From Micrococcales bacterium (GTDB lineage: Bacteria > Actinomycetota > Actinomycetes > Actinomycetales > Cellulomonadaceae): a stretch of DNA of 64,000 bases. The notes beneath the pieces were generated by a model. The model worked only from the letters and a program-made list of their open reading frames with translations, ran no database searches and was not told the DNA's origin. The position numbers and the translations under genes are program-made. This document shows positions 1 to 64,000 of this stretch, in pieces (position 1 is the first letter of the stretch; each line of letters begins with the position of its first letter). The stretch lies in assembly GCA_009779195.1 (NCBI GenBank), contig WRET01000004.1, positions 25,468 to 89,467 of the forward strand. The letters run 5' to 3'.

Positions 1-1
1 G

Positions 2-163
2 GACTGGTTGCGCAGCACCGTCATCGCTGGCGGGCAGATCTGCGCTGCTGACCTGGACCTGCTGCACCTGTGCGACGACCCGGACGAGGCGGTCGAGATC
101 GTCGTGCAGCAAGGAGAAGAGCTGCGCAACGGGTCCCGGCCGTCGGTGCACCAGGCATGGTGA
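2..163 (+). CDS. LOG family (TIGR00730-like) protein, C-terminal fragment, 5' truncated by window edge
   Basis: Frame 2 reads DWLRSTVIAGGQICAADLDLLHLCDDPDEAVEIVVQQGEELRNGSRPSVHQAW*; 'DLDLLHLCDDPDEAVEIV' resembles the LOG family C-terminus. Confidence 0.6.
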   Translation, partial: DWLRSTVIAGGQICAADLDLLHLCDDPDEAVEIVVQQGEELRNGSRPSVHQAW

Positions 164-1614
164 CTGACACCCAGACGCCCACCGAGCAAGCCGTGCGCCG
201 GGCCTGGGTGCGCGGCAGGCCGTGGGACCCGTTGTGCTGGCCGTGGTGGGTGCAGACGCTGGCGGTGTACGCAGCCAGCCGTCTGTGGTTGTTCGTGGTG
301 TTCAGCCACTCCGCGGCGCACCAGCCTGCTGGGGTGTGGGCTCCGGCAGCACCGACGTACTTCGACTTCGTCAGTGTCCAGTTCGACGGGGACTGGTACC
401 GCAAGATCGCCGAGTGCGACCCGCAGTGCGGGTTCGCCGGTCTGGGCTACCCCGACGACTTGCCTGTCGACGCCAAGGGGGACGTGCGCCAGAACGCCTG
501 GGCCTTCTTCCCCGCGTTCCCTGCGCTGGTCCGCCAGGTGATGAACCTCACCGGGGGCAGCTGGGAGGTCACCGCACCGCTGGTCGCCACAGTCCTGGGC
601 GCGCTGGCCATGCTGGTGATCCACCGGCTGGTGGTCGACGGAGCCCCGAAGGCGGTCGCCGCTTGGCCAGGGCTGCCGCTGGCCACCGTCGCGGTGGTGT
701 GCGCGTTCCCCACCGCCGGGGTCCTGCAGACCGCGTACACCGAGTCGCTGGCCCTGCTGCTCATCGCTGTGTCGCTATGGGCGGTGGTGCGGAGGTGGTA
801 CCCGCTCGCCGCTGTGGCCGTCGTCGTGCTGGGGTTCACCCGTGCTGTCGCGCTGCCGATGGCGGTCGTGGTGCTCGCCCACGGCGCGGCCCGGTGGTGG
901 GCGGTCCGTCGTGCCCGCCTGGAGCCAGAGCCCGACGGCACGGCGCCCGACGAAGGACCGCCCGACAGTGACGGCGCCTCGCCTGACGGTGGCGGTACGG
1001 ACGCCAGCGGGGCGCCTGGCGACGAGGTGCCGCTGCGCGACAGGATCCAGATCGCCGGGTTGTTCGTCGTGGCGGTGGCCAGCGGGTTCTGCTGGCCGTG
1101 GCTGACCGGCTGGCACACAGGCACGCCTGACGCCTACCTGCGTACCCAGCAGGCCTGGCGGGTGACGGCCACCGACCCCTTCTCCGGGTGGCAGGTCTCG
1201 CAGTTCTGGGTAGGCCGGATGCTCACAGGGCTGGGTATCGACCACACCAGCTGGGACCCTGTCGCCCAGAGCCACATGCTGGAGGTCGCGACAGTCCTGG
1301 TGGTGTTTGCCGCGATCGTGCTCATCGTGGCGCTCTTGGTGCTCCCGGCGGGCAGGCGTGTGGGACCTGAGCTCGTGGCCTGGTCGACGGGGTACCTCGC
1401 CTACATCGCAGCCGTCATCGAGCCGGGGTCGTCGTTGGCACGGTTCCTGTTGCTCGCCTTCCCCATGGCTACCATCAGCATCGGGCTCGTCTCGCGCTCA
1501 CCGTGGGCGCGGCGGACCTGGCTGGCTGTCTTGCTCGTGGTGATGCTCTGGCTGCAGACAGTCTGGGTCGACGCGATCTGGACCTACAGCACCGATATCA
1601 GCTGGCCTCCATAA
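157..1614 (+). CDS. PIG-V-like integral membrane glycosyltransferase / mannosyltransferase family
   Basis: ORF with ATG at 157 overlapping the LOG stop; multiple TM segments; 'FDGDWYRKIAE...AWAFFPAFPALVR' motif typical of PIG-V-like proteins. Confidence 0.7.
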   Translation: MVTDTQTPTEQAVRRAWVRGRPWDPLCWPWWVQTLAVYAASRLWLFVVFSHSAAHQPAGVWAPAAPTYFDFVSVQFDGDWYRKIAECDPQCGFAGLGYPDDLPVDAKGDVRQNAWAFFPAFPALVRQVMNLTGGSWEVTAPLVATVLGALAMLVIHRLVVDGAPKAVAAWPGLPLATVAVVCAFPTAGVLQTAYTESLALLLIAVSLWAVVRRWYPLAAVAVVVLGFTRAVALPMAVVVLAHGAARWWAVRRARLEPEPDGTAPDEGPPDSDGASPDGGGTDASGAPGDEVPLRDRIQIAGLFVVAVASGFCWPWLTGWHTGTPDAYLRTQQAWRVTATDPFSGWQVSQFWVGRMLTGLGIDHTSWDPVAQSHMLEVATVLVVFAAIVLIVALLVLPAGRRVGPELVAWSTGYLAYIAAVIEPGSSLARFLLLAFPMATISIGLVSRSPWARRTWLAVLLVVMLWLQTVWVDAIWTYSTDISWPP

Positions 1615-1718
1615 CGGTTCGACTGGTCGCCCGGTTCGACTGGCATCGTACATGCGTACGTACTAAGGTGGGGTTCGCGTCCGGCGCGGGACACCGCGGA
1701 CCGCGCCGGACGACCAAC

Positions 1719-1734
1719 CTAGCCCCTGGGCTAG
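1719..1734. promoter_or_regulatory. Perfect palindrome CTAGCCC-CT-GGGCTAG upstream of EAL/HDOD gene
   Basis: Seen directly; in the 204-bp gap between 1614 and ATG 1819. Function (operator, promoter element or hairpin) unknown. Confidence 0.35.
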
Positions 1735-1818
1735 CCTCCGACCTGGTGTCAGGGCTACAGTCCCGTGCGATCGCGCCGATGGGAAGGCGACACGGATCGA
1801 CGAGACGGGGGTTTCCCC

Positions 1819-3066
1819 ATGGCTCCTGGGATGCTTGGTGCCCTGCGCGAGGTTGCCACCACCACATGCGTGGCGCGACAACGTATCGAGGACGGCGCCG
1901 GACTTGCCATCGGCTTCGAGGTGCTGTTCCGCCCTCATGCTGACGCCCAGAGCGCCTCAGAAGGCTGGAACTTCGACGACGACATCGCTACCGCACGTGT
2001 CATGACAGCCCTGGCTGGCCAGTTCGAGGTACGTGACGTGTCCGGCGACGGGCTGCTGTTCGTCAACGTGCCGCGTTCTTTCCTGGTGCGCCCTGACCTG
2101 ATACCCATCGATGCGGACTGCGTCGTGCTGGAGGTCCTCGAACACGTCGTCATCGACGCCGAAGTGCTCGCCGGGATCGACCGCCTGCTGGACGAGGGGT
2201 TCGTCGTGGCTTTCGACGACCTCGTGCCCGACGACCCGCGTATGCCGTTCATCGACCGGTGCGGTTTCGTCAAGATCGACCTGCAGCAAGTGCCCGAAGA
2301 CCAGCTGGTGCCTTTGGTCGAGCAAGTGCGTTCCATGGCTCCCGGCGCGCTGCTCGTCGCAGAACGTGTGGAGACTCCCGAGCACATGGAGCTGGCCCGG
2401 GCAGCGGGTTTCGACTTGTTCCAGGGCTACCTCGTCAACCGCCCCACCATGGTTGTGTGCCAAGACGTGCGCCCACAGGTACCCCTGGCCGTCACGCTCG
2501 TCGCCCGGTTGTTCAACCCTGTGACGAACCTGCCCGACCTTGCCGACATGGTGCTCTCCGACGCGGCTCTGACCCGCACGGTCATGCGTCAGGTCAACTC
2601 GGCCACCGGCGCCCGGCACGAAGTGACAGATATCGTCCAGGCCCTCAACCTGCTGGGCCGCAGCCGGCTGCGCGCGCTGCTGATGCTCGAGCTCATGCAG
2701 GCCAGCGGCCACCACGACCCTGAGGTGCCGTTGCTGGCCCTGGCCCGCACCCGGGCCGTGGAGTCCCTGGCCCCTGACGCACCTCTGGACGCAGCCATCG
2801 AGGCCCTGGCCAGGTTGTGCACCACCGTGCTCGGTATGAGCGAGGAGGACGTGGCCGAGTGGCTGCCCCGGATCGAAGAGTCGCCTGTGGCCACCATCGC
2901 CTGCGACGCCCTGGACCAGTACCTCGACGCTGTGGACCGCGAGTCGTCGCCCGTCGCCCTGCCTTCGGGGTTCACACCGCTCCAGGTGTCGATGGCGTGG
3001 TTGCACGGTCTGCGTGACGCCCGCGACCTGCTCGACACGGTGCCGCAACCTCGTCACGAACTCTGA
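1819..3066 (+). CDS. EAL + HDOD domain signalling protein (YuxH-like)
   Basis: ATG 1819; 'GFEVLFRPH', 'LEVLEHVVID', 'AFDDL', 'FVKIDLQ', 'LVAERVETPEHMELARAAGFDLFQGYLVNRP' (EAL-type) followed by HDOD 'LMRQVNSATGARHEVTDIVQALNLLGRSRLRALL'-like region. Confidence 0.85.
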   Translation: MAPGMLGALREVATTTCVARQRIEDGAGLAIGFEVLFRPHADAQSASEGWNFDDDIATARVMTALAGQFEVRDVSGDGLLFVNVPRSFLVRPDLIPIDADCVVLEVLEHVVIDAEVLAGIDRLLDEGFVVAFDDLVPDDPRMPFIDRCGFVKIDLQQVPEDQLVPLVEQVRSMAPGALLVAERVETPEHMELARAAGFDLFQGYLVNRPTMVVCQDVRPQVPLAVTLVARLFNPVTNLPDLADMVLSDAALTRTVMRQVNSATGARHEVTDIVQALNLLGRSRLRALLMLELMQASGHHDPEVPLLALARTRAVESLAPDAPLDAAIEALARLCTTVLGMSEEDVAEWLPRIEESPVATIACDALDQYLDAVDRESSPVALPSGFTPLQVSMAWLHGLRDARDLLDTVPQPRHEL

Positions 3067-3171
3067 TGAGGTCAATGGGTGAGCCAACTGCCGTAGCACA
3101 GGTAGGCTTGGCGCAACGGCTGCGCCCGTCCGGGCGCGGTTGCCCGACGGACCGAACTCAAGAGGTGCCAG

Positions 3172-3555
3172 GTGCCTACCGGCAAGGTCAAGTGGTTCGA
3201 CGCTGAGCGTGGCTTCGGTTTTATCTCCGGCGACGATGGCGGTGAGGTGTTTCTGCACGCCTCGGCCATGCCCGCGGGCACCGCAGCACCACGCCCGGGC
3301 ACCCGGGTGGACTTTGGTGTTGCTGACGGCAAACGTGGTCCGCAGGCACTGTCGGTCAAGATCCTCGACCCCATGCCGTCGGTCGTGAAGGCCAAACGCC
3401 GCCCGGCCGAACAGATGGCGGTCGTCGTCGAAGACCTCATCAAAGTGCTCGACCGTATTGGCAACGACCTGCGCCGCGGGCGCTATCCGGACAAGAACCG
3501 GGCCACCCAGGCCGCACAGCTGCTCCGCGGCGTCGCCGACGACATCGAGGCGTGA
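3172..3555 (+). CDS. Cold-shock protein with C-terminal extension
   Basis: MPTGKVKWFDAERGFGFISGDDGGEVFLHASAM: canonical CSD (KVKWF, GFGFI). Confidence 0.95.
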   Translation: MPTGKVKWFDAERGFGFISGDDGGEVFLHASAMPAGTAAPRPGTRVDFGVADGKRGPQALSVKILDPMPSVVKAKRRPAEQMAVVVEDLIKVLDRIGNDLRRGRYPDKNRATQAAQLLRGVADDIEA

Positions 3556-3557
3556 GG

Positions 3558-4760
3558 ATGACCAAAGACGCTGTGCTCGACCGGGCGGTCGACCTGGCCC
3601 GTGCCGCCGCGCAGGAGATTGCCGAGGACCCGGCCGACGTCGGCGAGCACCTCGGTGCGACCCTGGAAGCAGAACGCCTGGTCACCCACCGTTTTGAGTG
3701 CACCACCCGCGGGTACCAGGGCTGGCACTGGGCAGTGGCTGTCGCCCGGGTGCCTCGTGGGCGGGCCGTCAGCGTGTGCGAGGCGGTGCTGCTGCCCGGT
3801 GACGGTGCCTTGCTCGCCCGTCCGTGGGTGCCGTGGTCCGAACGTCTGCGTCCAGGTGACCTGGGTGTCGGTGACGTCTTGCCGTTCCGCCATGACGACC
3901 CACGTCTGGAACCTGGGTGGCGCCCGTCCGGCGACCCCGACGCGGACGACGCCGCGCTCGTGCCCGTCGAAGAGCTCGCCCTGGCCCGCGAACGGGTCCT
4001 GGCCCCCCTGGGCCGCAACGAGACCGCCGCCCGCTGGTACCGCGGCACCCACGGCCCGACCTCCGCTGGCGCCCTCGCGGCCACCGCAGCCTGCGCCACC
4101 TGCGGTTTCCTCGTCCCGATCCGCGGAGCCCTCGGCCAGGTCTTCGGTGTGTGCGCCAACGAGTGGTCCCCCGACGACGGCACTGTGGTGTCCACCGACC
4201 ACGGCTGCGGCGCCCACTCCCAGACCGACGCCGACCCTGAACCGTCCCACTGGCCTGCTCCTGACCCCCTCATCGACGACGGCCGTATCGAGGCGCTCAC
4301 TCTCGACCGACGCCAAGACGCCGATGGCAGCGACGCACCCACCGCAGAGGCGACCGACGACGCGGAGAACCCGCGCGCCACGGCACCTGCCGAGCCAGTC
4401 GGCGTCGTCGAGGCTGGACCGTCTCACGAGGCTGCCGCAGGACAACCCAGCGCCACGGCTGGTGAGCCGGTCGAGATGGTTGAGGCTGGACCCGCTGACG
4501 GTGCAGACGAGGTTCCGGCGCAACGCCCGGGTGCTACGGCAGTCACCGAGCCGATCGCGGTCGTCGACCTGGCCGAGGCCAGCGCGTCCGACGAGCCAGC
4601 TCCGTGCGACGCGGTCGAGCCTGCCGACGAGCCGACGAGCGAGGTCCCAACCGACGCGACCGACGACGCGACCGAGGTCCCCGCTGAGCCGGACGAGCCG
4701 GCTGGTCGTGCGTCTGGTGAGGTCGAGGCGTCGCCGGAGCCTGGCCCGTCCGAGGGATGA
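3558..4760 (+). CDS. DUF3027 domain-containing protein with acidic/Pro/Ala-rich C-terminal tail
   Basis: Follows cspA-like gene; 'FECTTRGYQGWHWAVAVARVPRGRAVSVCEAVLLPGDGALLAPPWVPW'-type DUF3027 signature; long low-complexity tail. Confidence 0.8.
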   Translation: MTKDAVLDRAVDLARAAAQEIAEDPADVGEHLGATLEAERLVTHRFECTTRGYQGWHWAVAVARVPRGRAVSVCEAVLLPGDGALLARPWVPWSERLRPGDLGVGDVLPFRHDDPRLEPGWRPSGDPDADDAALVPVEELALARERVLAPLGRNETAARWYRGTHGPTSAGALAATAACATCGFLVPIRGALGQVFGVCANEWSPDDGTVVSTDHGCGAHSQTDADPEPSHWPAPDPLIDDGRIEALTLDRRQDADGSDAPTAEATDDAENPRATAPAEPVGVVEAGPSHEAAAGQPSATAGEPVEMVEAGPADGADEVPAQRPGATAVTEPIAVVDLAEASASDEPAPCDAVEPADEPTSEVPTDATDDATEVPAEPDEPAGRASGEVEASPEPGPSEG

Positions 4761-7700
4761 TCGGTCCGCTGGGGGACAGTACCGACCCGTTCGGCACCGC
4801 CGGCCTGCGCGAGGCGGTGCTCACAGCCTGGCGTGCCTCGCCGGCGCGTTTCCGCGAAGACGCCAACACCGAAGAAGACCACGCCCGCACGTACTACCGC
4901 GACCGCGTCCTGGTCGACCTGGCCCAGAACGCCGCAGACGCCGCAGTCCGCAGCGGCACCCCCGGCCGTCTCCTCATCCGGCTAGAAACCGACGGTGACG
5001 CTGCCCGCCTTGTCGTGGCGAACACCGGTACCCCTCTCGACGGTCCTGGGGTCGCCTCCCTCGCCTCCATGCGCGCCTCGGCCAAACGCGCTCCCCACAC
5101 CAGCCGACCACCTACCGATGCGCAGACCACCCCAGACGACCGCGGCATACGTGGGTCCGAAGCGCTGCCGCCCCTTGGTGGCACTGGTGAGCCCCAGCCC
5201 TCCCGTCCTGCGCACCAGCCGCAGGACCTGAGGACCCAGCCGCAGCAGGTCGTGGGTCGGTTCGGGGTCGGTTTTGCCGCGGTCCGGTCCGTCGCCGACG
5301 AGATCGAGGTGCGTTCCACCACCGGCACGGTCCGCTTCGGCTTGGCCCAGACCCGTGCCCTGCTCGCCGACGACGGTGCGCTGGCCGACGAGGTTGCCCG
5401 CCGCGGCGACGCCCTGCCCGTCTTGCGCCTGCCCCTGCCCGGCCCTGCCGACCCCTGGCCTGGTTACGACACCGCTGTTGTTGCCCACCTGCGCGACGAC
5501 GAGGCGCTCGCAGCAGTCCGCGCCCAGCTCGCCGAGGTCGGCGACCCCATGCTCCTGGCCCTGCCCGGCCTGGCCGAGATCGTCGTCGAAACCCCCGAAG
5601 GCTCCCGCCGTGTCGCCGACGTCGCCGACCGCTGGCAGGTCCGCACCGCCACCGGCACCCACGAGGCCCACCTCCTGGCCGACCGTCCTGTCGAAGAGCG
5701 TGACCACCACCACTGGCAGGTGACCTGGGCATTGCCGCGGCACAGGCAAGAAGCCGGGCCGACGGTGGTGCACGCCCCCACCCCCACCGACGACCTGTGC
5801 ACCCTGCCCGCCCTGCTCATCGCGACGTTCCCCCTGGACCCCACCCGTCGCCGGGTGCAGCAGAACCCGGTCACCGACGCCCTCGTCACTGCCGCTGGTG
5901 ACACCTACGCCGCCCTGGCCACCGACCTGGTGGCCACCGGTGTGGACGTCTCCACGCTCGTGCCCACCATGTTGCCCGCCGGTGAGCTGGACGGCCGCCT
6001 CCACCAAGCCGTCGTCGAGGCCCTGCGGCACGTCCCGGTCCTGCGCGGCCCCACCGACATGCTCGTCCCGGCCGACGCCGTGGCCCTCGCCGCGCCCGCC
6101 GGCCACGACCGCCCGCTGGTCGCCGCCCTGGCCCGCCGCATCCCCGCCCTCGTGGAGCTGCCCGCCAACCCCGCCGCGTTACGCGTCCTCGGTGTTGCTG
6201 TGCGTCCCCTCGCCGATATCGTCGAAGCCCTTCCCGGTGCGAACAACGACGCGTCGTGCGAGCTGGTGGGTTCGCACGACGCGTCGTTGTTCGCACCGGA
6301 CGGCTGGACCGACCTGTACGACGCCCTGGCCTCCGTCGTGCCCGAGCAGGCAGAGGCCCTGGCCCATCTGCCCGTGCCGTTGGTCGACGGCCGTGTCGTC
6401 CGTGGTCCTCGCGGCACGGTGGTCCTCGACGGCCCCCTCCACACCAGCCTCACCCCCCGCGCCCTGGCCGCACTGACCCGCTGGGGGCTGCGTATCGTCC
6501 ACCCCCACGCCGCCCACGGGCTCTGGGAACGTCTCGGCGCCGCCCGCTGTGACGCCCTCGCTCTCTTGTCGTACGCCCAGGTCCGTACAGCCATCTGTGA
6601 CCTCCAAGACGAACCACCCCCGTGCGACGTGCCCGCCGGGACCGACGACGACGGTGGCCGCCCACGCCACGGTGACTGCCTGTCTTCCTATGCCTCAGCC
6701 TCAGAGCCCGAGCCTGAGCCGGCTGGACCGGTCCACCCGCCGTCGGAGGGTGTCGATGACGCCGCTGGGGTGGTCGTGGTGGCCAGCGGGGACACGCCCG
6801 TCCTGGGGGAGGTGGCGGCCGTGGTGGCTGAGCTCGTCGCCTTGGCCCTGCCCGTGCCAGAGCAGCTGGCCCCGACCCTGGGCCTCGTCGAGCTCCCCGC
6901 CGCAGATGGCGACCTCGTCCCCGCGCACGGCCTGGTCCTGCCCGGTTCGCCCGCACAGCACCTCTTCGACGACCGTGTCTTGACCACTGTGGCGCCCGCG
7001 GTGGTCGACCTCCTCGGCGAACCCGTCCTGCGCGCCCTGGGTGTGCGTGTCGGTCCTGTCCTGGTGCACGTCAGCGACGTCGTCGCTGATCCGCACGGCG
7101 CCGACGACGTCGATGTCGACGCCTGGCCCGACTACCTGGCCTGGCTCGGCGACCGTCTGGGCCCCGGTGCCTGGGTCGGTGACCTCGTCGCCGTCGCTGA
7201 CCTCGACGCTGTCGCCGACGACGCCTGGTCCACCTTCCTGGCCACGCTGGCCTGCGACCGTGACCTGCGCGGAGCCCTCGTCAACCCCGTGAGAACCCCT
7301 CAGGGCGCGTTTTCGTCCTACACAGCCTGGTGGCTCACCCACCGCGCCGACCTCGGTCTTGGCACCCCCTTCGCCATCGACGACGTCCCCACCTGGCTCG
7401 TCGGCTGGCTGCCCCGGGTTCCTGCGGTCCTGGCTGACACCGATGACGAGATCCGCCGCGCCCTGGGCGCAGTCAGCGCCGCCACCACCCTCGATCTGCC
7501 CACCTGGGCGAAGATCGGTTCTACCATCGCCCCGGGCACCCTGGTCGACCTGCCCGTCGCCGTGCAGGTCTGGCGTGCCCTGGCTGCCGTCCCCACCCAA
7601 GCCCCCACGCGGCCAGAGGTCTTCGAGGGGGTTCACGACCTGGACGCCTGGGTTGTGCCCGCCCTCGTCGCCCCCGCACGCGCCGAGATGGTCCGGCCAG

Positions 7701-8101
7701 CCCAGGGGGTCGTCCCCGACTCTCCTATGTGGTGCCAACGCACCGACCTGGGCCCTGTGGTCCCTGCGCGCTCCTTGGCCGACATCCTCGACCTCCCCTT
7801 GGCCAGCGACCTGGCCCCCGGCATCCCCGACGCTCCCGGTGACCGCGAACCTGTCCCGCCCGCTCTGGCCCCGTTCGTCACCACCGACACCTGGTACCTC
7901 CACGACGACCTCACCGTCGACGGCCACCAGGTCGAGTGGTGGGTCCATGACGCCCTCCCCCACGCTGTCCACCTGGCCGGTCTGGCCGCCGCCCTGGCCC
8001 AGCTCTGCGGCTGGTCGTCGCGCTGGGCACTAGAAACCGTCCTCACCGACCCCACCCGAGCCCCCGAAGCCCTCCTGGACACCACCTTCCTCGACGGCTG
8101 A
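4757..8101 (+). CDS. Sacsin N-terminal-like GHKL ATPase domain protein
   Basis: 1114 aa; 'LVDLAQNAADAA...', 'VANTGTPLDGPGVASLASMRASAKR', 'VGRFGVGFAAVRSVADEIEVRS' = GHKL/sacsin-type ATP-binding motifs. Confidence 0.75.
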   Translation: MIGPLGDSTDPFGTAGLREAVLTAWRASPARFREDANTEEDHARTYYRDRVLVDLAQNAADAAVRSGTPGRLLIRLETDGDAARLVVANTGTPLDGPGVASLASMRASAKRAPHTSRPPTDAQTTPDDRGIRGSEALPPLGGTGEPQPSRPAHQPQDLRTQPQQVVGRFGVGFAAVRSVADEIEVRSTTGTVRFGLAQTRALLADDGALADEVARRGDALPVLRLPLPGPADPWPGYDTAVVAHLRDDEALAAVRAQLAEVGDPMLLALPGLAEIVVETPEGSRRVADVADRWQVRTATGTHEAHLLADRPVEERDHHHWQVTWALPRHRQEAGPTVVHAPTPTDDLCTLPALLIATFPLDPTRRRVQQNPVTDALVTAAGDTYAALATDLVATGVDVSTLVPTMLPAGELDGRLHQAVVEALRHVPVLRGPTDMLVPADAVALAAPAGHDRPLVAALARRIPALVELPANPAALRVLGVAVRPLADIVEALPGANNDASCELVGSHDASLFAPDGWTDLYDALASVVPEQAEALAHLPVPLVDGRVVRGPRGTVVLDGPLHTSLTPRALAALTRWGLRIVHPHAAHGLWERLGAARCDALALLSYAQVRTAICDLQDEPPPCDVPAGTDDDGGRPRHGDCLSSYASASEPEPEPAGPVHPPSEGVDDAAGVVVVASGDTPVLGEVAAVVAELVALALPVPEQLAPTLGLVELPAADGDLVPAHGLVLPGSPAQHLFDDRVLTTVAPAVVDLLGEPVLRALGVRVGPVLVHVSDVVADPHGADDVDVDAWPDYLAWLGDRLGPGAWVGDLVAVADLDAVADDAWSTFLATLACDRDLRGALVNPVRTPQGAFSSYTAWWLTHRADLGLGTPFAIDDVPTWLVGWLPRVPAVLADTDDEIRRALGAVSAATTLDLPTWAKIGSTIAPGTLVDLPVAVQVWRALAAVPTQAPTRPEVFEGVHDLDAWVVPALVAPARAEMVRPAQGVVPDSPMWCQRTDLGPVVPARSLADILDLPLASDLAPGIPDAPGDREPVPPALAPFVTTDTWYLHDDLTVDGHQVEWWVHDALPHAVHLAGLAAALAQLCGWSSRWALETVLTDPTRAPEALLDTTFLDG
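6236..6297. repeat. Perfect 26-bp inverted repeat (hairpin, 10-nt loop) within the sacsin-like CDS
   Basis: Left arm GGTGCGAACAACGACGCGTCGTGCGA (6236-6261), loop gctggtgggt, right arm TCGCACGACGCGTCGTTGTTCGCACC (6272-6297); exact reverse complements. Confidence 0.95.
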
Positions 8102-8350
8102 GCTCTGGAGGGCAGCCAGCGAGGTGGCAGGCTCTGCCTTGGGCGCAGTGAGCACAGTGGAGCGCAGTGAGCGCAGTGAGCACAGTGGGCGCCGAAGAAA
8201 GCCGCCCGGTTGCGGTCGACAATTCTGCGAAGAATGCTGCCAGCAGTGTCACGTGGCCGCGGGCCACAATTCTCCAGCGCCGTGCTGGGGGTCTGCCTCG
8301 GCCACATGTGGCCCAGACGGTCTGCTGGTCGGGGGCTGTTGTGCGAGGGG

Positions 8351-8770
8351 TCAGGCGGGGTCGAGCTCTTGGGCGAGGGTGAGCATCTCGCGGCGCACAC
8401 GGTCGAGGCGCAGGTGGAGCGTGGGTGCGTCGGGCAGGGGAGGATCGTCGGGAACGGTGATGATCTGCTCGGCGATGAGCGCTGAGGCCGAGCGCAGGGT
8501 CGCAGATGTTGTTGATGCCCATGCGAAGGCTCGGTCAACAGCGGTGCCGGGGTCGTCGGTGGGCGCCGTGCTCGGGGGTTGCGCGCCATCGTGGTCGCCC
8601 ACCGGCGGGCCCGGACGTTCCCAGCGGTGGGCGATCACAGCTGGAACAATTGTGCAGATGCCGGGTTGGCACAGGACCTTTTGGGAAGAAACATCCATAT
8701 ATTCACTCAATCGAGGGATACCTGCAGGAGAGCACAACAGCCGCTGGTCACATTCTGCCAGTTTTGGCAA
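8351..8770 (-). CDS. Hypothetical protein (start uncertain)
   Basis: ORF from a TTG start; C-terminal part 'TLHLRLDRVRREMLTLAQELDPA' looks protein-like, N-terminal part dubious. Confidence 0.35.
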   Translation of the reverse strand: MPKLAECDQRLLCSPAGIPRLSEYMDVSSQKVLCQPGICTIVPAVIAHRWERPGPPVGDHDGAQPPSTAPTDDPGTAVDRAFAWASTTSATLRSASALIAEQIITVPDDPPLPDAPTLHLRLDRVRREMLTLAQELDPA

Positions 8771-8823
8771 GGTATAACAGGGAGCGATGTGGCATGAAGA
8801 GGCGGGTCAGGTGTCAGGCCAGG

Positions 8824-10161
8824 TCAGAACGGGTGGCGTTCCTGTATCGCCTCGGCCAGGGTGGGGCCGTGGTCGCCGAGACGCCACGAGGTCCACCCGT
8901 CGAACTCGCCTTCGGAACGGGCTGCGGCGGAGGCTGCGGCTGAGGGGTCGTCGAAACGGCGCCCGTCGGGCAGCTCGATCAACCCGTCGATCCGCAGACG
9001 GGCGATGATCCTCTCCCCGCGGCGGCGGCGCAGCCACACCAGCTGGGTGGGGCCGACCTCGTTGACCAGCTCGACCAGCTCGGGGTACGCGACAGTTGAG
9101 GTGCGGGCCAGGTGCGGACGGTCGTCGAGCGCCGGGGGCAGGCCCAGCGGCGCGGCGAGGATGTCGAGCTTGCGCAGCACTGCTGGCTCGGCCGGGCCCA
9201 GCGGTTCGAACGACGACGAGTCGGCAGACCGCGGCGGTTCGGCCAGCGCCGTGCGGGCGGGCTCAGGCTCACGGGCGGTGGGCCTGCTCTTGCTCGACGA
9301 CCAGGACGAGTCCCCGGACGACCATGACGAGTCCGAACCCCCAGACGACCAGGACGAGTCCTTGCCCGACGACCACGACGAGTCTTTGCCCGCCGCCGAC
9401 CATGACGAGTCGGTGCGTGGGCGGGGCATCGTCTGGGCCACCGCCGGTGACAGGGGCGGGGTGGGCCGCACGTCGTCGTTGACCGCAGCGCGGTGTTCTT
9501 CGACGATGGGCTGGGCGCTGGTGATATCCGGTTCGAACATACCGCCGTGCACCAGGCGCAACCCGGTCGGCTCAGGCATCCGACGCCGCGACTCGTGGGT
9601 GGCGTAGGGGCCGATGGCCAGCAGCCGGGTCTCGTCCTCACCGATCACGACCCCGACCTGGAGGATGTCGAGGCGGCCACCACGGGCCTGCCAGAAATCG
9701 GCCGCGTCATGGGCTTCGGGGGCGATGTCGGCACACAGCACGACGATCCGCGGACCGGCGCGGTGCGGGGCCTGGATGCCGAACGGCAGACCAGCGCGGA
9801 ACGTGTTGAAGTCCCGGGCGAACCGCGACGGGTCGGTCGGTTGGTAGACCTGGCCGAAGTCTGTCTCGGTCATACGTCCGGCGGTGCCGGCCCGGCGCAG
9901 GGCGGACAAGAACGCGTCGTGGTCGAGCTGGTGGACGACCTCGATCGTCACCGGACGTCCCGTCGGGTCCAGGGCGAGCAGGTCGGGCAGGCCCGAGCCT
10001 TCACGCCCGTCGTGCTCGTGGACGACGAACAGCGGCTCGGGTACCACCGCCTGGAGGTTGTGCGTCACGACAGCCCGCACCTCAGCGGTGAACGTGCTGG
10101 CCCTCGGCTGCATCGGCTGCACCAGCCGGACGCGCCCAGAACCCAGCTCGAACAGCGGCAT
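8824..10161 (-). CDS. Putative PDDEXK/NucS-like (degenerate) + Ser/Trp-rich repeat linker + RAMA-like domain protein
   Basis: ATG at 10161 (MPLFELGSGRVRLVQ...). N-term 'GSGLPDLLALDPTGRPVTIEVV' resembles PD...ExK-type nucleases with K replaced by V; C-term 'RLRIDGLIELPDGRRFDDPSAAASAAARSEGEFDGWTSWRL' resembles RAMA (S-x-A-A ... GWxxW). Domain calls are by eye only. Confidence 0.5.
   Translation of the reverse strand: MPLFELGSGRVRLVQPMQPRASTFTAEVRAVVTHNLQAVVPEPLFVVHEHDGREGSGLPDLLALDPTGRPVTIEVVHQLDHDAFLSALRRAGTAGRMTETDFGQVYQPTDPSRFARDFNTFRAGLPFGIQAPHRAGPRIVVLCADIAPEAHDAADFWQARGGRLDILQVGVVIGEDETRLLAIGPYATHESRRRMPEPTGLRLVHGGMFEPDITSAQPIVEEHRAAVNDDVRPTPPLSPAVAQTMPRPRTDSSWSAAGKDSSWSSGKDSSWSSGGSDSSWSSGDSSWSSSKSRPTAREPEPARTALAEPPRSADSSSFEPLGPAEPAVLRKLDILAAPLGLPPALDDRPHLARTSTVAYPELVELVNEVGPTQLVWLRRRRGERIIARLRIDGLIELPDGRRFDDPSAAASAAARSEGEFDGWTSWRLGDHGPTLAEAIQERHPF
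9289..9411 (-). repeat. Degenerate tandem repeat encoding five DSSWS(S/A) units
   Basis: Minus-strand translation TDSSWSAAGKDSSWSSGKDSSWSSGGSDSSWSSGDSSWSSSK. Confidence 0.85.
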
Positions 10162-10383
10162 GTCGACCCTCTCAACGCCCGGCCCGCGGCTCAGCGGGAT
10201 GCTGGAGTCAAGCCTCTCACGAGTCACGGGTAGAAAGGCCCTATCTGCCCCTGCTTCGTCCGAAATAGTCGCGTCTTCACACCCCCGGCCCCCTCAGGCC
10301 CCGTCCGCCAGCTGCTGGGATGTGCTTCCGTGCACATATTGGCCTGCCGAATCCACCACGAGGACCGACGGCCTCCCGATAGT

Positions 10384-13300
10384 GTGGAGGACGTGGGCAA
10401 CCGTCGGTACGTCGCGTTCGTCGCCCCGCGCCAGGACGACCCAGGCGAAGACCGTCGCCTGCAAGCACAGGTCGACGTCGTGCGGCGGTGGTGGGCTGTG
10501 CTGCCCGCGCCCCAGGTCCTGACCCCGGCGTGGCAACCTGGGCAGACGACCCGCAACGCTATGTCCTTGCTGGCAGACCGGCTCACGCAGGTGCGTACCG
10601 GCTCGTCTGTCGGGCTGTATGTCACCGGCCACGGCGACGAGGGGCCGGTCTCCACCGAGTACCGCCTGCGTATCGACGGCGGCAGCTACGACCCGGCGGC
10701 CCTGCTGGAGGCGATCTGGGACTCTGACGCCGACGACGCGCTGGTGGTGCTCGACTCGTGCTCGGCCTACCGGTTCGCCCAGCGTGCCGCGAACCTGTAC
10801 GGCGACCGGGTGCGCCAGCCGGTCCGCACCCCGCCGAAGATGGTGCTGGTGGTGCCCGGGGTGGCGACGGACCTACGCACCGAACCGCGGTTCGAAGAGC
10901 TCACAGACATTATCGCCGAGGCGTTGTGCCTGGTCAGCATGGACAACGGGTATGTCGAACCGTATACAGCGCTGGCCGACGAGCCGTACCTGACCCCCGC
11001 CCGCCTGCGCGCCGCCCTGGAGGCTGCCCCCGGTGAGCTGGCCCGTGTGGGACGCCCGGCGATGATCCGCCCCCAGGTGCAGGCGTTCGCCGCCGAGTGG
11101 GACGAACCGTGCCCCGCCTTGCCCAACCCGGCCTACGACCCAGCAGCCCAGGCTGCCAACCCGGCCACGGCGGACCTGACGCTGAGCGCTGAGACGATCG
11201 ACGCCTACACCCGGCTGGCGTGCGCGGCTGCGGACCCTCGCCCCCCTGCCGCAGACCGTCGTGACCTGCCGATCGTCGCGTTCGGGTCGTTCGTCGTCAG
11301 CGGTGACGGCCGGGGGATGGACCGACCTGTCATCGACCCGACGAAGGTGGCCGCCCGCCCGCCGGACCCACACAAGGTCGACAAAACCCCCCGGGGCAAC
11401 CCGGCCTGGTACTTCACAGGCCGCGCTCCGGTCATGGCGCAGGTCGTGCGGTGGTTGACCAACGGTGACGAACCGCTGCTGGTGGTCACTGGCGCACGTG
11501 GCACCGGCAAGTCGGCTGTGCTGTCGCGTGCTGTGACTCTCGCCGACCCTGGGTTCGGCTCCCGGTACCCGACGTTGGCGCAGGCGGTCCCACCGAGGCT
11601 GGTCCCCCCGGCCGGGTCGGTGCACGTGGCGGTCGACGCCCGGGGCCGTACCAGCGAACGTGTCGCCGAGCTCATCCTTGGTGCGCTCGGTGCCGCACGC
11701 ACCGACGAACCGGGCACGTCGATCCACGAACGTCTCGCCCAAGGGCTCAAGGCTGCCAGCACCGACAAGACCGGTGGGTTGCCGGTGTGCGTGGTGGTGG
11801 ACTCGGTCGACGAGTCCGTCCAGCCCGAGGCGCTGGTCCACGAGGTGCTCGGCGCCCTGGTGCGCACCTGCCACGACGACGGGCGCCCAGCGGCCCGAGT
11901 GCTGGTCGGGGTGCGTCACGACGCCACCAGCGACACTGACCTGCTCACGCTCGTCGAAGCGTTGGCGTCGCACACGGTCGTGCGCACCGACCACGACGTC
12001 GCTGGGGAGGTCCGTTCCTACTGCTTGCGGCTGCTGAGGTCCCCGGGGTCGCCCTACTACGACCGGCCCGCCGACGCCGAGGCTGTCGCTGACCTGCTCG
12101 GCCGCTCTGACCAGCCCAGCTTTGTGGATGTGCGGATCGTCGCCGAGTCGCTGGCGAGCAGCCCGCAGGTGGCTGACCTGGACACCCTCGACCTCGTCGG
12201 CGACGTGCTGTTGCGGGCTCTGCGCCGCACGTTGGCCGACCAGGCGGCGACCACAGCCCGGCCGGCCACCCAGTACCTGGCTGCTTTGCGCGCCCTGGCG
12301 TTCGCCCGCGGGGCCGGGACCCCCTGGGGTGCGGTGTGGCCGACGCTGGCCAGCGCTGTGGCCGACAAGGACGTGGGTAACGACCTGCTGCGCGAGCTGT
12401 TGCGCGGACCGCTCGCGGCCTTCGTCATGACAGCCTCCGAAGACGGCCAGCGGGTGTTCCGCCCAGCCCACGCGACGATCGCCGACATGCTGCGCCAACG
12501 TCCTGACGCCCTCGTCGACGGCCTGGTCGTCGAACCAGAAGAGGTGGTCGAGGCCCGGATCGCCCGACGGTTGGGCGCCTTGGTCGGCGACACCCCCGAC
12601 CCGTACCTGCGCCGCCACCTCGTCGCCCACGCCGCTGCCGGGTCTGTGCTCGTCGACGAGGTCGTCCCTGCGGCGTTCTTGCCCTGGGAGACCAGCGGTG
12701 ACCTGCGCCGTCGGCTGGGTCTGCCGCTGCCCGACGGGCAGGCGACCCGTTCGCTGGCCGCATGGGCCGCCGTCGAGCCTCACCTGGACCAGATCCCCAC
12801 GTTGGGACGTCGTCGCCAGGCCCTGCGTTTCGCGTTGCTGCGCACCCCCGACGACGGGCCCGACGAGCTGGGGTGGCGCACCTGGACCGCCCCGCGCAAC
12901 GTCCTGGCCGCGACGACCGGACCTGTGGCGGCCCTGGCGTTCGGGCAGGTCGGCGGGCGCTCGCTGCTCGTGGGGGCCAGCGGTGACGAGGTGCGCTGCT
13001 GGGACCCGGCCACCGGCCAGGTGGTCGGCGAACCCCTGCGCGGGCACGAAGGCAGAGTGCTCTCTTTGGCGTTCGGGCAGGTCAACGGGCGGATGGTCTT
13101 GGCCACCGGTGGTGCCGACCAGACGGTGCGCCTGTGGAACCCGGCCACTGGGGAACAGCTGGGTGTGCTCAACGGGCACACCGGGGCTGTGTGGGCGGTG
13201 ACGTTCGGGCGGATCGACCAACGTGTGGTGCTGGCCACCGGCTCGGCGGACCAGACGGCCCAGCTGTGGGACCTGCCGGCCGGAGGCCCGCCAGCCCCGC

Positions 13301-15243
13301 ACGAGCCGCTGCCGCACCGCGCAGCAGTCCGCACGGTCGCGTTCGGCACGGTCGCCGGTGCCACAGCCTTGGCCACTGGCTGTGCCGACGGTACTGCCCG
13401 GCTGTGGGACCCGTGCACCAACCAACGGATCGACCGCCCGCTGCGCCACGGCAACCGGGTGCTCGCGGTGAAGTTCGGACCAGCAGGGGCCTCTGGCACC
13501 GCACCTTTGGCCACCAGCTCCGACGACGGCTCGGTGCGGGTGTGGGACCCGGTCTCCGGTTCTCTGGTCGCGCGGGCCAACCACCCTGGCCTGGTCGAGA
13601 CGATCGCCTGGGGCCAGGCGTCGGGGCGGATCTTGCTGGCCACTGGCGGCCTGGACCGCACAGCCCGGCTGTGGGACGCGTCCGACATGAGCTGGAACGC
13701 CCCCGACGAAGAAGTCCTGCCCCTGGTCGGAGACCCGTTGCGGGGCCACGGCCGTTCCGTGCAGGCGGTGGCGTTCGGGCGGGTCGACGGCCGGGTGGTC
13801 GTGGCCACAGGTTCCGACGACCGCACCCTGCGGCTGTGGGACCCTGCCCGTGAGCTGGTCCGAGGCAGGTCCGGGCGTCCGGCCTCCGCCGCGCTGCCCC
13901 TAGCCCGGCCACAAGGCGGCAGGCACCGCGCCTACGACCAGGCTCCCACCGGCGCACACTCTCGCTACGAGACCGGTCCTGGTTGGTCCGACCAGCCAGG
14001 ACCCGGCGCCCAACGGTACGCTCCCACCCCTGAAGAGCTCGCCGAGGTCGAGGCGCTCGCCGCTGAGCTGCTCGGTGACATGCCACTACCACCACCACCG
14101 CAGCCGGACCCGACCCCCGAACAGCTCGCCGAGGTCGACGCGCTCGCCGCTGAGCTGTTCGGTGACATGCAGCGACCACCGCAGCCGGATCCGACTCCCG
14201 AACAGCTGGCCGAGGTCGACGCGCTCGCCGCTGAGCTGCTCGGTGACGATCTGGCCGCTGTGCACCTTTCTGGCCCGGACGGTTCGACCAACCCGGTGTC
14301 GACTCCTCCCCGCGGCACGCCCCAGGCGGTGGCGCTCGGCGAAGACGACCCGAGCCCTGTGGTCCACGCCGTCGCAGCCGCACCCGGGGTGCTGGCCACC
14401 GGTGGCGCCGACCACGCCGTGCGGTTGTGGGACCCGGTCACCGGCCAGGGGCTGCGCCACCTGCGAGGACATGACGGTCCCGTGCTTGCGGCGGCCTTCG
14501 GGTGCGCCGGCACGCTGCTGGCCACCGCCGGCGACGACGGCACTGTCCGGTTGTGGGACCTGGTCACCGGCCAGCCAGCGTGTGCGCCGTTGTCCACCTC
14601 GGCGCTTGGTCTGGCTTTCGGCGAGGTGGACGGGCGCACCGTCGTGGTGACCGGCGGCCCCGACCGCACAGTGCGGATGTGGGACGTGACCACGGGCCGT
14701 CCGGTCGGTGACGCGTGGCACGGGCACAACGGCTGGGTGAGCACTGTCGCTGCCGGGCAGGTCGCTGGCACCACAGTGGTGGCCACCGGCAGCTTTGACT
14801 GCACGGTGCGGCTGTGGGACCCCGACGGTTCTTGCCGCGCCGTCCTGGCTGGCCACGACGGCCCTGTCGAGTCCGTCGCCTTCGGCACCGTCGATGGCAC
14901 GCCCGTCCTGGCCACCGTCGCCGACGACCGCACCGCCCGTTTGTGGGACCCGGCCACCGGCGAGCTTGTCGGGGTCCTCACCGGTCACCGCGGCGCGGTC
15001 GGCGCCGTCGCGTTCGGCACTGTCGACGGGACGACTGTCATGGCCACGGCCGCCGACGACCGGACCGTGCGGCTGTGGAACCCTGCCACCGGCCGTCATG
15101 TCGGCGAAAGCATCCCCGTCCTGGTCCGCGTCCACGACCTCGCTTTCGCCGACGACGGCCGCCTCGCCCTGGCCACCGACACCGGCACCGCCGTCGTCAC
15201 CCCCGCTCTGCTCGTCGCCCAAACCATCCCATCACTGGCGTAG
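10384..15243 (+). CDS. Caspase-like protease domain + STAND/NACHT-type P-loop NTPase + WD40 repeats (two propellers)
   Basis: Likely GTG start (10384 or 10393). 'GLYVTGHGDEG' and 'ALVVLDSCSAYR' = candidate His/Cys dyad; Walker A 'GARGTGKS' (11491-11514); Walker B-like 'VCVVVDSVDE' (11785-11814); 13 readable WD motifs (e.g. VRLWNPATG, ARLWDPATG). Confidence 0.85.
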   Translation: MEDVGNRRYVAFVAPRQDDPGEDRRLQAQVDVVRRWWAVLPAPQVLTPAWQPGQTTRNAMSLLADRLTQVRTGSSVGLYVTGHGDEGPVSTEYRLRIDGGSYDPAALLEAIWDSDADDALVVLDSCSAYRFAQRAANLYGDRVRQPVRTPPKMVLVVPGVATDLRTEPRFEELTDIIAEALCLVSMDNGYVEPYTALADEPYLTPARLRAALEAAPGELARVGRPAMIRPQVQAFAAEWDEPCPALPNPAYDPAAQAANPATADLTLSAETIDAYTRLACAAADPRPPAADRRDLPIVAFGSFVVSGDGRGMDRPVIDPTKVAARPPDPHKVDKTPRGNPAWYFTGRAPVMAQVVRWLTNGDEPLLVVTGARGTGKSAVLSRAVTLADPGFGSRYPTLAQAVPPRLVPPAGSVHVAVDARGRTSERVAELILGALGAARTDEPGTSIHERLAQGLKAASTDKTGGLPVCVVVDSVDESVQPEALVHEVLGALVRTCHDDGRPAARVLVGVRHDATSDTDLLTLVEALASHTVVRTDHDVAGEVRSYCLRLLRSPGSPYYDRPADAEAVADLLGRSDQPSFVDVRIVAESLASSPQVADLDTLDLVGDVLLRALRRTLADQAATTARPATQYLAALRALAFARGAGTPWGAVWPTLASAVADKDVGNDLLRELLRGPLAAFVMTASEDGQRVFRPAHATIADMLRQRPDALVDGLVVEPEEVVEARIARRLGALVGDTPDPYLRRHLVAHAAAGSVLVDEVVPAAFLPWETSGDLRRRLGLPLPDGQATRSLAAWAAVEPHLDQIPTLGRRRQALRFALLRTPDDGPDELGWRTWTAPRNVLAATTGPVAALAFGQVGGRSLLVGASGDEVRCWDPATGQVVGEPLRGHEGRVLSLAFGQVNGRMVLATGGADQTVRLWNPATGEQLGVLNGHTGAVWAVTFGRIDQRVVLATGSADQTAQLWDLPAGGPPAPHEPLPHRAAVRTVAFGTVAGATALATGCADGTARLWDPCTNQRIDRPLRHGNRVLAVKFGPAGASGTAPLATSSDDGSVRVWDPVSGSLVARANHPGLVETIAWGQASGRILLATGGLDRTARLWDASDMSWNAPDEEVLPLVGDPLRGHGRSVQAVAFGRVDGRVVVATGSDDRTLRLWDPARELVRGRSGRPASAALPLARPQGGRHRAYDQAPTGAHSRYETGPGWSDQPGPGAQRYAPTPEELAEVEALAAELLGDMPLPPPPQPDPTPEQLAEVDALAAELFGDMQRPPQPDPTPEQLAEVDALAAELLGDDLAAVHLSGPDGSTNPVSTPPRGTPQAVALGEDDPSPVVHAVAAAPGVLATGGADHAVRLWDPVTGQGLRHLRGHDGPVLAAAFGCAGTLLATAGDDGTVRLWDLVTGQPACAPLSTSALGLAFGEVDGRTVVVTGGPDRTVRMWDVTTGRPVGDAWHGHNGWVSTVAAGQVAGTTVVATGSFDCTVRLWDPDGSCRAVLAGHDGPVESVAFGTVDGTPVLATVADDRTARLWDPATGELVGVLTGHRGAVGAVAFGTVDGTTVMATAADDRTVRLWNPATGRHVGESIPVLVRVHDLAFADDGRLALATDTGTAVVTPALLVAQTIPSLA
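14026..14247 (+). repeat. Three copies of a coding repeat TPE(E/Q)LAEV(E/D)ALAAEL(L/F)GD between WD40 blocks
   Basis: Copies at 14026-14079, 14113-14166, 14194-14247; near-identical nucleotides. Confidence 0.9.
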
Positions 15244-15252
15244 GGTGGCGGT

Positions 15253-15660
15253 GTGTCGTCGGTCGCTTGTTTCTACCGGGTGGATCGGGTCGAGCTGGAG
15301 GCGAGCCCGGTCTCGGAGGTGATCGGGGAGGGTACTGACCTGGGGCTGGGGTATCCGTGGTCAGGGCACGTCATGATGGCGCTGCTGGACTACCTGGACG
15401 AGATCGAGATCGGTGTCGGGCTCGACCTGGATATCGCCGACGACGACGACGCACCGCTCGTCGCGTTCTTCACCCGCGCCGACGCCCCGGCGATCCTGGG
15501 GTTGCAGGTCGCGCAGATCCTCGGCGACGAGACCATGTTCGACGACCTCGGGCTCGACGACGAGGAGATCGTCGACGCTGTCCGCGACTCGGTCGAGACG
15601 TTGCGCGAGCTCATCGACGGTACCGGACCAGACGAGGTCCTCGTCGTCGCGGTCTACTGA
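15253..15660 (+). CDS. Small acidic hypothetical protein
   Basis: GTG start 9 nt after the WD40 gene stop; 135 aa, Asp/Glu-rich; same strand, likely cotranscribed. Confidence 0.6.
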   Translation: MSSVACFYRVDRVELEASPVSEVIGEGTDLGLGYPWSGHVMMALLDYLDEIEIGVGLDLDIADDDDAPLVAFFTRADAPAILGLQVAQILGDETMFDDLGLDDEEIVDAVRDSVETLRELIDGTGPDEVLVVAVY

Positions 15661-15709
15661 GCGGGCCTGCTGGGCCCACAGTGCCGGGCACGACGTCTAC
15701 GCTGGGCAC

Positions 15710-16870
15710 GTGAGCCATCCTGTGACGCCTGCTGTCCGTGTCGCTGCTTCGTGGGCGTGGAGGTTGGTCGTCATCGGGCTGGCGGCCGCTGGCGGGATGT
15801 GGGTGGTCGCCCAGCTCAAGGTGATCGTCGTGCCGGTCGCGGTCGCCTTGCTGCTCGCGGTGCTGCTGCACCCGGTGGTCGTGTTCTTGACCACCCGGCT
15901 GCGGCTGCGGCGGGGCGCGGCTGTCGGGGTTGCTGTGGGGGGGATGATCACCATCGTCGTCGGGCTGCTCGCAGCAGCGGGCACAGCGATCGCCCGAGGG
16001 TTCGGTGGCCTGTGGACCAAGGCTGGCGACGGGTTCTCCAAGGTCCTGACGTGGTTGGCCGACGGTCCGGCGAAGGTCTCCTCCGACGACCTCGACCGCT
16101 ATATGGACCAGCTGGGCGAGTCGCTCTCCGGGTTCAGCTCCCAGCTGGTCTCAGGGGCGGCCAAAGCCTCGGCCACCGCTGGGCACGTCGGCGCGGGGAT
16201 CCTCATCGCGCTGTTCTGCCTGGTGTTCTTCCTGCTGGACGGACGGAAGATCTGGACGTGGCTGGTCGGACTGCTGCCTGCACCAGCCCGTGGGCCGGTG
16301 CACCAGGCAGGCCGACGTGGCTGGATGACCCTGGAAGGGTACGTACGCACCCAGGTGCTCGTCGCTGCGGTCGACGCCGTCGGTATCGGTGCCGGGGCGT
16401 TGGTGCTGCGGGTGCCGATGGCCCTCGCCCTGGCGGTGCTGGTGTTCCTCGGGTCGTTCATCCCCATTGTCGGTGCGGTGGCCACCGGGTGTGTCGCGGT
16501 GCTCGTGGCACTGGTGGCCGGAGGACCGTGGACGGCGCTGTGGATGCTGGTCGTCGTGCTGGCGGTGCAGCAGATCGAAGGGCATGTGCTCCAGCCGTTC
16601 CTCATGGGCCACGCCGTGTCGTTGCACCCCATGGCTGTGCTGCTGTCCGTCGCTGCTGGGTCGTTGGTCGCCGGGATCGTCGGCGCGCTGTTCGCCGTAC
16701 CGCTGGTCGCCGCGGCCAACACGGTGGTGCTGTACCTGCACGGGCACGACAAGTTCCCCGAGCTGGGCACGGACGACAACCTGGAGCACCGACGACGACC
16801 AGACGACAGCGTCGACGCCGAACCCGAGGAGGTCGGCAGCGGGGCCGAACCGACCGAGGCGGGTGCTTAG
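15710..16870 (+). CDS. AI-2E family transporter (PerM-like membrane protein)
   Basis: GTG 15710; 'VIVVPVAVALLLAVLLHPVVVFLTTRLRLRRG', 'ALAVLVFLGSFIPIVGAV', 'QQIEGHVLQPFLMG' are family hallmarks. Confidence 0.9.
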   Translation: MSHPVTPAVRVAASWAWRLVVIGLAAAGGMWVVAQLKVIVVPVAVALLLAVLLHPVVVFLTTRLRLRRGAAVGVAVGGMITIVVGLLAAAGTAIARGFGGLWTKAGDGFSKVLTWLADGPAKVSSDDLDRYMDQLGESLSGFSSQLVSGAAKASATAGHVGAGILIALFCLVFFLLDGRKIWTWLVGLLPAPARGPVHQAGRRGWMTLEGYVRTQVLVAAVDAVGIGAGALVLRVPMALALAVLVFLGSFIPIVGAVATGCVAVLVALVAGGPWTALWMLVVVLAVQQIEGHVLQPFLMGHAVSLHPMAVLLSVAAGSLVAGIVGALFAVPLVAAANTVVLYLHGHDKFPELGTDDNLEHRRRPDDSVDAEPEEVGSGAEPTEAGA

Positions 16871-17349
16871 CCTCCGAAAGGCCGTGCCGCGGTGATGGCT
16901 ACGGGGATCTGGCGGCCGTTGGGCGCGGTGTAGGTGACGGTGTCGCCGACCTGGCGTCCGTTGATCGCCGTGCCCAGCGCTGACTCGGGGGAGAACACGT
17001 CCATCTCGGCGGTACCCACGCTCTCGCGCGAACCGAGCAAGAACTCCATAGGCCGACCAGCGATATCAGCATTGACGACCATCCCCGGCTCGACGACACC
17101 GTCGTCGGGAGGGGCGCCGATCTGCACGTGGCGCAGCTTTTCCTTGAGCTCGCGGATACGGGCCTCGTTCTTCGCCTGCTCTTCGCGCGCCGCGTGGTAG
17201 CCGCCGTTCTCCTTCAGGTCGCCCTCGTCGCGGGCTGCGGAGATACGCACGGTGATCTCGTCGCGCTTGGGCCCCTCAAGCTCGGCCAGCTCGGCCTGCA
17301 GGCGGTCGTGCGCCTCCTGGGTCAGCCAGATAGCGGCGGTCTCGGTCAC
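16867..17349 (-). CDS. greA: Transcription elongation factor GreA
   Basis: 'AIWLTQEAHDRLQAELAELEGPKRDEITVRISAARDEGDLKENGGYHAAREEQAKNEARIRELKEKL' and C-terminal FKBP-like domain; GTG start at 17349. Confidence 0.95.
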   Translation of the reverse strand: MTETAAIWLTQEAHDRLQAELAELEGPKRDEITVRISAARDEGDLKENGGYHAAREEQAKNEARIRELKEKLRHVQIGAPPDDGVVEPGMVVNADIAGRPMEFLLGSRESVGTAEMDVFSPESALGTAINGRQVGDTVTYTAPNGRQIPVAITAARPFGG

Positions 17350-17627
17350 GGTCTTTCCTTCCGTCAAGGCACAAGCGAGGTCGATGCGGAGCGGGGGGCG
17401 CCGCGGTTCCACATCGGCAAGGCATAAGATGCTTGCCGGGCCTGCGTGCGAACATCCAGCGTATCCCATCGGGCGCCCAGGATCGATCTTCAGTGGGGCA
17501 TGTTGTCACCCCCCAGTTGGCTTCTGGCGTGCCGCAGATTGTCGCCAGACCAAAACACAGCCGCTGAACTGGTCTGCGCCCCGGTGTGCTGCGTAGGCTG
17601 GCGTCCCCCGGGAAGGAGACTGTGTTC

Positions 17628-18482
17628 ATGTCGCTGCGTTTGATGGCAGTCCACGCGCACCCCGACGACGAGGCGTCCAAAGGTGGTGCCACCTGCGCCA
17701 AGTACGCGGCGCAGGGTGTGGAGGTCCTCGTGGTCACGTGCACAGGCGGTGAGCGGGGCACAGTGCTCAACCCGCAGTTCACCGGGCCTGTCCCGACCAC
17801 GATGGCGCAGACCACCGCGCTGCGGCGCGACGAGATGGCGGCTGCGGCCGCGGCGTTAGGGGTGCGCCAGCAATGGCTGGGGTTCGTCGACTCGGGCCTG
17901 CCCGAAGGCGACCCGGTCCCGCCGCTGCCTCCTGGTTGTTTCGCGGCCGTCCCGCTGGAACAGGCGACGGCAGCCCTGGTCGAGGTGGTCCGCGAGTTCC
18001 GGCCCCATGTCATGACGACCTACGACCCGTCAGGCGGGTACCCGCACCCTGACCATGTGCGCACCCACGAGGTCGGGCTCGCGGCGTACCACGCCGCTGG
18101 TGACGGCGACCAGTTCGTCGAGGCCGGGCCGCCGTGGCAGGTGACCAAGCTCTACTACGACGTGACGTTCTCCAGCGAGCGGATCGGCGCCCTGCACACA
18201 GCCCTGACGGTTGCGGGCCTGGCTTCGCCGTTCGAGGGATGGCTCAGGCGTCCAAGGCCCCCAGCCACGACGCGGGTCGAGTGCGCTCCGTTCTTCGGCG
18301 CCCGGGACGCCGCCCTGCGGGCCCATGCCAGCCAGGTCGACCCAGCTGGTATCTTCTTCGCCATGCCCCGCGACCTCGAAGCCCAGGTGTGGCCGTACGA
18401 AGAGTTCGCGTTGGCCCGTTCGCACGTCATGACCACGACACCCGAGGACGACCTGTTCGCAGGGATAGGAGATGACCAATGA
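17628..18482 (+). CDS. mca: Mycothiol S-conjugate amidase Mca
   Basis: 'MSLRLMAVHAHPDDEASKGGATCAKYAAQGVEVLVVTCTGGERG', 'TYDPSGGYPHPDHVRTHEV'; LmbE-like, Mca type. Confidence 0.9.
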   Translation: MSLRLMAVHAHPDDEASKGGATCAKYAAQGVEVLVVTCTGGERGTVLNPQFTGPVPTTMAQTTALRRDEMAAAAAALGVRQQWLGFVDSGLPEGDPVPPLPPGCFAAVPLEQATAALVEVVREFRPHVMTTYDPSGGYPHPDHVRTHEVGLAAYHAAGDGDQFVEAGPPWQVTKLYYDVTFSSERIGALHTALTVAGLASPFEGWLRRPRPPATTRVECAPFFGARDAALRAHASQVDPAGIFFAMPRDLEAQVWPYEEFALARSHVMTTTPEDDLFAGIGDDQ

Positions 18483-19312
18483 CCGCAGTGACGGTTGCCA
18501 ACCCCTCACCGCCAGTGCGGCCTGTCGTACGTGTCAGCGTTGCCCAGGTCGCCAGCACCGAGGACCACGAGGCCAACCGGCGCGCAGCCGTCGAGGCGAT
18601 CGCTGCCGCGGCAGCCTCGCACGCCGACCTGGTGGTGCTGCCCGAGTACTCGTCGGCGTTCACCCCGGCCGGGGTGGGCCTAGAGCTGGCCGAACCTGTG
18701 GACGGCCCGTTCGTCACGACGCTGCGCGAGCACGCGGCGAGCACCGGTGTCGCCGTGGTCGCCGGTACTGCGCTGCCTGGGGCGGGGCGGGCCTCGAACG
18801 TCATCGTCGCGGTGGACGCCCACGGCGACCTGGTCGGCCAGTACCACAAGGTGCACCTGTACGACGCGTTCGGCTCCCGCGAGTCCGACCACCTCGAACC
18901 CGGCCCGGCAGACGCCCCGCCGCTGGTCTTCGACGTGCACGGCCTGCGGTTCGGCGTCATGACCTGCTACGACCTGCGTTTTCCTGAGTCAGCGCGGCGG
19001 TTGGTCGATGCTGGCGCCCAGGTGCTGCTCGTCCCTGCTGCGTGGGCGTCCGGCCCGCTCAAGGTCGAGCACTTCACGACGTTGGCGACTGCGCGGGCCA
19101 TCGAGAACACCGCGATCGTCGTGGGGGTCGGGCTGGCCGGTCCTGGGGTGATCGGGCACTCGTTGGCCGTCGGCCCTGACGGGGTTGTCGGCGCGGCTCT
19201 GGACGGCGACCCCGGCTTCGCGACTGTCGACCTCGACCCCGAGCAGGTCACAGCGGTCCGCGGACGGAACCCGTCGTTGGCCAACCGTCGCTACCGCGTC
19301 GTGCCTGCCTGA
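18479..19312 (+). CDS. Carbon-nitrogen hydrolase (nitrilase superfamily)
   Basis: 'LVVLPEYSSAF' (Glu), 'GQYHKVHLYDAFGSRESDHLEPG' (Lys), 'GVMTCYDLRFPESARRL' (Cys). Confidence 0.92.
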   Translation: MTAVTVANPSPPVRPVVRVSVAQVASTEDHEANRRAAVEAIAAAAASHADLVVLPEYSSAFTPAGVGLELAEPVDGPFVTTLREHAASTGVAVVAGTALPGAGRASNVIVAVDAHGDLVGQYHKVHLYDAFGSRESDHLEPGPADAPPLVFDVHGLRFGVMTCYDLRFPESARRLVDAGAQVLLVPAAWASGPLKVEHFTTLATARAIENTAIVVGVGLAGPGVIGHSLAVGPDGVVGAALDGDPGFATVDLDPEQVTAVRGRNPSLANRRYRVVPA

Positions 19313-19911
19313 GCCTGGTCTGCGAGAGCCTGGTCCGCTGTCTTGGCTGGGTGTGTCGGAGCCGGGTCCGCTGTCTTGGCTGGGTGTGCAGCCTGGTCCG
19401 CTGTTGGAGCCTTGTTGGCCGGGCAGCGGCAGCGGTCGGGGCTCCACGTGTCGGCGAGCATGGCCAGGACCTCGTCGCCGATGGGGTTGGTGCCCGGGCC
19501 TGCGGCCAGGGCGTGGGCCACCAGGACGTGCAGGCATTTGACCCGGGTGGGCATCCCTCCGGCCGAGACACCAGCGATCTCAGGGACGTCGCCCAGCTCG
19601 GCCCGGTCGGCGAGGTACGCCTCGTGGGCGCGCTGGTAGGCGGCGGCGAGGACCTGGTCGTCACCCAGGCGTCCTGTGAGCTCGCGCATGAGGCCACCGG
19701 CCTCCAGGGTGCTCACCGCGGCGACAGCCGGAGGGCAGGTCAGGTAGTACGTCGTGGGGAAGGGGGTGCCGTCGGGCAGGCGGGGGGCTGTGCGCACGAC
19801 CGTCGGGCGTCCGCACACGCAGCGTGCGGCGACGGCGACCATCGCGCGCGGGGGCCGTCCGAGCTGTGCGGTGACCGTCGCCACGTCGTGGTCCGGAACG
19901 CTCGACTCCAC
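19291..19911 (-). CDS. DUF501 domain-containing protein with repeat-extended C-terminus
   Basis: 'DHDVATVTAQLGRPPRAMVAVAARCVCGRPTVVRTAPRLPDGTPFPTTYYLTCPPAVAAVSTLEAGGLM'; C-term HPAKTADPAPTHPAKTADQ repeats; 3' end overlaps nitrilase 3' end (convergent). Confidence 0.85.
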   Translation of the reverse strand: MESSVPDHDVATVTAQLGRPPRAMVAVAARCVCGRPTVVRTAPRLPDGTPFPTTYYLTCPPAVAAVSTLEAGGLMRELTGRLGDDQVLAAAYQRAHEAYLADRAELGDVPEIAGVSAGGMPTRVKCLHVLVAHALAAGPGTNPIGDEVLAMLADTWSPDRCRCPANKAPTADQAAHPAKTADPAPTHPAKTADQALADQAQAGTTR

Positions 19912-20792
19912 TAGGCCATCAACCCGACCTTGAGGTACACCCCGACCACCACGCCGACGAGGATGAGCGCCACCGCCAGGCTCGCCGCGACGGAGATCTC
20001 CAGGCGGTGCTTACGTGGGGCGTAGGCGTAAGCCGCGCCCAGTGCCGCACCCGCGAGGAGCCCGCCCAGGTGCGCCTGCCAGGCGATGCCCTGGATGACG
20101 AACCCGAGGATGCCGTTGATGACCAGCACCCCGATGATGCCCTGCGCGCTGCGCCCGGTGCGTTTGAGCACGACGAGCACCGCCCCGAACAGCCCGAACA
20201 CCGCCCCTGACGCCCCGACGACCCCGACCATCCACCCGGACGCCACGTCGTCGTGGATGACTGGTGAGGTGACCCACGCGGCGACGACCATGGCCACTGA
20301 CCCGCTGAGCGCTGCGAGCAGGTACAGCGTGATGTAGCGGGCCCGTCCGAGGCTGGTCTCCAAGAAGGGGCCGACCATCCACAAGGCGAACATGTTGAAG
20401 GCGATGTGCAGCACGTTGGCGTGCAAGAACGCCGCGGTGACGAACCGCCACGGTTCGTCGACACCCAGGAGGGGCTCGAACTGGAACTGGTCCATGAACC
20501 CAGGGATCGTCAGCTCGCCCATGAAAGCGACAGCGCACAGCGAGATGATGGCCAGCGTGACGACCGGGCGTCCTGAGACCCGGCCTTCGCCGAACGTCGC
20601 CCGTGGTGCCACGGCCCGGTTGCTGGCGGACACGCAGTCCACGCACTGGATCCCTACCGGAGCCGGGCGTTGGCACGCCGGGCACACCGGCCGTGAGCAG
20701 CGTTGGCAGCGCACGTACGCCGGCTGGGTGGGGTGGCGTGGGCAGACCGGGACGTCAGTCGTGCCGGCGCTTTCCTGGGGTTGGTCGGACAC
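19911..20792 (-). CDS. Rhomboid family intramembrane serine protease with N-terminal zinc-binding motif
   Basis: N-term CPRHPTQPAYVRCQRCSRPVCPACQ; 'HANVLHIAFNMFALWMVG', 'GASGAVFGLFGAV' (GxSG), 'AHLGGLLAGA'. Confidence 0.93.
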   Translation of the reverse strand: MSDQPQESAGTTDVPVCPRHPTQPAYVRCQRCSRPVCPACQRPAPVGIQCVDCVSASNRAVAPRATFGEGRVSGRPVVTLAIISLCAVAFMGELTIPGFMDQFQFEPLLGVDEPWRFVTAAFLHANVLHIAFNMFALWMVGPFLETSLGRARYITLYLLAALSGSVAMVVAAWVTSPVIHDDVASGWMVGVVGASGAVFGLFGAVLVVLKRTGRSAQGIIGVLVINGILGFVIQGIAWQAHLGGLLAGAALGAAYAYAPRKHRLEISVAASLAVALILVGVVVGVYLKVGLMA

Positions 20793-20798
20793 CTCAGG

Positions 20799-21305
20799 TC
20801 ACGGCTCGATGGTCACCGACTCGATGACCTGGTCGGTCACCGGGCGGTCACCGCGGCCGGTCGCGGTGGTGCCGATCGCGTCCACCACGGCCCGGGAGGC
20901 GGCGTCGGCCACCTCGCCGAAGATCGTGTGCTTGCCGTTCAGGTGCGGGGTCGGGCACAAAGTGATGAAGAACTGCGACCCGTTGGTGCTGGGGCCTGCG
21001 TTGGCCATCGCCAGCAGGTACGGACGGTCGAAAGCCAGCTCGGGGTGGAACTCGTCGCCGAAGGTGTAGCCAGGCCCGCCGCGGCCCGTGCCCTCCGGGT
21101 CACCGCCCTGGATCATGAAACCGCTGATCACCCGGTGGAAAATCACCCCGTTGTACAGAGGGCCGGTGCCCGGGGCGCCCGCGGGGTCGCGCCAGGGTTT
21201 GGTCCCGTCCGCCAGACCGGCGAAGTTGGCGACGGTGGTCGGGGCGTGGTGGGGGAACAGCTCGAGGCGGATGTCGCCTGCGGAGGTGTGGAGGGTTGCG
21301 AACAT
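20799..21305 (-). CDS. Cyclophilin-type peptidyl-prolyl cis-trans isomerase
   Basis: 'MFATLHTSAGDIRLELFPHHAPTTVANFAGLADG', 'NGVIFHRVISGFMIQGGDPEGTGRGGPGYTFGDE'. Confidence 0.95.
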   Translation of the reverse strand: MFATLHTSAGDIRLELFPHHAPTTVANFAGLADGTKPWRDPAGAPGTGPLYNGVIFHRVISGFMIQGGDPEGTGRGGPGYTFGDEFHPELAFDRPYLLAMANAGPSTNGSQFFITLCPTPHLNGKHTIFGEVADAASRAVVDAIGTTATGRGDRPVTDQVIESVTIEP

Positions 21306-21467
21306 GGTCTTCAGTCTTGCACGACATCTCACGCGCGTCCGCGCGCCCAGGGTGAGATAGCCGTGTGTTCGCTGCTGGCGGAGCCGCCAAAGACGTCAGG
21401 AACCTGCACCGAGCCTGGAAGGATGGCAGAGTGTGAAGTTACGGACTCACACGACCGGGGAGTGGAC

Positions 21468-22280
21468 ATGGGAATCGGCCCGCTGGCCAAGAAGCTCGAC
21501 GTCGACCGCGACCTGCTCAAGGAGCAGGCAGCACAGGCCGCGCTCGCAGCCCGGGGTGCTGCGGCGAACGCCTACGGCTGGACCACCCCCCGGGTCGAGG
21601 CGTTGGTGGAGTGGTTGACCCCACGTGTGGAGCACCTGTACGCCGAAGGTGTCAAGGCTGCGGCCCCGCAGGTCGAGAGGGCCGCAGGCAGGGCCGCGCC
21701 CGTGGTCGGCACCGCCCACGACAAGATCGTCGGTGACCTGCTGCCCAAGCTCGTGGCGGCGGTCAACTCCGCGGCCGACAGGGCCCAGGCGGCCGAGCTG
21801 GAGGCCGCACGGCTGGCCGAGGCCGCGCAGAAGAAGTCGCACACGGCCCGCAAGGTGCTCATCGGTGCTGCTCTGGTCGCTGGTGGGGCTGCCGCCGCGG
21901 CTTTGTGGGCCCGTTCGCGCAACCAGGTCGACCCGTGGGCCGAGCCGTGGGAACCGACCGACAAAGCCGGTCTGGAAGACAAGGTCGGCGACGCTGCCGA
22001 CGCCGTCGGCGAAGCCGCGGGCAGCGCTGTGGCCAAGAGCCGCGAAGCGACCCGCAAGGCTGGGGAGATCCTCGCCGAGGCGCGCGAAGAGATCAGCGAC
22101 AAGATCGAAGAGATCTCCGACAAGGCCAAGGACGCGACCAAGAAGGTCGCCCGGCGAGCCAAAGCCGAACCGGTCGCTGCCGACGACCAACCCGTCGTAC
22201 CTGACAACCCTGCGCCCCGGCCGTCGCCGCGCCCCAGGGCCAAACCGGCCGACAGCGGTGCACCCGACCCGGAACAGTGA
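21468..22280 (+). CDS. Hypothetical single-TM protein, Ala/Lys-rich
   Basis: ATG 21468; 'KVLIGAALVAGGAAAAALWARSRNQVDPW' TM then charged C-terminus; position next to PPIase is typical of actinobacteria. Confidence 0.65.
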   Translation: MGIGPLAKKLDVDRDLLKEQAAQAALAARGAAANAYGWTTPRVEALVEWLTPRVEHLYAEGVKAAAPQVERAAGRAAPVVGTAHDKIVGDLLPKLVAAVNSAADRAQAAELEAARLAEAAQKKSHTARKVLIGAALVAGGAAAAALWARSRNQVDPWAEPWEPTDKAGLEDKVGDAADAVGEAAGSAVAKSREATRKAGEILAEAREEISDKIEEISDKAKDATKKVARRAKAEPVAADDQPVVPDNPAPRPSPRPRAKPADSGAPDPEQ

Positions 22281-22660
22281 CGTGCTGCACGCCGACCTGT
22301 AGACCCGGGTCCGGACCGCCCTGACCAACACGCTGGCGGTGGACGTCGCAGCGCCGATGGTCCCGTCGGGCACAGGTGGTCGCTGTATGCCCTGCTGCGG
22401 GCGTGCCGAACCTCGAAGGCCGTCCGGTGACCCGCGAGCCGATGGACGTGCACCCCCCGAAGTCCTCGGCAGGGGAGCCCGCGCCCGGTAGGCGGTTGCC
22501 CTGGTGGTACGAGCCCTGCGCGGGGCTCAACGGGCCGGTATTTGTGCCGATGAGCCAGGGGACACCCGATTGAGGCGTCGAACGGGCGAGCTTGCTCGCG
22601 CGGCTGAGCCGATTGGGCGGTGTTGACGAGCGGAGCGAACCCAACGATCCGAGGAGCGCG

Positions 22661-24127
22661 ATGCCGGGCACGACCTGGGCACTCGTCGGGGTTGGTGCGG
22701 CCACCGTCGTGGTCGCCATCGCCATGGCGGTGCGACAGGTGCGGAACCGCGCGACCCCTCGGCTGTGGCGCGCCCTGGAGCTGGTGGGGCTGGCCGGGTG
22801 GACCGCGCTGGCAGTGGCTGTCCAGGTCGGTGGCTGGTGGTCCGCGACGTCCCTGGTCTTGGCTCCGGTCGCGCTCGCCGCTGTGGGGGTGTTCGGCTGG
22901 TCGCTGACACAAGCGGGGATGCAGCACTGGCTGCGGTGGAGCGTCGTGGTCCTCGTCGCCGCGGTGCCAGCAGCCGTCGCGGTCGTCGGGCAAGCACCAG
23001 CGTCGGCGGGCCTGGTCGTCACTGACGTCGCCGGGGAGCGGCGCGTCGGACCGCTGGTGTTGGTGGCGGTCATCTGGGTGGTGGTGGCCGTGTGCGGGGC
23101 CCTGGCGGTGGAGATCGTGGAGGCCGAACAAGCCGTCGGACCGTTGCGCCACGACGTGGTGTGGAACGTGGTGGTGCGTGTCGTCGGGATCCTCGGGGCG
23201 CTGGTGCTGGTCTTGCAGCCTGGCACGCTCTGGTTCGCCTGGCTGCCGGTCGCCCTGGTGGCCATAGGGCTGATCGCCGGGCGGTGGTCCGGTGACATGG
23301 TGCCGCTGCCTGCGGGAACCTCGTCGTTGCTGGACCTGGTCTCCGACGCGTTGGTCCTCGTGGGGCTGGACGGGACGGTGATCGACCACAACGTGCTCGG
23401 ACGGCACTGGCTGGTCTGCGACGACGACCCCCGTGCCCTCGACCCTGCCCTGGGCGCGGTCATGGGTGACGACGGTGAACGCAACGTGGTGCTGCGTGGT
23501 GCGGTGCTGCAGGTGCGCACCACGACAGTGCGCGACGGGAAGGCGCCGGTGGCGCGGGTGCTGTCGGTGCGCGACGTCACCGAGCTGCACCAGATGCGTA
23601 CCGAGCTGGCCGACCAGGTCGGTCGCGACGCCCTCACTGGTCTGCGCAACCGCCGCTACCTGGACCACCGTCTGTCTGTCCTCATCGACGACGCCCACCG
23701 CACCGGGCGCCCGCTGTCGATCGCCATGGTCGACCTGGACCACCTCAAAGACCTCAACGACCACTTCGGCCACCCCGCCGGGGACGAGGTCATCATCGCG
23801 GTGGCCCAGGTGCTGGCCGCCGGGGACGACCTGGCGGTGCGGGTCGGCGGTGACGAGTTCCTCGTGGTGCTCGACGACACCGATGCCGACACCGCTGAGC
23901 TGCGGGGCCAGCTGTGGCGTGTCGCCGTCGCTGCTCTGCCCCGGCCACAGGGCCAGACCCCGGTCACGCTGAGCATCGGCGTGGCCCAGCTCGCACCCGG
24001 GATGGACGCTCCCGGGCTGCTGTCCACCGCTGACGGTGCCCTGTACGCGGCGAAGGTCGCCGGGCGCAACCGGGTGCGGGTCGGACCGCTCAGCCCCCGC
24101 AGCGTCAGTGCGGGGGCGGTGCGATGA
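22661..24127 (+). CDS. Membrane GGDEF diguanylate cyclase (copy 1)
   Basis: ATG 22661; multiple TM helices then 'RDALTGLRNRRYLDHRL...VRVGGDEFLVVLDD'. Confidence 0.93.
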   Translation: MPGTTWALVGVGAATVVVAIAMAVRQVRNRATPRLWRALELVGLAGWTALAVAVQVGGWWSATSLVLAPVALAAVGVFGWSLTQAGMQHWLRWSVVVLVAAVPAAVAVVGQAPASAGLVVTDVAGERRVGPLVLVAVIWVVVAVCGALAVEIVEAEQAVGPLRHDVVWNVVVRVVGILGALVLVLQPGTLWFAWLPVALVAIGLIAGRWSGDMVPLPAGTSSLLDLVSDALVLVGLDGTVIDHNVLGRHWLVCDDDPRALDPALGAVMGDDGERNVVLRGAVLQVRTTTVRDGKAPVARVLSVRDVTELHQMRTELADQVGRDALTGLRNRRYLDHRLSVLIDDAHRTGRPLSIAMVDLDHLKDLNDHFGHPAGDEVIIAVAQVLAAGDDLAVRVGGDEFLVVLDDTDADTAELRGQLWRVAVAALPRPQGQTPVTLSIGVAQLAPGMDAPGLLSTADGALYAAKVAGRNRVRVGPLSPRSVSAGAVR

Positions 24128-25710
24128 GCGCTGTGCCGCAGGCCCTGGCTGTCGTCGCCGCAGTGGCGGCGCTGGGTGTCTTGGTGGCCACTGTGCGGCG
24201 GCTGCCGCGGTTGCTCGCCGTGCCGGTGGCTGTGTTCACGCTCGCTGCGGCAGGGTGGGCGCTGGCTGTGGCGCTGGTGCCTGACCAGCTGGTGATGTAC
24301 GTCGCCCAGACGCTGCTGGGGTGGTGCGCGATCTCCGTCCTGGTGTGGTTGGCCCTGCAGGTCAGCCGTTGGACGCACCTGGCCACACGTCGGCTGCTCG
24401 TCGTGGGTTGGCTGCCGCCGCTGGTGACTGTGACGGCGCTGGTGGTCCCGGCCACACGGAGGTTCGTCGTGGACGAGACCGAGACAGGCTCGGTCACAGA
24501 CAGTCCGCTGTTCGTCGTCACCTCCTCGGTGGGGGTGCTGGTGGTCGTCGTGGCCCTCGCGGTGCTGCTCGTCGTCGGGTCGGCGTCGACGCCGGCACAG
24601 CGTCGGCTGCTGCTGTGGGTGGTCGCCAGCTTCATGCCTGCCGGTGTGGCGTGGATGTCGTACGCCCTGGGCCACGGCTCGGCGGTGTGGACCCCTACGC
24701 TGCTGTGCGCGACGATGACGACCTGGCTGCTGCTGGGGGCACAGCACCCAGGGCTCGTCCAGCTGCCGATCACGGTGCCGCAGGTGCTGGCGGGGATCGG
24801 TGAGGGTGTCGTGGTGCTCACCGGGTCCGGCGAGGTCCTGCTGGCCAACGTGGCCGCGTGGGAGATGCTCGCCACCGGCCTTCGTCAGTGGAAGACCTAC
24901 GCCGACGCGCGGTTGGGCCCGGTCCCCGAGCCCGACACCGCCACGGAGGTGCGCACAGCCTCAGGGCGCGTGGTCGAGCTGATGGCCAACCGGCTGGACC
25001 AACCAGGCCGGGCGCCGACTGTCGTGGTCACGGCCCGTGACATCACCGAGCTGGCGCAGGCGAGCGTGCACCTGCAAGACGTGGCTTCGCGTGACGCGAT
25101 GACTGGTGCGCGCAACCGGCGGTTCTTGGAGTCGCGGCTGCCCGAGCTTGTCGAGCAGGCCCGCGGCCGGTTCCCGCTGTCGCTGATGATGCTGGACGTG
25201 GACCGGTTCAAGCACGTCAACGACACCTACGGCCACGCTATGGGCGACCGGGTGATCGTGGCGGTCGCTGACGAGGCGTGCGCGTCGTTGCCCGCCGGGG
25301 CCGAGCTGGTGCGTATGGGCGGCGACGAGTTCGCGGTCATGCTGCCGGGGATGGACCGGACGGCTGCGTCTAAGGCTGCCGAGCTGACCGCCGCACGCTG
25401 CGCCGAGCTGCAGTTCGCCACCCGGTCGGCCCCGCTGTCGGTCACGGTGAGTGTCGGGGTGCACGAGCTGACTGGCTCCATGGACGCCGCTGGTCTGCTC
25501 GACGCCGCCGACCAGGCCTTGTACGTCGTCAAACGTGCCAACAAAGCCTCGTTCGCTGTGCCCCACCAGCCCCCGCCGCCTGGAGACTCCAGGCCGATCC
25601 CCGTCGTCCCGTGGATCCCCCCAGCCCCGGGCTCACCTGAGCAGGTCCCCGGCTTTGGCAAGATCAACGAGAGCCGCCGCGACCGTCGGTACCGCGACCA
25701 CGGCCGCTAG
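24124..25710 (+). CDS. Membrane GGDEF diguanylate cyclase (copy 2)
   Basis: 4-bp overlap with upstream paralog; 'RDAMTGARNRRFLESRL...VRMGGDEFAVMLPG'. Confidence 0.93.
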   Translation: MSAVPQALAVVAAVAALGVLVATVRRLPRLLAVPVAVFTLAAAGWALAVALVPDQLVMYVAQTLLGWCAISVLVWLALQVSRWTHLATRRLLVVGWLPPLVTVTALVVPATRRFVVDETETGSVTDSPLFVVTSSVGVLVVVVALAVLLVVGSASTPAQRRLLLWVVASFMPAGVAWMSYALGHGSAVWTPTLLCATMTTWLLLGAQHPGLVQLPITVPQVLAGIGEGVVVLTGSGEVLLANVAAWEMLATGLRQWKTYADARLGPVPEPDTATEVRTASGRVVELMANRLDQPGRAPTVVVTARDITELAQASVHLQDVASRDAMTGARNRRFLESRLPELVEQARGRFPLSLMMLDVDRFKHVNDTYGHAMGDRVIVAVADEACASLPAGAELVRMGGDEFAVMLPGMDRTAASKAAELTAARCAELQFATRSAPLSVTVSVGVHELTGSMDAAGLLDAADQALYVVKRANKASFAVPHQPPPPGDSRPIPVVPWIPPAPGSPEQVPGFGKINESRRDRRYRDHGR

Positions 25711-25759
25711 GCCGCTAGGCCGCTGGTCTGCGCACAGGCCTGTGCCGTCGTGCCTTGGG

Positions 25760-27421
25760 TCATCCGGCGCCGTCGCGGTAGGGCATACCGCGCGGGTGGG
25801 TGGGTTCCAGGGACAGCTCGGGGGCGGGAGGACGGGCGCGGACCTCAGGTGCCGCCGAACGGCGTCCTCCCCGCCGGGCCGGTTCGCCGGCGAACGGTGT
25901 TCCAGCCAGGGCGAGCATATCTCCGACCGCCGAGGACGAGTCGGCGATGATCCGCACGTCACCAGGGCCGTCAGGGCCGAGCAGGGCTTCGATCGCAGCG
26001 ATCCCCGGGCCGGACAGGCTCGTGGCTTCACGCAGGTCCACGTCCACCGGGACCAGGCCGTTACGGGCCACCCGGCGCACCTCGGCCTCCAGCTGGGCAG
26101 CGCGGTGCCGGGCCGCCAGCGGTCCGACGGCTTTGACGGTGACACGGTCGGAGGTGACGATGGTCAACCGGGTGCCCGCGCCGGGCTCTTCGGGAGGAGG
26201 GGCCTCGCCGGACAGCAGGCTCAGCGGGCGCCGTGCGGGGGACTCCACCGTGGCCAAGGTGCCGTCGTCGCGGGCTTCGATCTCCACGCGCAGGCCCAGG
26301 GCGGCGCTCATGGACAACCCACGGCCGCGGTCGCCGGGGTGGCGGGTCGGTTCGCGCCACCGGCCGTCGTCAGCGACGGTGGCCAGCACCGACGCGTCCT
26401 CGGTGAGCTCGGCGTGCACCCGCACCGGGCCGGGCCGACGCCCGGCGTAGGCGTGCTCGACAGCGTTGGCCACCAGCTCGGAGACCCCCAGCAGCACCCG
26501 TCGGCGGTCGTCAGAAGCCAGCCCGATGTCCTCGGCCCAGTCGTCGACCGCCGCCCGCACCCCTGCCAGACGTTCGACGTCGGCGTGGAACTCCAGGTCC
26601 AGGGCGGCTGGGGTCGCCCGGTAGTGCACACCCAGCAGGATCGAGTCGTCCGCGGGGCTGCCCAGCTCGGTCGGCAGCTCTTCGCACAACCGCACCACCG
26701 GAGAGCCTGACTGGTCGGCGCCCAGTGCACCAGCAGCCGCACGCACCCGTTCGAGGGCCTGGGCCGGGCGTTCGTCGATGCTGCGCAGCATCCCGTCGGT
26801 GAACATCAGCACCAGGTCGTCGGTGCTCAGCCGTGTCGAGGCCGAACGGTCTCGGGTACGTGTGCCCAGCGGACCGTCCCCGGTGGCCGGCAGCAGCCGC
26901 GCCCCGGTGCGCCCGATCACCACCGGCGCGGGATGGCCGCGGGTCGCGTACGCCAGCACCCCGGTCGTGAGGTTCAGCGACGCCACGCACAAGGTGGAGG
27001 CGAACGCCGCAGGGTGGCGCGTGGCGAGGGTCTCCACCGCCCGGATCGACTCCAGCAGGGAACCGCCGTCGTACAGCCGTGCAGCCAGCACCGCCCGGAT
27101 CTGGCCCATCGTGGCCACAGACTCCAGCCCGCCGCCGACGACCTCGCCCACGGCGAGCACCAACCGTCCGTCGGGCAGGTGCGCGGCGTCGAACCAGTCA
27201 CCGCCGACGTTGTTCGGGTCGGTCGCCGGGAGGTAGGCCGCCGCGAGGTCGGCGCGGGGCAGCAGCGGGACTGTTGTGGGCAGCAAGGCCTGCTGGAGAC
27301 GCAGGACGTCTTCAGGCAGACGGTGACGGGCGCGGCGGGGGCGCGCCGCAGGCTCGATCTCTGACGTGGCGCACCTCCTCGGGCCGTCGGTCGGGTTGTC
27401 CGGCTTGACCGTATCGATCAT
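25760..27421 (-). CDS. SpoIIE/RsbU-type PP2C phosphatase + HATPase (anti-sigma-like) + STAS-like domain protein
   Basis: 'PATDPNNVGGDWFDAAHLPDGRLVLAVGEVVGGGLESVATMGQIRAVL'; 'GVSELVANAVEHAY...VADDG...DRGRGLSMSAAL'; C-terminal STAS-like 'VDVDLREATSLSGPGIAAIEALL'. Confidence 0.85.
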   Translation of the reverse strand: MIDTVKPDNPTDGPRRCATSEIEPAARPRRARHRLPEDVLRLQQALLPTTVPLLPRADLAAAYLPATDPNNVGGDWFDAAHLPDGRLVLAVGEVVGGGLESVATMGQIRAVLAARLYDGGSLLESIRAVETLATRHPAAFASTLCVASLNLTTGVLAYATRGHPAPVVIGRTGARLLPATGDGPLGTRTRDRSASTRLSTDDLVLMFTDGMLRSIDERPAQALERVRAAAGALGADQSGSPVVRLCEELPTELGSPADDSILLGVHYRATPAALDLEFHADVERLAGVRAAVDDWAEDIGLASDDRRRVLLGVSELVANAVEHAYAGRRPGPVRVHAELTEDASVLATVADDGRWREPTRHPGDRGRGLSMSAALGLRVEIEARDDGTLATVESPARRPLSLLSGEAPPPEEPGAGTRLTIVTSDRVTVKAVGPLAARHRAAQLEAEVRRVARNGLVPVDVDLREATSLSGPGIAAIEALLGPDGPGDVRIIADSSSAVGDMLALAGTPFAGEPARRGGRRSAAPEVRARPPAPELSLEPTHPRGMPYRDGAG

Positions 27422-27505
27422 CGGCGTCCAGCGCGACGTGGAATGCCCCTGTGACGGCTCCAGGTTCTGCCTGCGTAGCCCGGGTGCGTGGTTGCTGGGA
27501 GCGGT

Positions 27506-28879
27506 TCAGCGGGTCAGGTCTGCGGCCATCTCGGCGAAGGCGGAGACGAACACGTCGGCGTCGGCGAAAGTGTGCTGGACCGACAGCGTCCACTCCTCCT
27601 CACGGCCCGGTGTCATGAACACCCCACGGTTCATGTTGTACAACCAGGCCAGGTCAGCGAGCTCGCCGTCCTGGTGCTTCTTGTACGTGGCGTAGTCGAC
27701 GATCTTCTCCGGGGCGAAGGTGACACACCCTTTGGAGGCGACCCCGATGGCATAGCCGGGCAGGTCATGCTCGTCGATGACGGCCTGGCACGCGGCGACC
27801 AGGTGGTCGTTGAGGGCGTCGAGGTGGGCGTAGGCGGCCGGTGTCAACACCTGTTCGAGGGACGCCCGGGTGGCTGCCATGGCCAACGGGTTGCCGTTGT
27901 AGGTGCCCACCTGGTAGACGCCGCCATTCTCAACCACCGAGAAGACCTCCTCCGTGCCGCCGATCGCCCCCGTCGGCAGACCCCCGCCCAACGACTTGGC
28001 CAAGGTCACCATGTCCGGTGTGACGCCGAACCGTTCGGTGGCGCCCCCGGCGGCGATGCACAGCCCAGTTTTCACCTCGTCGAAGATGAGCACGATGCCG
28101 CGCTCGGCAGTCATCTGGCGCACCGCCTCCAGGTAGCCCGGTTCGGGCAGGACCACCCCGAGGTTCATCATGGCCGCTTCCATGATGACCGCCGCAGGTG
28201 TGCGTCCCTGGGCGGTCAGTGCGTCGATCCGGCGTTCCATCGCCCCTGCGTCGTTGAACGGCACCGGGACGGTCATCTCCACCGAGGAGGCAGGCAGGCC
28301 CTTGCCATAGGGCAAGGAACGCAGGTTGTCGCGGTCGCCGATCGCGTCGTAGGGCACCCCGATGGACACCATGACGTAGTCGTGGTGCCCGTGGTACGAG
28401 CCGAAGATCTTGACGATCGTGTCGCGGCCGGTCAAGCCCCGGGCGATACGGATCGCGTCCATCGTGGCCTCTGACCCAGAGTTCACGTACCGCCAGCGCG
28501 GCAGGTCCCAGCGCCTGGCCAGCTCTTCGCCGACGACGACACCGTCTTCGGTGGGTGCGGCGAAGTGCGTGCCTTGGGTGATGCGCTCGGTGACCGCGGC
28601 GGTGATCGCCGGGTGCGCGTGGCCCTGGACCATCGACCCGAAACCGTTGTGGAAGTCGACCATCTCGTTGCCGTCCACGTCCCACACCCGCGACCCCACA
28701 CCACGGTCGAGGTAGATCGGCCACGGGTCGCGCAGCTGGTACGACGAGGCCACCCCGCCTGACAGGGTGTGACGTGCACGCTCGTACATCGCCGCCGACC
28801 CGCCTGTGCGGGCGTCGAGCTGGGCAGACTCGCGGGCGGTGAGCTCGGCGATCCGGTCACGGTCGAGGGTGCGAGGCAT
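27506..28879 (-). CDS. Class III aminotransferase (glutamate-1-semialdehyde aminotransferase-like)
   Basis: 'FHNGFGSMVQGHAHPAI', 'NSGSEATMDAIRIARGLTGRDTIVKIFGSYHGHHDYV', 'LIFDEVKTGL', 'LAKSLGGGLPTGAIGGTEE'. Confidence 0.9.
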   Translation of the reverse strand: MPRTLDRDRIAELTARESAQLDARTGGSAAMYERARHTLSGGVASSYQLRDPWPIYLDRGVGSRVWDVDGNEMVDFHNGFGSMVQGHAHPAITAAVTERITQGTHFAAPTEDGVVVGEELARRWDLPRWRYVNSGSEATMDAIRIARGLTGRDTIVKIFGSYHGHHDYVMVSIGVPYDAIGDRDNLRSLPYGKGLPASSVEMTVPVPFNDAGAMERRIDALTAQGRTPAAVIMEAAMMNLGVVLPEPGYLEAVRQMTAERGIVLIFDEVKTGLCIAAGGATERFGVTPDMVTLAKSLGGGLPTGAIGGTEEVFSVVENGGVYQVGTYNGNPLAMAATRASLEQVLTPAAYAHLDALNDHLVAACQAVIDEHDLPGYAIGVASKGCVTFAPEKIVDYATYKKHQDGELADLAWLYNMNRGVFMTPGREEEWTLSVQHTFADADVFVSAFAEMAADLTR

Positions 28880-29032
28880 GTTCGTGCTCCTTCAGGTGTC
28901 TGGGCCCCTCATGGTATCGCCGAAATCCGAAGCCATTCCGCCCTGTCGGGTGCGGATCACGTGCCCAAGAGTTCTCGCAGCCACGTAATCCGTCGTGCAT
29001 GAGGTTGTTTTCCCCCAGCCCGAGCGCGGTGG

Positions 29033-29557
29033 CTACTCGATCCTGTCCTTCCAGTCCACCACCCGTAGCGGCACCACCAGCACCGGGCGGTGCTGGTGGT
29101 GGCTCAGGTGCGTGGCGACCGACCCGTTGAGCAGACGGCGCAGCCCGCTGCGCAGCCCCGGGGTGCTGGTGCCCACCATGATGACCGCTGCGTCCACAGC
29201 CCGTGCCAGGTGGGTCAGCGCACGGTCGGGCCGCCCTGCCAGGTACCGGAAGTGCCAGGAGACCTGCGTGCCGACGAGGTCGTGCAGAGACGACTCCATC
29301 TCGGCTTCGCGCTGTTTCCAGTTGTTGTCCACGTCCGGGTCGATATCTGCGTGGCGCACCGTCCCGTCGGGGAACTCCGCGATGGTGTACCGCAACGGGT
29401 CGACGTAGGCGAAGTACAGCTCGCAGGCTGCCGCACTGGCCCATGACACGGCTGTGAGCGTCACCAGGTCCGGCAGTCCCGGTATCAGCCCGACCACCGC
29501 CGGGTGCGTCCCGAACGGCGTCAGCCGAGACGGGTCTGGTTGCGGAGGTCTGGCCAT
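29033..29557 (-). CDS. Universal-stress-protein-like protein
   Basis: C-term 'AAVIMVGTSTPGLRSGLRRLLNGSVATHLSHHQHRPVLVVP' matches USP G-x(2)-G-x(9)-G(S/T) style motif. Confidence 0.65.
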   Translation of the reverse strand: MARPPQPDPSRLTPFGTHPAVVGLIPGLPDLVTLTAVSWASAAACELYFAYVDPLRYTIAEFPDGTVRHADIDPDVDNNWKQREAEMESSLHDLVGTQVSWHFRYLAGRPDRALTHLARAVDAAVIMVGTSTPGLRSGLRRLLNGSVATHLSHHQHRPVLVVPLRVVDWKDRIE

Positions 29558-29627
29558 GACGACGATCTTTGCGTACCTGTGGTGCCCGCGACTACCCCAA
29601 GGGCGCCGATACATGCGCCCTGGGGTG

Positions 29628-29843
29628 TCAGTGGTCGGTGCGCCCGCGGGCCCACCGCAGCGTCATCAGCCCGAACAGCACCCCGAAGACGCACGTCAAC
29701 GGTACGACGACACCGAGGTGGCCGGTCACCCACACAGCGGCAGTGACCACGAGCCCAACCGCCCACAGCGCTGTCCCGGCTGTGGCGATCGTGCTCAGCG
29801 GGACGTCCAGCGGTGAGGCCACCGAGCGTCGTGCGTCCACCAC
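29628..29843 (-). CDS. Small membrane protein (DUF2530-like?)
   Basis: 71 aa, two predicted TM helices; family assignment tentative. Confidence 0.5.
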   Translation of the reverse strand: MVDARRSVASPLDVPLSTIATAGTALWAVGLVVTAAVWVTGHLGVVVPLTCVFGVLFGLMTLRWARGRTDH

Positions 29844-29858
29844 ACCAGCCTACGGTGC

Positions 29859-30722
29859 TCAGGCGCTGGCGCGGTCCATCTCGACGTGGTGGGCCCGCTG
29901 CGCGGGGACGCGGTCGAGCATGGGCTGGCCGGAGGCGCGGGCGGCGACTGCGGCGAAGTAGTGCTGGCGGCGACGTTCGGCGACGCCCTCACGGTCGGGG
30001 GACGGGACCAGGTCAGGGTCCAGGGAGTGGTTCATACCGTCGCGCAGCAGGCCCAGGGCCTCGGTACGCATCTGGGAGATACGTGACTGGGTGACCCCGA
30101 GCTCTTCGGCGAGCTCGGCGACGGAACGTTCCTGCAAGAACAGGCCCTCGATGACGGTGCGCAGCCGGTCGGGCAGGCAGACCACCGCTGAGCGCAACCA
30201 GTGGATGCGCTCGCCGGCGAGCAACGACTCTTCTGGGGTGTCGTCGCCGTCACGGATCGTCTCGGCCACCGGGTGCTCGGTCGCGTCGATCGACAGCACG
30301 CGCCGTTCGGCGTCCATACGGGCGGCGTCCACCGCAGCGGTGTCGGTCCCCATGGAGTCGGCGAGCTCTTCGCGGGTGGGGGTGCGTCCGAGCGTGGCGC
30401 GCAGGGAGTCTGAGGCGTTGGCCAGCTCACGGGCCCGACGGCGCGCGCCGCGGGTGGCCCAGTCCATCGAGCGCAGCTCGTCGAGCAGCGCACCGGCGAT
30501 CCGCAGGGCCGCGTAGCGTGCGAAAGGAACGCCCGTGGTGGGGTCGTAGGCCTTCGCAGCGAGCACCAGGGCGAGGTTCCCGGCCGACGCGAGCTCGTCG
30601 CGCGAGACGGTCGGGGGCACGCGGTGCAGCATCTCGGTCACGTGGTAGCCGACGAGTGGCAGGTGGTTCGCGATGAGTTCGTCGACAGCGGGCATGTCAG
30701 CGATGGATGAGGCATTGGTCAC
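29859..30722 (-). CDS. fliA: FliA/WhiG-type (sigma-28) RNA polymerase sigma factor
   Basis: 'VSRDELASAGNLALVLAAKAYDPTTGVPFARYAALRIAGALLDELRSMDWATRGARRRAREL' and region 4 'SVAELAEELGVTQSRISQMRTEALGLLR'; GTG 30722 or ATG 30695 start. Confidence 0.85.
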   Translation of the reverse strand: MTNASSIADMPAVDELIANHLPLVGYHVTEMLHRVPPTVSRDELASAGNLALVLAAKAYDPTTGVPFARYAALRIAGALLDELRSMDWATRGARRRARELANASDSLRATLGRTPTREELADSMGTDTAAVDAARMDAERRVLSIDATEHPVAETIRDGDDTPEESLLAGERIHWLRSAVVCLPDRLRTVIEGLFLQERSVAELAEELGVTQSRISQMRTEALGLLRDGMNHSLDPDLVPSPDREGVAERRRQHYFAAVAARASGQPMLDRVPAQRAHHVEMDRASA

Positions 30723-31070
30723 GGCTGGTTTTTCGTCGCTTTGGGGCTCCGACTTGAGCCCGCAGACAACGCCGATCTTCTGCGCGCCTAGAAGTAACTC
30801 CGCTCCGGTCGGGTCGCAACCCGGGCGAACCGGTCGTCTAGATCCGGACGATCCACGTTTTCTGGGACGGTTCGACGGCATCATGGGACCAATCGACGGT
30901 GAACTGTCCGCTTTCCTTTCACCCAAGAGCTCACCCACAAAGACCAACCGGTTCTAGGCGCTCGAAGTGGGTGTCGCCCGGTCGGCCCCACCCTCACAGG
31001 TGGTTCGTCACAACTGCCCAGGCCCGACCGATGGGGGGGCAAGGCCAACTGGACCCAAGGAGACAACACA

Positions 31071-31550
31071 ATGCTGAGCGACCTGTCAGAGGTTCTCTGG
31101 CGTGAACGGCACCTGCTGGAGCTGCTGGTGTTCAAGCTCGAAGAAGAGCAGCTCGTCATCACCTCTGGACGCACCCGTTGGTTGGCGCACGCTGCCAGAG
31201 AGGTCGAGAACGTCCTCGACGAGATCCGCGCAGCGGACCTGGGGCGGGCTATCGAAGCAGACGAGGTCGCCGTCACTCTCGGCTTGGAACCGGGTGCCAG
31301 CCTCAACCAGCTCGCCAGCGCCGCGCCGGCGCCCTGGGACGAGCTGCTGCGCGCCCACCGTGACGCTTTCTGCTCGTTGACCTCGGAGATCAACTCGCTG
31401 TCGTCGGGCAACCGCGACCTGCTGGCGATTTCCTACCGAGCCACCCAGGAAGCCCTGGCGGGTTTGCAGAAATCCGTGATGACCTACGACGGGTCGGGCC
31501 AGAGCGCCGCCCAGGTGGCAGTGGCGCAGCTGGTCGACCGAGCGATGTGA
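31071..31550 (+). CDS. flgN: FlgN-family flagellar export chaperone
   Basis: Helical ~160 aa protein directly upstream of flgK; 'LWRERHLLELLVFKLEEEQLVITSGRTRWLAHAAREVE'. Confidence 0.8.
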   Translation: MLSDLSEVLWRERHLLELLVFKLEEEQLVITSGRTRWLAHAAREVENVLDEIRAADLGRAIEADEVAVTLGLEPGASLNQLASAAPAPWDELLRAHRDAFCSLTSEINSLSSGNRDLLAISYRATQEALAGLQKSVMTYDGSGQSAAQVAVAQLVDRAM

Positions 31551-31557
31551 TGAGCAT

Positions 31558-32970
31558 ATGAGCACCTTCTCGGGGATCAGCACGGCGCTCAGCTCTCTCA
31601 TCGCCCAGCGCCAAGCCATCAACGTCGCCGCCCAGAACCTGGCCAACGTCAACACTGTCGGGTACACCCGCCAGCGCGCCACCATGGTGTCGGTCGCCGG
31701 CACCGACGCCCCGGCGTTCTTCTCCAAGACCGACGGTGTCGGCAACGGGGTGCGGATCGACTCCATCGCGCGTCTCGCGGACGCTTTCGTCGACGCCCGC
31801 CTTCGCAGTGCCGCCGGCAACTCTGGTTACCTCACGGCCCGTGCCGAGGCATACGTCATGCTGGAGAACTCCTTCGGCGAGGGCTCAGGGTCGCCGGACG
31901 CGTTGTCGGCCCAGCTCGGGCAGATGTGGAACGCCTGGCAAGAAGCAGCGAACAACCCTGCGGAGGCGTCGAACAAAGCCGTCTTGCTCAACCAGTCGCA
32001 GCAGGTCGTGGACAAGATGCACGCCCTGGCGCAGTCGATCTCCACCCAGTGGAAGAACACGTACGCGGCGACGTCGGCCATCGTCAACGAGGTGAACGCG
32101 ACCGCCGCGTCCATCGCTGACCTCAACACCAAGATCCTGGGCCTGAGCGCCAACGGCCAGAGCACCGGAGAGCTGCAGGACCTGCGCGACCAGCTCATCA
32201 CCAAGCTGTCCGACATGGTCGGCGCGACGACCTCGCAGCGCGCCGACGGGCAGATCGACGTCATGGTCGGTGGCAACGCCCTGGTCTCGGGCAACCGGAC
32301 GTCCGAGCTGTCGTTGTCCAAGGTGACCTACACGCAGGCTGCCGCCGGTGAGTCGGTCACCTTGCAGTGGTCCGACCACCCGGGTGTCCCGCTGGCCCTC
32401 AGCGGCGGGACGGTCGCCGGGCACCTGACCACCCTCGCGGCCGCCGACGACGGCGGGATCCTCACCTCCGCCGGCCGTGCGCTCGACGACGTGGCCAACC
32501 AGATGATGAACGCCGTCAACCAGCTGCACTCCAACCCTCCAGGGACGGCTGTGACGGTGGACGGGACCCCTGGCGGGATGTTCTTCACCGGGACCGGCGC
32601 CGCCGACATCCGTCTGGCCATCACCGACCCGAATCTGGTCGCTGTCGCCGACGAGTCCATCGGTGGGTACGACGGGAGCGTCGGGCTGGCGATATCACGC
32701 CTGGCCACAGCACCTGGCGGGGCGGACGACATGTGGGCCCAGCTCGTGGTGAACACCGGGTCGCGGACCTCTGCTGCGCTGTCGTCAGCAGCGGTCGCCG
32801 AGAGGGCTCTGTCGTCCATCGCTGCCGAACAGCTCGCTGGTGCGTCGGTGGACGCTGACGAAGAGACCGTCAACCTGCTGACCTTCCAGCGCGCGTACCA
32901 GGCAGCCGCCCGTGTCATGAGCACCATCGACGAGATCTTGGACACCCTCATCAACCGAATGGCGGTGTAA
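31558..32970 (+). CDS. flgK: Flagellar hook-associated protein FlgK
   Basis: 'MSTFSGISTALSSLIAQRQAINVAAQNLANVNTVGYTRQRATM' and C-term 'EETVNLLTFQRAYQAAARVMSTIDEILDTLINRM'. Confidence 0.95.
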   Translation: MSTFSGISTALSSLIAQRQAINVAAQNLANVNTVGYTRQRATMVSVAGTDAPAFFSKTDGVGNGVRIDSIARLADAFVDARLRSAAGNSGYLTARAEAYVMLENSFGEGSGSPDALSAQLGQMWNAWQEAANNPAEASNKAVLLNQSQQVVDKMHALAQSISTQWKNTYAATSAIVNEVNATAASIADLNTKILGLSANGQSTGELQDLRDQLITKLSDMVGATTSQRADGQIDVMVGGNALVSGNRTSELSLSKVTYTQAAAGESVTLQWSDHPGVPLALSGGTVAGHLTTLAAADDGGILTSAGRALDDVANQMMNAVNQLHSNPPGTAVTVDGTPGGMFFTGTGAADIRLAITDPNLVAVADESIGGYDGSVGLAISRLATAPGGADDMWAQLVVNTGSRTSAALSSAAVAERALSSIAAEQLAGASVDADEETVNLLTFQRAYQAAARVMSTIDEILDTLINRMAV

Positions 32971-32972
32971 GC

Positions 32973-33884
32973 ATGATCGGTCGGGTCACCTCTCAGACCA
33001 TCGCGCGCTCGACGCTCGCGAACCTGCAGTCCAACCTGTCGTCGGTCTCCAAGCTCCAGGCGCAGCTGTCCAGCGGCAAGAAGGTCACCAAGGCGTCCGA
33101 CGACCCGGTGCACTCGGCCCAGCTGATGTCTTTGCGGGGAGAGCAGACCCGTAACAGCCAGTACGAACGCAACGTCCAGGACTCGAACAGCTGGCTGAAC
33201 ACCATCGACTCGGCGCTGCAGACCGCGTCGTCGAGCCTGCGCCGCGTGCGCGACCTTGTCATCCAGGGCGGCAACACGTCGTTGCCGAAGATCGCCAAGG
33301 ACGCGCTGGCGACCGAGATCCGCGAGCTCAAGGACGGGTTGCTCAAGACAGCGAACACCACCTACCTGGGACGCTCGGTGTTCGCCGGGACGTCGATCAC
33401 CGACGCTTTCAGCGGTGCTGACGCTGTTGACGGCCTCGGCAACCCTGCCCCGTACATGTGGAGCGGCAACGACGACGGCCACGTGCTCCGGGCAGTGGCC
33501 GACACCGCCGAGGTGAGGGTCGACTCCAACGGCCGCAACGTGTTCGGCGAAGGTGCTGACTCGTTGTTCGCCCTGCTCGACGAGATCGCCACGACGTTGG
33601 AGTCCGGCGGCAACCCCGCTGACCTCCTGGACCGGATCGACGCGTTCTCCACCGACATCCGCGCTGAGCTGGCCTCGGTGGGTGCACGCCAGCGCACCGT
33701 GGAGAACGCGGCCACCCAGCTGTCGGACGCTGGGCTGAACCTCACCACACAGGTCTCTGGGATCGAGGACATCGACCTCGCCCAGGTGATCTTGCAGCTG
33801 CAGTCCCAGCATGTGGCCTACCAGGCTTCCCTGGGAGCGGCGAGCAAGGCCTTAACCCCGAGCCTCATGGAGTTCTTGCGGTGA
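32973..33884 (+). CDS. flgL: Flagellar hook-associated protein FlgL
   Basis: 'MIGRVTSQTIARSTLANLQSNLSSVSKLQAQLSSGKKVTKASDDPVHSAQLMSLR'. Confidence 0.95.
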   Translation: MIGRVTSQTIARSTLANLQSNLSSVSKLQAQLSSGKKVTKASDDPVHSAQLMSLRGEQTRNSQYERNVQDSNSWLNTIDSALQTASSSLRRVRDLVIQGGNTSLPKIAKDALATEIRELKDGLLKTANTTYLGRSVFAGTSITDAFSGADAVDGLGNPAPYMWSGNDDGHVLRAVADTAEVRVDSNGRNVFGEGADSLFALLDEIATTLESGGNPADLLDRIDAFSTDIRAELASVGARQRTVENAATQLSDAGLNLTTQVSGIEDIDLAQVILQLQSQHVAYQASLGAASKALTPSLMEFLR

Positions 33885-34351
33885 AGACACAGGTCAAACA
33901 GGCGCCTACCGCCGAGGCACCGGCACCGGCGCCCAGCGACGACGCCCTGGAGGTCGCCACCAGGACCGGTTCTGCGGCAGTCCCGACCCGTTGGGACTTC
34001 GTCGAACCGCTGCCTGGGCTTCCCGGTCGCCGGTCCTACGACTTGCAGGCCCTCGACGATCTTGGTGTGCTGTTCGCGATCCGCAGCGACCCGCTGGACG
34101 GACCGCAGATCCGCTTGTTCCTGGTGAGCCCACACGTGTTCTTCCCTTCGTACACCCCGCAGATCCCAGCCGACGCGCTGGGCCAGACGCCTGCCGACGA
34201 GGTGCTGTTCGTCGTGGTGCGTCCGGCAGACACCGAAGGGGAAGCGCCGACGGCCAACCTGCTCGCGCCGCTCGTGGTCGACCCGGCCACCGGGCGCGCT
34301 GCACAGGTCGTGCTCGAAGGGGAGCACCCCCTGCAGGCTCCGGTGGGCTGA
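33881..34351 (+). CDS. fliW: Flagellar assembly factor FliW
   Basis: 'VEPLPGLPGRRSYDLQALDDLGVLFAIRSDPLDGPQIRLFLVSP...' with position after flgL; 4-bp overlap. Confidence 0.88.
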   Translation: MKTQVKQAPTAEAPAPAPSDDALEVATRTGSAAVPTRWDFVEPLPGLPGRRSYDLQALDDLGVLFAIRSDPLDGPQIRLFLVSPHVFFPSYTPQIPADALGQTPADEVLFVVVRPADTEGEAPTANLLAPLVVDPATGRAAQVVLEGEHPLQAPVG

Positions 34352-34380
34352 CCGTGCGCTACTTCCACGGTGGAGGAGCT

Positions 34381-35598
34381 ATGACCGACGTCGACGACCA
34401 AGTCCCGATGCGACGGTGGAGCACCCCAGCCATCGGCCGCCAGCCCGTCGTACGCCCAGACCGTTCGGTGTTCGCCTGGGCGTTGCGCGCCGAGTCGGGC
34501 CAGGGTGACGCTGAGGCTTCCCCGGCAGCCGTCGACCAGCTCGACCGGGCTGTCGAAGCCGAGTACGCCCTGCTGGACCTGGCAGCCCTGACCAGCGGAC
34601 GGCCGCTCATCGTGCGGTGCACCCCGCGGATGCTGTCCGGCGAGCACCCCCTGGGCGCCGACGGTGTCGAGGTCGTCCTGGAGCTGCCCGGGGCCCTGGC
34701 CGCCGACCCGGCGACCCCCGCGGCGGTCGAACGGCTGCGCGACGAGGGCACCCGGCTCGTCCTGGGGGACTACAGCGCGACGCCGCAGCAAGACGCCCTG
34801 CTCGACGACGTGCATATCGTCAAGGTCGCTGCCGCAGCTGACAACATCGCCGAGCTGGTCACCCATGCCCACGACGCCGGTGCCACGGTGATCGCCGAGC
34901 ACGCCGACTCGCGCGCAGATATCGACCGCGCCCTCGATGCCGGGGTGGACCTGCTGCAAGGCCCCATGTTCGAACGTGGCGGCGACGTGCTGGAGCAGGA
35001 GTTCACCGCTGGTGAGCTCCAGTGCCTCGAGCTCATGGCGTTGCTGTCGGACGACCCTGTGGACCAGGCGGCCGTCATCGGCCTGGTCGCCGCCGACCCC
35101 ATGCTCTCGGTCCGGGTGCTGCACCTGGTGAACTCTTCGGCTTTCGGCCTGCCCCGCGAGATCGACTCGGTCCGCCAGGCTGTGGTGCTGGTGGGGCCGC
35201 ACCACCTGTCAGCCCTGGCGATCTCGTCGTTGATCGGCGCTCAGGTGTCCACGGTGGCTGAGCTGTGGGCCATACTGACCCGCGCCCTGGCCTGCTGGGA
35301 CCTGGCAGGCTCGGACGCTGGCTACACCGTCGGGCTCCTGTCGGCCGTCGCCGAGCAGCGCCACCTGGCCATCGAGTCCCTCATCTCCCGCACCGGCGTC
35401 TCCCAAGAGGTCGCCGACGCCCTGTTCTTCCACTCCGGCCCCCTCGGCGAAGCCCTTGCCGCCATCGTCGCCCACGAGGCCAACGACATGATGGGCGTCC
35501 TGGCCGCAGGCCGTGACCCCCACGACGTGTCCGCCGCCCTCCTGGCAGCCGTCCCCGAGGCCCTGGCCATCGCCTCCTCCCTCTCCCTGGACACCTGA
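34381..35598 (+). CDS. HDOD protein with degenerate EAL-like N-terminus (paralog 2)
   Basis: 'FAWALRAE' lacks EAL Glu; HDOD 'LQCLELMALLSDDPVDQAAVIGLVAADPMLSVRVLHLVNSSAFGLPREIDSVRQAVVLVG'. Confidence 0.88.
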   Translation: MTDVDDQVPMRRWSTPAIGRQPVVRPDRSVFAWALRAESGQGDAEASPAAVDQLDRAVEAEYALLDLAALTSGRPLIVRCTPRMLSGEHPLGADGVEVVLELPGALAADPATPAAVERLRDEGTRLVLGDYSATPQQDALLDDVHIVKVAAAADNIAELVTHAHDAGATVIAEHADSRADIDRALDAGVDLLQGPMFERGGDVLEQEFTAGELQCLELMALLSDDPVDQAAVIGLVAADPMLSVRVLHLVNSSAFGLPREIDSVRQAVVLVGPHHLSALAISSLIGAQVSTVAELWAILTRALACWDLAGSDAGYTVGLLSAVAEQRHLAIESLISRTGVSQEVADALFFHSGPLGEALAAIVAHEANDMMGVLAAGRDPHDVSAALLAAVPEALAIASSLSLDT

Positions 35599-35612
35599 GC
35601 CAGGCGGATCAG

Positions 35613-35694
35613 CCTGGATCCACCTGTTTTCGCTGTCGCGAGTGCCACCTGGCACGCTGGCTGCGTTGTCGCTGCTGCTCGGCGTGGATCCGGG
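35613..35694. repeat. Imperfect inverted repeat CCTGGATCCAC / GTGGATCCGGG flanking ~60 bp
   Basis: 35613-35623 and 35684-35694; one mismatch; sits at junction between flagellar/HDOD operon and DUF4143 gene. Confidence 0.5.
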
Positions 35695-35695
35695 G

Positions 35696-36934
35696 TCAGG
35701 GGCCGAGGTGGCGGATACTGATGACGTGCACGTTGTCGGGACGGGTGTAGCTGGCTCCGGTGCCGGTCACGATGGCCAAGAACCGTGGGGGGCGTGACAT
35801 CCGGGCGCTGATGCGGACCAGTTTCGCGGCGGCGGCGTCTATGACGGTGGGGTGGGGGGACAGTTTCGCCTCGACTCCTGCCCACTGCACACCGTGGACC
35901 AGCACGGCGTCGATCTCGTTGTCGCCTTCGCTGAACGCGCGGACTTCTGTCTCGTTCACCTGGGCGTAGGCGGTCAGGTCGCGGAAGACGAGAGACTCGA
36001 AGAGCTGGCCGAACGCCTCAGGGTCGTCGGTGAGGGCTTGCGGGGTCGCGCCGAGCGCTGCGGCGGCCAGGGACGGGTCGGCGAGGTGCCATTTCGGCGA
36101 CTTGCGCACCTGGGCGCGAGAACGCAGGTGACCGCCCCACGCAGGCTGTTCGACGACGGTCCACAGGCGGACGAGAGCATCGGTGTATGCACTGACCGTC
36201 TTGGTGGTGACCGGCTGTCCATACAGCGCGGTGTCGGCTTCCAGGGAGCGGGAGGTGACGTAGGTGGCACTGGCACGGGCATAGGCGAACAGCAAGGCCG
36301 CGACCCGGCGTGGGTCGTGGCGGACCCCGTCCACCGTGACGATGTCAGCACCGCCGACTGTGCGCAGGTAGTCGTGGTTGGCTGCCATGGCGTCAGCCAA
36401 TGGGCGTCGCTGGTTGGACGGCCATCCGCCGGCGCACACGATCTGCGCGAGCTCGCCGATGCTCGCGGCATCGCATGCGCTGTTGACCGGCTTGCCGGCC
36501 CACAGCGCCGACAGCGACACCGTCGAGGTGGAGTGGCCTGACTCGGCCAGGCTCATCGGCTGCATGCGCACGAAGGCGAACCGCATCGCTCCGGAGTGCC
36601 GGGTGAGGTCTTCTTTCGGTGTCGCCGACCCAGCGAGGATGAACTGCCCGTCGGCCTGGCGCTCGTCCACCGCAGCACGCACGGTGTTCCACAGGTCTGG
36701 TACCAGCTGCCACTCGTCGATCAGCCGGGGTGTGGTCCCCTCGATCGCCGTCGCAGGGTCGGTCTGGGCGGCCCGTCGCAGGTCCGGACGTACGTCGAGC
36801 CGTATCGCGCTGGCGGCCAGGCGTTGGCCGGTCGTCGTCTTGCCGCACGCCTTCGGCCCTTCGAGGACGACCGCCCCCGCGCGACGAAGTGCTGCCTCCA
36901 GTTGGGCATCGACCAGTCGAGGCGCATACTCCAT
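35696..36934 (-). CDS. ATP-binding protein with AAA_14 and DUF4143 domains
   Basis: 'MEYAPRLVDAQLEAALRRAGAVVLEGPKACGKTTTGQRLA' Walker A, 'IDEWQLVPDLWNTVRAAVD', C-term DUF4143-like 'LFESLVFRDLTAYAQ'. Confidence 0.88.
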   Translation of the reverse strand: MEYAPRLVDAQLEAALRRAGAVVLEGPKACGKTTTGQRLAASAIRLDVRPDLRRAAQTDPATAIEGTTPRLIDEWQLVPDLWNTVRAAVDERQADGQFILAGSATPKEDLTRHSGAMRFAFVRMQPMSLAESGHSTSTVSLSALWAGKPVNSACDAASIGELAQIVCAGGWPSNQRRPLADAMAANHDYLRTVGGADIVTVDGVRHDPRRVAALLFAYARASATYVTSRSLEADTALYGQPVTTKTVSAYTDALVRLWTVVEQPAWGGHLRSRAQVRKSPKWHLADPSLAAAALGATPQALTDDPEAFGQLFESLVFRDLTAYAQVNETEVRAFSEGDNEIDAVLVHGVQWAGVEAKLSPHPTVIDAAAAKLVRISARMSRPPRFLAIVTGTGASYTRPDNVHVISIRHLGP

Positions 36935-37056
36935 GGATTCAGAGTAGCACGTTCCCAATATTATGGGAAACAAGCCGCTAGACGGGCCTACGGGAGCGGC
37001 CGTCGATCTGGTGATCGGACCGGTGGCAAGGTGCGGGGCACCAGACCGAGGGCGGC

Positions 37057-37722
37057 CTACGGGCGGCGGGAGAAGCGGTCCAGGAGGTCGGGGTGGCCGG
37101 CGACGATGAGGGTGTCGTTGACCGAGATGCGGGTTTCGGGTTCGGCGTAGCGGAACTCTAGGCCGGGGCTCTTGACGCCGACGACGCGGACGCCGTACTT
37201 GGTGCGCACGCGCGACTGGGCCAACGTGAAACCTTCCAGCTCGCGTGGGGGGCGCATCTTGACGATGGTGAAACCGTCTTCGACGTCGATGTAGTCCAGG
37301 AGCTTGCCGGAGACGAGGTGGGCGACGCGTTCGCCGGCCTCGACCTCGGGGCGGACGATGTGGTGCGCCCCGATACGTTCCAGGATCCGGGCGTGCTCGT
37401 TGGAGATGGCTTTGGCCCAGATCTGCTCGACGCCCATGTCGACGAGGTTGCCGGTGATGAGCACCGACGCCTCCAGGTGGGAGCCGACGGCGACGACCGC
37501 TGTGGGGTAGTCACGCACCCCCAGCTGTTCGAGGGCCACAGGGTTGGTCGCGTCAGCCTCGACCAGGGCGACGCGTCCGGCCCACAAGGCGACGAGCTCG
37601 GGGTTGCGCTCGACCGCCAGCACGTCACGTTCTGAACGGGCCAGGCTCGAGGCGATAGCCGACCCGAACCGGCCCAGGCCGATGACCAGGACGGACCCGT
37701 CGTGCGTTTTCTTGTCAGCCAA
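37057..37722 (-). CDS. TrkA/KtrA-family potassium uptake regulatory protein (RCK)
   Basis: 'SVLVIGLGRFGSAIASSLARSERDVLAVERNPELV' Rossmann RCK_N, TrkA_C at C-term. Confidence 0.93.
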   Translation of the reverse strand: MADKKTHDGSVLVIGLGRFGSAIASSLARSERDVLAVERNPELVALWAGRVALVEADATNPVALEQLGVRDYPTAVVAVGSHLEASVLITGNLVDMGVEQIWAKAISNEHARILERIGAHHIVRPEVEAGERVAHLVSGKLLDYIDVEDGFTIVKMRPPRELEGFTLAQSRVRTKYGVRVVGVKSPGLEFRYAEPETRISVNDTLIVAGHPDLLDRFSRRP

Positions 37723-39085
37723 TGATCGGCCTCTCCTCGGGGAACCGGACGACCCTGCGACGGTTGCGCAGGGCCAAGGCAGCGGCGATGGTCATCGTCC
37801 CGACGCGGCCGATGAACATCAGCGCGATGAGCACCAGCTGGGCGCTGGTGGGCAGAGTGGGAGTGATCCCGGTGGTCAACCCGCACGTGGCGTAGGCCGA
37901 GATCACCTCGAACAAGACCACGTCCAGGCTCAGCCCGGTCAGCGCCAGCATCGCCAGGCTCGCGATGAGCACCACGGTCGCGGAGATGAACACCACGGCG
38001 ATGGCCACCTGGAGGATGTCGCGGGGGATCCGCCGGCCGAACGCTTCCAGGTCTCGGTCGCCGCGTGCCTCAGCGACGATCGCCAGCATCATCAACGCCA
38101 GGGTCGTGACCTTGATACCGCCCGCGGTGGACGCCGACCCGCCCCCGGCGAACATGAGCGCGTCCTGCAGCAACCAGGTGCTCTCGTGCATCTGAGCGGT
38201 CTCGACGGTGGCGAACCCTGCCGAGCGTGGCATGACTCCGGCGAACAGCGAGGCCAGCACCGTCCCGCTCGCCGACAGCGGCTGGTGGGTCTTGGAGTTG
38301 TTCCACTCGAACGCCGCGACGAGCACCGAACCTGCGACCACCAGCGCCAGGCTCGTGACGATGGTGAGCTTGGAGTGCAACGACCAGCTGCGCGGCCGTC
38401 GCAGCCGCCGCATGACGTCGAGGATCACCGGGAAACCCAGCGACCCGATGAACACCCCGACGATCAACGGTGCCAGCACCCACCAGTCCGACGCGTACGG
38501 CACGAGCCCGTCGGCGGTGGGGACGAACCCGGCGTTGTTGAACGCCGAGATCGCGTAGTACAGCGAGTGCCAGCCTGCCGACCCCACCGTCTGCCCCTCG
38601 GCCAGGAACCGGGGGAACAGCACCGCAGCGATCGTCACCTCCAGGGCCGTGGAGGTCACCACGACGGTGCGCAGCAGCGACCCGACCTCGCCGAGGCGGG
38701 TGAAATGCGTCTCGGACGAGACCAGCAGCCGCTGGGTCAGGCCGACCCGGCGCGAGACGGCCAGCCCGAGCAACGACGCGAGCGTCATCACCCCCAGCCC
38801 GCCCACCTTGATGGCCAGGAGGATCACCGCCAGCCCCCACCCGGACCAGTACGTGCCTGTCGGCACCACGACCAGCCCTGTGACCGTCGTCGCCGAGGTC
38901 GCGGTGAACAAGGCCACGACCGGCGGTGCCCGGTGCCCGCTCGCCGTGGCCCATGGTGCGCTGAGCAGCACGGTGAAAGACAGGATGACCAGCGCAAACA
39001 CGCCGAGAGCCAGACGCGCGGGGGACTGGCGCGCGGAACGGTCGACGTAGTCGCGCCACCGCGCGGCCAGGCCGTTGCCCGCCAC
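37715..39085 (-). CDS. TrkH/KtrB-family potassium transporter
   Basis: 'ATSATTVTGLVVVPTGTYWSGWG', 'FNNAGF', 'GGGSASTAGGIKVTT', 'ISAYATCGLTTGITP' K+ filter-like repeats; GTG 39085. Confidence 0.93.
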   Translation of the reverse strand: MAGNGLAARWRDYVDRSARQSPARLALGVFALVILSFTVLLSAPWATASGHRAPPVVALFTATSATTVTGLVVVPTGTYWSGWGLAVILLAIKVGGLGVMTLASLLGLAVSRRVGLTQRLLVSSETHFTRLGEVGSLLRTVVVTSTALEVTIAAVLFPRFLAEGQTVGSAGWHSLYYAISAFNNAGFVPTADGLVPYASDWWVLAPLIVGVFIGSLGFPVILDVMRRLRRPRSWSLHSKLTIVTSLALVVAGSVLVAAFEWNNSKTHQPLSASGTVLASLFAGVMPRSAGFATVETAQMHESTWLLQDALMFAGGGSASTAGGIKVTTLALMMLAIVAEARGDRDLEAFGRRIPRDILQVAIAVVFISATVVLIASLAMLALTGLSLDVVLFEVISAYATCGLTTGITPTLPTSAQLVLIALMFIGRVGTMTIAAALALRNRRRVVRFPEERPIIG

Positions 39086-39235
39086 CGGGCCTCCTTCGTG
39101 TGCTCTCGTGCCGCGCCAGGCGGCGCCGCCAGTGCGTCCACTCAACCACCACTGTGGCACGTCGCGGCCAGCCAGACGCGCTGCCACACGCCATATGACC
39201 AGCGGCTGGCAGATGGGGGAAGGTCTGACGTCTAA

Positions 39236-39393
39236 GGCGTGTCTCTTAACCCCCCGTGCGCCGCGACGCGCCCGGCACGCACGCTGGCGGCGTTGTCGTC
39301 GTCGGCAGCACCTCCAGTGCTGCTCTCCTCCGTCGCCTTGCCAGCGCACGCACCGGACACGCCGCGCTCGCACGGGGGGCTAAGAGACACGCC
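39236..39393. mobile_element. 158-bp MITE-like element: 25-bp terminal inverted repeats (24/25) flanked by CTAA direct repeats
   Basis: Left TIR GGCGTGTCTCTTAACCCCCCGTGCG (39236-39260); right TIR (39369-39393) reverse complement GGCGTGTCTCTTAGCCCCCCGTGCG; CTAA at 39232-39235 and 39394-39397. No transposase ORF inside. Confidence 0.88.
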
Positions 39394-39477
39394 CTAACGG
39401 GCGACCGTGCTCGGCCTCGCCTTTTCGCGCAAGCCTGCGGAACGCTACGGTGGCATGGACCACGAAGGAGGTGCCCG

Positions 39478-39675
39478 GTGGAGGAACACGCCCCCGCGCG
39501 CTTCTTGACGGTTATGGAGGTCGCGAACACCATGCGGGTGTCGAAGATGACCGTCTACCGGTTGCTGCACTCTGGCGAGCTGCCCGGGCTGCGCGTCGGA
39601 CGGTCGTTCCGGGTGCCCGCTGACGCACTCGAGGCGTACCTGCGTTCTGCTGCGACCGAGAGCCGGTCGGCGTAG
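39478..39675 (+). CDS. Excisionase/BldC-like helix-turn-helix DNA-binding protein
   Basis: 'RFLTVMEVANTMRVSKMTVYRLLHSGELPGLRVGRSFRVPADALEAYL'; GTG 39478. Confidence 0.9.
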   Translation: MEEHAPARFLTVMEVANTMRVSKMTVYRLLHSGELPGLRVGRSFRVPADALEAYLRSAATESRSA

Positions 39676-39768
39676 ACGGCGATGAGTACCCTGCGGTGCT
39701 CATCGCGTAGCATGGCCGTCTGACTGCTGGTCCGTCTGCCCCGACCACGAACGACGAATGAGGTCTGC

Positions 39769-39867
39769 ATGGGTTCCGTCATCAAGAAGCGCCGCAAGAG
39801 GATGGCGAAGAAGAAGCACCGCAAGCTGTTGCGCAAGACGCGTCACCAGCGTCGCAACCGCAAGTAG
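39769..39867 (+). CDS. AURKAIP1/COX24 domain small ribosomal protein bS22
   Basis: MGSVIKKRRKRMAKKKHRKLLRKTRHQRRNRK (32 aa); invariant actinobacterial sequence downstream of the excisionase-like gene; shorter than the ORF-track cutoff. Confidence 0.95.
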   Translation: MGSVIKKRRKRMAKKKHRKLLRKTRHQRRNRK

Positions 39868-39870
39868 CGC

Positions 39871-40998
39871 TCACTTCCTCACTTGTGCGCGGGTGCGCAC
39901 TGCGCAGACCATGGACCACGCCAGCCGGCAGGCCACGGCAGTGACCACCACAGCGTCGGCGCTGCGCACCGCTGCGCGGCGCACCGTGCGGAAGTCGTAC
40001 CGGGGCCAGCCACGGGCGGCAGCAGCACCGCGCAGACGCAGGTCGGGGTTGACCACGGCAGGGTGCCCGACAGTGCTCAGCACAGGCAGGTCGTTGCCTG
40101 AGTCGCCGTACGCATAGCTGGCCGCCAGGTCCAGACCGTGGCGCTGCGCCAGGTCGTGCACCATGGTGGCTTTGACCGGGCCGTGCACCGGTTCGCCCAC
40201 GAGACGTCCGGTGTACTTGCCGTCGGCGCGTTCGGCGACTGTCGCCAGGCACCCGGTGGCCCCCAGGTGCTCGACGAGGACCTGTGCCAGCTCGACCGGC
40301 GTCGCGGTGACCAGCCAGACCTGGTGCCCAGCAGCCAGGTGCGCGTCGACCAGGGCGGTCGTCCCGGCGAACAAGCGTTGGCCGACGTGGTCGCGGTAGA
40401 CCTGTTCGGCGGCCTCGACGAGCAGGTCCGCGTCGTGCCCGGCGAGCAGCTCCAGCGCACGTCCGAGCAGGTGGTCGAGCCTGGGTTCGCCCAGCGCGGC
40501 GTAGCGGGCCTGGTGCGCGACGAACCGCAACAGGTCGTCGCGGCGGAAGAACCCCTGCTGGCACAGCGCCTTGGCCAGGTGGAACAGCGTCGTACCGTGC
40601 ACCAGGGTGTTGTCGACGTCGAAGAACGCGGCGACCTGGCCGTGGGCGGTACGGGCCGGTTCCATCTGCGGCCGGGCGGTCTGCGGGAAGCCGACCGCCT
40701 CGCGGACCAGGCCAGCGAGGCGACCACCGACCGGCGCTGGGAGCGTGACCGGTGCGCTGGCTGGTCCGCGTTGGTTCGGCACCTGGTCCAGCCGCCGGCC
40801 CGTCCACTGCGCACCTTCGGGGACCTCGCAGAAGCGGACGTCTTGTGGTCCCAGCGTCTCGACGTAATGCCCTGCTTGGGCCACAGCCATCCGCCCGGGC
40901 GTGCCTGGGCGCAACACCATCGTCGGACGCTTGGCGGCCGGACCTCGGCGGATCGACAGTGATGGCACGAGCGGGCTCCCTCCCCTGGTACGCCCCAC
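39871..40998 (-). CDS. HAD-IB family hydrolase with N-terminal extension (start uncertain)
   Basis: 'VAAFFDVDNTLVHGTTLFHLAKALCQQGFFRRDDLLRF', 'VWLVTATPVELAQVL', 'YAYGDSGNDLPVLSTVGHPAVVNPD'. Confidence 0.88.
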   Translation of the reverse strand: MGRTRGGSPLVPSLSIRRGPAAKRPTMVLRPGTPGRMAVAQAGHYVETLGPQDVRFCEVPEGAQWTGRRLDQVPNQRGPASAPVTLPAPVGGRLAGLVREAVGFPQTARPQMEPARTAHGQVAAFFDVDNTLVHGTTLFHLAKALCQQGFFRRDDLLRFVAHQARYAALGEPRLDHLLGRALELLAGHDADLLVEAAEQVYRDHVGQRLFAGTTALVDAHLAAGHQVWLVTATPVELAQVLVEHLGATGCLATVAERADGKYTGRLVGEPVHGPVKATMVHDLAQRHGLDLAASYAYGDSGNDLPVLSTVGHPAVVNPDLRLRGAAAARGWPRYDFRTVRRAAVRSADAVVVTAVACRLAWSMVCAVRTRAQVRK

Positions 40999-41065
40999 CC
41001 ATCGACGCGCAGGGCAGCCAGCTGAGCGTGACCAGCCGGTCTCACTCAGGTGCAGGACACCAGTA

Positions 41066-42184
41066 TCAGCGGAAGGCGACGAGCCCGGGGGCGACGATCT
41101 CCAGCTGGGCGGCCAGCTCGCGGTGACGCTGGGTCGGGACCTGGTCGAGGGCCTGCTCGAGGTGCGGCAGGGCCCGCGCGTCGTGGTAGTCGGTCACGGC
41201 CATGGCCGCGGCGACCGCGCGGTCGGCGGGCTGGGCGTGGTCGTCAGCGGCGAGGCTGACCAGGGTGGACAGGTCGGCCATCCCGTGACGGTGCAGCCGG
41301 GCGTCCCAGTCGGTGGCTGCTTCCAGACCGTGCAGGGGCGCGACCTGGGCTGCCGCGGCGAGCACTGCCGGGTCACCGGGACGGAACGAGTCCATGAGCT
41401 CGAGCACCCGCAGCGCCGGACGCGAGCCGTCCTTGCTGGCGGCCAGGGTCCAGCGTTCCCACTGGGAAGACGACAGGTCCGGCAGGACGGCACGTAACGC
41501 GTCTTCCCCCAGCTCACGTACGACGACCGGCGACACGTCCTGCCCGGCGCGCAGAGCCTTGCGGACCACTGCCACGGCGTCGTCGTGCCGCCCTGCCCGC
41601 GACAGCAGGGAGGACTCGACACCGACCGCGTCGTCGCGGCGGTGTGGGCGTCCGGCAGCGTCGTAGAACTCCTGCGGCACCCGGGCCAGGGCGGCCAGGC
41701 CAGCGTCCACGTCGTCGCTGTGGGCAGCCACACGTGCTTCGGCGATATCGGCCAGGGCGTTGTCCGGCTGGGCCTCGTGCCACCGCTTGACCCACCGCCC
41801 GGCGGTTTCGGTGTCGCTGATGGACAGGCACAGGTCGATCTGGGTCTGGGCCACGGACTGGACCTCAGCGTCGGTCAACCACCCAGACGCTGCCCACGCC
41901 TGTTGTGCCACCTGGGCTGATTCGCTGTTCTGGGACCGTTTGGCCAGCCACCGGGCCAGGCGCACCTGCACGGACGCGGCCCTCGCCGGGTCCTGGGCGC
42001 TCTGTGCCCCGACGAGCTCGGCCCGTGCTGCCGAGATGTTGCGGTCGACCTTCTTCATCGATGTGCGGCCGGCGTCGGCGTACCCGCCGCGCCGCAGCCG
42101 CACACCGCCCAGAAGGCTCCGGTCCGCCGCCCCCCGCGGTACAGCTGGGATGGCAGCAACGGTCAGACGGTTATTCGTGTTCAT
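41066..42184 (-). CDS. Hypothetical helical (TPR/HEAT-like?) protein
   Basis: 373 aa, Ala-rich helical repeats; divergent from HDOD operon; no recognised family. Confidence 0.6.
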   Translation of the reverse strand: MNTNNRLTVAAIPAVPRGAADRSLLGGVRLRRGGYADAGRTSMKKVDRNISAARAELVGAQSAQDPARAASVQVRLARWLAKRSQNSESAQVAQQAWAASGWLTDAEVQSVAQTQIDLCLSISDTETAGRWVKRWHEAQPDNALADIAEARVAAHSDDVDAGLAALARVPQEFYDAAGRPHRRDDAVGVESSLLSRAGRHDDAVAVVRKALRAGQDVSPVVVRELGEDALRAVLPDLSSSQWERWTLAASKDGSRPALRVLELMDSFRPGDPAVLAAAAQVAPLHGLEAATDWDARLHRHGMADLSTLVSLAADDHAQPADRAVAAAMAVTDYHDARALPHLEQALDQVPTQRHRELAAQLEIVAPGLVAFR

Positions 42185-42359
42185 CGCAGGCTCCACAACC
42201 TTGACGTTCGTACACTCTCATCGGCTCGGCAGCCGTGCCTCTTGAGCGATAACAGGCACGTCGCAGGAGGCCGCACGAGTGAAACTTTGCCCGGACAGCT
42301 CCCGGGGTAGCCCGGGTGGTCGATAGGAGCCGGTGAACCAGTCCCTGGAGGATGCCAGC

Positions 42360-43604
42360 ATGTCCGAGCGCACCCCGTCCCGTGCCGCGCTCGTCCAACC
42401 GGTGACGGCAGGCCAAGTCGCCGACTTCGCGTTGCAGGACGTGCCCCACCAACGCCCTGCTCCCCGCGCTGCCCTCGTCCACCGACCGGTGATGGACGCC
42501 GGTGGCCAGGTCGTCGCCTTCAGCCTGCGTGAGCTGGTGCACTCCGAGTCCGGCCTGACCGGCGACGACCGCCTCGATATCGAGTACGGGCAGACCGACC
42601 TGGCCTGCCTGGCTGGCGACCAGCCGTTCTTGCTGCAGGCCACCCGGCAGGTCATGACCGACTCCGCCGAGCACGTGATCGCCGCCGTGCCCGCCGAGCA
42701 CGCCCACCGTCCCCAGGTCGAGACGATGGTCGCCTGGCGGCACGCCAACGGCCTGCGCACCTGTGTCACCGGGTTCACCGGCACCGAGGCCGAGGTGGTG
42801 CTGGCGTCCAAGCTGGCTTTCGTCGTGGTCGACACGGCCGTCGGCGACAACCGCCTCGGTGACATCATCGACCTCGCCCATTCCATGGGGGCGAAAGTCG
42901 TCGCCGAGCAGGTGCGCACGGCCGAGGGTGTGCAGCGCGCTTTCGAGATGGGCGCCGACTGTGTCGAAGGCCGCGTCCCGCCCGTCGGTGAGCTGGAGCG
43001 TGGCGGTTTGTCGGCCGAGGAGATCAGCTGTCTGGAGCTGCTGTCCTTGCTCGGTGAGGAACCTGTGGACTACGACGCGGTCACGGGTCTGGTCGCAGCC
43101 GACCCCAACCTCGCTGTCGGGGTGCTGCACCTGGTCAACTCTGCGGTGTTCGCCCTGCCCACACCGGTCGACTCGGTGCGCCAGGCGGTCGTCCTGGTTG
43201 GCCCGCGGCTGCTGGGGGCCCTGGCCACCACGTCGCTGCACCAGGCGGCGCGTTCGAACGCTGACGAGCTGTGGCACGTCCTGGCGCGGGCTCTGGCCTG
43301 CTGGGAGCTGTCCGGTGACGACACCGGTTACACCGTCGGGCTGCTGTCGGCGGTCAGCGACCTGCGTGAGGTCGACCCTGCCTGGCTCGCACATATGGCT
43401 GGGATGTCTTCGGCCGCCACCGATGCACTGGTGAACCTGCACGGACCGGTCGGCCATGCGTTGGCCTGCGTCCGGGCGTACGAGTACGGCGACCCGCAGG
43501 TCGCGCTGACGCTCGGTGTCGACCCGTACCAGGTGTCGCGTGCCTGGCTGGACGCGCTGACCGAAGCACGTGGGGTCGCCACAGCCTTGACCGCGCAAGA
43601 ATGA
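42360..43604 (+). CDS. HDOD protein with degenerate EAL-like N-terminus (paralog 3)
   Basis: 'VVAFSLREL', 'KVVAEQVRTAEGVQRAFEMGADCVEGR'; HDOD 'LVAADPNLAVGVLHLVNSAVFALPTPVDSVRQAVVLVGPRLL'. Confidence 0.87.
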   Translation: MSERTPSRAALVQPVTAGQVADFALQDVPHQRPAPRAALVHRPVMDAGGQVVAFSLRELVHSESGLTGDDRLDIEYGQTDLACLAGDQPFLLQATRQVMTDSAEHVIAAVPAEHAHRPQVETMVAWRHANGLRTCVTGFTGTEAEVVLASKLAFVVVDTAVGDNRLGDIIDLAHSMGAKVVAEQVRTAEGVQRAFEMGADCVEGRVPPVGELERGGLSAEEISCLELLSLLGEEPVDYDAVTGLVAADPNLAVGVLHLVNSAVFALPTPVDSVRQAVVLVGPRLLGALATTSLHQAARSNADELWHVLARALACWELSGDDTGYTVGLLSAVSDLREVDPAWLAHMAGMSSAATDALVNLHGPVGHALACVRAYEYGDPQVALTLGVDPYQVSRAWLDALTEARGVATALTAQE

Positions 43605-43617
43605 CGAGGAGCTCTTC

Positions 43618-44760
43618 GTGGCTGTTGAGTGGCAGATGCCGGTGCTGGTCCGTTACCGGTTCGCCGACCCCTCCGGGCAGGTCGCCGGTTACGGGTTGCG
43701 GATGGCTTCGCCTCACGGAACCGACGACGAGGCGGTCGCCGACGCCCTCGACGACGAGTACCGCCGCACCGACCTGACAGAGCTGGCCGACGGGCGCCTG
43801 CTGTGCGTGCCGGCGACCGGCGCCCTGCTCGCCGAGGCCGCCGACCTGCTGGGTCCCGAGCACGTCGTCGAGCTGCCGCCACGGTTGCTGGGCAACCCCC
43901 AGGTCGCGGCGCTGGCGGCCCAGCAGGTGCGTTTCGCCCTGGGTGACTACACCGGGACGCCAGCCCAGCTCGACGCCCTCGAGTGGGCCGAGATGGTCAT
44001 CGTCGACGCTGAGGACGAGCACCTCGACGAGGTGGTCGCGACCTGCGGCGACACATGCGTCCTGGCCGTGGGGCCCGCAAGCCGCGCCTGCGTCAACAAG
44101 GCAGCGGCCGCTGGGGCCGGGTTCGTGGAGACCACCTGGGTCTACCCTGACGACCCGCGTGAGCCCGGAGACCTCAACGCTGTGGAAGCCCAGTGCCTGA
44201 CCCTGCTGGCGGTGCTCGACCAGCAACCGGCCGAACCCGACAAGGTCGCCGAGGCTATCTCCGCGTCCCCCGAGCTGTCTGTGGCTGTGCTTCGCCAGGT
44301 CAACTCTTCTGCGGTCGCGCTGCGTCACCGGGTCGACTCGGTACGCCACGCCGCGGTGCTCGCCGGTCCGCGGCGGCTGCGGACCATCGCTGTGGCCGAG
44401 CTGTCCGGCTCGCGCCAGGACGGGATCGACGCGCTGTGGGCGATCCTGGCCCGCGCACGCGCGGTAGCCGACCTGACCGGCCGTGAAGCCGGGTACACCG
44501 CTGGTCTGCTGTCAGGACTGGCCGATGTGCGCCGTTTCCCCCTGGACTGGCTGGCCACACGGGCGGGAGTCTCACCGCAGGTCAGCACGGCTCTGCTGGC
44601 CCGGCGCGGGTCGTTGGGCGCAGCTGTGGCGGCGGTCGCTGCGCACGAGGCTGGTTACCCTGCCGATATCGCGGCACTGGGGATGGACCCGTGGGTCGTG
44701 TCCCGTGCCTGGACGGACGCGCTCGTCGAGACCCGTGCTCTGCTGCCCGACCTGACATAG
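43618..44760 (+). CDS. HDOD protein with degenerate EAL-like N-terminus (paralog 4)
   Basis: 'VAGYGLRMA', 'AQCLTLLAVLDQQPAEPDKVAEAISASPELSVAVLRQVNSSAVALRHRVDSVRHAAVLAGPRRL'. Confidence 0.85.
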   Translation: MAVEWQMPVLVRYRFADPSGQVAGYGLRMASPHGTDDEAVADALDDEYRRTDLTELADGRLLCVPATGALLAEAADLLGPEHVVELPPRLLGNPQVAALAAQQVRFALGDYTGTPAQLDALEWAEMVIVDAEDEHLDEVVATCGDTCVLAVGPASRACVNKAAAAGAGFVETTWVYPDDPREPGDLNAVEAQCLTLLAVLDQQPAEPDKVAEAISASPELSVAVLRQVNSSAVALRHRVDSVRHAAVLAGPRRLRTIAVAELSGSRQDGIDALWAILARARAVADLTGREAGYTAGLLSGLADVRRFPLDWLATRAGVSPQVSTALLARRGSLGAAVAAVAAHEAGYPADIAALGMDPWVVSRAWTDALVETRALLPDLT

Positions 44761-44767
44761 TGGGGGC

Positions 44768-45415
44768 ATGGTTCTCACGACGGTCCACCTGCTGCGGCAC
44801 GGTGAGGTGCACAACCCTGAAGGTGTGCTCTACGGACGGCTGCAGGGGTACCGGCTCTCAGACCTAGGCGAACGTATGGCGCAGATGGTCGCTGACGACC
44901 TGGCGTCGCAGCCAGCAGCGGAGATCGCTCTCGTCGTCGCCTCACCGCTCGAACGCGCCCAGCAGACCGCCGCGCCGGTCGCCGCGGCGTTCGGCCTGGA
45001 CGTGGGCACCGACGACCGCCTCATCGAAGCCGCCAACTACTTCGAGGGGAAGAAGTTCGGTGTGGGGGAGGCGTCGTTGGCCAACCCCCGCAACTGGCCG
45101 CACCTGCGCAACCCCTTCCGTCCGTCGTGGGGTGAGCCGTATGCCGAGCAGGTCGCGCGGATGCGGGCGGCGGTCACGACGGCCCGGCGCCAGGTCCCTG
45201 GACGCGAGGTTGTGCTCGTGTCCCACCAGCTGCCGATCTGGGTCACCCGCCTGGCTGCGGAGGGCCGGCGGCTGTGGCACGACCCGCGCCGCCGCCGGTG
45301 CACCTTGGCTTCGTTGACGACGTTGCGGTTCGACGACGACCACCTCGTCGGCGTCGGCTACCGCGAACCTGCTGCGACCCTCGTCGGCGCAGCAGCCGAG
45401 ACCCCAGGGGCCTGA
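44768..45415 (+). CDS. Histidine phosphatase family protein (phosphoglycerate mutase-like)
   Basis: 'VHLLRHGEVHNPEGVLYGRLQGYRLSDLGERMAQ' RHG motif. Confidence 0.92.
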   Translation: MVLTTVHLLRHGEVHNPEGVLYGRLQGYRLSDLGERMAQMVADDLASQPAAEIALVVASPLERAQQTAAPVAAAFGLDVGTDDRLIEAANYFEGKKFGVGEASLANPRNWPHLRNPFRPSWGEPYAEQVARMRAAVTTARRQVPGREVVLVSHQLPIWVTRLAAEGRRLWHDPRRRRCTLASLTTLRFDDDHLVGVGYREPAATLVGAAAETPGA

Positions 45416-45428
45416 CCGGCGGTACCGT

Positions 45429-47150
45429 TCAGAACCCCGTCGCGGTGCCGTCGAGGGCTGAGCCGGTCCACTCTTTCTCTGTGATCTCGTTGGTGGACAC
45501 GATGCACATGATGGACTCGGCCCCGGCATCGAGCTCTTCGTCCGACGCCACGTACGCGCTGGAGAAGTCGAGCAGACCTTCGGGAACGCCATCGGCGGTC
45601 ATGAGGCTGGCACACCGGTCGTGGTAGACGCCCTCCTTGATGGGTTCGCTGGCTCCGCGGTCGACGTCTTTGACCGTGACGAAACCGATGACCTGGCTCT
45701 TGTGCGGCTGGGGGCACGCGATGGTCTCGACGTTGGTCGACGTGTGCAGAGCGTTGTCCAGCACAGGCAGGTCGCCGAAGCAGTCACCTTTGGCCAGGTG
45801 CCCGTAGACGGCCAGGTCCACCGGGTTCGGAGACGCGACCTCCCACTGGCTCGTCGGGCGCGGCGGCGTCGGGGGTGCCTGCGTCGTGGCCGGCGTCGAC
45901 GACGTGGGTGGTGAGCTGTCGACCTGGGGCTTGGTTGACCTGGGGTTCAGCACCACCGCCCCGATGACCAACGCGGCGACCACCACAACGGCGACGATAC
46001 CCAGCGAGACCAGTATCTTGCCCCGGCTTGGCGGCGGTCTCCAGGACTCGGTCGGCTCGTCCTTCCACACCCGCACCGGTGCAACAGCCATGGGTGCAGG
46101 TGCTGGTGGGCCTTGTGGCGCACGTACTGGTCGGACAGGTGCAGGCGCCTGCACCAACCACGCCGACACCCCCGGGGCAGGTGCTGGGGCTGGTGGTGCT
46201 GGTGCTGGGGCTGGGGCTGGTGGGACAGGTGCTGGTGGGGCCGGGGCTGGGGCTAGGGCGGGTGGTGCCGGGGCTGGGGCTAGGGCTGGTGGTGCCGGGG
46301 CTGGTGGGACAGGTGCTGGTGGGATAGGTGCTGGTGGGACAGGTGGCGCAGATGCCTGCGTGATCCACGCCAGCGACTCCTCCAACCCTGGTGCTGGTCT
46401 GGGAGGCGTGGGCGCTGGGGGTGGGTCGGGCGGCACAGGGGCGGTCTGCGACGGCGGTGCCGGGGGTGTGGGAGGCTCTGGCTCTGGTGGGGGCGGTGGT
46501 GGTGGTGGGAACGGGAGTGGGGACCCTGGTTTGGCGATGGGCAGCGTTAGTTCGAGCGGTGGCTCTGGCTCTGGTGGTGTGGGTGGTTCGGCTGGTGGTT
46601 CGGGCGTTGGGTCTGGGGTGGGAGGAGTCGGCTCTGGTGGTGTTGGTGGCGGTGGTGGGGCCTTTTTGGGGATGGCCAGTGTTGGTTCGAGCGGTGGCTC
46701 TGGATCTGTTGGTGTGGGTGGCGCAGCCGGTGGCTCGGGCGTCGGGGTTGGCTCTGGCGGTGCTGGCGGAGCCGGTGGTGTTGGCGGCGGCTCGGGTGTT
46801 GGCGGTGGGGTCTTCTTGGGGATGGCCAGCGTTGGTTCCAGCGGTGGCTCGGGCGTCGGGGTTGGGGGTGAAGGCGTTGGCTCTGGGGGCGGCTCGGGTG
46901 TTGGCGTTGGCTGTGGTGCCGGGACGTCGGGCTCCGGCTCTGGTGGAGCGTCCGGTGGCTGTGGTGCCGGTGCGTCGGGCGTGAGCCCAGGTGGCCGATC
47001 TTCCGGTGGGGGTGGAGGTGGTGGCTCGGGTTGTGAGGTCGCTTGTTCGACAGGTTCTTGCGGCTCTGACGGGTCGGCGTCCGGCAAGGACGTGTCGGAC
47101 GTCTGCGGACAGGCGTCACCAAGGCGAGGCTCGTCAGGTGGCACGCTCAC
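45429..47150 (-). CDS. Proline-rich membrane protein with C-terminal septum-formation-like domain
   Basis: ~340-aa Pro-rich N-term, TM 'ILVSLGIVAVVVVAALVIGAVVL', C-term 'LAKGDCFGDLPVLDN...TIACPQPHKSQVIGFVTV'. Confidence 0.78.
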   Translation of the reverse strand: MSVPPDEPRLGDACPQTSDTSLPDADPSEPQEPVEQATSQPEPPPPPPPEDRPPGLTPDAPAPQPPDAPPEPEPDVPAPQPTPTPEPPPEPTPSPPTPTPEPPLEPTLAIPKKTPPPTPEPPPTPPAPPAPPEPTPTPEPPAAPPTPTDPEPPLEPTLAIPKKAPPPPPTPPEPTPPTPDPTPEPPAEPPTPPEPEPPLELTLPIAKPGSPLPFPPPPPPPPEPEPPTPPAPPSQTAPVPPDPPPAPTPPRPAPGLEESLAWITQASAPPVPPAPIPPAPVPPAPAPPALAPAPAPPALAPAPAPPAPVPPAPAPAPAPPAPAPAPGVSAWLVQAPAPVRPVRAPQGPPAPAPMAVAPVRVWKDEPTESWRPPPSRGKILVSLGIVAVVVVAALVIGAVVLNPRSTKPQVDSSPPTSSTPATTQAPPTPPRPTSQWEVASPNPVDLAVYGHLAKGDCFGDLPVLDNALHTSTNVETIACPQPHKSQVIGFVTVKDVDRGASEPIKEGVYHDRCASLMTADGVPEGLLDFSSAYVASDEELDAGAESIMCIVSTNEITEKEWTGSALDGTATGF

Positions 47151-47208
47151 AGGGCAAGTCTAGGCTGTTACCTGTGGTTGACCGGGGGTTTTGTTGTGCT
47201 GATGTTGT

Positions 47209-48078
47209 TCACAAGGCCAGGCCAAGGCCGAGCAGGACCGCGAAGACGAGCTCGAGCTGGCCCGTGAACGTCAGCACCGGGATCAGCCCCCGGCCGCGTA
47301 CCCCTGCCAGCACCATCACAGCCAGCACCACCGCGGGCGCCAGGCACAGCACCACCAGCAGCGACCACGGCGCGACGAAGGCGCACGCGGCACCCAACGG
47401 CACAGGAAGCACGACGAACGCGGCGTACAACCAGCGGGCCCGCTCCTCCCCGAGCCGGACCGCCAAAGTACGTTTGCCCGCCAGGACGTCCGTGGGGATG
47501 TCGCGCAGGTTGTTGGCCATGATGAGCGCGCAGGCCAACAAGCCGATCGAGACCGCCCCGAGCCACGCCGGCCATGTCAGGTACCCCCTCTGCGAGGCTG
47601 TCGTGCCCAGCACCGCGAACAGCCCGAAGAACATGAAGACTCCGACCTCCCCGAGCCCGGAGTACCCGTACGGCCGCCGTCCGCCGGTGTAGGTCCACGC
47701 CGCGACCACAGCGGCCACACCCGCCACCAGCAGCCACCACACCCCTGACCAGGCGACCAGCCCCACCCCGAGCAGCGCCCCCAACCCCAGGGCGCCGATG
47801 GCGGCGGTCTTCACCTGCCGCGGCAGGGCGGCGCCGGAGGCCACAAGCCGCATGGGACCGACCCGGTTGACGTCGGTCCCGCGCACCCCGTCGGAGTAGT
47901 CGTTGGCGTAGTTCGCGCCGATCTGGATGGCCAGCCCCACGCCCAACGCCAGGACGGCCCGGCCCAGGTGCGCGCCCCCAGCCTGCGCGGCCGCCCCTGT
48001 CCCCACGAGCACCGGGGCTGTCGCCGCAGGTAGCGTCCGCGGCCGGGCCGCAGACCACCATTCAGCCGCTGTCGCCAC
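47209..48078 (-). CDS. menA: 1,4-dihydroxy-2-naphthoate polyprenyltransferase
   Basis: 'GANYANDYSDGVRGTDVNRVGPMRLVASG' (NDxxDxxxD-type), 'NNLRDIPTDVLAGKRTLAVRLG'. Confidence 0.93.
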   Translation of the reverse strand: MATAAEWWSAARPRTLPAATAPVLVGTGAAAQAGGAHLGRAVLALGVGLAIQIGANYANDYSDGVRGTDVNRVGPMRLVASGAALPRQVKTAAIGALGLGALLGVGLVAWSGVWWLLVAGVAAVVAAWTYTGGRRPYGYSGLGEVGVFMFFGLFAVLGTTASQRGYLTWPAWLGAVSIGLLACALIMANNLRDIPTDVLAGKRTLAVRLGEERARWLYAAFVVLPVPLGAACAFVAPWSLLVVLCLAPAVVLAVMVLAGVRGRGLIPVLTFTGQLELVFAVLLGLGLAL

Positions 48079-48081
48079 GTC

Positions 48082-49182
48082 TCACCTCTCAGGCCCAGTC
48101 TGGCACGCGTGGGCGGCCACCAGCACCGCTGCGGCCCGCCGGTCGGGTTTGCCCGGACCGAGCACCGGCAGCGCGTCGACGACGACCAGGTGCCTGGGGG
48201 CAGCCGGTGCGCCCAGGTGTGCCGTGATGTGCGCACGTAGGTCGTCCAGCGTGGGCGGACCAGCACGACCAGCCACGACGACGGCACCGACTGCCTGCCC
48301 CCAGCGCGGGTCGTCCACCCCCACCACCACGACCTCACGCACCCCCGGCACCTCGACCAACGCCTTCTCCACAGCCGCAGGTGCGACGTTCACCCCGCCG
48401 GTGATGATCATGTCGTCGGACCGTCCCAGCACCTCCAGACAGCCGTCCGGCGTGGTGCGGCCCAGGTCGCTGGTCGTGAACCAGCGCCGCCCTGCGCGTT
48501 CGGTGAACGCCTGGTCGTCCTGGCCCAGGTAGCCGTGGGCAAGCACAGGTCCGGCCATCTCGATCCGACCGCCGTTGATGGCGACCTCGACCCCGTCGAG
48601 CGGACGCCCGTCGTACACCGCCCCGCCGCACGTCTCGGTCGCGCCGTAGGTCATCACGATGTTCACCCCTGCGGTGCGCGAGCGGGCTGCGAGCCCGGCA
48701 GGCATCCCCGCCCCGCCGACGAGCACCGCCGAGAACCCTCGCAGCGTCTCGGTGGCTGCCGGGTCGTCCAGCAGCCGCAGCAGCTGGGTGGGGACCAGCG
48801 AGCAGTACGACGGTCCCTGTATCCGCACCGCAGCAAACCGTTCGGGGCCAAACGGTCCCAGCACCACCGGGGTCGTACCTGCCAGCAGCGACCTGACCAG
48901 CACCTGCACCCCAGCGATATGCGTGACCGGCAGTGCTAGCAGCCACGTCCCGGTGCCGGCGAGCCGCTGCGCGGACGCCTGCGCGGACGCGCGCAACGCC
49001 GCAGCGGTGAGCATGACGTCACGTGGTTGCCCTGTCGAACCCGACGTCCGCACGACGAGCGCCACCTCGTCGGGCACGTTGCCACCCACACCCACCGAGA
49101 CCGCAGGCCCAGTCCCGTCGAGCGCCGCCGGCAAGACCTCCACGAGGTCTGCTGGCGAGACGTCGCGCAGGGGCCTGGACAC
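48082..49182 (-). CDS. menE: o-succinylbenzoate-CoA ligase (AMP-binding)
   Basis: 'VVRTSGSTGQPRDVMLTAAAL', 'MTYGATETCGGAVYDGRPLDGVEV', 'FTTSDLGRTTPDGCLEVLGRSDDMIITGGVNV'; next to menA. Confidence 0.9.
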   Translation of the reverse strand: MSRPLRDVSPADLVEVLPAALDGTGPAVSVGVGGNVPDEVALVVRTSGSTGQPRDVMLTAAALRASAQASAQRLAGTGTWLLALPVTHIAGVQVLVRSLLAGTTPVVLGPFGPERFAAVRIQGPSYCSLVPTQLLRLLDDPAATETLRGFSAVLVGGAGMPAGLAARSRTAGVNIVMTYGATETCGGAVYDGRPLDGVEVAINGGRIEMAGPVLAHGYLGQDDQAFTERAGRRWFTTSDLGRTTPDGCLEVLGRSDDMIITGGVNVAPAAVEKALVEVPGVREVVVVGVDDPRWGQAVGAVVVAGRAGPPTLDDLRAHITAHLGAPAAPRHLVVVDALPVLGPGKPDRRAAAVLVAAHACQTGPER

Positions 49183-49327
49183 CCGGACAGCCTAACGGCC
49201 AGCCGATGGGCACAGACCAGGGCCACCCGGACAGATCAGCTTCGCCCCTCCGGCGAGAGTAGATGGTCACATCCACCCGGTGCGACGCCGTACAGTAGAT
49301 CAGACTCAATAGCGAGGAGCCTGCATC

Positions 49328-50389
49328 GTGTCTTTGGCATTGTTTCGCAGTTCCGTCCGGCGCAGCGGATGGGTGGTGCTCGTCGTAGCGGGCCTGGCCC
49401 TTGCTGGTTGCGGTACCGCCGCTGATCCGTCGGCCCGCAAGACCGATGCCGATGCCCGTAGCAAGACGCAGGTCCCTTCCCCAGAACCAGTTGTCACCGC
49501 CTGGCCGTTAACTGGTCTGCCGATGGACGATAACACCGTGGTCCGTCCAGCGCTGAACGTCAAGATCGAGAACGACAGGACTGTGCGGCCCCAGACCGGC
49601 CTGGAGTACACCGACATCGTGTGGGAAGAGGTCGTCGAGGGCGGTATCACCCGGTTCGTCGCGGTGTACCACTCGCAGGTGCCTGAGGAAGTCGGCCCGG
49701 TCCGCTCGAACCGTCCTATGGACCCGCGGATCGCCGGACCGAGCCGCGGTCTCATCGTTTTCTCTGGTGGGATGTACACCAGCCAGCTGCGTGCTGCTGG
49801 TCTGCAGGCTGTCTCCATGGACGAGGGCACTGCCGGGTTCTACCGCAAGGTCGGTTTCCGTGCCCCGCACAACGTGTTCGGCACGCCGCAGACGTGGTGG
49901 GACCTTGCCGACGACAAACACCGCAACAACCCGCCCCCCCAGTTCACCTATGCCCCAGCAAAACAGGCGACGGCGTTCGCCTCCGGGACCCCGGCTGCGT
50001 TGCTGGAGCTGACGTTGTCCGCCTCGGCGCACCCGTCGTGGTCGTGGGACGCGGCGTCGGGGACCTGGTTGCGTTCTGAAGGCACCACACCCTCGTCCTC
50101 CCGTGCTGGGGTGCGCCTGTCCGCCGTGAACGTCATCGTGATCAAAGCCCCGATCGTCAACACCCCCGACCGTGACCCGGCTGGTTCTCCCGTGCCCGAC
50201 ACGAAGTTCGAAGGCACCGGCACCGCTCTTGTCGCTACCGGCGGCAAAACCATCACTGCGACCTGGACGAAGGCGTCCGACACCGAGGTCGTGGTCCTGA
50301 CTACTTCTGGTGGCGAGGCCATCAACCTCGCCCCAGGCAACACCTGGGTCGAGCTCATGCCGACCGACCGCACCTGGGTGATCTTCTGA
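49328..50389 (+). CDS. DUF3048 domain lipoprotein (YerB-like)
   Basis: Lipobox LALAGC; 'PALNVKIENDRTVRPQTGLEYTDIVWEEVVEGGITRFVAVYHSQVPEEVGPVRSNRPMD'. Confidence 0.9.
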   Translation: MSLALFRSSVRRSGWVVLVVAGLALAGCGTAADPSARKTDADARSKTQVPSPEPVVTAWPLTGLPMDDNTVVRPALNVKIENDRTVRPQTGLEYTDIVWEEVVEGGITRFVAVYHSQVPEEVGPVRSNRPMDPRIAGPSRGLIVFSGGMYTSQLRAAGLQAVSMDEGTAGFYRKVGFRAPHNVFGTPQTWWDLADDKHRNNPPPQFTYAPAKQATAFASGTPAALLELTLSASAHPSWSWDAASGTWLRSEGTTPSSSRAGVRLSAVNVIVIKAPIVNTPDRDPAGSPVPDTKFEGTGTALVATGGKTITATWTKASDTEVVVLTTSGGEAINLAPGNTWVELMPTDRTWVIF

Positions 50390-50467
50390 GGATCGCGACG
50401 ACCACGCTCGGTTGGGCGGCCTGCGGTCTCCCCGTAGGCACGCCCCTGCGCAACCCTCGTCCCTCGG

Positions 50468-51580
50468 TCAGGTGAGGACGACGCAGACGACTTCGCTGTT
50501 GCTGGCGATCCGCAGAGGAATTCCCCAGGTGCCAGCACCAGAGGTCACGATGACCTGGGGGCTGGATCCGTCCTTGCGGTAGTACCCGTAGTCGACGGCG
50601 TAGATGGCGCGTGTGATGAGGTTGGCCGGGAACATCTGTCCCCGGTGGGTGTGGCCTGCGAGGATGAGGTCGGTCTCGGCGCCGTACTCGTCGATGGTCC
50701 CCGGGTTGTGGTCCATGACGACGACGGGCCTGGTGCCGATGGTGGCCATCAGCTGTGCGGTGTCAGTCCTCTTCAGGTCACCGGTGGTGCTGATCGGCGA
50801 ACAGTCCAGCCGCCCGACCAGGGTGATACCGCCAACAGCCTCGTACTCGTCCTTCAGGACCCGTACCCCGCTGCGTTCCAAGAGGCTGACCATCTCGTCG
50901 AATCCGTGTCGAGCGCTGTCGTGGTTCCCCAGGCAGGCGTACACGTGAGCGCACCTGATGCTCTCCAGCGTCTGTTGCGCCGAGCCAGGCACCAGCTGGT
51001 AGTCGTCGTTGAAGATGTCACCGACCAGGCACACGAGGTCAGCGTCCACAGCGTTGACCTCGGCGACGACCTTCGCGAAGTTCCGCCCGGAGCCGACCGA
51101 CCCGAGGTGCAGGTCGCTGACCACGACGATCGTCATACCCGACACCCCTGGGAGCCGGACGTCGTAGGACACGTGCACGATACGCCTGGCGTTGTACAGC
51201 CCATACCCGACCACACCAGCAGCCAACAGGACAACAACCAGCCCCTCACCGAACCGCACGCCTGTCGTCGGTTCCACCTTCACGACCCGTCCGACCGCTA
51301 GCACCAGGTCCGCGACGAAAAAGAACATGAGCAGGTAGACAAAGAGCCCAGTCCAGTGCCCGCCTATCCAGCTGGCCACCTTCCTGGCCCGAACCGGCAG
51401 CGGCGCGTACCCGACCAGCAGCGACACCGCCAACCCCACGTACACGACCGCAAACACCACACCGTTGGTCGGCAAGAAGATGTCCGACCACTGGAACAGC
51501 CTCGTCGCGACATAAAAGTTCGTCCCCCCATAAACCCCCAGCATGACCCCCGCCCCGAAAACGATACCCACCGTCCGCAC
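50468..51580 (-). CDS. Membrane-anchored metallophosphoesterase (copy A; start uncertain)
   Basis: 'VVSDLHLGSVGSGRNFAKVV', 'CLVGDIFNDDY', 'CLGNHDSARHG', 'ILAGHTHRGQMFP', 'VTSGAGTWGIPLRIASNSEVV'; TM N-terminus. Confidence 0.88.
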   Translation of the reverse strand: MRTVGIVFGAGVMLGVYGGTNFYVATRLFQWSDIFLPTNGVVFAVVYVGLAVSLLVGYAPLPVRARKVASWIGGHWTGLFVYLLMFFFVADLVLAVGRVVKVEPTTGVRFGEGLVVVLLAAGVVGYGLYNARRIVHVSYDVRLPGVSGMTIVVVSDLHLGSVGSGRNFAKVVAEVNAVDADLVCLVGDIFNDDYQLVPGSAQQTLESIRCAHVYACLGNHDSARHGFDEMVSLLERSGVRVLKDEYEAVGGITLVGRLDCSPISTTGDLKRTDTAQLMATIGTRPVVVMDHNPGTIDEYGAETDLILAGHTHRGQMFPANLITRAIYAVDYGYYRKDGSSPQVIVTSGAGTWGIPLRIASNSEVVCVVLT

Positions 51581-51630
51581 GACTGCTCCCTCGCTTCCCG
51601 CGGCGACAACAGACCTCAGCCGTTCGTCCG

Positions 51631-52037
51631 CGGAGCCGTCCTGGCCGTCGTCGCGCAGGAACCAGCGTACGACCGGTGCAGGCCCAGGGCTGACGTCGGC
51701 GACCCACGCTGCCTTGTCGGCGGTGACGGTGGTGGCTACCTGCGCACGGCGACCCAGTCTGGAGCCAGTACGTCCCGCACGTGCCTGGACGTCAAGGTCC
51801 CACACCCCACCCACCAGTTGAGATGCGACCGTCTCGTCCTGCGCTCTGGCAGCGCAAGACCATCCCTCGAACGGGTGAGTTCTGTCCCAGTATGTCTGTA
51901 GTTCTCCCGAATGCCCCATATCTGTGACAGATCACCCATAAGGTGGTCCCGGAGCGCCGGTGGGTGCCGGCCCGAGGGGATGCACGACTCAAGGAGGGGT
52001 CTTCATGCCGTACCCAAGAACGTGGTGGTTGGTCGCC
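51631..52037. repeat. Direct duplicated segment, copy A (pairs with 53896-54266)
   Basis: Long diverged duplication incl. 'gtgcctggacgtcaaggtcccacacccc', 'ccctcgaacgggtga', 'tgtgacagatcacccataaggtggt', 'atgccgtacccaagaacgtgg'. Confidence 0.85.
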
Positions 52038-52103
52038 AGCGCCACCTCCATCCAGATCACCGTCACCGTATCTGTCGTCGACACCTACCGGAGCAGACCA
52101 TGA
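52005..52103 (+). pseudogene. Truncated lipoprotein leader remnant (MPYPRTWWLVASATSIQITVTVSVVDTYRSRP*)
   Basis: Begins identically to the intact lipoprotein at 54234 (MPYPRTWRLV) then diverges and stops before a lipobox. Confidence 0.6.
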
Positions 52104-52684
52104 CCCCACCCCGCCTCACCCTCGCCGTCACAGCCCTGGCCCTGGCAGCCGTGGCCGTGACCGGGTGCACCAACAAAGATCCCGACCCCGGCCCTCCCCC
52201 CAACCCGCCGACCACCACCACGACCACCTCCACAAAACCCGACCCCAAAAGCGCCGCCGAACGTGCCGCCGTCCAGCGGCTCAAAGACTTCAACGCTGCT
52301 GAGAACCAGCTCGGGCAGTCAGGGTTCGAGCTCGACGACATCAACGCGATCACCGAGTTCATCACCGGCGACTTCACGAGGACCTACCTCAGCCAGCTGT
52401 CGTGGTTGTCGTCGCAGGGCGCCGTGCAGAGGGGGGAGTCGACCATGACCGGCATCAAGGTCGTCGACCACCACGTCGTCGACGACCTTTTCTACGACGA
52501 CCAGCTGACCATCGAGGCATGCAACGACACCACCAGCCTCGACGTTCTCCTGCCTGACGGTTCCTCCGCCATCCCCCCCGACAGAAAGGGCCGGTTCGTC
52601 GTGACCATCACGATGTGGCATTGGGCCGACGAAGACGTGTGGGCTATTGCGGGGTACATCACAGACGGAGGAAGACTATGCTGA
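52100..52684 (+). CDS. Lipoprotein, hypothetical
   Basis: ATG 52100; MTPPRLTLAVTALALAAVAVTGCTNKDPDPGPPPNPPTTTTTTSTKPD: lipobox AVTGC then Thr/Pro linker. Confidence 0.75.
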   Translation: MTPPRLTLAVTALALAAVAVTGCTNKDPDPGPPPNPPTTTTTTSTKPDPKSAAERAAVQRLKDFNAAENQLGQSGFELDDINAITEFITGDFTRTYLSQLSWLSSQGAVQRGESTMTGIKVVDHHVVDDLFYDDQLTIEACNDTTSLDVLLPDGSSAIPPDRKGRFVVTITMWHWADEDVWAIAGYITDGGRLC

Positions 52685-53709
52685 CCACCAGGACGAGAAC
52701 CAGGTTGCTCCCGGCCGTGCTGGTCGCGGCACTGCTCGCGTGGGGCGGTCCCGCCTGGGCTGCCAATGACCCCACCCCGACCCCGACCCCCGCTCCTCCG
52801 GGCACCACGATCACCCCGCCCGGCGACAGCGGGGGCGACCCGTCCGGCTACGAGACCAAATTCGGCGTGGACACCCCCGGTTCGGGAGGTTCGGGCTCTG
52901 GCGGTGGCACGTCAGGAGGGTGCAAGGCACCGGCTGGGGACAGCAGCACGGCAAACCTGCCTTACTCGTGCTCGCACGCCTGCTGGTACGTGGACTTCCT
53001 TGGACAAGGCGGCGCTCCTCCTGGCCAGCAGAAAGACTGGACTCCGTCCCCAGAGAACCCCATCGACGGCCACACCGACGGGAAGTACGTCCAGTGCAAG
53101 TATTTCCTGGACAACGGCATGGTGATGACCTCTATGCGCGGTGAGGCCTTCTGGATCGGGCCAGGCGGAGAAGCGGCGGTCGACCCGGCGGTGCTGGCCC
53201 AGCAGGCGATGGCGGCCATGGCCCTGCGGACACCAGAGATCGGGATGACGGGAGGAAGCCCGCCCGACGGTATGCAGATCGTGGGTGTCCCAGCGTGGTT
53301 GTGGGCTGCTGACCCGGGGGAGTCCACCACGCCGGGGGTGGCGGGCGTGGCACCGATCACCAGGTCGGCGTCGGCGGGGGGTGTGACCGTCGAGGCGACA
53401 GGGCGCCTGGACCGCACGGTGTGGTCGATGGGTGACGGGACGACCGTGACGTGCCCAGGCACACGGGCCGCAGGCACACCTTGGCGGTACGGGTACGGCG
53501 GGCAACCGTCGCCCACGTGCGGGCACACCTACCAGCGCACCTCCGCCGGGCAGCCCGGCGAGGCGTTCACCGTCACCGTCACCGCGTACTGGACCATCAC
53601 CTGGTCCGGGGGAGGCCAGTCTGGGACCCTGTCGGTGCAAAGGTCACGGTCCATCCAAAAACGCGTCGGCGAGATCCAGGCCATCCTCGTGCCAGGACCA
53701 GGCACGTGA
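52678..53709 (+). CDS. Secreted hypothetical protein with signal peptide
   Basis: ATG 52678; LLPAVLVAALLAWGGPAWAAND; overlaps the preceding lipoprotein gene by 7 bp. Confidence 0.75.
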   Translation: MLTTRTRTRLLPAVLVAALLAWGGPAWAANDPTPTPTPAPPGTTITPPGDSGGDPSGYETKFGVDTPGSGGSGSGGGTSGGCKAPAGDSSTANLPYSCSHACWYVDFLGQGGAPPGQQKDWTPSPENPIDGHTDGKYVQCKYFLDNGMVMTSMRGEAFWIGPGGEAAVDPAVLAQQAMAAMALRTPEIGMTGGSPPDGMQIVGVPAWLWAADPGESTTPGVAGVAPITRSASAGGVTVEATGRLDRTVWSMGDGTTVTCPGTRAAGTPWRYGYGGQPSPTCGHTYQRTSAGQPGEAFTVTVTAYWTITWSGGGQSGTLSVQRSRSIQKRVGEIQAILVPGPGT

Positions 53710-53771
53710 TCAGGACCAGGCACGTGATGAGGAACCGCGGCGAGTAGGGCACTGTATATTGCGCGTTGCAT

Positions 53772-53895
53772 CGTGACCGTGCTCGTCGCTCTGGGCCTGG
53801 TCGTCGACGGCGGGTACAAGCGCACCCAGGACGGTGCGTTCCTGTGCCCCCTCAGTTCGTGCGACAGCCCAGCCTCGAGGCAGGTCTTCTGCTCG
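53772..53895 (+). pseudogene. Remnant of lipoprotein 3' end
   Basis: 'gacggtgcgttcctgtgccccctcagttcgtgcgacagcccagcctcgaggcagg' matches 'gacggtgcgttcctgtgcccccagttcgtgcgacagaccagccccgaggcaggg' in the intact gene near 56917-56962; frameshifted. Confidence 0.65.
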
Positions 53896-54266
53896 CGGAG
53901 CCGCCGTCGTGGCCGTCGTCGCGCAGGAACCAGCGTACGGCCGGTGCCGAGGTGCACGAGGTGACCCGGGTCTGCGGCCAGTGTGTCCCCGCACCCGTGC
54001 CTGGACGTCAAGGTCCCACACCCCGCCCGCCCACAGTTGGGGCGTGCCTGTCTCGTCCCGTGCTGGACGACTCTGGTAGCGCAGGCCCATCCCTCGAACG
54101 GGTGACTTCTGTCCTGGTATGTCCGCAGTTCTCACGAATGCCTCACATTTGTGACAGATCACCCATAAGGTGGTTGCGGGGCGCCGGTGGGTGCCGGCCC
54201 CAGGGGAGATGTACGACTCGAGGAGGGTTCTTCATGCCGTACCCAAGAACGTGGCGGTTGGTCGTG
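53896..54266. repeat. Direct duplicated segment, copy B (pairs with 51631-52037)
   Basis: See copy A. Confidence 0.85.
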
Positions 54267-55742
54267 CCTGTTGCGGCCGCCTTGCTCGTGGTCGGCTGTA
54301 CCAGTGGTGCTAGCCCGGAGCCGACCGCCACTGTTGCCCTTGGTGACGCCGCCGAACCCGTGTGGGTCGTACGGGTCGAAGCGATGAGCCAGCCGCACGT
54401 CAAGGACGGTGTTGCGGTCGCCTACCTGGCCGTGCCCAACGGCGAACCTGCCGACCCCGACGCTCTCGTCGGCCACAAGGATCTGGCAGTCGTCGCCTGG
54501 GACGCCGAGAGCGGTGCAGAGCTGTGGCGGCACGATGCTGTCCCGGGTCACATCACCGGATCTGGCAAAGACTACGGTTACGCCCCGTTAATCGACATCA
54601 CCGAGCTCGACGGCTCACAGGTCGTGGACTACCTCGTGCCTGATCCGGACTCCGATGGCACATTGGTGGCGATCGCCGACCTGCGCAGCGGCAAGGAGAC
54701 CCGGTACGGCCCTACGGTGTGGGCGACCAGCCGCCCGTACAGCTGCGACTCTGACCCCTGGCGCGGGGTTTGCCTGACCGGCACGTTCGCAGGAGAGGCC
54801 GACGCCCACGAGATTGAGCTCGATCTGACGTCGGCGGCGCTGGTCGCGGTTCCCGACCTGACACCGGCCAATCCTGTGCCCGACGGTGCTGAACAGCTGG
54901 GCGCTGGTCTCTTCTTCGCCGACGGCCAGCTGGGGTACGCCGACGACCTCGACGAGGTCAGGTGGACCCGCCCGTACGAGGACGTGCTCGGGCCCGGGTC
55001 GAGTCCCCAAGGCATCACCGGCTGGGTGGACCGGCACGACGGCCTGCTCGTCGGTCTTGGCTCGGTGTCGACCGAGATCGCCGGGGAGTACGACGCGTCC
55101 ACCGTGATGCGGACAGTCGTGCTGTCGGCCGAGACTGGCGAGACGGTGGCGTCGGTCCCAGGGATGCCGTGCTCCGGGCGCTGGTCGTATTCGGACGTTG
55201 CTCTCACAGTGTGCGTGGAGACGGGCACCGTGACCTTCCCCGGGGATGGGTCGAGAAAGCTGACGTACACCGACCACCAGCGCTACGTAGTCGGCATCGA
55301 CATGAAGACGGGGGAGCAGAAGTGGCGTCTGCCAGCCCAGGGCGCAGAGCCAGTGACCGATGACAGCTCATTCGTCTCGGACTACCCGTATGTCCACAAC
55401 GGCTCGTACCTCGTCATGGGCTGGTCCGCGCAGCTGCGGGTTGTGGACACCCTGACCGGTGCGGTGTCCGACCTCCCCAGCGACGCAGTGTTCTTGTGCT
55501 GGTCGCCATGGGACCGTGCCTACAGCACGTCGCTGGTTGTCGGCGGTGCTGACAGCGTGTCGCTGGAGTTCGAGCGCAGTGTGGTCGAGGTTTGCGACGT
55601 CGACGGGATGCCCACCGAATCACCGTGGCCGGGGTACTTTGTCAGGGCCGCCTTTTTTAGTGACAGGGATTTTGACGGCCGAGATGATGACGGCTTGTAC
55701 ATCGTCGCCGGACCCGGGCAGGTCGCCGCCTTCCGCCTGTAA
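54234..55742 (+). CDS. PQQ/beta-propeller-like lipoprotein (paralog 1)
   Basis: ATG 54234; MPYPRTWRLVVPVAAALLVVGCTSGA lipobox; 'GIDMKTGEQKWRLPAQG'. Confidence 0.8.
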   Translation: MPYPRTWRLVVPVAAALLVVGCTSGASPEPTATVALGDAAEPVWVVRVEAMSQPHVKDGVAVAYLAVPNGEPADPDALVGHKDLAVVAWDAESGAELWRHDAVPGHITGSGKDYGYAPLIDITELDGSQVVDYLVPDPDSDGTLVAIADLRSGKETRYGPTVWATSRPYSCDSDPWRGVCLTGTFAGEADAHEIELDLTSAALVAVPDLTPANPVPDGAEQLGAGLFFADGQLGYADDLDEVRWTRPYEDVLGPGSSPQGITGWVDRHDGLLVGLGSVSTEIAGEYDASTVMRTVVLSAETGETVASVPGMPCSGRWSYSDVALTVCVETGTVTFPGDGSRKLTYTDHQRYVVGIDMKTGEQKWRLPAQGAEPVTDDSSFVSDYPYVHNGSYLVMGWSAQLRVVDTLTGAVSDLPSDAVFLCWSPWDRAYSTSLVVGGADSVSLEFERSVVEVCDVDGMPTESPWPGYFVRAAFFSDRDFDGRDDDGLYIVAGPGQVAAFRL

Positions 55743-55760
55743 CGCACAAGGAGAATAACG

Positions 55761-57116
55761 ATGCTGCGCAAGAAAAGAACGTTGGTTTGTGTCGGCCTGC
55801 TCGCGAGCCTGGTCCTGGTGGGATGCACGAAGAGCAGCGATCCCCAACCGTCTGTTTCCGCTGGTGCACACGAGCTGGCAAACCCGGTGTGGTCGGTGCG
55901 TACCCAGGCGGTTGAGCAGCCCGAGCTGGTGGACGGGCTGCTGCTGGGAGAGGTGTTCGACCCAGACTCGCTGGTCGGTGCGTCGGTGGTCGTCTGGGAC
56001 GATTCTGGCAAGCAGTTGTGGAGCCACGACGGCAGAGCGCACGTGGCCTTCGATATCGGCTCAGCCATGAAGGTGGGTTATCTCGTGTACCGCTCGGAAA
56101 CGTGGTCGGTGGCCGTGGCGGACCTGCGCACCGGTACTGAGTCGCTGGTAGCGATGCCCGGAGGCCGACGGGCTGACGGACTGCAGAAGTGCGACGAGAG
56201 CGTGTGCGTCGACACCTGGCACGAGGAGTACTCAGAGTGGTCGCGGCTGGACACCGCGTCGATGACACTGGTCTCCACCGGGTGGCCCTCCACCTATGAC
56301 TATCCAGATGGGATCGCGCTGGAATCCGGCTCCGTCAGTTATGAAGGTGATAGCCGAGTTGGCGCCTGGGTCCGTCCCTACGCCGAGATGTTCGAGACGG
56401 AATCCACGTGGTTCTCTGTCAGGCACGTGTCGGTTCTGTTGGCATGGTACGGCGACCGGGAGGTGCTGCTCGGGACCACGTCGGCTGTGCCGCTTGATCT
56501 TGAGTTCGACCGCAGCCATGAATACGCGACCGCAGGTTTTGCGCCTGACGGCACCACCGTGTGGAAAACCTATGGCCGTCCTTGTTCTGCAGGCGAGGGG
56601 GGCTGGACCAGTGGTGGCATCCAGGTCTTGTGCGTCAGCACCGGAACCACGACGTACACCACCACCACCCAGCCGGGGTCGATGCACATCGAGCCGACGA
56701 CCGACGACAACGGGAACTACTGGGTCGGCATCGACGTGCGCACCGGGGAGCAAAAGTGGCGGTTCCCGCAGGAAGGTACGCTTGCCACTCCGACGAACCC
56801 CACGCAGTACGCACCGGTCGTTGACGACGGCTATGTCCTGGCTGCGGCTGACGACGGCAACTTCCTGGTGGACGTCACCACCGGAAACGCTGAACCTCTC
56901 GACCCCGACGGTGCGTTCCTGTGCCCCCAGTTCGTGCGACAGACCAGCCCCGAGGCAGGGACGGTCTTCCGCAACGTCCGCCGCGTCTGCAATGTCGACG
57001 GCAACCCCGTCGTCGCATCCTGGAACGCCGCCTGGGTCCGCCTCACCGGTGTCACCGACGGCAAGGGCAGGTACTACGTTGCGACCGCCAGCCAGCTGGT
57101 CGCCTTCGACCTGTGA
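55761..57116 (+). CDS. PQQ/beta-propeller-like lipoprotein (paralog 2)
   Basis: MLRKKRTLVCVGLLASLVLVGCTKSSD lipobox; 'GIDVRTGEQKWRFPQEGT' parallels paralog 1. Confidence 0.82.
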   Translation: MLRKKRTLVCVGLLASLVLVGCTKSSDPQPSVSAGAHELANPVWSVRTQAVEQPELVDGLLLGEVFDPDSLVGASVVVWDDSGKQLWSHDGRAHVAFDIGSAMKVGYLVYRSETWSVAVADLRTGTESLVAMPGGRRADGLQKCDESVCVDTWHEEYSEWSRLDTASMTLVSTGWPSTYDYPDGIALESGSVSYEGDSRVGAWVRPYAEMFETESTWFSVRHVSVLLAWYGDREVLLGTTSAVPLDLEFDRSHEYATAGFAPDGTTVWKTYGRPCSAGEGGWTSGGIQVLCVSTGTTTYTTTTQPGSMHIEPTTDDNGNYWVGIDVRTGEQKWRFPQEGTLATPTNPTQYAPVVDDGYVLAAADDGNFLVDVTTGNAEPLDPDGAFLCPQFVRQTSPEAGTVFRNVRRVCNVDGNPVVASWNAAWVRLTGVTDGKGRYYVATASQLVAFDL

Positions 57117-57202
57117 GTGACGCGGAGACCAGCATGAGCGCTGGTCTGGCGGCTGATGTGCAACCCTTGCGGCGTTTTACCGTACAGCACTATCCTCGTG
57201 GT

Positions 57203-57469
57203 ATGGCAGAGAAGACGGCACGGCTGGACCTGCGTATGTCGCCAGAGCACAAGCGCCTGCTGGAGCAGGCTGCGCGGCTGACGGGTTCGACTGTTGCCGG
57301 GTACGCGGTGGCGCACCTGGTCGAGGCGGCTTCGACGACGGTGGCCAGGTCGCAGACCATGACCCTCGACGCCGCGTCGTGGGACGTGTTCGTCGCCGCC
57401 CTCGACGCACCAGACGACGAAGCCTTCGCAGCTGTGCGCACGATGATCCCCGTGTGGGACAGGACGTGA
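57203..57469 (+). CDS. DUF1778 (TacA-like) RHH antitoxin
   Basis: 'TARLDLRMSPEHKRLLEQAARLTGSTVAGYAVAHLVEAA'; 4-bp overlap with GNAT toxin. Confidence 0.9.
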   Translation: MAEKTARLDLRMSPEHKRLLEQAARLTGSTVAGYAVAHLVEAASTTVARSQTMTLDAASWDVFVAALDAPDDEAFAAVRTMIPVWDRT

Positions 57470-57945
57470 GGCTCACCCCGCCACGGCCGATCGCCCCTAC
57501 CGATGACCTGACCCGTTTCGTGTGCGGCCAAGCAACGCTCGACACGTGGCTGCGCGACCACGCCCTGCGCGCTGAGAAAGAACGCACAGCCCGCACCTAC
57601 GTCGTCTTCGACGCTGAAGCCGCGCTGCTCGCTGGTTTCTACTGCCTGGCGTCGTACTCGGTCGAGCGTGCCACGATCGGCGGTGGCGCTCTTGCCCGCA
57701 ACACCCCACGGCGGGTCCCCGTGGTTCTGCTCGGACGCCTCGCTGTGCACACCGACTACCAGGGTTACGGCCTCGGTGCGTCGATGCTCCACGACGCGAT
57801 CGTCCGCGCGACCGACGTCTGCGACCGAATCGGCTCGCGAGCCCTGGTCGCCGACGCCATCGACGACCAGGCAGCCGCCTTCTACCAGCACCACGGTTTC
57901 CGCCCTTTCCCCGCCGACCCCCTCGTTCTCTTCCACCGCCTGTGA
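57466..57945 (+). CDS. GNAT (TacT-like) toxin
   Basis: 'FVCGQATLDTWLRDHALRAEKERTARTYVVFD...LGRLAVHTDYQGYGLGASMLHDAI...GSRALVADAIDDQAAAFYQHHGFRPFP'. Confidence 0.9.
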   Translation: MRLTPPRPIAPTDDLTRFVCGQATLDTWLRDHALRAEKERTARTYVVFDAEAALLAGFYCLASYSVERATIGGGALARNTPRRVPVVLLGRLAVHTDYQGYGLGASMLHDAIVRATDVCDRIGSRALVADAIDDQAAAFYQHHGFRPFPADPLVLFHRL

Positions 57946-58160
57946 CAGCGAGGTGTGCCACGAGTTGGCGGAGTACCGTGCCATGGCCCGGCCACTGCTG
58001 CGGTGCGGTCTTGACGGTTGTGCCAGGTGGGGGCGGGCCAGGGCGGGGTGGTCGTCGACCAGAGCGGGCCGACGGCTCGACCTGACGAGGTCATTGCCCG
58101 TGGGCCTGCGGCCGGGAGGATGACCACTGCGACCACCGCCTGCACCCAGGTGGGTACAGT

Positions 58161-59090
58161 GTGGGCGTGACGGCTCTCGACGGTGTGTCTGCCACGTTCG
58201 ACCCAGCGCGGTGGCGGGAGGTGGACGGGTTCGACGACCTCACCGACACCACTTACCACCGGGGGTGCGCCGACGGGCAGGACCTGCCGGTCGTGCGGGT
58301 GGCGTTCGACCGGCCGCTGGTGCGTAACGCGTTCCGCCCGCACACGGTTGACGAGCTGTACCGGGTGCTCGACCACGCCCGGCAGACCACCGCGGTGGGA
58401 ACGGTGCTGCTCACCGGCAACGGGCCGTCGCCCAAGGACGGTGGGTGGGCGTTCTGCTCAGGCGGGGACCAGCGCATCCGCGGACGCGACGGTTACAAGT
58501 ACGGTGACGACGACGGGCACGTAGACGCCGGGCGCGCCGGGCGCCTGCACATCTTGGAGGTCCAACGTCTGGTGCGGACCATGCCGAAAGTCGTCGTCGC
58601 CCTGGTCAACGGGTGGGCGGCCGGGGGAGGGCACTCGTTGCACGTCGTGGCCGACCTGACGATCGCCTCGCGCCAGCACGCCCGGTTCATGCAGACCGAC
58701 GCGAACGTCGGGTCGTTCGACGCCGGGTACGGCTCTGCGCTGCTCGCCCGGCAGGTCGGGCAAAAACGCGCACGGGAGATCTTCTTCCTCGCCCGCGAGT
58801 ATTCTGCCGAGCAGGCGTACGCCTGGGGTGCGGTCAACGACGTTGTCGACCACGACGACCTGGAGGCGGCCGGGTGCGAATACGCGCGCATCATCGCCAC
58901 CAAATCACCGCAAGCGGTCCGGATGCTGAAGTTCGCCCTCAACGCCGCTGACGACGGTATTGCTGGCCTGCAGGTGTTCGCCGGGGAGGCGACGCGCCTG
59001 GCGTACACCACAGACGAAGCCGTCGAAGGCCGTGACGCCTTCTTGGAACGTCGCGACCCGGACTGGTCGTCGTTCGGATGGGCTTATTGA
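58161..59090 (+). CDS. menB: 1,4-dihydroxy-2-naphthoyl-CoA synthase
   Basis: 'VAFDRPLVRNAFRPHTVDELYRVLDHARQ', 'FCSGGDQRIRGRDGY', 'TDANVGSFDAGYGSALLARQVGQKRAREIFFLAR'. Confidence 0.95.
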   Translation: MGVTALDGVSATFDPARWREVDGFDDLTDTTYHRGCADGQDLPVVRVAFDRPLVRNAFRPHTVDELYRVLDHARQTTAVGTVLLTGNGPSPKDGGWAFCSGGDQRIRGRDGYKYGDDDGHVDAGRAGRLHILEVQRLVRTMPKVVVALVNGWAAGGGHSLHVVADLTIASRQHARFMQTDANVGSFDAGYGSALLARQVGQKRAREIFFLAREYSAEQAYAWGAVNDVVDHDDLEAAGCEYARIIATKSPQAVRMLKFALNAADDGIAGLQVFAGEATRLAYTTDEAVEGRDAFLERRDPDWSSFGWAY

Positions 59091-59092
59091 TG

Positions 59093-60226
59093 ATGAGAAT
59101 CATGTGGATTCCGGCTATGCTTTTCAGTGCGATGGTGGCGCTGTGGATAGTCGTCGGTGTGAACGTCTATGTCGCAGCGAGGGTGTACCAGTGGCTCCGC
59201 CTGGTGTTCTCGAAGCTGAGGCTGAAGGTCTTCGTGGTGGCGTACGCATGTGTCGCGGTCATCATGATCGTCAGCTTCCTGCCGTTGCGCGCCACGCTCG
59301 GGTGGATAGGCGGCGTCGGGACAGGCCTTTTCTTGTACCTGCTCATGATGATCGTCGTGGTGGACCTGGTCGTGCTGGTCGGACGGCTGGTTCGGCTCGT
59401 CCCCAAACCCGTCCCGGCCGCTGTGCGTCTCGCGTCAGGGCTGGTCGCAGCGGTGACGGCGCTGAGCCTGGTCGGATATGGCCTGTACAACGTGCACCAG
59501 GTCCACCACGTCGCCTACGACGTGACCATCGACGACGCAGAATTTGCTGGAATGCGGATCGTTATGATCAGCGACCTGCACCTGGGCGCCGCGGGCTCAG
59601 AAGCGAACCTGGCCCGTGTCGTCACCGAGGTCAATGCCGCCAAACCCGACCTGGTCTGCATCGTCGGTGACACGTTCAACGATTCCTACAACGACATCAA
59701 AGACCCCGGCCGTGCGATCGAGCTGTTCGCCTCTATCAACTCGACGTACGGCACGTACGCGAGCCTGGGCAACCATGACGCCGGGCCGACACTCGACAAG
59801 ATGATCGGCCTGCTCGACAAAGCCGGTGTGGTCCTGCTCACCGAAGAGCACGTCGTCATCGACGACCGTCTCGTCCTCGTCGGCCGGGCTGACAGGTCCT
59901 GGGCTGACGCCCCCGACCGCAAACCCACGAGCACAGTCCTCGCTGGCCTCGACCCCGCCCTGCCCGTCGTCGTCATGGACCACAACCCGTCGAACATCAC
60001 CGACTACGACACGAGCGTCGACCTCATCGTGTGCGGCCACACCCACCGCGGCCAGTTTTTCCCTGTGAACATCATGACGATGCTTTCCTACCCCATCGAC
60101 TATGGCCACCGGACCCGGGCCCCCCAAGTCATCGTCACTTCCGGCGCCGGCACCTGGGGAATCCCCCTGCGCATCGGCAGCAACAGCGAAGTCGTCACCA
60201 TCAACGTCCACGGCACTGGACACTAG
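59093..60226 (+). CDS. Membrane-anchored metallophosphoesterase (copy B)
   Basis: 'MISDLHLGAAGSEANLARVV', 'CIVGDTFNDSYNDI', 'SLGNHDAGPTL', 'VMDHNPSNI', 'IVCGHTHRGQFFP', 'VTSGAGTWGIPLRIGSNSEVV'; paralog of 50468-51580. Confidence 0.9.
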   Translation: MRIMWIPAMLFSAMVALWIVVGVNVYVAARVYQWLRLVFSKLRLKVFVVAYACVAVIMIVSFLPLRATLGWIGGVGTGLFLYLLMMIVVVDLVVLVGRLVRLVPKPVPAAVRLASGLVAAVTALSLVGYGLYNVHQVHHVAYDVTIDDAEFAGMRIVMISDLHLGAAGSEANLARVVTEVNAAKPDLVCIVGDTFNDSYNDIKDPGRAIELFASINSTYGTYASLGNHDAGPTLDKMIGLLDKAGVVLLTEEHVVIDDRLVLVGRADRSWADAPDRKPTSTVLAGLDPALPVVVMDHNPSNITDYDTSVDLIVCGHTHRGQFFPVNIMTMLSYPIDYGHRTRAPQVIVTSGAGTWGIPLRIGSNSEVVTINVHGTGH

Positions 60227-60259
60227 CTAGGCGTCACCCCCCGGACAGCCCGGCCACGG

Positions 60260-61639
60260 TCAGCGGTTCAGGACGGCATCGATCACGAGCCTTGCCATCG
60301 GCTCGAGGTTCTCGCTCGTCGGGTCCTCTAGGTCGTCGCCGTTCTTGACGAACACCACCACTGCCACCTGCGGGTTGTTGGCCGGGGCAAACCCGGTGAA
60401 CCACATGTAGGGGGACCTGTTCCCGTAAGTGACAATACCGGTGATGGCAGCCAGGGGCACTGCGTCGGCCTGCGCCGTACCGCCGCTGCTCGCGGTCGCC
60501 TCCATCATCTGCGTGAGCTGGCGGGCAGTGCCTTCCGAGACCGGCTGGCCGAACCTGTCGGACCTGGTCGTGGTGATCACCGACTGGTCTGGCCCTCGGA
60601 CCGTCTCGGCGAGGTACGGGCGCATCATGACACCGTCGTTGGCGATCGCCGCTGAGACCATCGCCATCTGCAGCGGGGTGGCCTGGACACCTTGCCCGGT
60701 CGCGAAATGGGCCATCGCAGCGGCGCGGGGCACTGGGGGGAAAGTGCTGTCCAGCGCAGGCATGGGGATGTGCACCTGCTGGTCGAATCCGAACGCCTCG
60801 GCCTGGTGGCGCACAGCATCCTCGCCCAGGTCCATGCCGAGCTGGGCGAACGCGGTGGTGCACGAGATCTTCAGGGAGTCCGCCAAGGAGATCTGGTCTG
60901 ACGTCGGGTCGCACGCCGCCCCGCTGGGGTTCTTCATTGTCGCCACGGTCTGCGGCAGGTCCAGCACCTGCGGGCCGTACAGCAGCGTCTCAGGCGAGTA
61001 CTCCCCAGACTCCAACGCCGCTGCAGCGGTGATGACGGTGAACGTCGACCCTGGGTAGTACCGCTCGGCGTACGCCTTGTTCCGCAACGGGTTGCCCGGG
61101 GCTCCGGTCAGCGTCGTGTGTGCCGCGACAGCCGCGTCGACGTCATGGCTGGCCAGCGGGTTCGGGTCGAACCCGGGGGTGGACACCAGAGCCAGGATCC
61201 TGCCTGTGGACGGTTCGATGGCGACGATCGCACCTTCGAGGTAGTGCTCGCCATCGCCGCCGGGCAGGCACTCGGGGGTGGCACCGTCGCACCGCAGGGC
61301 GGCCATCGCCGCCTCCTGGGCGCTCGGGATGATCGTGGTCTCCACGAACCCAACCCCATCCTGCTTGTAGAAGTGTATCTCCAGGCCAGAACCCTCCCGG
61401 AGCCCGAGGAACCCGGTCACTGAGGAGTACAGGACCGCCCCGGCTGGGTCGCCGCCTGAGTACACGCGCTGGTAGCCCGCCGAGTCCGGGAGGGGGACCG
61501 ACTCAACGACGACGGACCCGCCCGCGACGATCACGGGAGCGCTCGTGGAGGCATCCTGGGTGCCTCCGGGCGTGCAGCTGACGACGAGCAACGAGCCAGC
61601 GAGAGCGACCACCAGAGGCCACAAGGCGGGCTTTGTCAT
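60260..61639 (-). CDS. Penicillin-binding-protein-like lipoprotein with substituted catalytic motifs
   Basis: ATG 61639; lipobox LLVVSC; transpeptidase fold 'ERYYPGSTFTVITAAAALE', 'SLKISCTTAFAQLGMDLG', 'IPLAAITGIVTYGN'-type positions. Confidence 0.88.
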   Translation of the reverse strand: MTKPALWPLVVALAGSLLVVSCTPGGTQDASTSAPVIVAGGSVVVESVPLPDSAGYQRVYSGGDPAGAVLYSSVTGFLGLREGSGLEIHFYKQDGVGFVETTIIPSAQEAAMAALRCDGATPECLPGGDGEHYLEGAIVAIEPSTGRILALVSTPGFDPNPLASHDVDAAVAAHTTLTGAPGNPLRNKAYAERYYPGSTFTVITAAAALESGEYSPETLLYGPQVLDLPQTVATMKNPSGAACDPTSDQISLADSLKISCTTAFAQLGMDLGEDAVRHQAEAFGFDQQVHIPMPALDSTFPPVPRAAAMAHFATGQGVQATPLQMAMVSAAIANDGVMMRPYLAETVRGPDQSVITTTRSDRFGQPVSEGTARQLTQMMEATASSGGTAQADAVPLAAITGIVTYGNRSPYMWFTGFAPANNPQVAVVVFVKNGDDLEDPTSENLEPMARLVIDAVLNR

Positions 61640-61954
61640 GCCGGGCTCCTTCAGGGCTCGCTGATGCACAAACCGGGACAACCGGGGTGCCCACCGTACC
61701 TCTGGCCGTGCCGGGAGTGTTCCGCGACCACCCCGGTGAGCCGGACGGACCTCGTCGACCCCGACGGCGCACGGTAGCCGAGAAGAATCTCGCCCTGCAT
61801 CTGGCCTCTTGGCGCGTTGGCAGCTCGGTACTGTTCGGTATCTCGGCGACAATCCAGCCGAGGATGGCGACCGCTTCGTCGCCGAGGTGCGAGAGTTGGC
61901 GCCACCGCGACGGGGCGGACGAGGCTGCTTCGCATGTGCTCACCGACGAGTGGA

Positions 61955-62696
61955 GGTGACCGTGGATCCACTGGTCCTCGAGCAGGTGGCCCGCTTGGGC
62001 GGCTCGTACGTCCCTGGGCGTGTTCCCCCGTTCGTCCCCCCGCCCGGCGAAGGGGACCGCAGTGCCTGGGACGACCCCTACGGCGGGGCCCACGGTGGCC
62101 CGTTGGTCGGCGACCTGTTGGCGGTGTCGTTCCCCGGCCCGCTGCACAGACCGCTGTGGGGGGTCGACTGCCCGTTAGAACCGTTGTGGGGTTCGGACCT
62201 GAGCACACGTGACGACGAGCCCTCCGAGGTCGTCGGCGGGTTGGTCAACCTGGACGTCCTGGTCGCTGCTACCCAGGAAGAGTTCCCCCCGGTCACCTAT
62301 GGTCCATGGGTGTTCGCCCCGTTCACCCCGGGTAGCCGGACTTTCGGCGAGCTGGCTGGTCGTTTTCACAAGTACCACTCGAGCAGCAAGACCTTCCGCC
62401 CTCCCGAAGGTTTCGTCAGCGAAGAGGCCTTGGTGCGTGTGGCGTTCGGCCTTCCTGTCGAGGGGCCAGAACCGCTCGAGCTCATCATGCTCGCCCACTG
62501 CGACGGCTACCCCAACAACTACGTCGTCGCCGTGTGCGACCCCAACCCCGCCAACCCCCGCGTCTTCAGCACCGACCACGAGACCTTCTTGACCATCGTG
62601 CAGCCCGAAGGCACCCTCGCCGAGTTCTTGTCACGGTTCGTCAGCCCTGACGACCTGCACGCCGTCGCCGCCGATACCGAGGACCCCACGCACTGA
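61955..62696 (+). CDS. Hypothetical protein (start uncertain; possible SMI1/KNR4-like)
   Basis: 'FSTDHETFLTIVQPEGTLAEFLSRFV' C-term; family assignment tentative. Confidence 0.55.
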
Positions 62697-62701
62697 CACT
62701 C

Positions 62702-62720
62702 GGTCCCCAAGGTGGGGACC
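62702..62720 (+). terminator. Hairpin GGTCCCCA-AGG-TGGGGACC just after the hypothetical gene
   Basis: Perfect 8-bp stem, 3-nt loop, 6 bp after stop; no U-tract, so only a candidate. Confidence 0.35.
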
Positions 62721-62878
62721 TGACGGCCCCGATCCCGAGCTCGCCCTGGCTGCGGCCCTGCGCCGGGGTTCGACTCGGCCCGCCTCGTGGTGCCCCGTCG
62801 CGCCGGACCCCGCTGCGACGCGTGGATGCCCCGCGCCAAGACCCGCCGCGTCGGCCCCCTCGCGCCACCGGGTGACCT
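62712..62878 (+). pseudogene. Decayed 3' fragment of the downstream toxin gene
   Basis: 62714-62764 vs 63937-63987: 50/51 identical; in the toxin frame reads GPDGPDPELALAAALRR...RVT*; no intact 5' part. Confidence 0.7.
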
Positions 62879-63068
62879 AGCGCGCGGGTATCGGCAGCAA
62901 CCGGTTGGCCCAGCAAGCACGAGAAGACAAGGAGGGCCACATCGACCCGAGGCCGTCGTTGATGTCGTGTTGGTGCACCACGCGGACCTGTTCGACCACC
63001 CTCAACCCTGCTGGGAAGAGTTGGTCAGCGGGATCTGCAACAGTGCACAGATCTGGTACGATCGGGAG

Positions 63069-63377
63069 ATGGGCGAACCGCTGCGGATGCCGATCTCGAC
63101 GGCTGCGCGCCGTGGGGTGTCGGCATTGGCGACGACCGCGGAGCAGCGCAGGGTTGTGCTGACCAACACTGGTCGGCCTACTGCCGTCGTCGACTCTGCC
63201 GAGCGGATCGACGAGGACATGCGCCAGGTCCGCGACGCCGCCCGGACCGTGGTCGATGCCTATGCCCAGGTCGCCGCGGGCCGGACAGTGACGACGAGTC
63301 TGGAGCAGCTGTGCGCACGGTTAGGTCTCGACGAGGCCCAGGTGCGTGCCCGGGCAGCCGAGCTGGCCGGCGAGTAG
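63069..63377 (+). CDS. Phd/YefM-type antitoxin with C-terminal extension
   Basis: 'MPISTAARRGVSALATTAEQRRVVLTNTGRPTAVVDSAERIDEDMRQV'. Confidence 0.82.
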   Translation: MGEPLRMPISTAARRGVSALATTAEQRRVVLTNTGRPTAVVDSAERIDEDMRQVRDAARTVVDAYAQVAAGRTVTTSLEQLCARLGLDEAQVRARAAELAGE

Positions 63378-63395
63378 ACCCACGAGGGGGCACGG

Positions 63396-64000
63396 GTGCG
63401 GCCAGGGGGAAGGTTCCCACACGACCAGGCGGAGATCGTCTTTTCTGACGCGTTCGTCGACCAGCTCGAAGACCTCAGCTCTGTCGAACGCGAACAGGTG
63501 CTGGTCGCCGTTGTCGCCCTGTGCGCCGACCCGGGCGGAAAGCATACGCTCAGCGCCCGGCGCGGCAGCCGTGCTCTGGTCGGCTGCAACACTGTGGCGG
63601 TCCTGGGTGGCACCCATCGTGTCGTCTACCACGTGGACGAACCTGGCGCGTCGGTCCTCGTGCTCTGCATAGGTCCGCGCCGCGGGTCCGAGGTGTACGA
63701 CATCGCCACCGCTCTGGCCGCGACTGTCCTCACTGACGCCGAGGCCGCACAGATGTGGGTCGCGCTGGCGGTGCTCGACGTCCTGCCCGAGGCCGTCGGC
63801 ATGGACGGCTGGGACTACCGCCCACCACCGGCACCCGACGGGATGCGCAAGACAGCCGTCGCCGCTGGTCTGCTGCCGGCCGACCTCGTCGACCTGCTGT
63901 CGGCCGACGAGGTCGCTGCCGCCATGGCACAAGGCTGGGGACCTGACGGCCCCGATCCCGGGCTCGCCCTGGCTGCGGCCCTGCGCCGCGCCCGCGCCAA
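63396..64000 (+). CDS. RelE/ParE-like toxin with long C-terminal extension, 3' truncated by window edge
   Basis: GTG 63396 (not in the ORF track): FSDAFVDQLEDLSSVEREQVLVAVVALCADPGGKHTLSARRGSRALVGCNTVAVLGGTHRVVYHVDEPGASVLVLCIGPRRGSEVYDIA...; immediately downstream of antitoxin. Confidence 0.68.
   Translation, partial: MRPGGRFPHDQAEIVFSDAFVDQLEDLSSVEREQVLVAVVALCADPGGKHTLSARRGSRALVGCNTVAVLGGTHRVVYHVDEPGASVLVLCIGPRRGSEVYDIATALAATVLTDAEAAQMWVALAVLDVLPEAVGMDGWDYRPPPAPDGMRKTAVAAGLLPADLVDLLSADEVAAAMAQGWGPDGPDPGLALAAALRRARA

Follow-up and report, generated by a model that had tools for sequence, protein, structure and literature searches.

A diverged caspase-nSTAND1-WD40 protein with lipase-associated relatives, encoded beside a pseudo-NucS/RAMA gene of separate distribution in a Cellulomonadaceae genome

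The conflict locus analysed here, in a 64,000-nucleotide stretch of DNA (hereafter the window), is likely to consist of a single sporadically acquired gene encoding a self-contained caspase-nSTAND1-WD40 sensor, switch and executioner, while the divergent RAMA gene next to it is likely an unrelated gene that was relocated to this site. The caspase gene lies on the plus strand at positions 10330-15243 and encodes 1,637 amino acids from a GTG start. Third-codon GC was strong in this open reading frame as well as in its two neighbours, a minus-strand gene with a RAMA domain and a 135-aa acidic ORF, and the coordinates of all three agreed with the preliminary description of this DNA.

That description had read a caspase-like His/Cys pair, a P-loop NTPase and two WD40 blocks in the 1,637-aa protein, and these readings were borne out by motif, profile and fold matches. 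The TGHG and DSCSA motifs are found at residues 99-102 and 142-146, respectively, and contain the putative catalytic residues His101 (codon 10630-10632), which is invariant in a 16-row alignment, and Cys144 (codon 10759-10761), which is at least 90% conserved in the same alignment. When the N-terminal 360 aa were shuffled 5,000 times, such a motif pair arose by chance once. The Pfam Peptidase_C14 model had no match in this protein and none across the whole genome; it did match the N-terminal regions of six of the nine relatives run beside it. When the N-terminal regions of the 1,637-aa protein and 15 relatives (the 16 rows) were combined into a profile and compared with the PDB, metacaspase-4 was found (E=4.7e-7). 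Furthermore, an AF2 model of the caspase domain, with a modest mean pLDDT of 68.9 and a better core, matched the MALT1 paracaspase and metacaspases with a Foldseek probability of 1.00. The profile match, the fold match and the conserved His101/Cys144 therefore make the caspase call solid, and the domain (positions 10402-11094, about residues 25-255) is a diverged member of the fold that lies below the Pfam C14 threshold. The nSTAND1 NTPase core (PF20703, 31.4 bits against a cut-off of 27.1) occupies residues 360-550 (11407-11979), with Walker A, GARGTGKS, at residues 388-395 (11491-11514) and Walker B, VVVDSVDE, at residues 488-495 (11791-11814). WD40 repeats (PF00400, 223.6 bits in 12 stretches) form a first block at 12916-13854 (about residues 863-1175) and a second one at 14362-15174 (about residues 1345-1615); the linker between the blocks carries 2.6 copies of an 81-bp tandem repeat (14026-14247) that codes for PTPEQLAEVDALAAELLGD-type repeats. 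Overall, the protein is solidly identified as a caspase-fold peptidase with an intact His101/Cys144 pair, followed in the same chain by an nSTAND1 NTPase and a pair of WD40 blocks.

Proteins of this kind are already described. The metacaspase-NACHT-WD40 architecture is widely distributed among prokaryotes (Asplund-Samuelsson et al. 2012, PMC3501461), and it shares with the 1,637-aa protein the domain order of caspase, STAND-class NTPase and WD40 repeats. In contrast to that architecture, Pfam assigns the NTPase of the 1,637-aa protein to nSTAND1 and not to NACHT, its caspase is under the C14 threshold, and its two WD40 blocks are parted by a linker that contains a 27-aa repeat. The protein is thus a diverged member that adds to the actinobacterial caspase-STAND-WD40 proteins. 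Caspase-STAND proteins are rare in the order, where 2 of 248 genomes have one, and were found in 17 of the 396 genomes of the class, the matches in the class being mostly via the STAND part; a search for a second copy in the genome itself returned only the 1,637-aa protein. For comparison, the neighbourhoods of 23 relatives were compiled, comprising 15 chromosomal loci of actinobacteria and 8 loci on Streptomyces plasmids. Both the His and the Cys are kept ahead of the STAND module in 13 of the chromosomal and all eight plasmid relatives. The gene in the window is most likely a sporadically acquired, solitary sensor-effector.

The loci of these relatives revealed a recurrent partner. Clustering of the neighbour proteins of the 15 chromosomal relatives yielded two alpha/beta-hydrolase families, K1 (Abhydrolase/PGAP1-like, mostly under the Pfam cut-offs), which adjoins the caspase-STAND-WD40 gene in six of these loci, and K3 (LCAT, PF02450, above the cut-off), which adjoins it in four; the remaining five loci have no hydrolase. 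As an independent check, the plasmid relatives were inspected, and in 8/8 of them a hydrolase is encoded directly upstream, either K1 (four) or K3 (four). No K1 or K3 hydrolases were detected in 1.15 Mb of unrelated control loci. A lipase-like alpha/beta-hydrolase is therefore adjacent in 18 of the 23 relatives, although these loci share ancestry and do not represent 18 independent events. In VMAP ternary conflict systems, caspase domains always stand beside an alpha/beta-hydrolase (Kaur et al. 2020, PMC7159879), a pairing that the relatives reproduce with their K1 or LCAT-type hydrolases. Unlike the VMAP systems, they come with no MoxR, vWA or VMAP genes, and no hydrolase gene flanks the member in the window. 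Since neither a K1 nor a K3 HMM match was obtained in the 64-kb window, its protein is the hydrolase-less version. The EACC1-caspase two-gene system (System 4 of Kaur 2020) also has no counterpart here, as no same-strand EACC1 gene precedes the caspase gene; on its 5' side lies the divergent RAMA gene, and the next supported same-strand gene upstream is a core gene for a 1,114-aa protein.

The RAMA gene was characterized separately. Its minus-strand ORF spans 8824-10227, and orthologues together with an upstream GAGAGG point to ATG 10161 as the likely start, giving a protein of 445 aa (8824-10161) and a gap of 168 bp to the caspase gene. The RAMA-like domain of the preliminary description was confirmed at 8851-9048 (PF18755, 43.9 bits against a cut-off of 35.2), and no other Pfam domain was found in this protein. 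The same description had suggested a PDDEXK/NucS-like nuclease domain, of which the fold stands and the nuclease does not. A model of the N-terminal domain (9607-10161) built from 20 orthologues, with a core pLDDT of about 90, found its best solved-structure matches in NucS/EndoMS (2vld and 5gke; E=1.6e-4 to 1e-3, probability 1.00, with TM-scores of only 0.33-0.37), and when the profile of the domain was compared with that of the true NucS proteins of the same family, the same motif was aligned (E=1.7e-4, at a probability of only 49%). NucS/EndoMS is thus the closest structural match and shares the PD-(D/E)XK fold. In contrast to NucS/EndoMS, the Lys position of the E-x-K motif is V, A, T or G in all 20 aligned RAMA-protein sequences, the Asp position is variable, and the domain is fused to RAMA; the catalytic Glu is retained in 16 of the 20. 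Judged from these residues, the domain appears to be a NucS-like fold without the active site of a working PD-(D/E)XK enzyme, and it is presumably catalytically dead. A separate true NucS gene exists elsewhere in the genome. The reading of modified DNA by RAMA domains is disputed, and no 6mA preference was found for MPND (PMC9963953). The pseudo-NucS/RAMA protein probably binds DNA or reads marks on the chromosome.

The distribution of this gene differs from that of the caspase gene. Orthologues are present in 143 of the 150 genomes of the family and in 22 of its 25 genera, and the carriers are Cellulomonadaceae by name (Cellulomonas, Cellulosimicrobium, Oerskovia, Isoptericola and others); the genome analysed here has a single copy, and none was found on plasmids. 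In 80 loci of relatives, the usual neighbours are an MTH1187-type gene (75/80), a Zn-dehydrogenase (58/80), an FAD-linked oxidase (46/80) and MetX (37/80), where the names that go beyond Pfam matches are those we take the sequences to indicate. MetY also belongs to this setting. The contig that contains the window carries no member of this set besides the RAMA gene, and MetY, MetX and Ppa are grouped on another contig of the same genome (C1), without the RAMA gene among them. Given this conserved home in relatives and the presence of MetY, MetX and Ppa elsewhere in this genome, the RAMA gene has therefore been relocated. The 1,114-aa gene that now adjoins it, ending at 8101, is itself a core gene (47 of 61 genomes) and lies roughly 120 kb from the RAMA gene in several relatives; its product has no Pfam match, and we take it to resemble sacsin N-terminal ATPase proteins. 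Most likely, a rearrangement placed the RAMA gene beside the caspase gene, and it is an unrelated resident there.

These data bear directly on a three-gene abortive-infection system, in which the RAMA/NucS-like protein would sense modified DNA and trigger the divergent caspase-STAND protein. The preliminary description had proposed such a union of modified-DNA sensing with proteolytic suicide, and the divergent orientation across 168 bp fits it, as do the RAMA and NucS-like PD-(D/E)XK folds, both of which were confirmed. However, the RAMA gene is core and free of caspase genes in every relative examined, its nuclease site appears dead, and it does not travel on plasmids. Neighbourhood conservation had been named beforehand as a check that could overturn the proposal, and the genes do not co-occur in either direction: no caspase-STAND, WD40 or 135-aa gene was found in the 80 named RAMA neighbourhoods, and no RAMA or NucS-like domain in the 15 chromosomal or eight plasmid caspase-STAND-WD40 loci. 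The exact caspase/RAMA/135-aa arrangement occurs in one genome only, and comparison across genomes has no power against a coupling that arose in that genome alone. With a near-universal RAMA gene, a caspase gene in 2/248 genomes and no co-occurrence either way, the proposed coupling is not supported; we regard the three-gene system as highly improbable, and a false lead tying modified-DNA sensing to caspase suicide is thereby removed. A genome-specific recruitment, in which the relocated pseudo-NucS/RAMA protein or the acidic protein became a new regulator of the lipase-less caspase-STAND-WD40 protein, is likewise highly improbable; if true, it would couple DNA-mark reading to proteolytic cell death in one genome.

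Two further explanations concern the caspase gene and its missing partner. The 135-aa ORF (15253-15660, plus strand) starts 9 bp after the caspase-gene stop, has a clearly coding base pattern and specifies a protein with a pI of 4.05 (32 acidic against 5 basic residues). It is probably co-transcribed with the caspase gene, and its product may modulate the caspase-STAND-WD40 protein. The close spacing on the same strand and the sporadic occurrence of both genes are consistent with a two-gene unit; the acidic protein would then serve as inhibitor, substrate or adaptor in place of the relatives' lipase-like partner. This pairing is not conserved, however, as no homologue of the ORF occurs in the 15 chromosomal caspase-STAND-WD40 loci, and searches of 248 genomes, plasmids, phages and the PDB gave nothing useful and no family; we consider the two-gene unit rather unlikely. 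Weak NCBIfam matches of the ORF to methylenetetrahydromethanopterin reductase were far under the cut-off and were judged to be chance. Alternatively, the locus could be the degenerate remnant of a system that once combined caspase-STAND with a lipase; it would have lost its executioner, and its caspase domain would be regulatory or self-processing. The adjacent hydrolase of most relatives, missing here, argues for this, as does the inactivity of many caspase domains in conflict systems (PMC7159879), and the missing lipase-like partner could mean that the gene on its own does not make up a complete system. Yet the His/Cys dyad and the Walker motifs of the 1,637-aa protein are intact, five of the 15 chromosomal relatives likewise lack a hydrolase, and the 64-kb window holds no trace of a hydrolase pseudogene, which leaves the degenerate locus doubtful.

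For the preferred reading of a self-contained protein, a mechanism can be proposed on the basis of STAND-protein biology (PMC7159879, together with general knowledge). The two WD40 propellers would bind a trigger, upon which the STAND module, with its intact Walker A and B motifs, would assemble into a ring through NTP-driven oligomerisation. The caspase domains, for which the fold and the His/Cys dyad were observed, would then be clustered and activated by proximity, and the activated caspase may cleave cellular or phage proteins, resulting in growth arrest or death. The animal APAF1 apoptosome likewise has a STAND NTPase with C-terminal WD40 propellers as the sensor. The 1,637-aa protein shares these two modules with APAF1, and no homology is claimed beyond them; in contrast to APAF1, it has its caspase within the same polypeptide and no CARD.

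Two side results of this work are more useful than the main finding. One is the near-universal, uncharacterised Cellulomonadaceae protein, in which an apparently dead NucS fold is fused to RAMA. The other is the hydrolase pairing in relatives on actinobacterial chromosomes and Streptomyces plasmids, which suggests a protease-plus-lipase death module that is absent from PADLOC. In the open literature, which our search covered with most subscription papers outside it, no caspase-STAND-WD40 plus lipase system was found described beyond the VMAP pairing (PMC7159879). PADLOC 2.0 returned no match over the caspase-STAND effector/sensor core of the 1,637-aa protein, and likewise none for the relatives; its matches were HEAT-ARM_XIII over the WD40 region and, for the RAMA protein, weak hits to PDC-S14 and PtuB.

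A lipase-like alpha/beta-hydrolase, belonging either to the Abhydrolase/PGAP1-like family K1 or to the LCAT-type family K3, was found to adjoin the caspase-nSTAND1-WD40 gene in 18 of the 23 loci of relatives (L100-L102, L104, L105, L108, L109, L111-L113, and L215-L222). No K1 or K3 hydrolase was detected in the control loci (1.15 Mb), and PADLOC returned zero matches for the six scanned members of these families. Some plasmids encode the caspase-STAND portion and the WD40 portion in two separate, overlapping genes. Toxin-antitoxin-like genes for a RES-domain protein and an XRE regulator lie downstream of the caspase-STAND-WD40 genes on the plasmids of L218, L221, and L222, and the Type I-E CRISPR genes Cse1 and Cse2 are located a few kb downstream on two Streptomyces plasmids (L216 and L217).

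In the closest relative from the same order (L064, 5756-10795), the HG motif of the caspase site has no match and SSCC replaces DSC. Judged from these residues, the site appears degraded, which suggests that the caspase domain can persist without catalysis.

The minus-strand protein (window 8824-10161) combines a NucS fold and a RAMA domain, connected by a long, variable linker, in one chain, and is near-universal in Cellulomonadaceae (orthologues L033-L052 and L135-L214). Its NucS fold is, by sequence, catalytically dead, and the protein is a candidate DNA-mark reader of the core genome. A 24/27-bp tandem repeat in its linker (9289-9411, minus strand) encodes DSSWSSG-type repeats. The linker separating the two WD40 blocks of the caspase protein contains an 81-bp tandem repeat of 2.6 copies (14026-14247, plus strand), encoding three near-identical, helical-looking 19-aa motifs.

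Follow-up and report, generated by a model that had tools for sequence, protein, structure and literature searches.

The window, by which we mean the whole 64,000-nucleotide stretch of DNA that was analysed, belongs to genome G000 (3.33 Mb in 125 contigs, 98% complete), in which we found nine matches to PF00905. One gene in the window, here called pbpA2, appears to encode a lipid-anchored relative of the penicillin-binding protein PbpA. The features of the locus are as follows.

60260..61639, minus strand: pbpA2, 459 aa, a lipid-anchored paralogue of PbpA in which the transpeptidase motifs are dead (ORF, Pfam, AlphaFold, Foldseek)
61646..61651, minus strand: ribosome-binding site AAGGAG, six bases upstream of the ATG (read directly)
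61574..61639, minus strand: putative lipoprotein signal peptide and lipobox VVS-C22, residues 1-22, replacing the transmembrane anchor of PbpA (rule-based)
61241..61294, minus strand: two-cysteine loop, residues 116-133 (alignment with the genome's own PbpA and that of G082)
61037..61048, minus strand: motif 1, S198-T-F-T201, STFK in the family (read from the ORF; comparator survey)
60857..60865, minus strand: motif 2, S259-C-T261, SCN in the family (read from the ORF; comparator survey)
60437..60445, minus strand: motif 3, I399-T-G401, KTG in the family, followed by I402-V403 for T-A (ORF and survey)

The pbpA2 ORF is intact, with an ATG start and a TGA stop. The N-terminus of its product, MTKPALWPLVVALAGSLLVVSC, fits the lipobox V-V-S-C22 by rule, in agreement with the initial annotation, which had proposed a lipid anchor instead of a transmembrane one, and the protein probably leaves the cytoplasm and receives its lipid on the outer surface of the membrane. 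Substitution of all three transpeptidase motifs, also claimed there, was confirmed, the residues of an active SxxK acyltransferase being replaced by STFT, SCT, and ITG. Ser198 (the nucleophile), Ser259, Thr400, and Gly401 are retained, while the family residues Lys201, Asn261, and Lys399 are lost, and T402 and A403 of the KTGTA motif have become isoleucine and valine. The transpeptidase domain itself is readily recognized (PF00905, E = 2.3e-50; 171.9 bits against a cut-off of 22.1), and the PbpA dimerisation domain gave a weak, partial match below the cut-off. A domain search of the ORF found no transmembrane/metalloprotease sensor part of the BlaR1/MecR1 type, and no transmembrane or cytoplasmic signalling part was found in pbpA2. 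None of the genes beside pbpA2 indicates a pathway, and none encodes a sigma factor, an anti-sigma factor, or a kinase. Two related metallophosphoesterase-type genes lie nearby (50468-51919, minus strand, and 59078-60226, plus strand), with a relative on contig C116 of the sister MAG G083, and a short repeat of 97% identity occurs near the contig end (~62708-62765 and 63930-63988), with a related stretch on contig C95.

In enzymes of this type, the SxxK lysine acts as the general base for acylation, whilst the KTG lysine (the position of K399) and the residue at the position of T402 bind the carboxylate of the substrate, and without these two lysines acylation should fall by orders of magnitude. 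With no SxxK lysine and with the changes K399I and T402I, pbpA2 is therefore unlikely to function as a normal transpeptidase or to trap penicillin, and we infer from the mechanism that its product would be incapable of normal acyl transfer.

We obtained an AlphaFold model of the protein with a mean pLDDT of 88.7 and a pTM of 0.89, in which pLDDT falls below 50 only in the signal region and in one loop of four residues. The best PDB matches to the model in Foldseek are structures of Mycobacterium tuberculosis PbpA (3un7, 3upp, 3upo, and 3lo7), with TM scores of 0.81-0.85 (pbpA2 as query, full chains) at 36-37% sequence identity. Taken with the Pfam match, these values bear out the earlier statement that the fold around the motifs is well conserved. 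Outside that fold, alignment with PbpA reveals considerable loss: the transmembrane segment is replaced by the lipobox segment, deletions have removed some 20 residues from the pedestal, including the RGxI stretch, and some 20 from the head, and what is left at the RGxI positions reads R33S, G34A, and I36V with gaps, so that the anchor and pedestal of PbpA are missing. Every gap in the alignment is in frame, and there is no stop. In complexes of the RodA-PBP2 type, the transmembrane helix and the pedestal touch the SEDS polymerase, and by analogy pbpA2 would require them to make this kind of contact. Because both segments have been deleted, it is unlikely that pbpA2 serves as a classic SEDS-dependent scaffold.

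A survey of PbpA genes from the genus and from other genera, which had been proposed as a check, yielded 55 rows corresponding to 53 distinct genes (two had been fetched twice). The catalytic residues, ST[FYG]K, SCN, and K[TS]G, are kept in 53/53, and pbpA2 is the sole deviant. Within the genus, of which 81 genomes were compared, a second copy resembling pbpA2 is confined to the source genome, with none in its 80 congeners; two PbpA matches were also seen in G094 (78% complete, 4% contamination), and both look ordinary. The dead state is thus seen in one genome alone, which counts against a functional reading. In another congener, G092 (99% complete), we observed no close PbpA match, just a distant PBP at 32% identity.

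The source genome also encodes its own intact PbpA, with STFK, SCN, and KTG motifs, on contig C33, where it adjoins genes of the rodA/ftsW and pknB types. The C33 copy therefore holds the position of PbpA between rodA and pknB, and pbpA2 lies at a different locus. The two proteins are 64% identical over residues 98-459 and 57% identical over 450 aligned positions, and the genes are alike in GC3 (0.87 for pbpA2 and 0.88 for the own pbpA). With ~43% of positions differing, and with the catalytic residues present in every comparator, chance and sequencing error were rejected as causes of the motif loss. By raw identity (58.5%), pbpA2 is as close to the PbpA of the sister species G082 as to its own. 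In a tree of 37 proteins, however, pbpA2 and the own PbpA are sisters (support 99/89), with end branches of 0.86 and 0.24, respectively, that of pbpA2 being 3.6-fold longer. Moreover, both have a two-cysteine insertion that is absent from the G082 PbpA and constitutes a shared derived mark. The tree and the insertion together date the duplication to a time when the G082 lineage had already separated, rule out horizontal acquisition, and show pbpA2 to be an in-paralogue of the own PbpA that arose in the species' recent lineage. The own PbpA (L002, G000:C33:4815-5972) has an additional two-cysteine insertion ahead of its SxxK motif, which neither pbpA2 nor the G082 protein has.

The neighbourhood of pbpA2 is found in part in related genomes. 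A 6.4-kb contig (C116) of G083, a 67% complete assembly, is 81% identical in DNA to the neighbourhood over 3.9 kb; the matched stretch, at 54234-57945 of the window, holds two tandem PQQ-type lipoproteins and a toxin-antitoxin-like DUF1778/GNAT pair. The end of C116 truncates a pbpA copy that lies on the opposite strand and has an intact KTG motif. The genes in between differ, with an SPFH-type gene in G083, and enoyl-CoA hydratase and metallophosphoesterase genes in the window. We found no match to the rodA-pbpA-pknB region in the 67% complete G083 assembly, and so the C116 copy may be either an orthologue of pbpA2 whose KTG is still intact, or the relocated only copy. If it is an orthologue, motif loss would be specific to the species of the window. 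G082 likewise retains parts of the neighbourhood, with no PBP in the matching region.

We then compared the pattern of change in pbpA2 with that in other PbpAs. At 72 near-invariant PbpA columns, pbpA2 is changed in 17, whereas seven other orthologues put through the same comparison have 0-5 changes; those of pbpA2 cluster at the anchor/RGxI segment, the head, and the three motifs, where they comprise K201T, N261T, I314T, G393A, K399I, T402I, and A403V. For a test specific to the pbpA2 branch, we scored changes on that branch at sites where the two closest PbpAs are identical. Away from the motifs, only 2/47 conserved sites of the transpeptidase domain are changed, compared with 49/165 variable ones, whilst 6/19 conserved sites in the neighbourhoods of the motifs are changed (Fisher p = 0.0055, a value that serves as a guide, as we chose both the cut-off for conservation and the extent of the motif neighbourhoods ourselves, at a single setting). 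Pairwise dN/dS (NG86) is 0.52 between pbpA2 and the own PbpA and 0.41 for the G000-G082 pair of PbpAs; maximum-likelihood dS was saturated, and our reading of dN/dS leans on NG86 and the conservation test. The fast branch and the value of 0.52 suggest that part of the divergence may reflect relaxed selection. As judged from where substitutions fall, the comparison shows that the transpeptidase fold has stayed under selection, and we consider it probable that pbpA2 is transpeptidase-dead but constrained. The initial annotation's description of the protein as a pseudoenzyme is thus supported by the loss of the motifs and by constraint on the rest of the fold.

Dead PBP domains of another kind occur in the same clade, next to sigma factors. 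On contig C58 of G000 (L120:1325-3444, minus strand), the gene after an ECF sigma gene encodes a transmembrane segment together with a transpeptidase domain of class A type, whose motifs are STFQ, SVN, and ATG. In G082 (contig C5, L136:1345-3549, minus strand), a single ORF of 735 aa combines an ECF sigma factor with a dead PBP domain (SAFQ, SVN, ATG), and in G083 (contig C310, L149) an ECF sigma gene adjoins the start of a PBP gene that is cut off by the contig end; a fumarase gene lies near the sigma/PBP genes on both C310 and C58. The dead domains of G000 and G082 share 71% identity across 413 residues (NG86 dN/dS 0.38), and on this comparison a sigma-linked, putatively inactive PBP is kept across species. 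Upstream of the three sigma genes (L120, L149, and L150) we noted a shared GGCAAC, ~16-17 bases before CGGTC/CGTG and just ahead of the start codon, which is possibly the sigma factor's own promoter. The C58 sigma gene also has a class A PBP duplicate upstream of it (L120:~3500-5634, minus strand; also L008), with TTG for KTG and a frame break in mid-gene. No direct link between the sigma-linked domains and pbpA2 was found, and no paper on an ECF sigma factor with a PBP domain emerged from our search of the open-access literature. Membership of pbpA2 itself in an ECF sigma regulon was considered and rejected, as no GGCAAC-type element was seen by eye in its 250-bp upstream region.

The reading that we favor, to which we give a probability of roughly one half, is that pbpA2 encodes a transpeptidase-dead, lipid-anchored PbpA fold that has been kept for a non-catalytic role, probably in binding or regulation. 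The housekeeping pbpA was duplicated in the species' recent lineage; the signal-anchor helix became a lipoprotein signal, with deletion of the pedestal/RGxI segment and part of the head; the catalytic Lys, Asn, and Lys were replaced while the transpeptidase fold was kept; and, on this reading, the product, with its PbpA-like surfaces, would work without catalysis as a binding protein. That it tunes wall elongation, by occupying or titrating a partner of PbpA or a site on peptidoglycan, is a more tentative proposal. Of the regulatory or scaffold role first suggested for the gene, the non-catalytic part stands as the best reading, and the SEDS-dependent scaffold does not. The main challenge is that pbpA2 may be an early pseudogene, that is, a redundant pbpA copy that has lost its active site and is decaying without function, its frame not yet broken. 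Its presence in one species, its long branch, and the frame break in another PBP duplicate of the genome (on C58) all accord with this, as does the pbpA copy with an intact KTG in the same neighbourhood of G083, which partly realizes the initial annotation's concern that intact orthologues would mark a decaying allele. Nor does the intact ORF say much by itself: neutral simulation at roughly similar divergence produced 2.9 stops on average, and 6% of the runs had none, which makes a stop-free frame weak evidence on its own. However, the changes avoid conserved positions of the fold and concentrate near the motifs, the lipobox and the ribosome-binding site are clean, and the deletions are in frame only. 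The sparing of the fold positions means that plain decay is not the best reading, and we regard it as unlikely, albeit with a realistic chance of being correct.

The sigma-linked domains lend some weight to the idea that pbpA2 is a non-catalytic sensor, whose dead PBP domain binds and reports a muropeptide or antibiotic, since both lysines have been lost recurrently and the serine kept. Yet pbpA2 has neither a signalling part, nor a sigma, anti-sigma, or kinase neighbour, nor the GGCAAC-type element upstream, and K399I and T402I would remove the carboxylate-binding groups, so that such a function seems improbable. The initial annotation had also raised a beta-lactam decoy that soaks up antibiotic. 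The conserved Ser198, Ser259, Thr400, and Gly401, as well as the surface exposure that a lipid anchor would give, would suit a decoy, but a decoy has to bind well, and with both lysines gone and the carboxylate contact removed by T402I we think it very unlikely. Equally hard to credit is an activity of an unusual kind or on another substrate, such as an esterase using Ser198 with another base: the serine and the surrounding fold are retained, but the active-site area is altered broadly, and towards hydrophobic residues, rather than by one compensating switch.

Kinases and cell-wall proteins of the LytM type include well-known pseudoenzymes; in the open-access literature, to which our search was confined (subscription papers lay outside it), we found nothing on a natural penicillin-binding pseudoenzyme. 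If our reading is true, a copy of PbpA that keeps the fold and lacks both catalysis and SEDS coupling would make it possible to test directly what the transpeptidase domain contributes apart from its chemistry. Dead PBP domains may be a recurring theme of the clade. A broader notion, which we hold to be doubtful, is that the clade has repeatedly turned PBP duplicates into lysine-less, serine-keeping envelope sensors or regulators, embracing both pbpA2 and the ECF-linked class A-type domains. The sigma-linked dead PBPs are the main reason for interest beyond a single odd gene and, if confirmed, would represent a new way of sensing the state of the cell wall.

Among known systems, pbpA2 is nearest to actinobacterial PbpA of the rodA-pbpA-pknB locus (M. 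tuberculosis 3lo7/3un7), with which it has fold, sequence, and phylogenetic origin in common, and from which it differs in its locus, in the absence of a transmembrane anchor and pedestal/RGxI segment, and in the substitution of SxxK, SxN, and KTG alike. PBP-lipo of M. abscessus (MAB_3167c) is, like pbpA2, a class B PBP with a lipoprotein-type signal, and requires its catalytic serine, as the S364A variant fails to rescue (PMC9170245). In contrast, pbpA2 derives from PbpA and has lost its catalytic lysines. Precedent for a non-catalytic role of a class B PBP, as proposed here, comes from Bacillus subtilis PBP2B, in which S309A supports division (PMC5656894), and from Clostridioides difficile SpoVD, in which S311A supports septation in part (PMC12713402). 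In both of these proteins the natural motifs are intact and action is through SEDS partners, whereas in pbpA2 the motifs have been lost naturally, together with the part that couples to SEDS.
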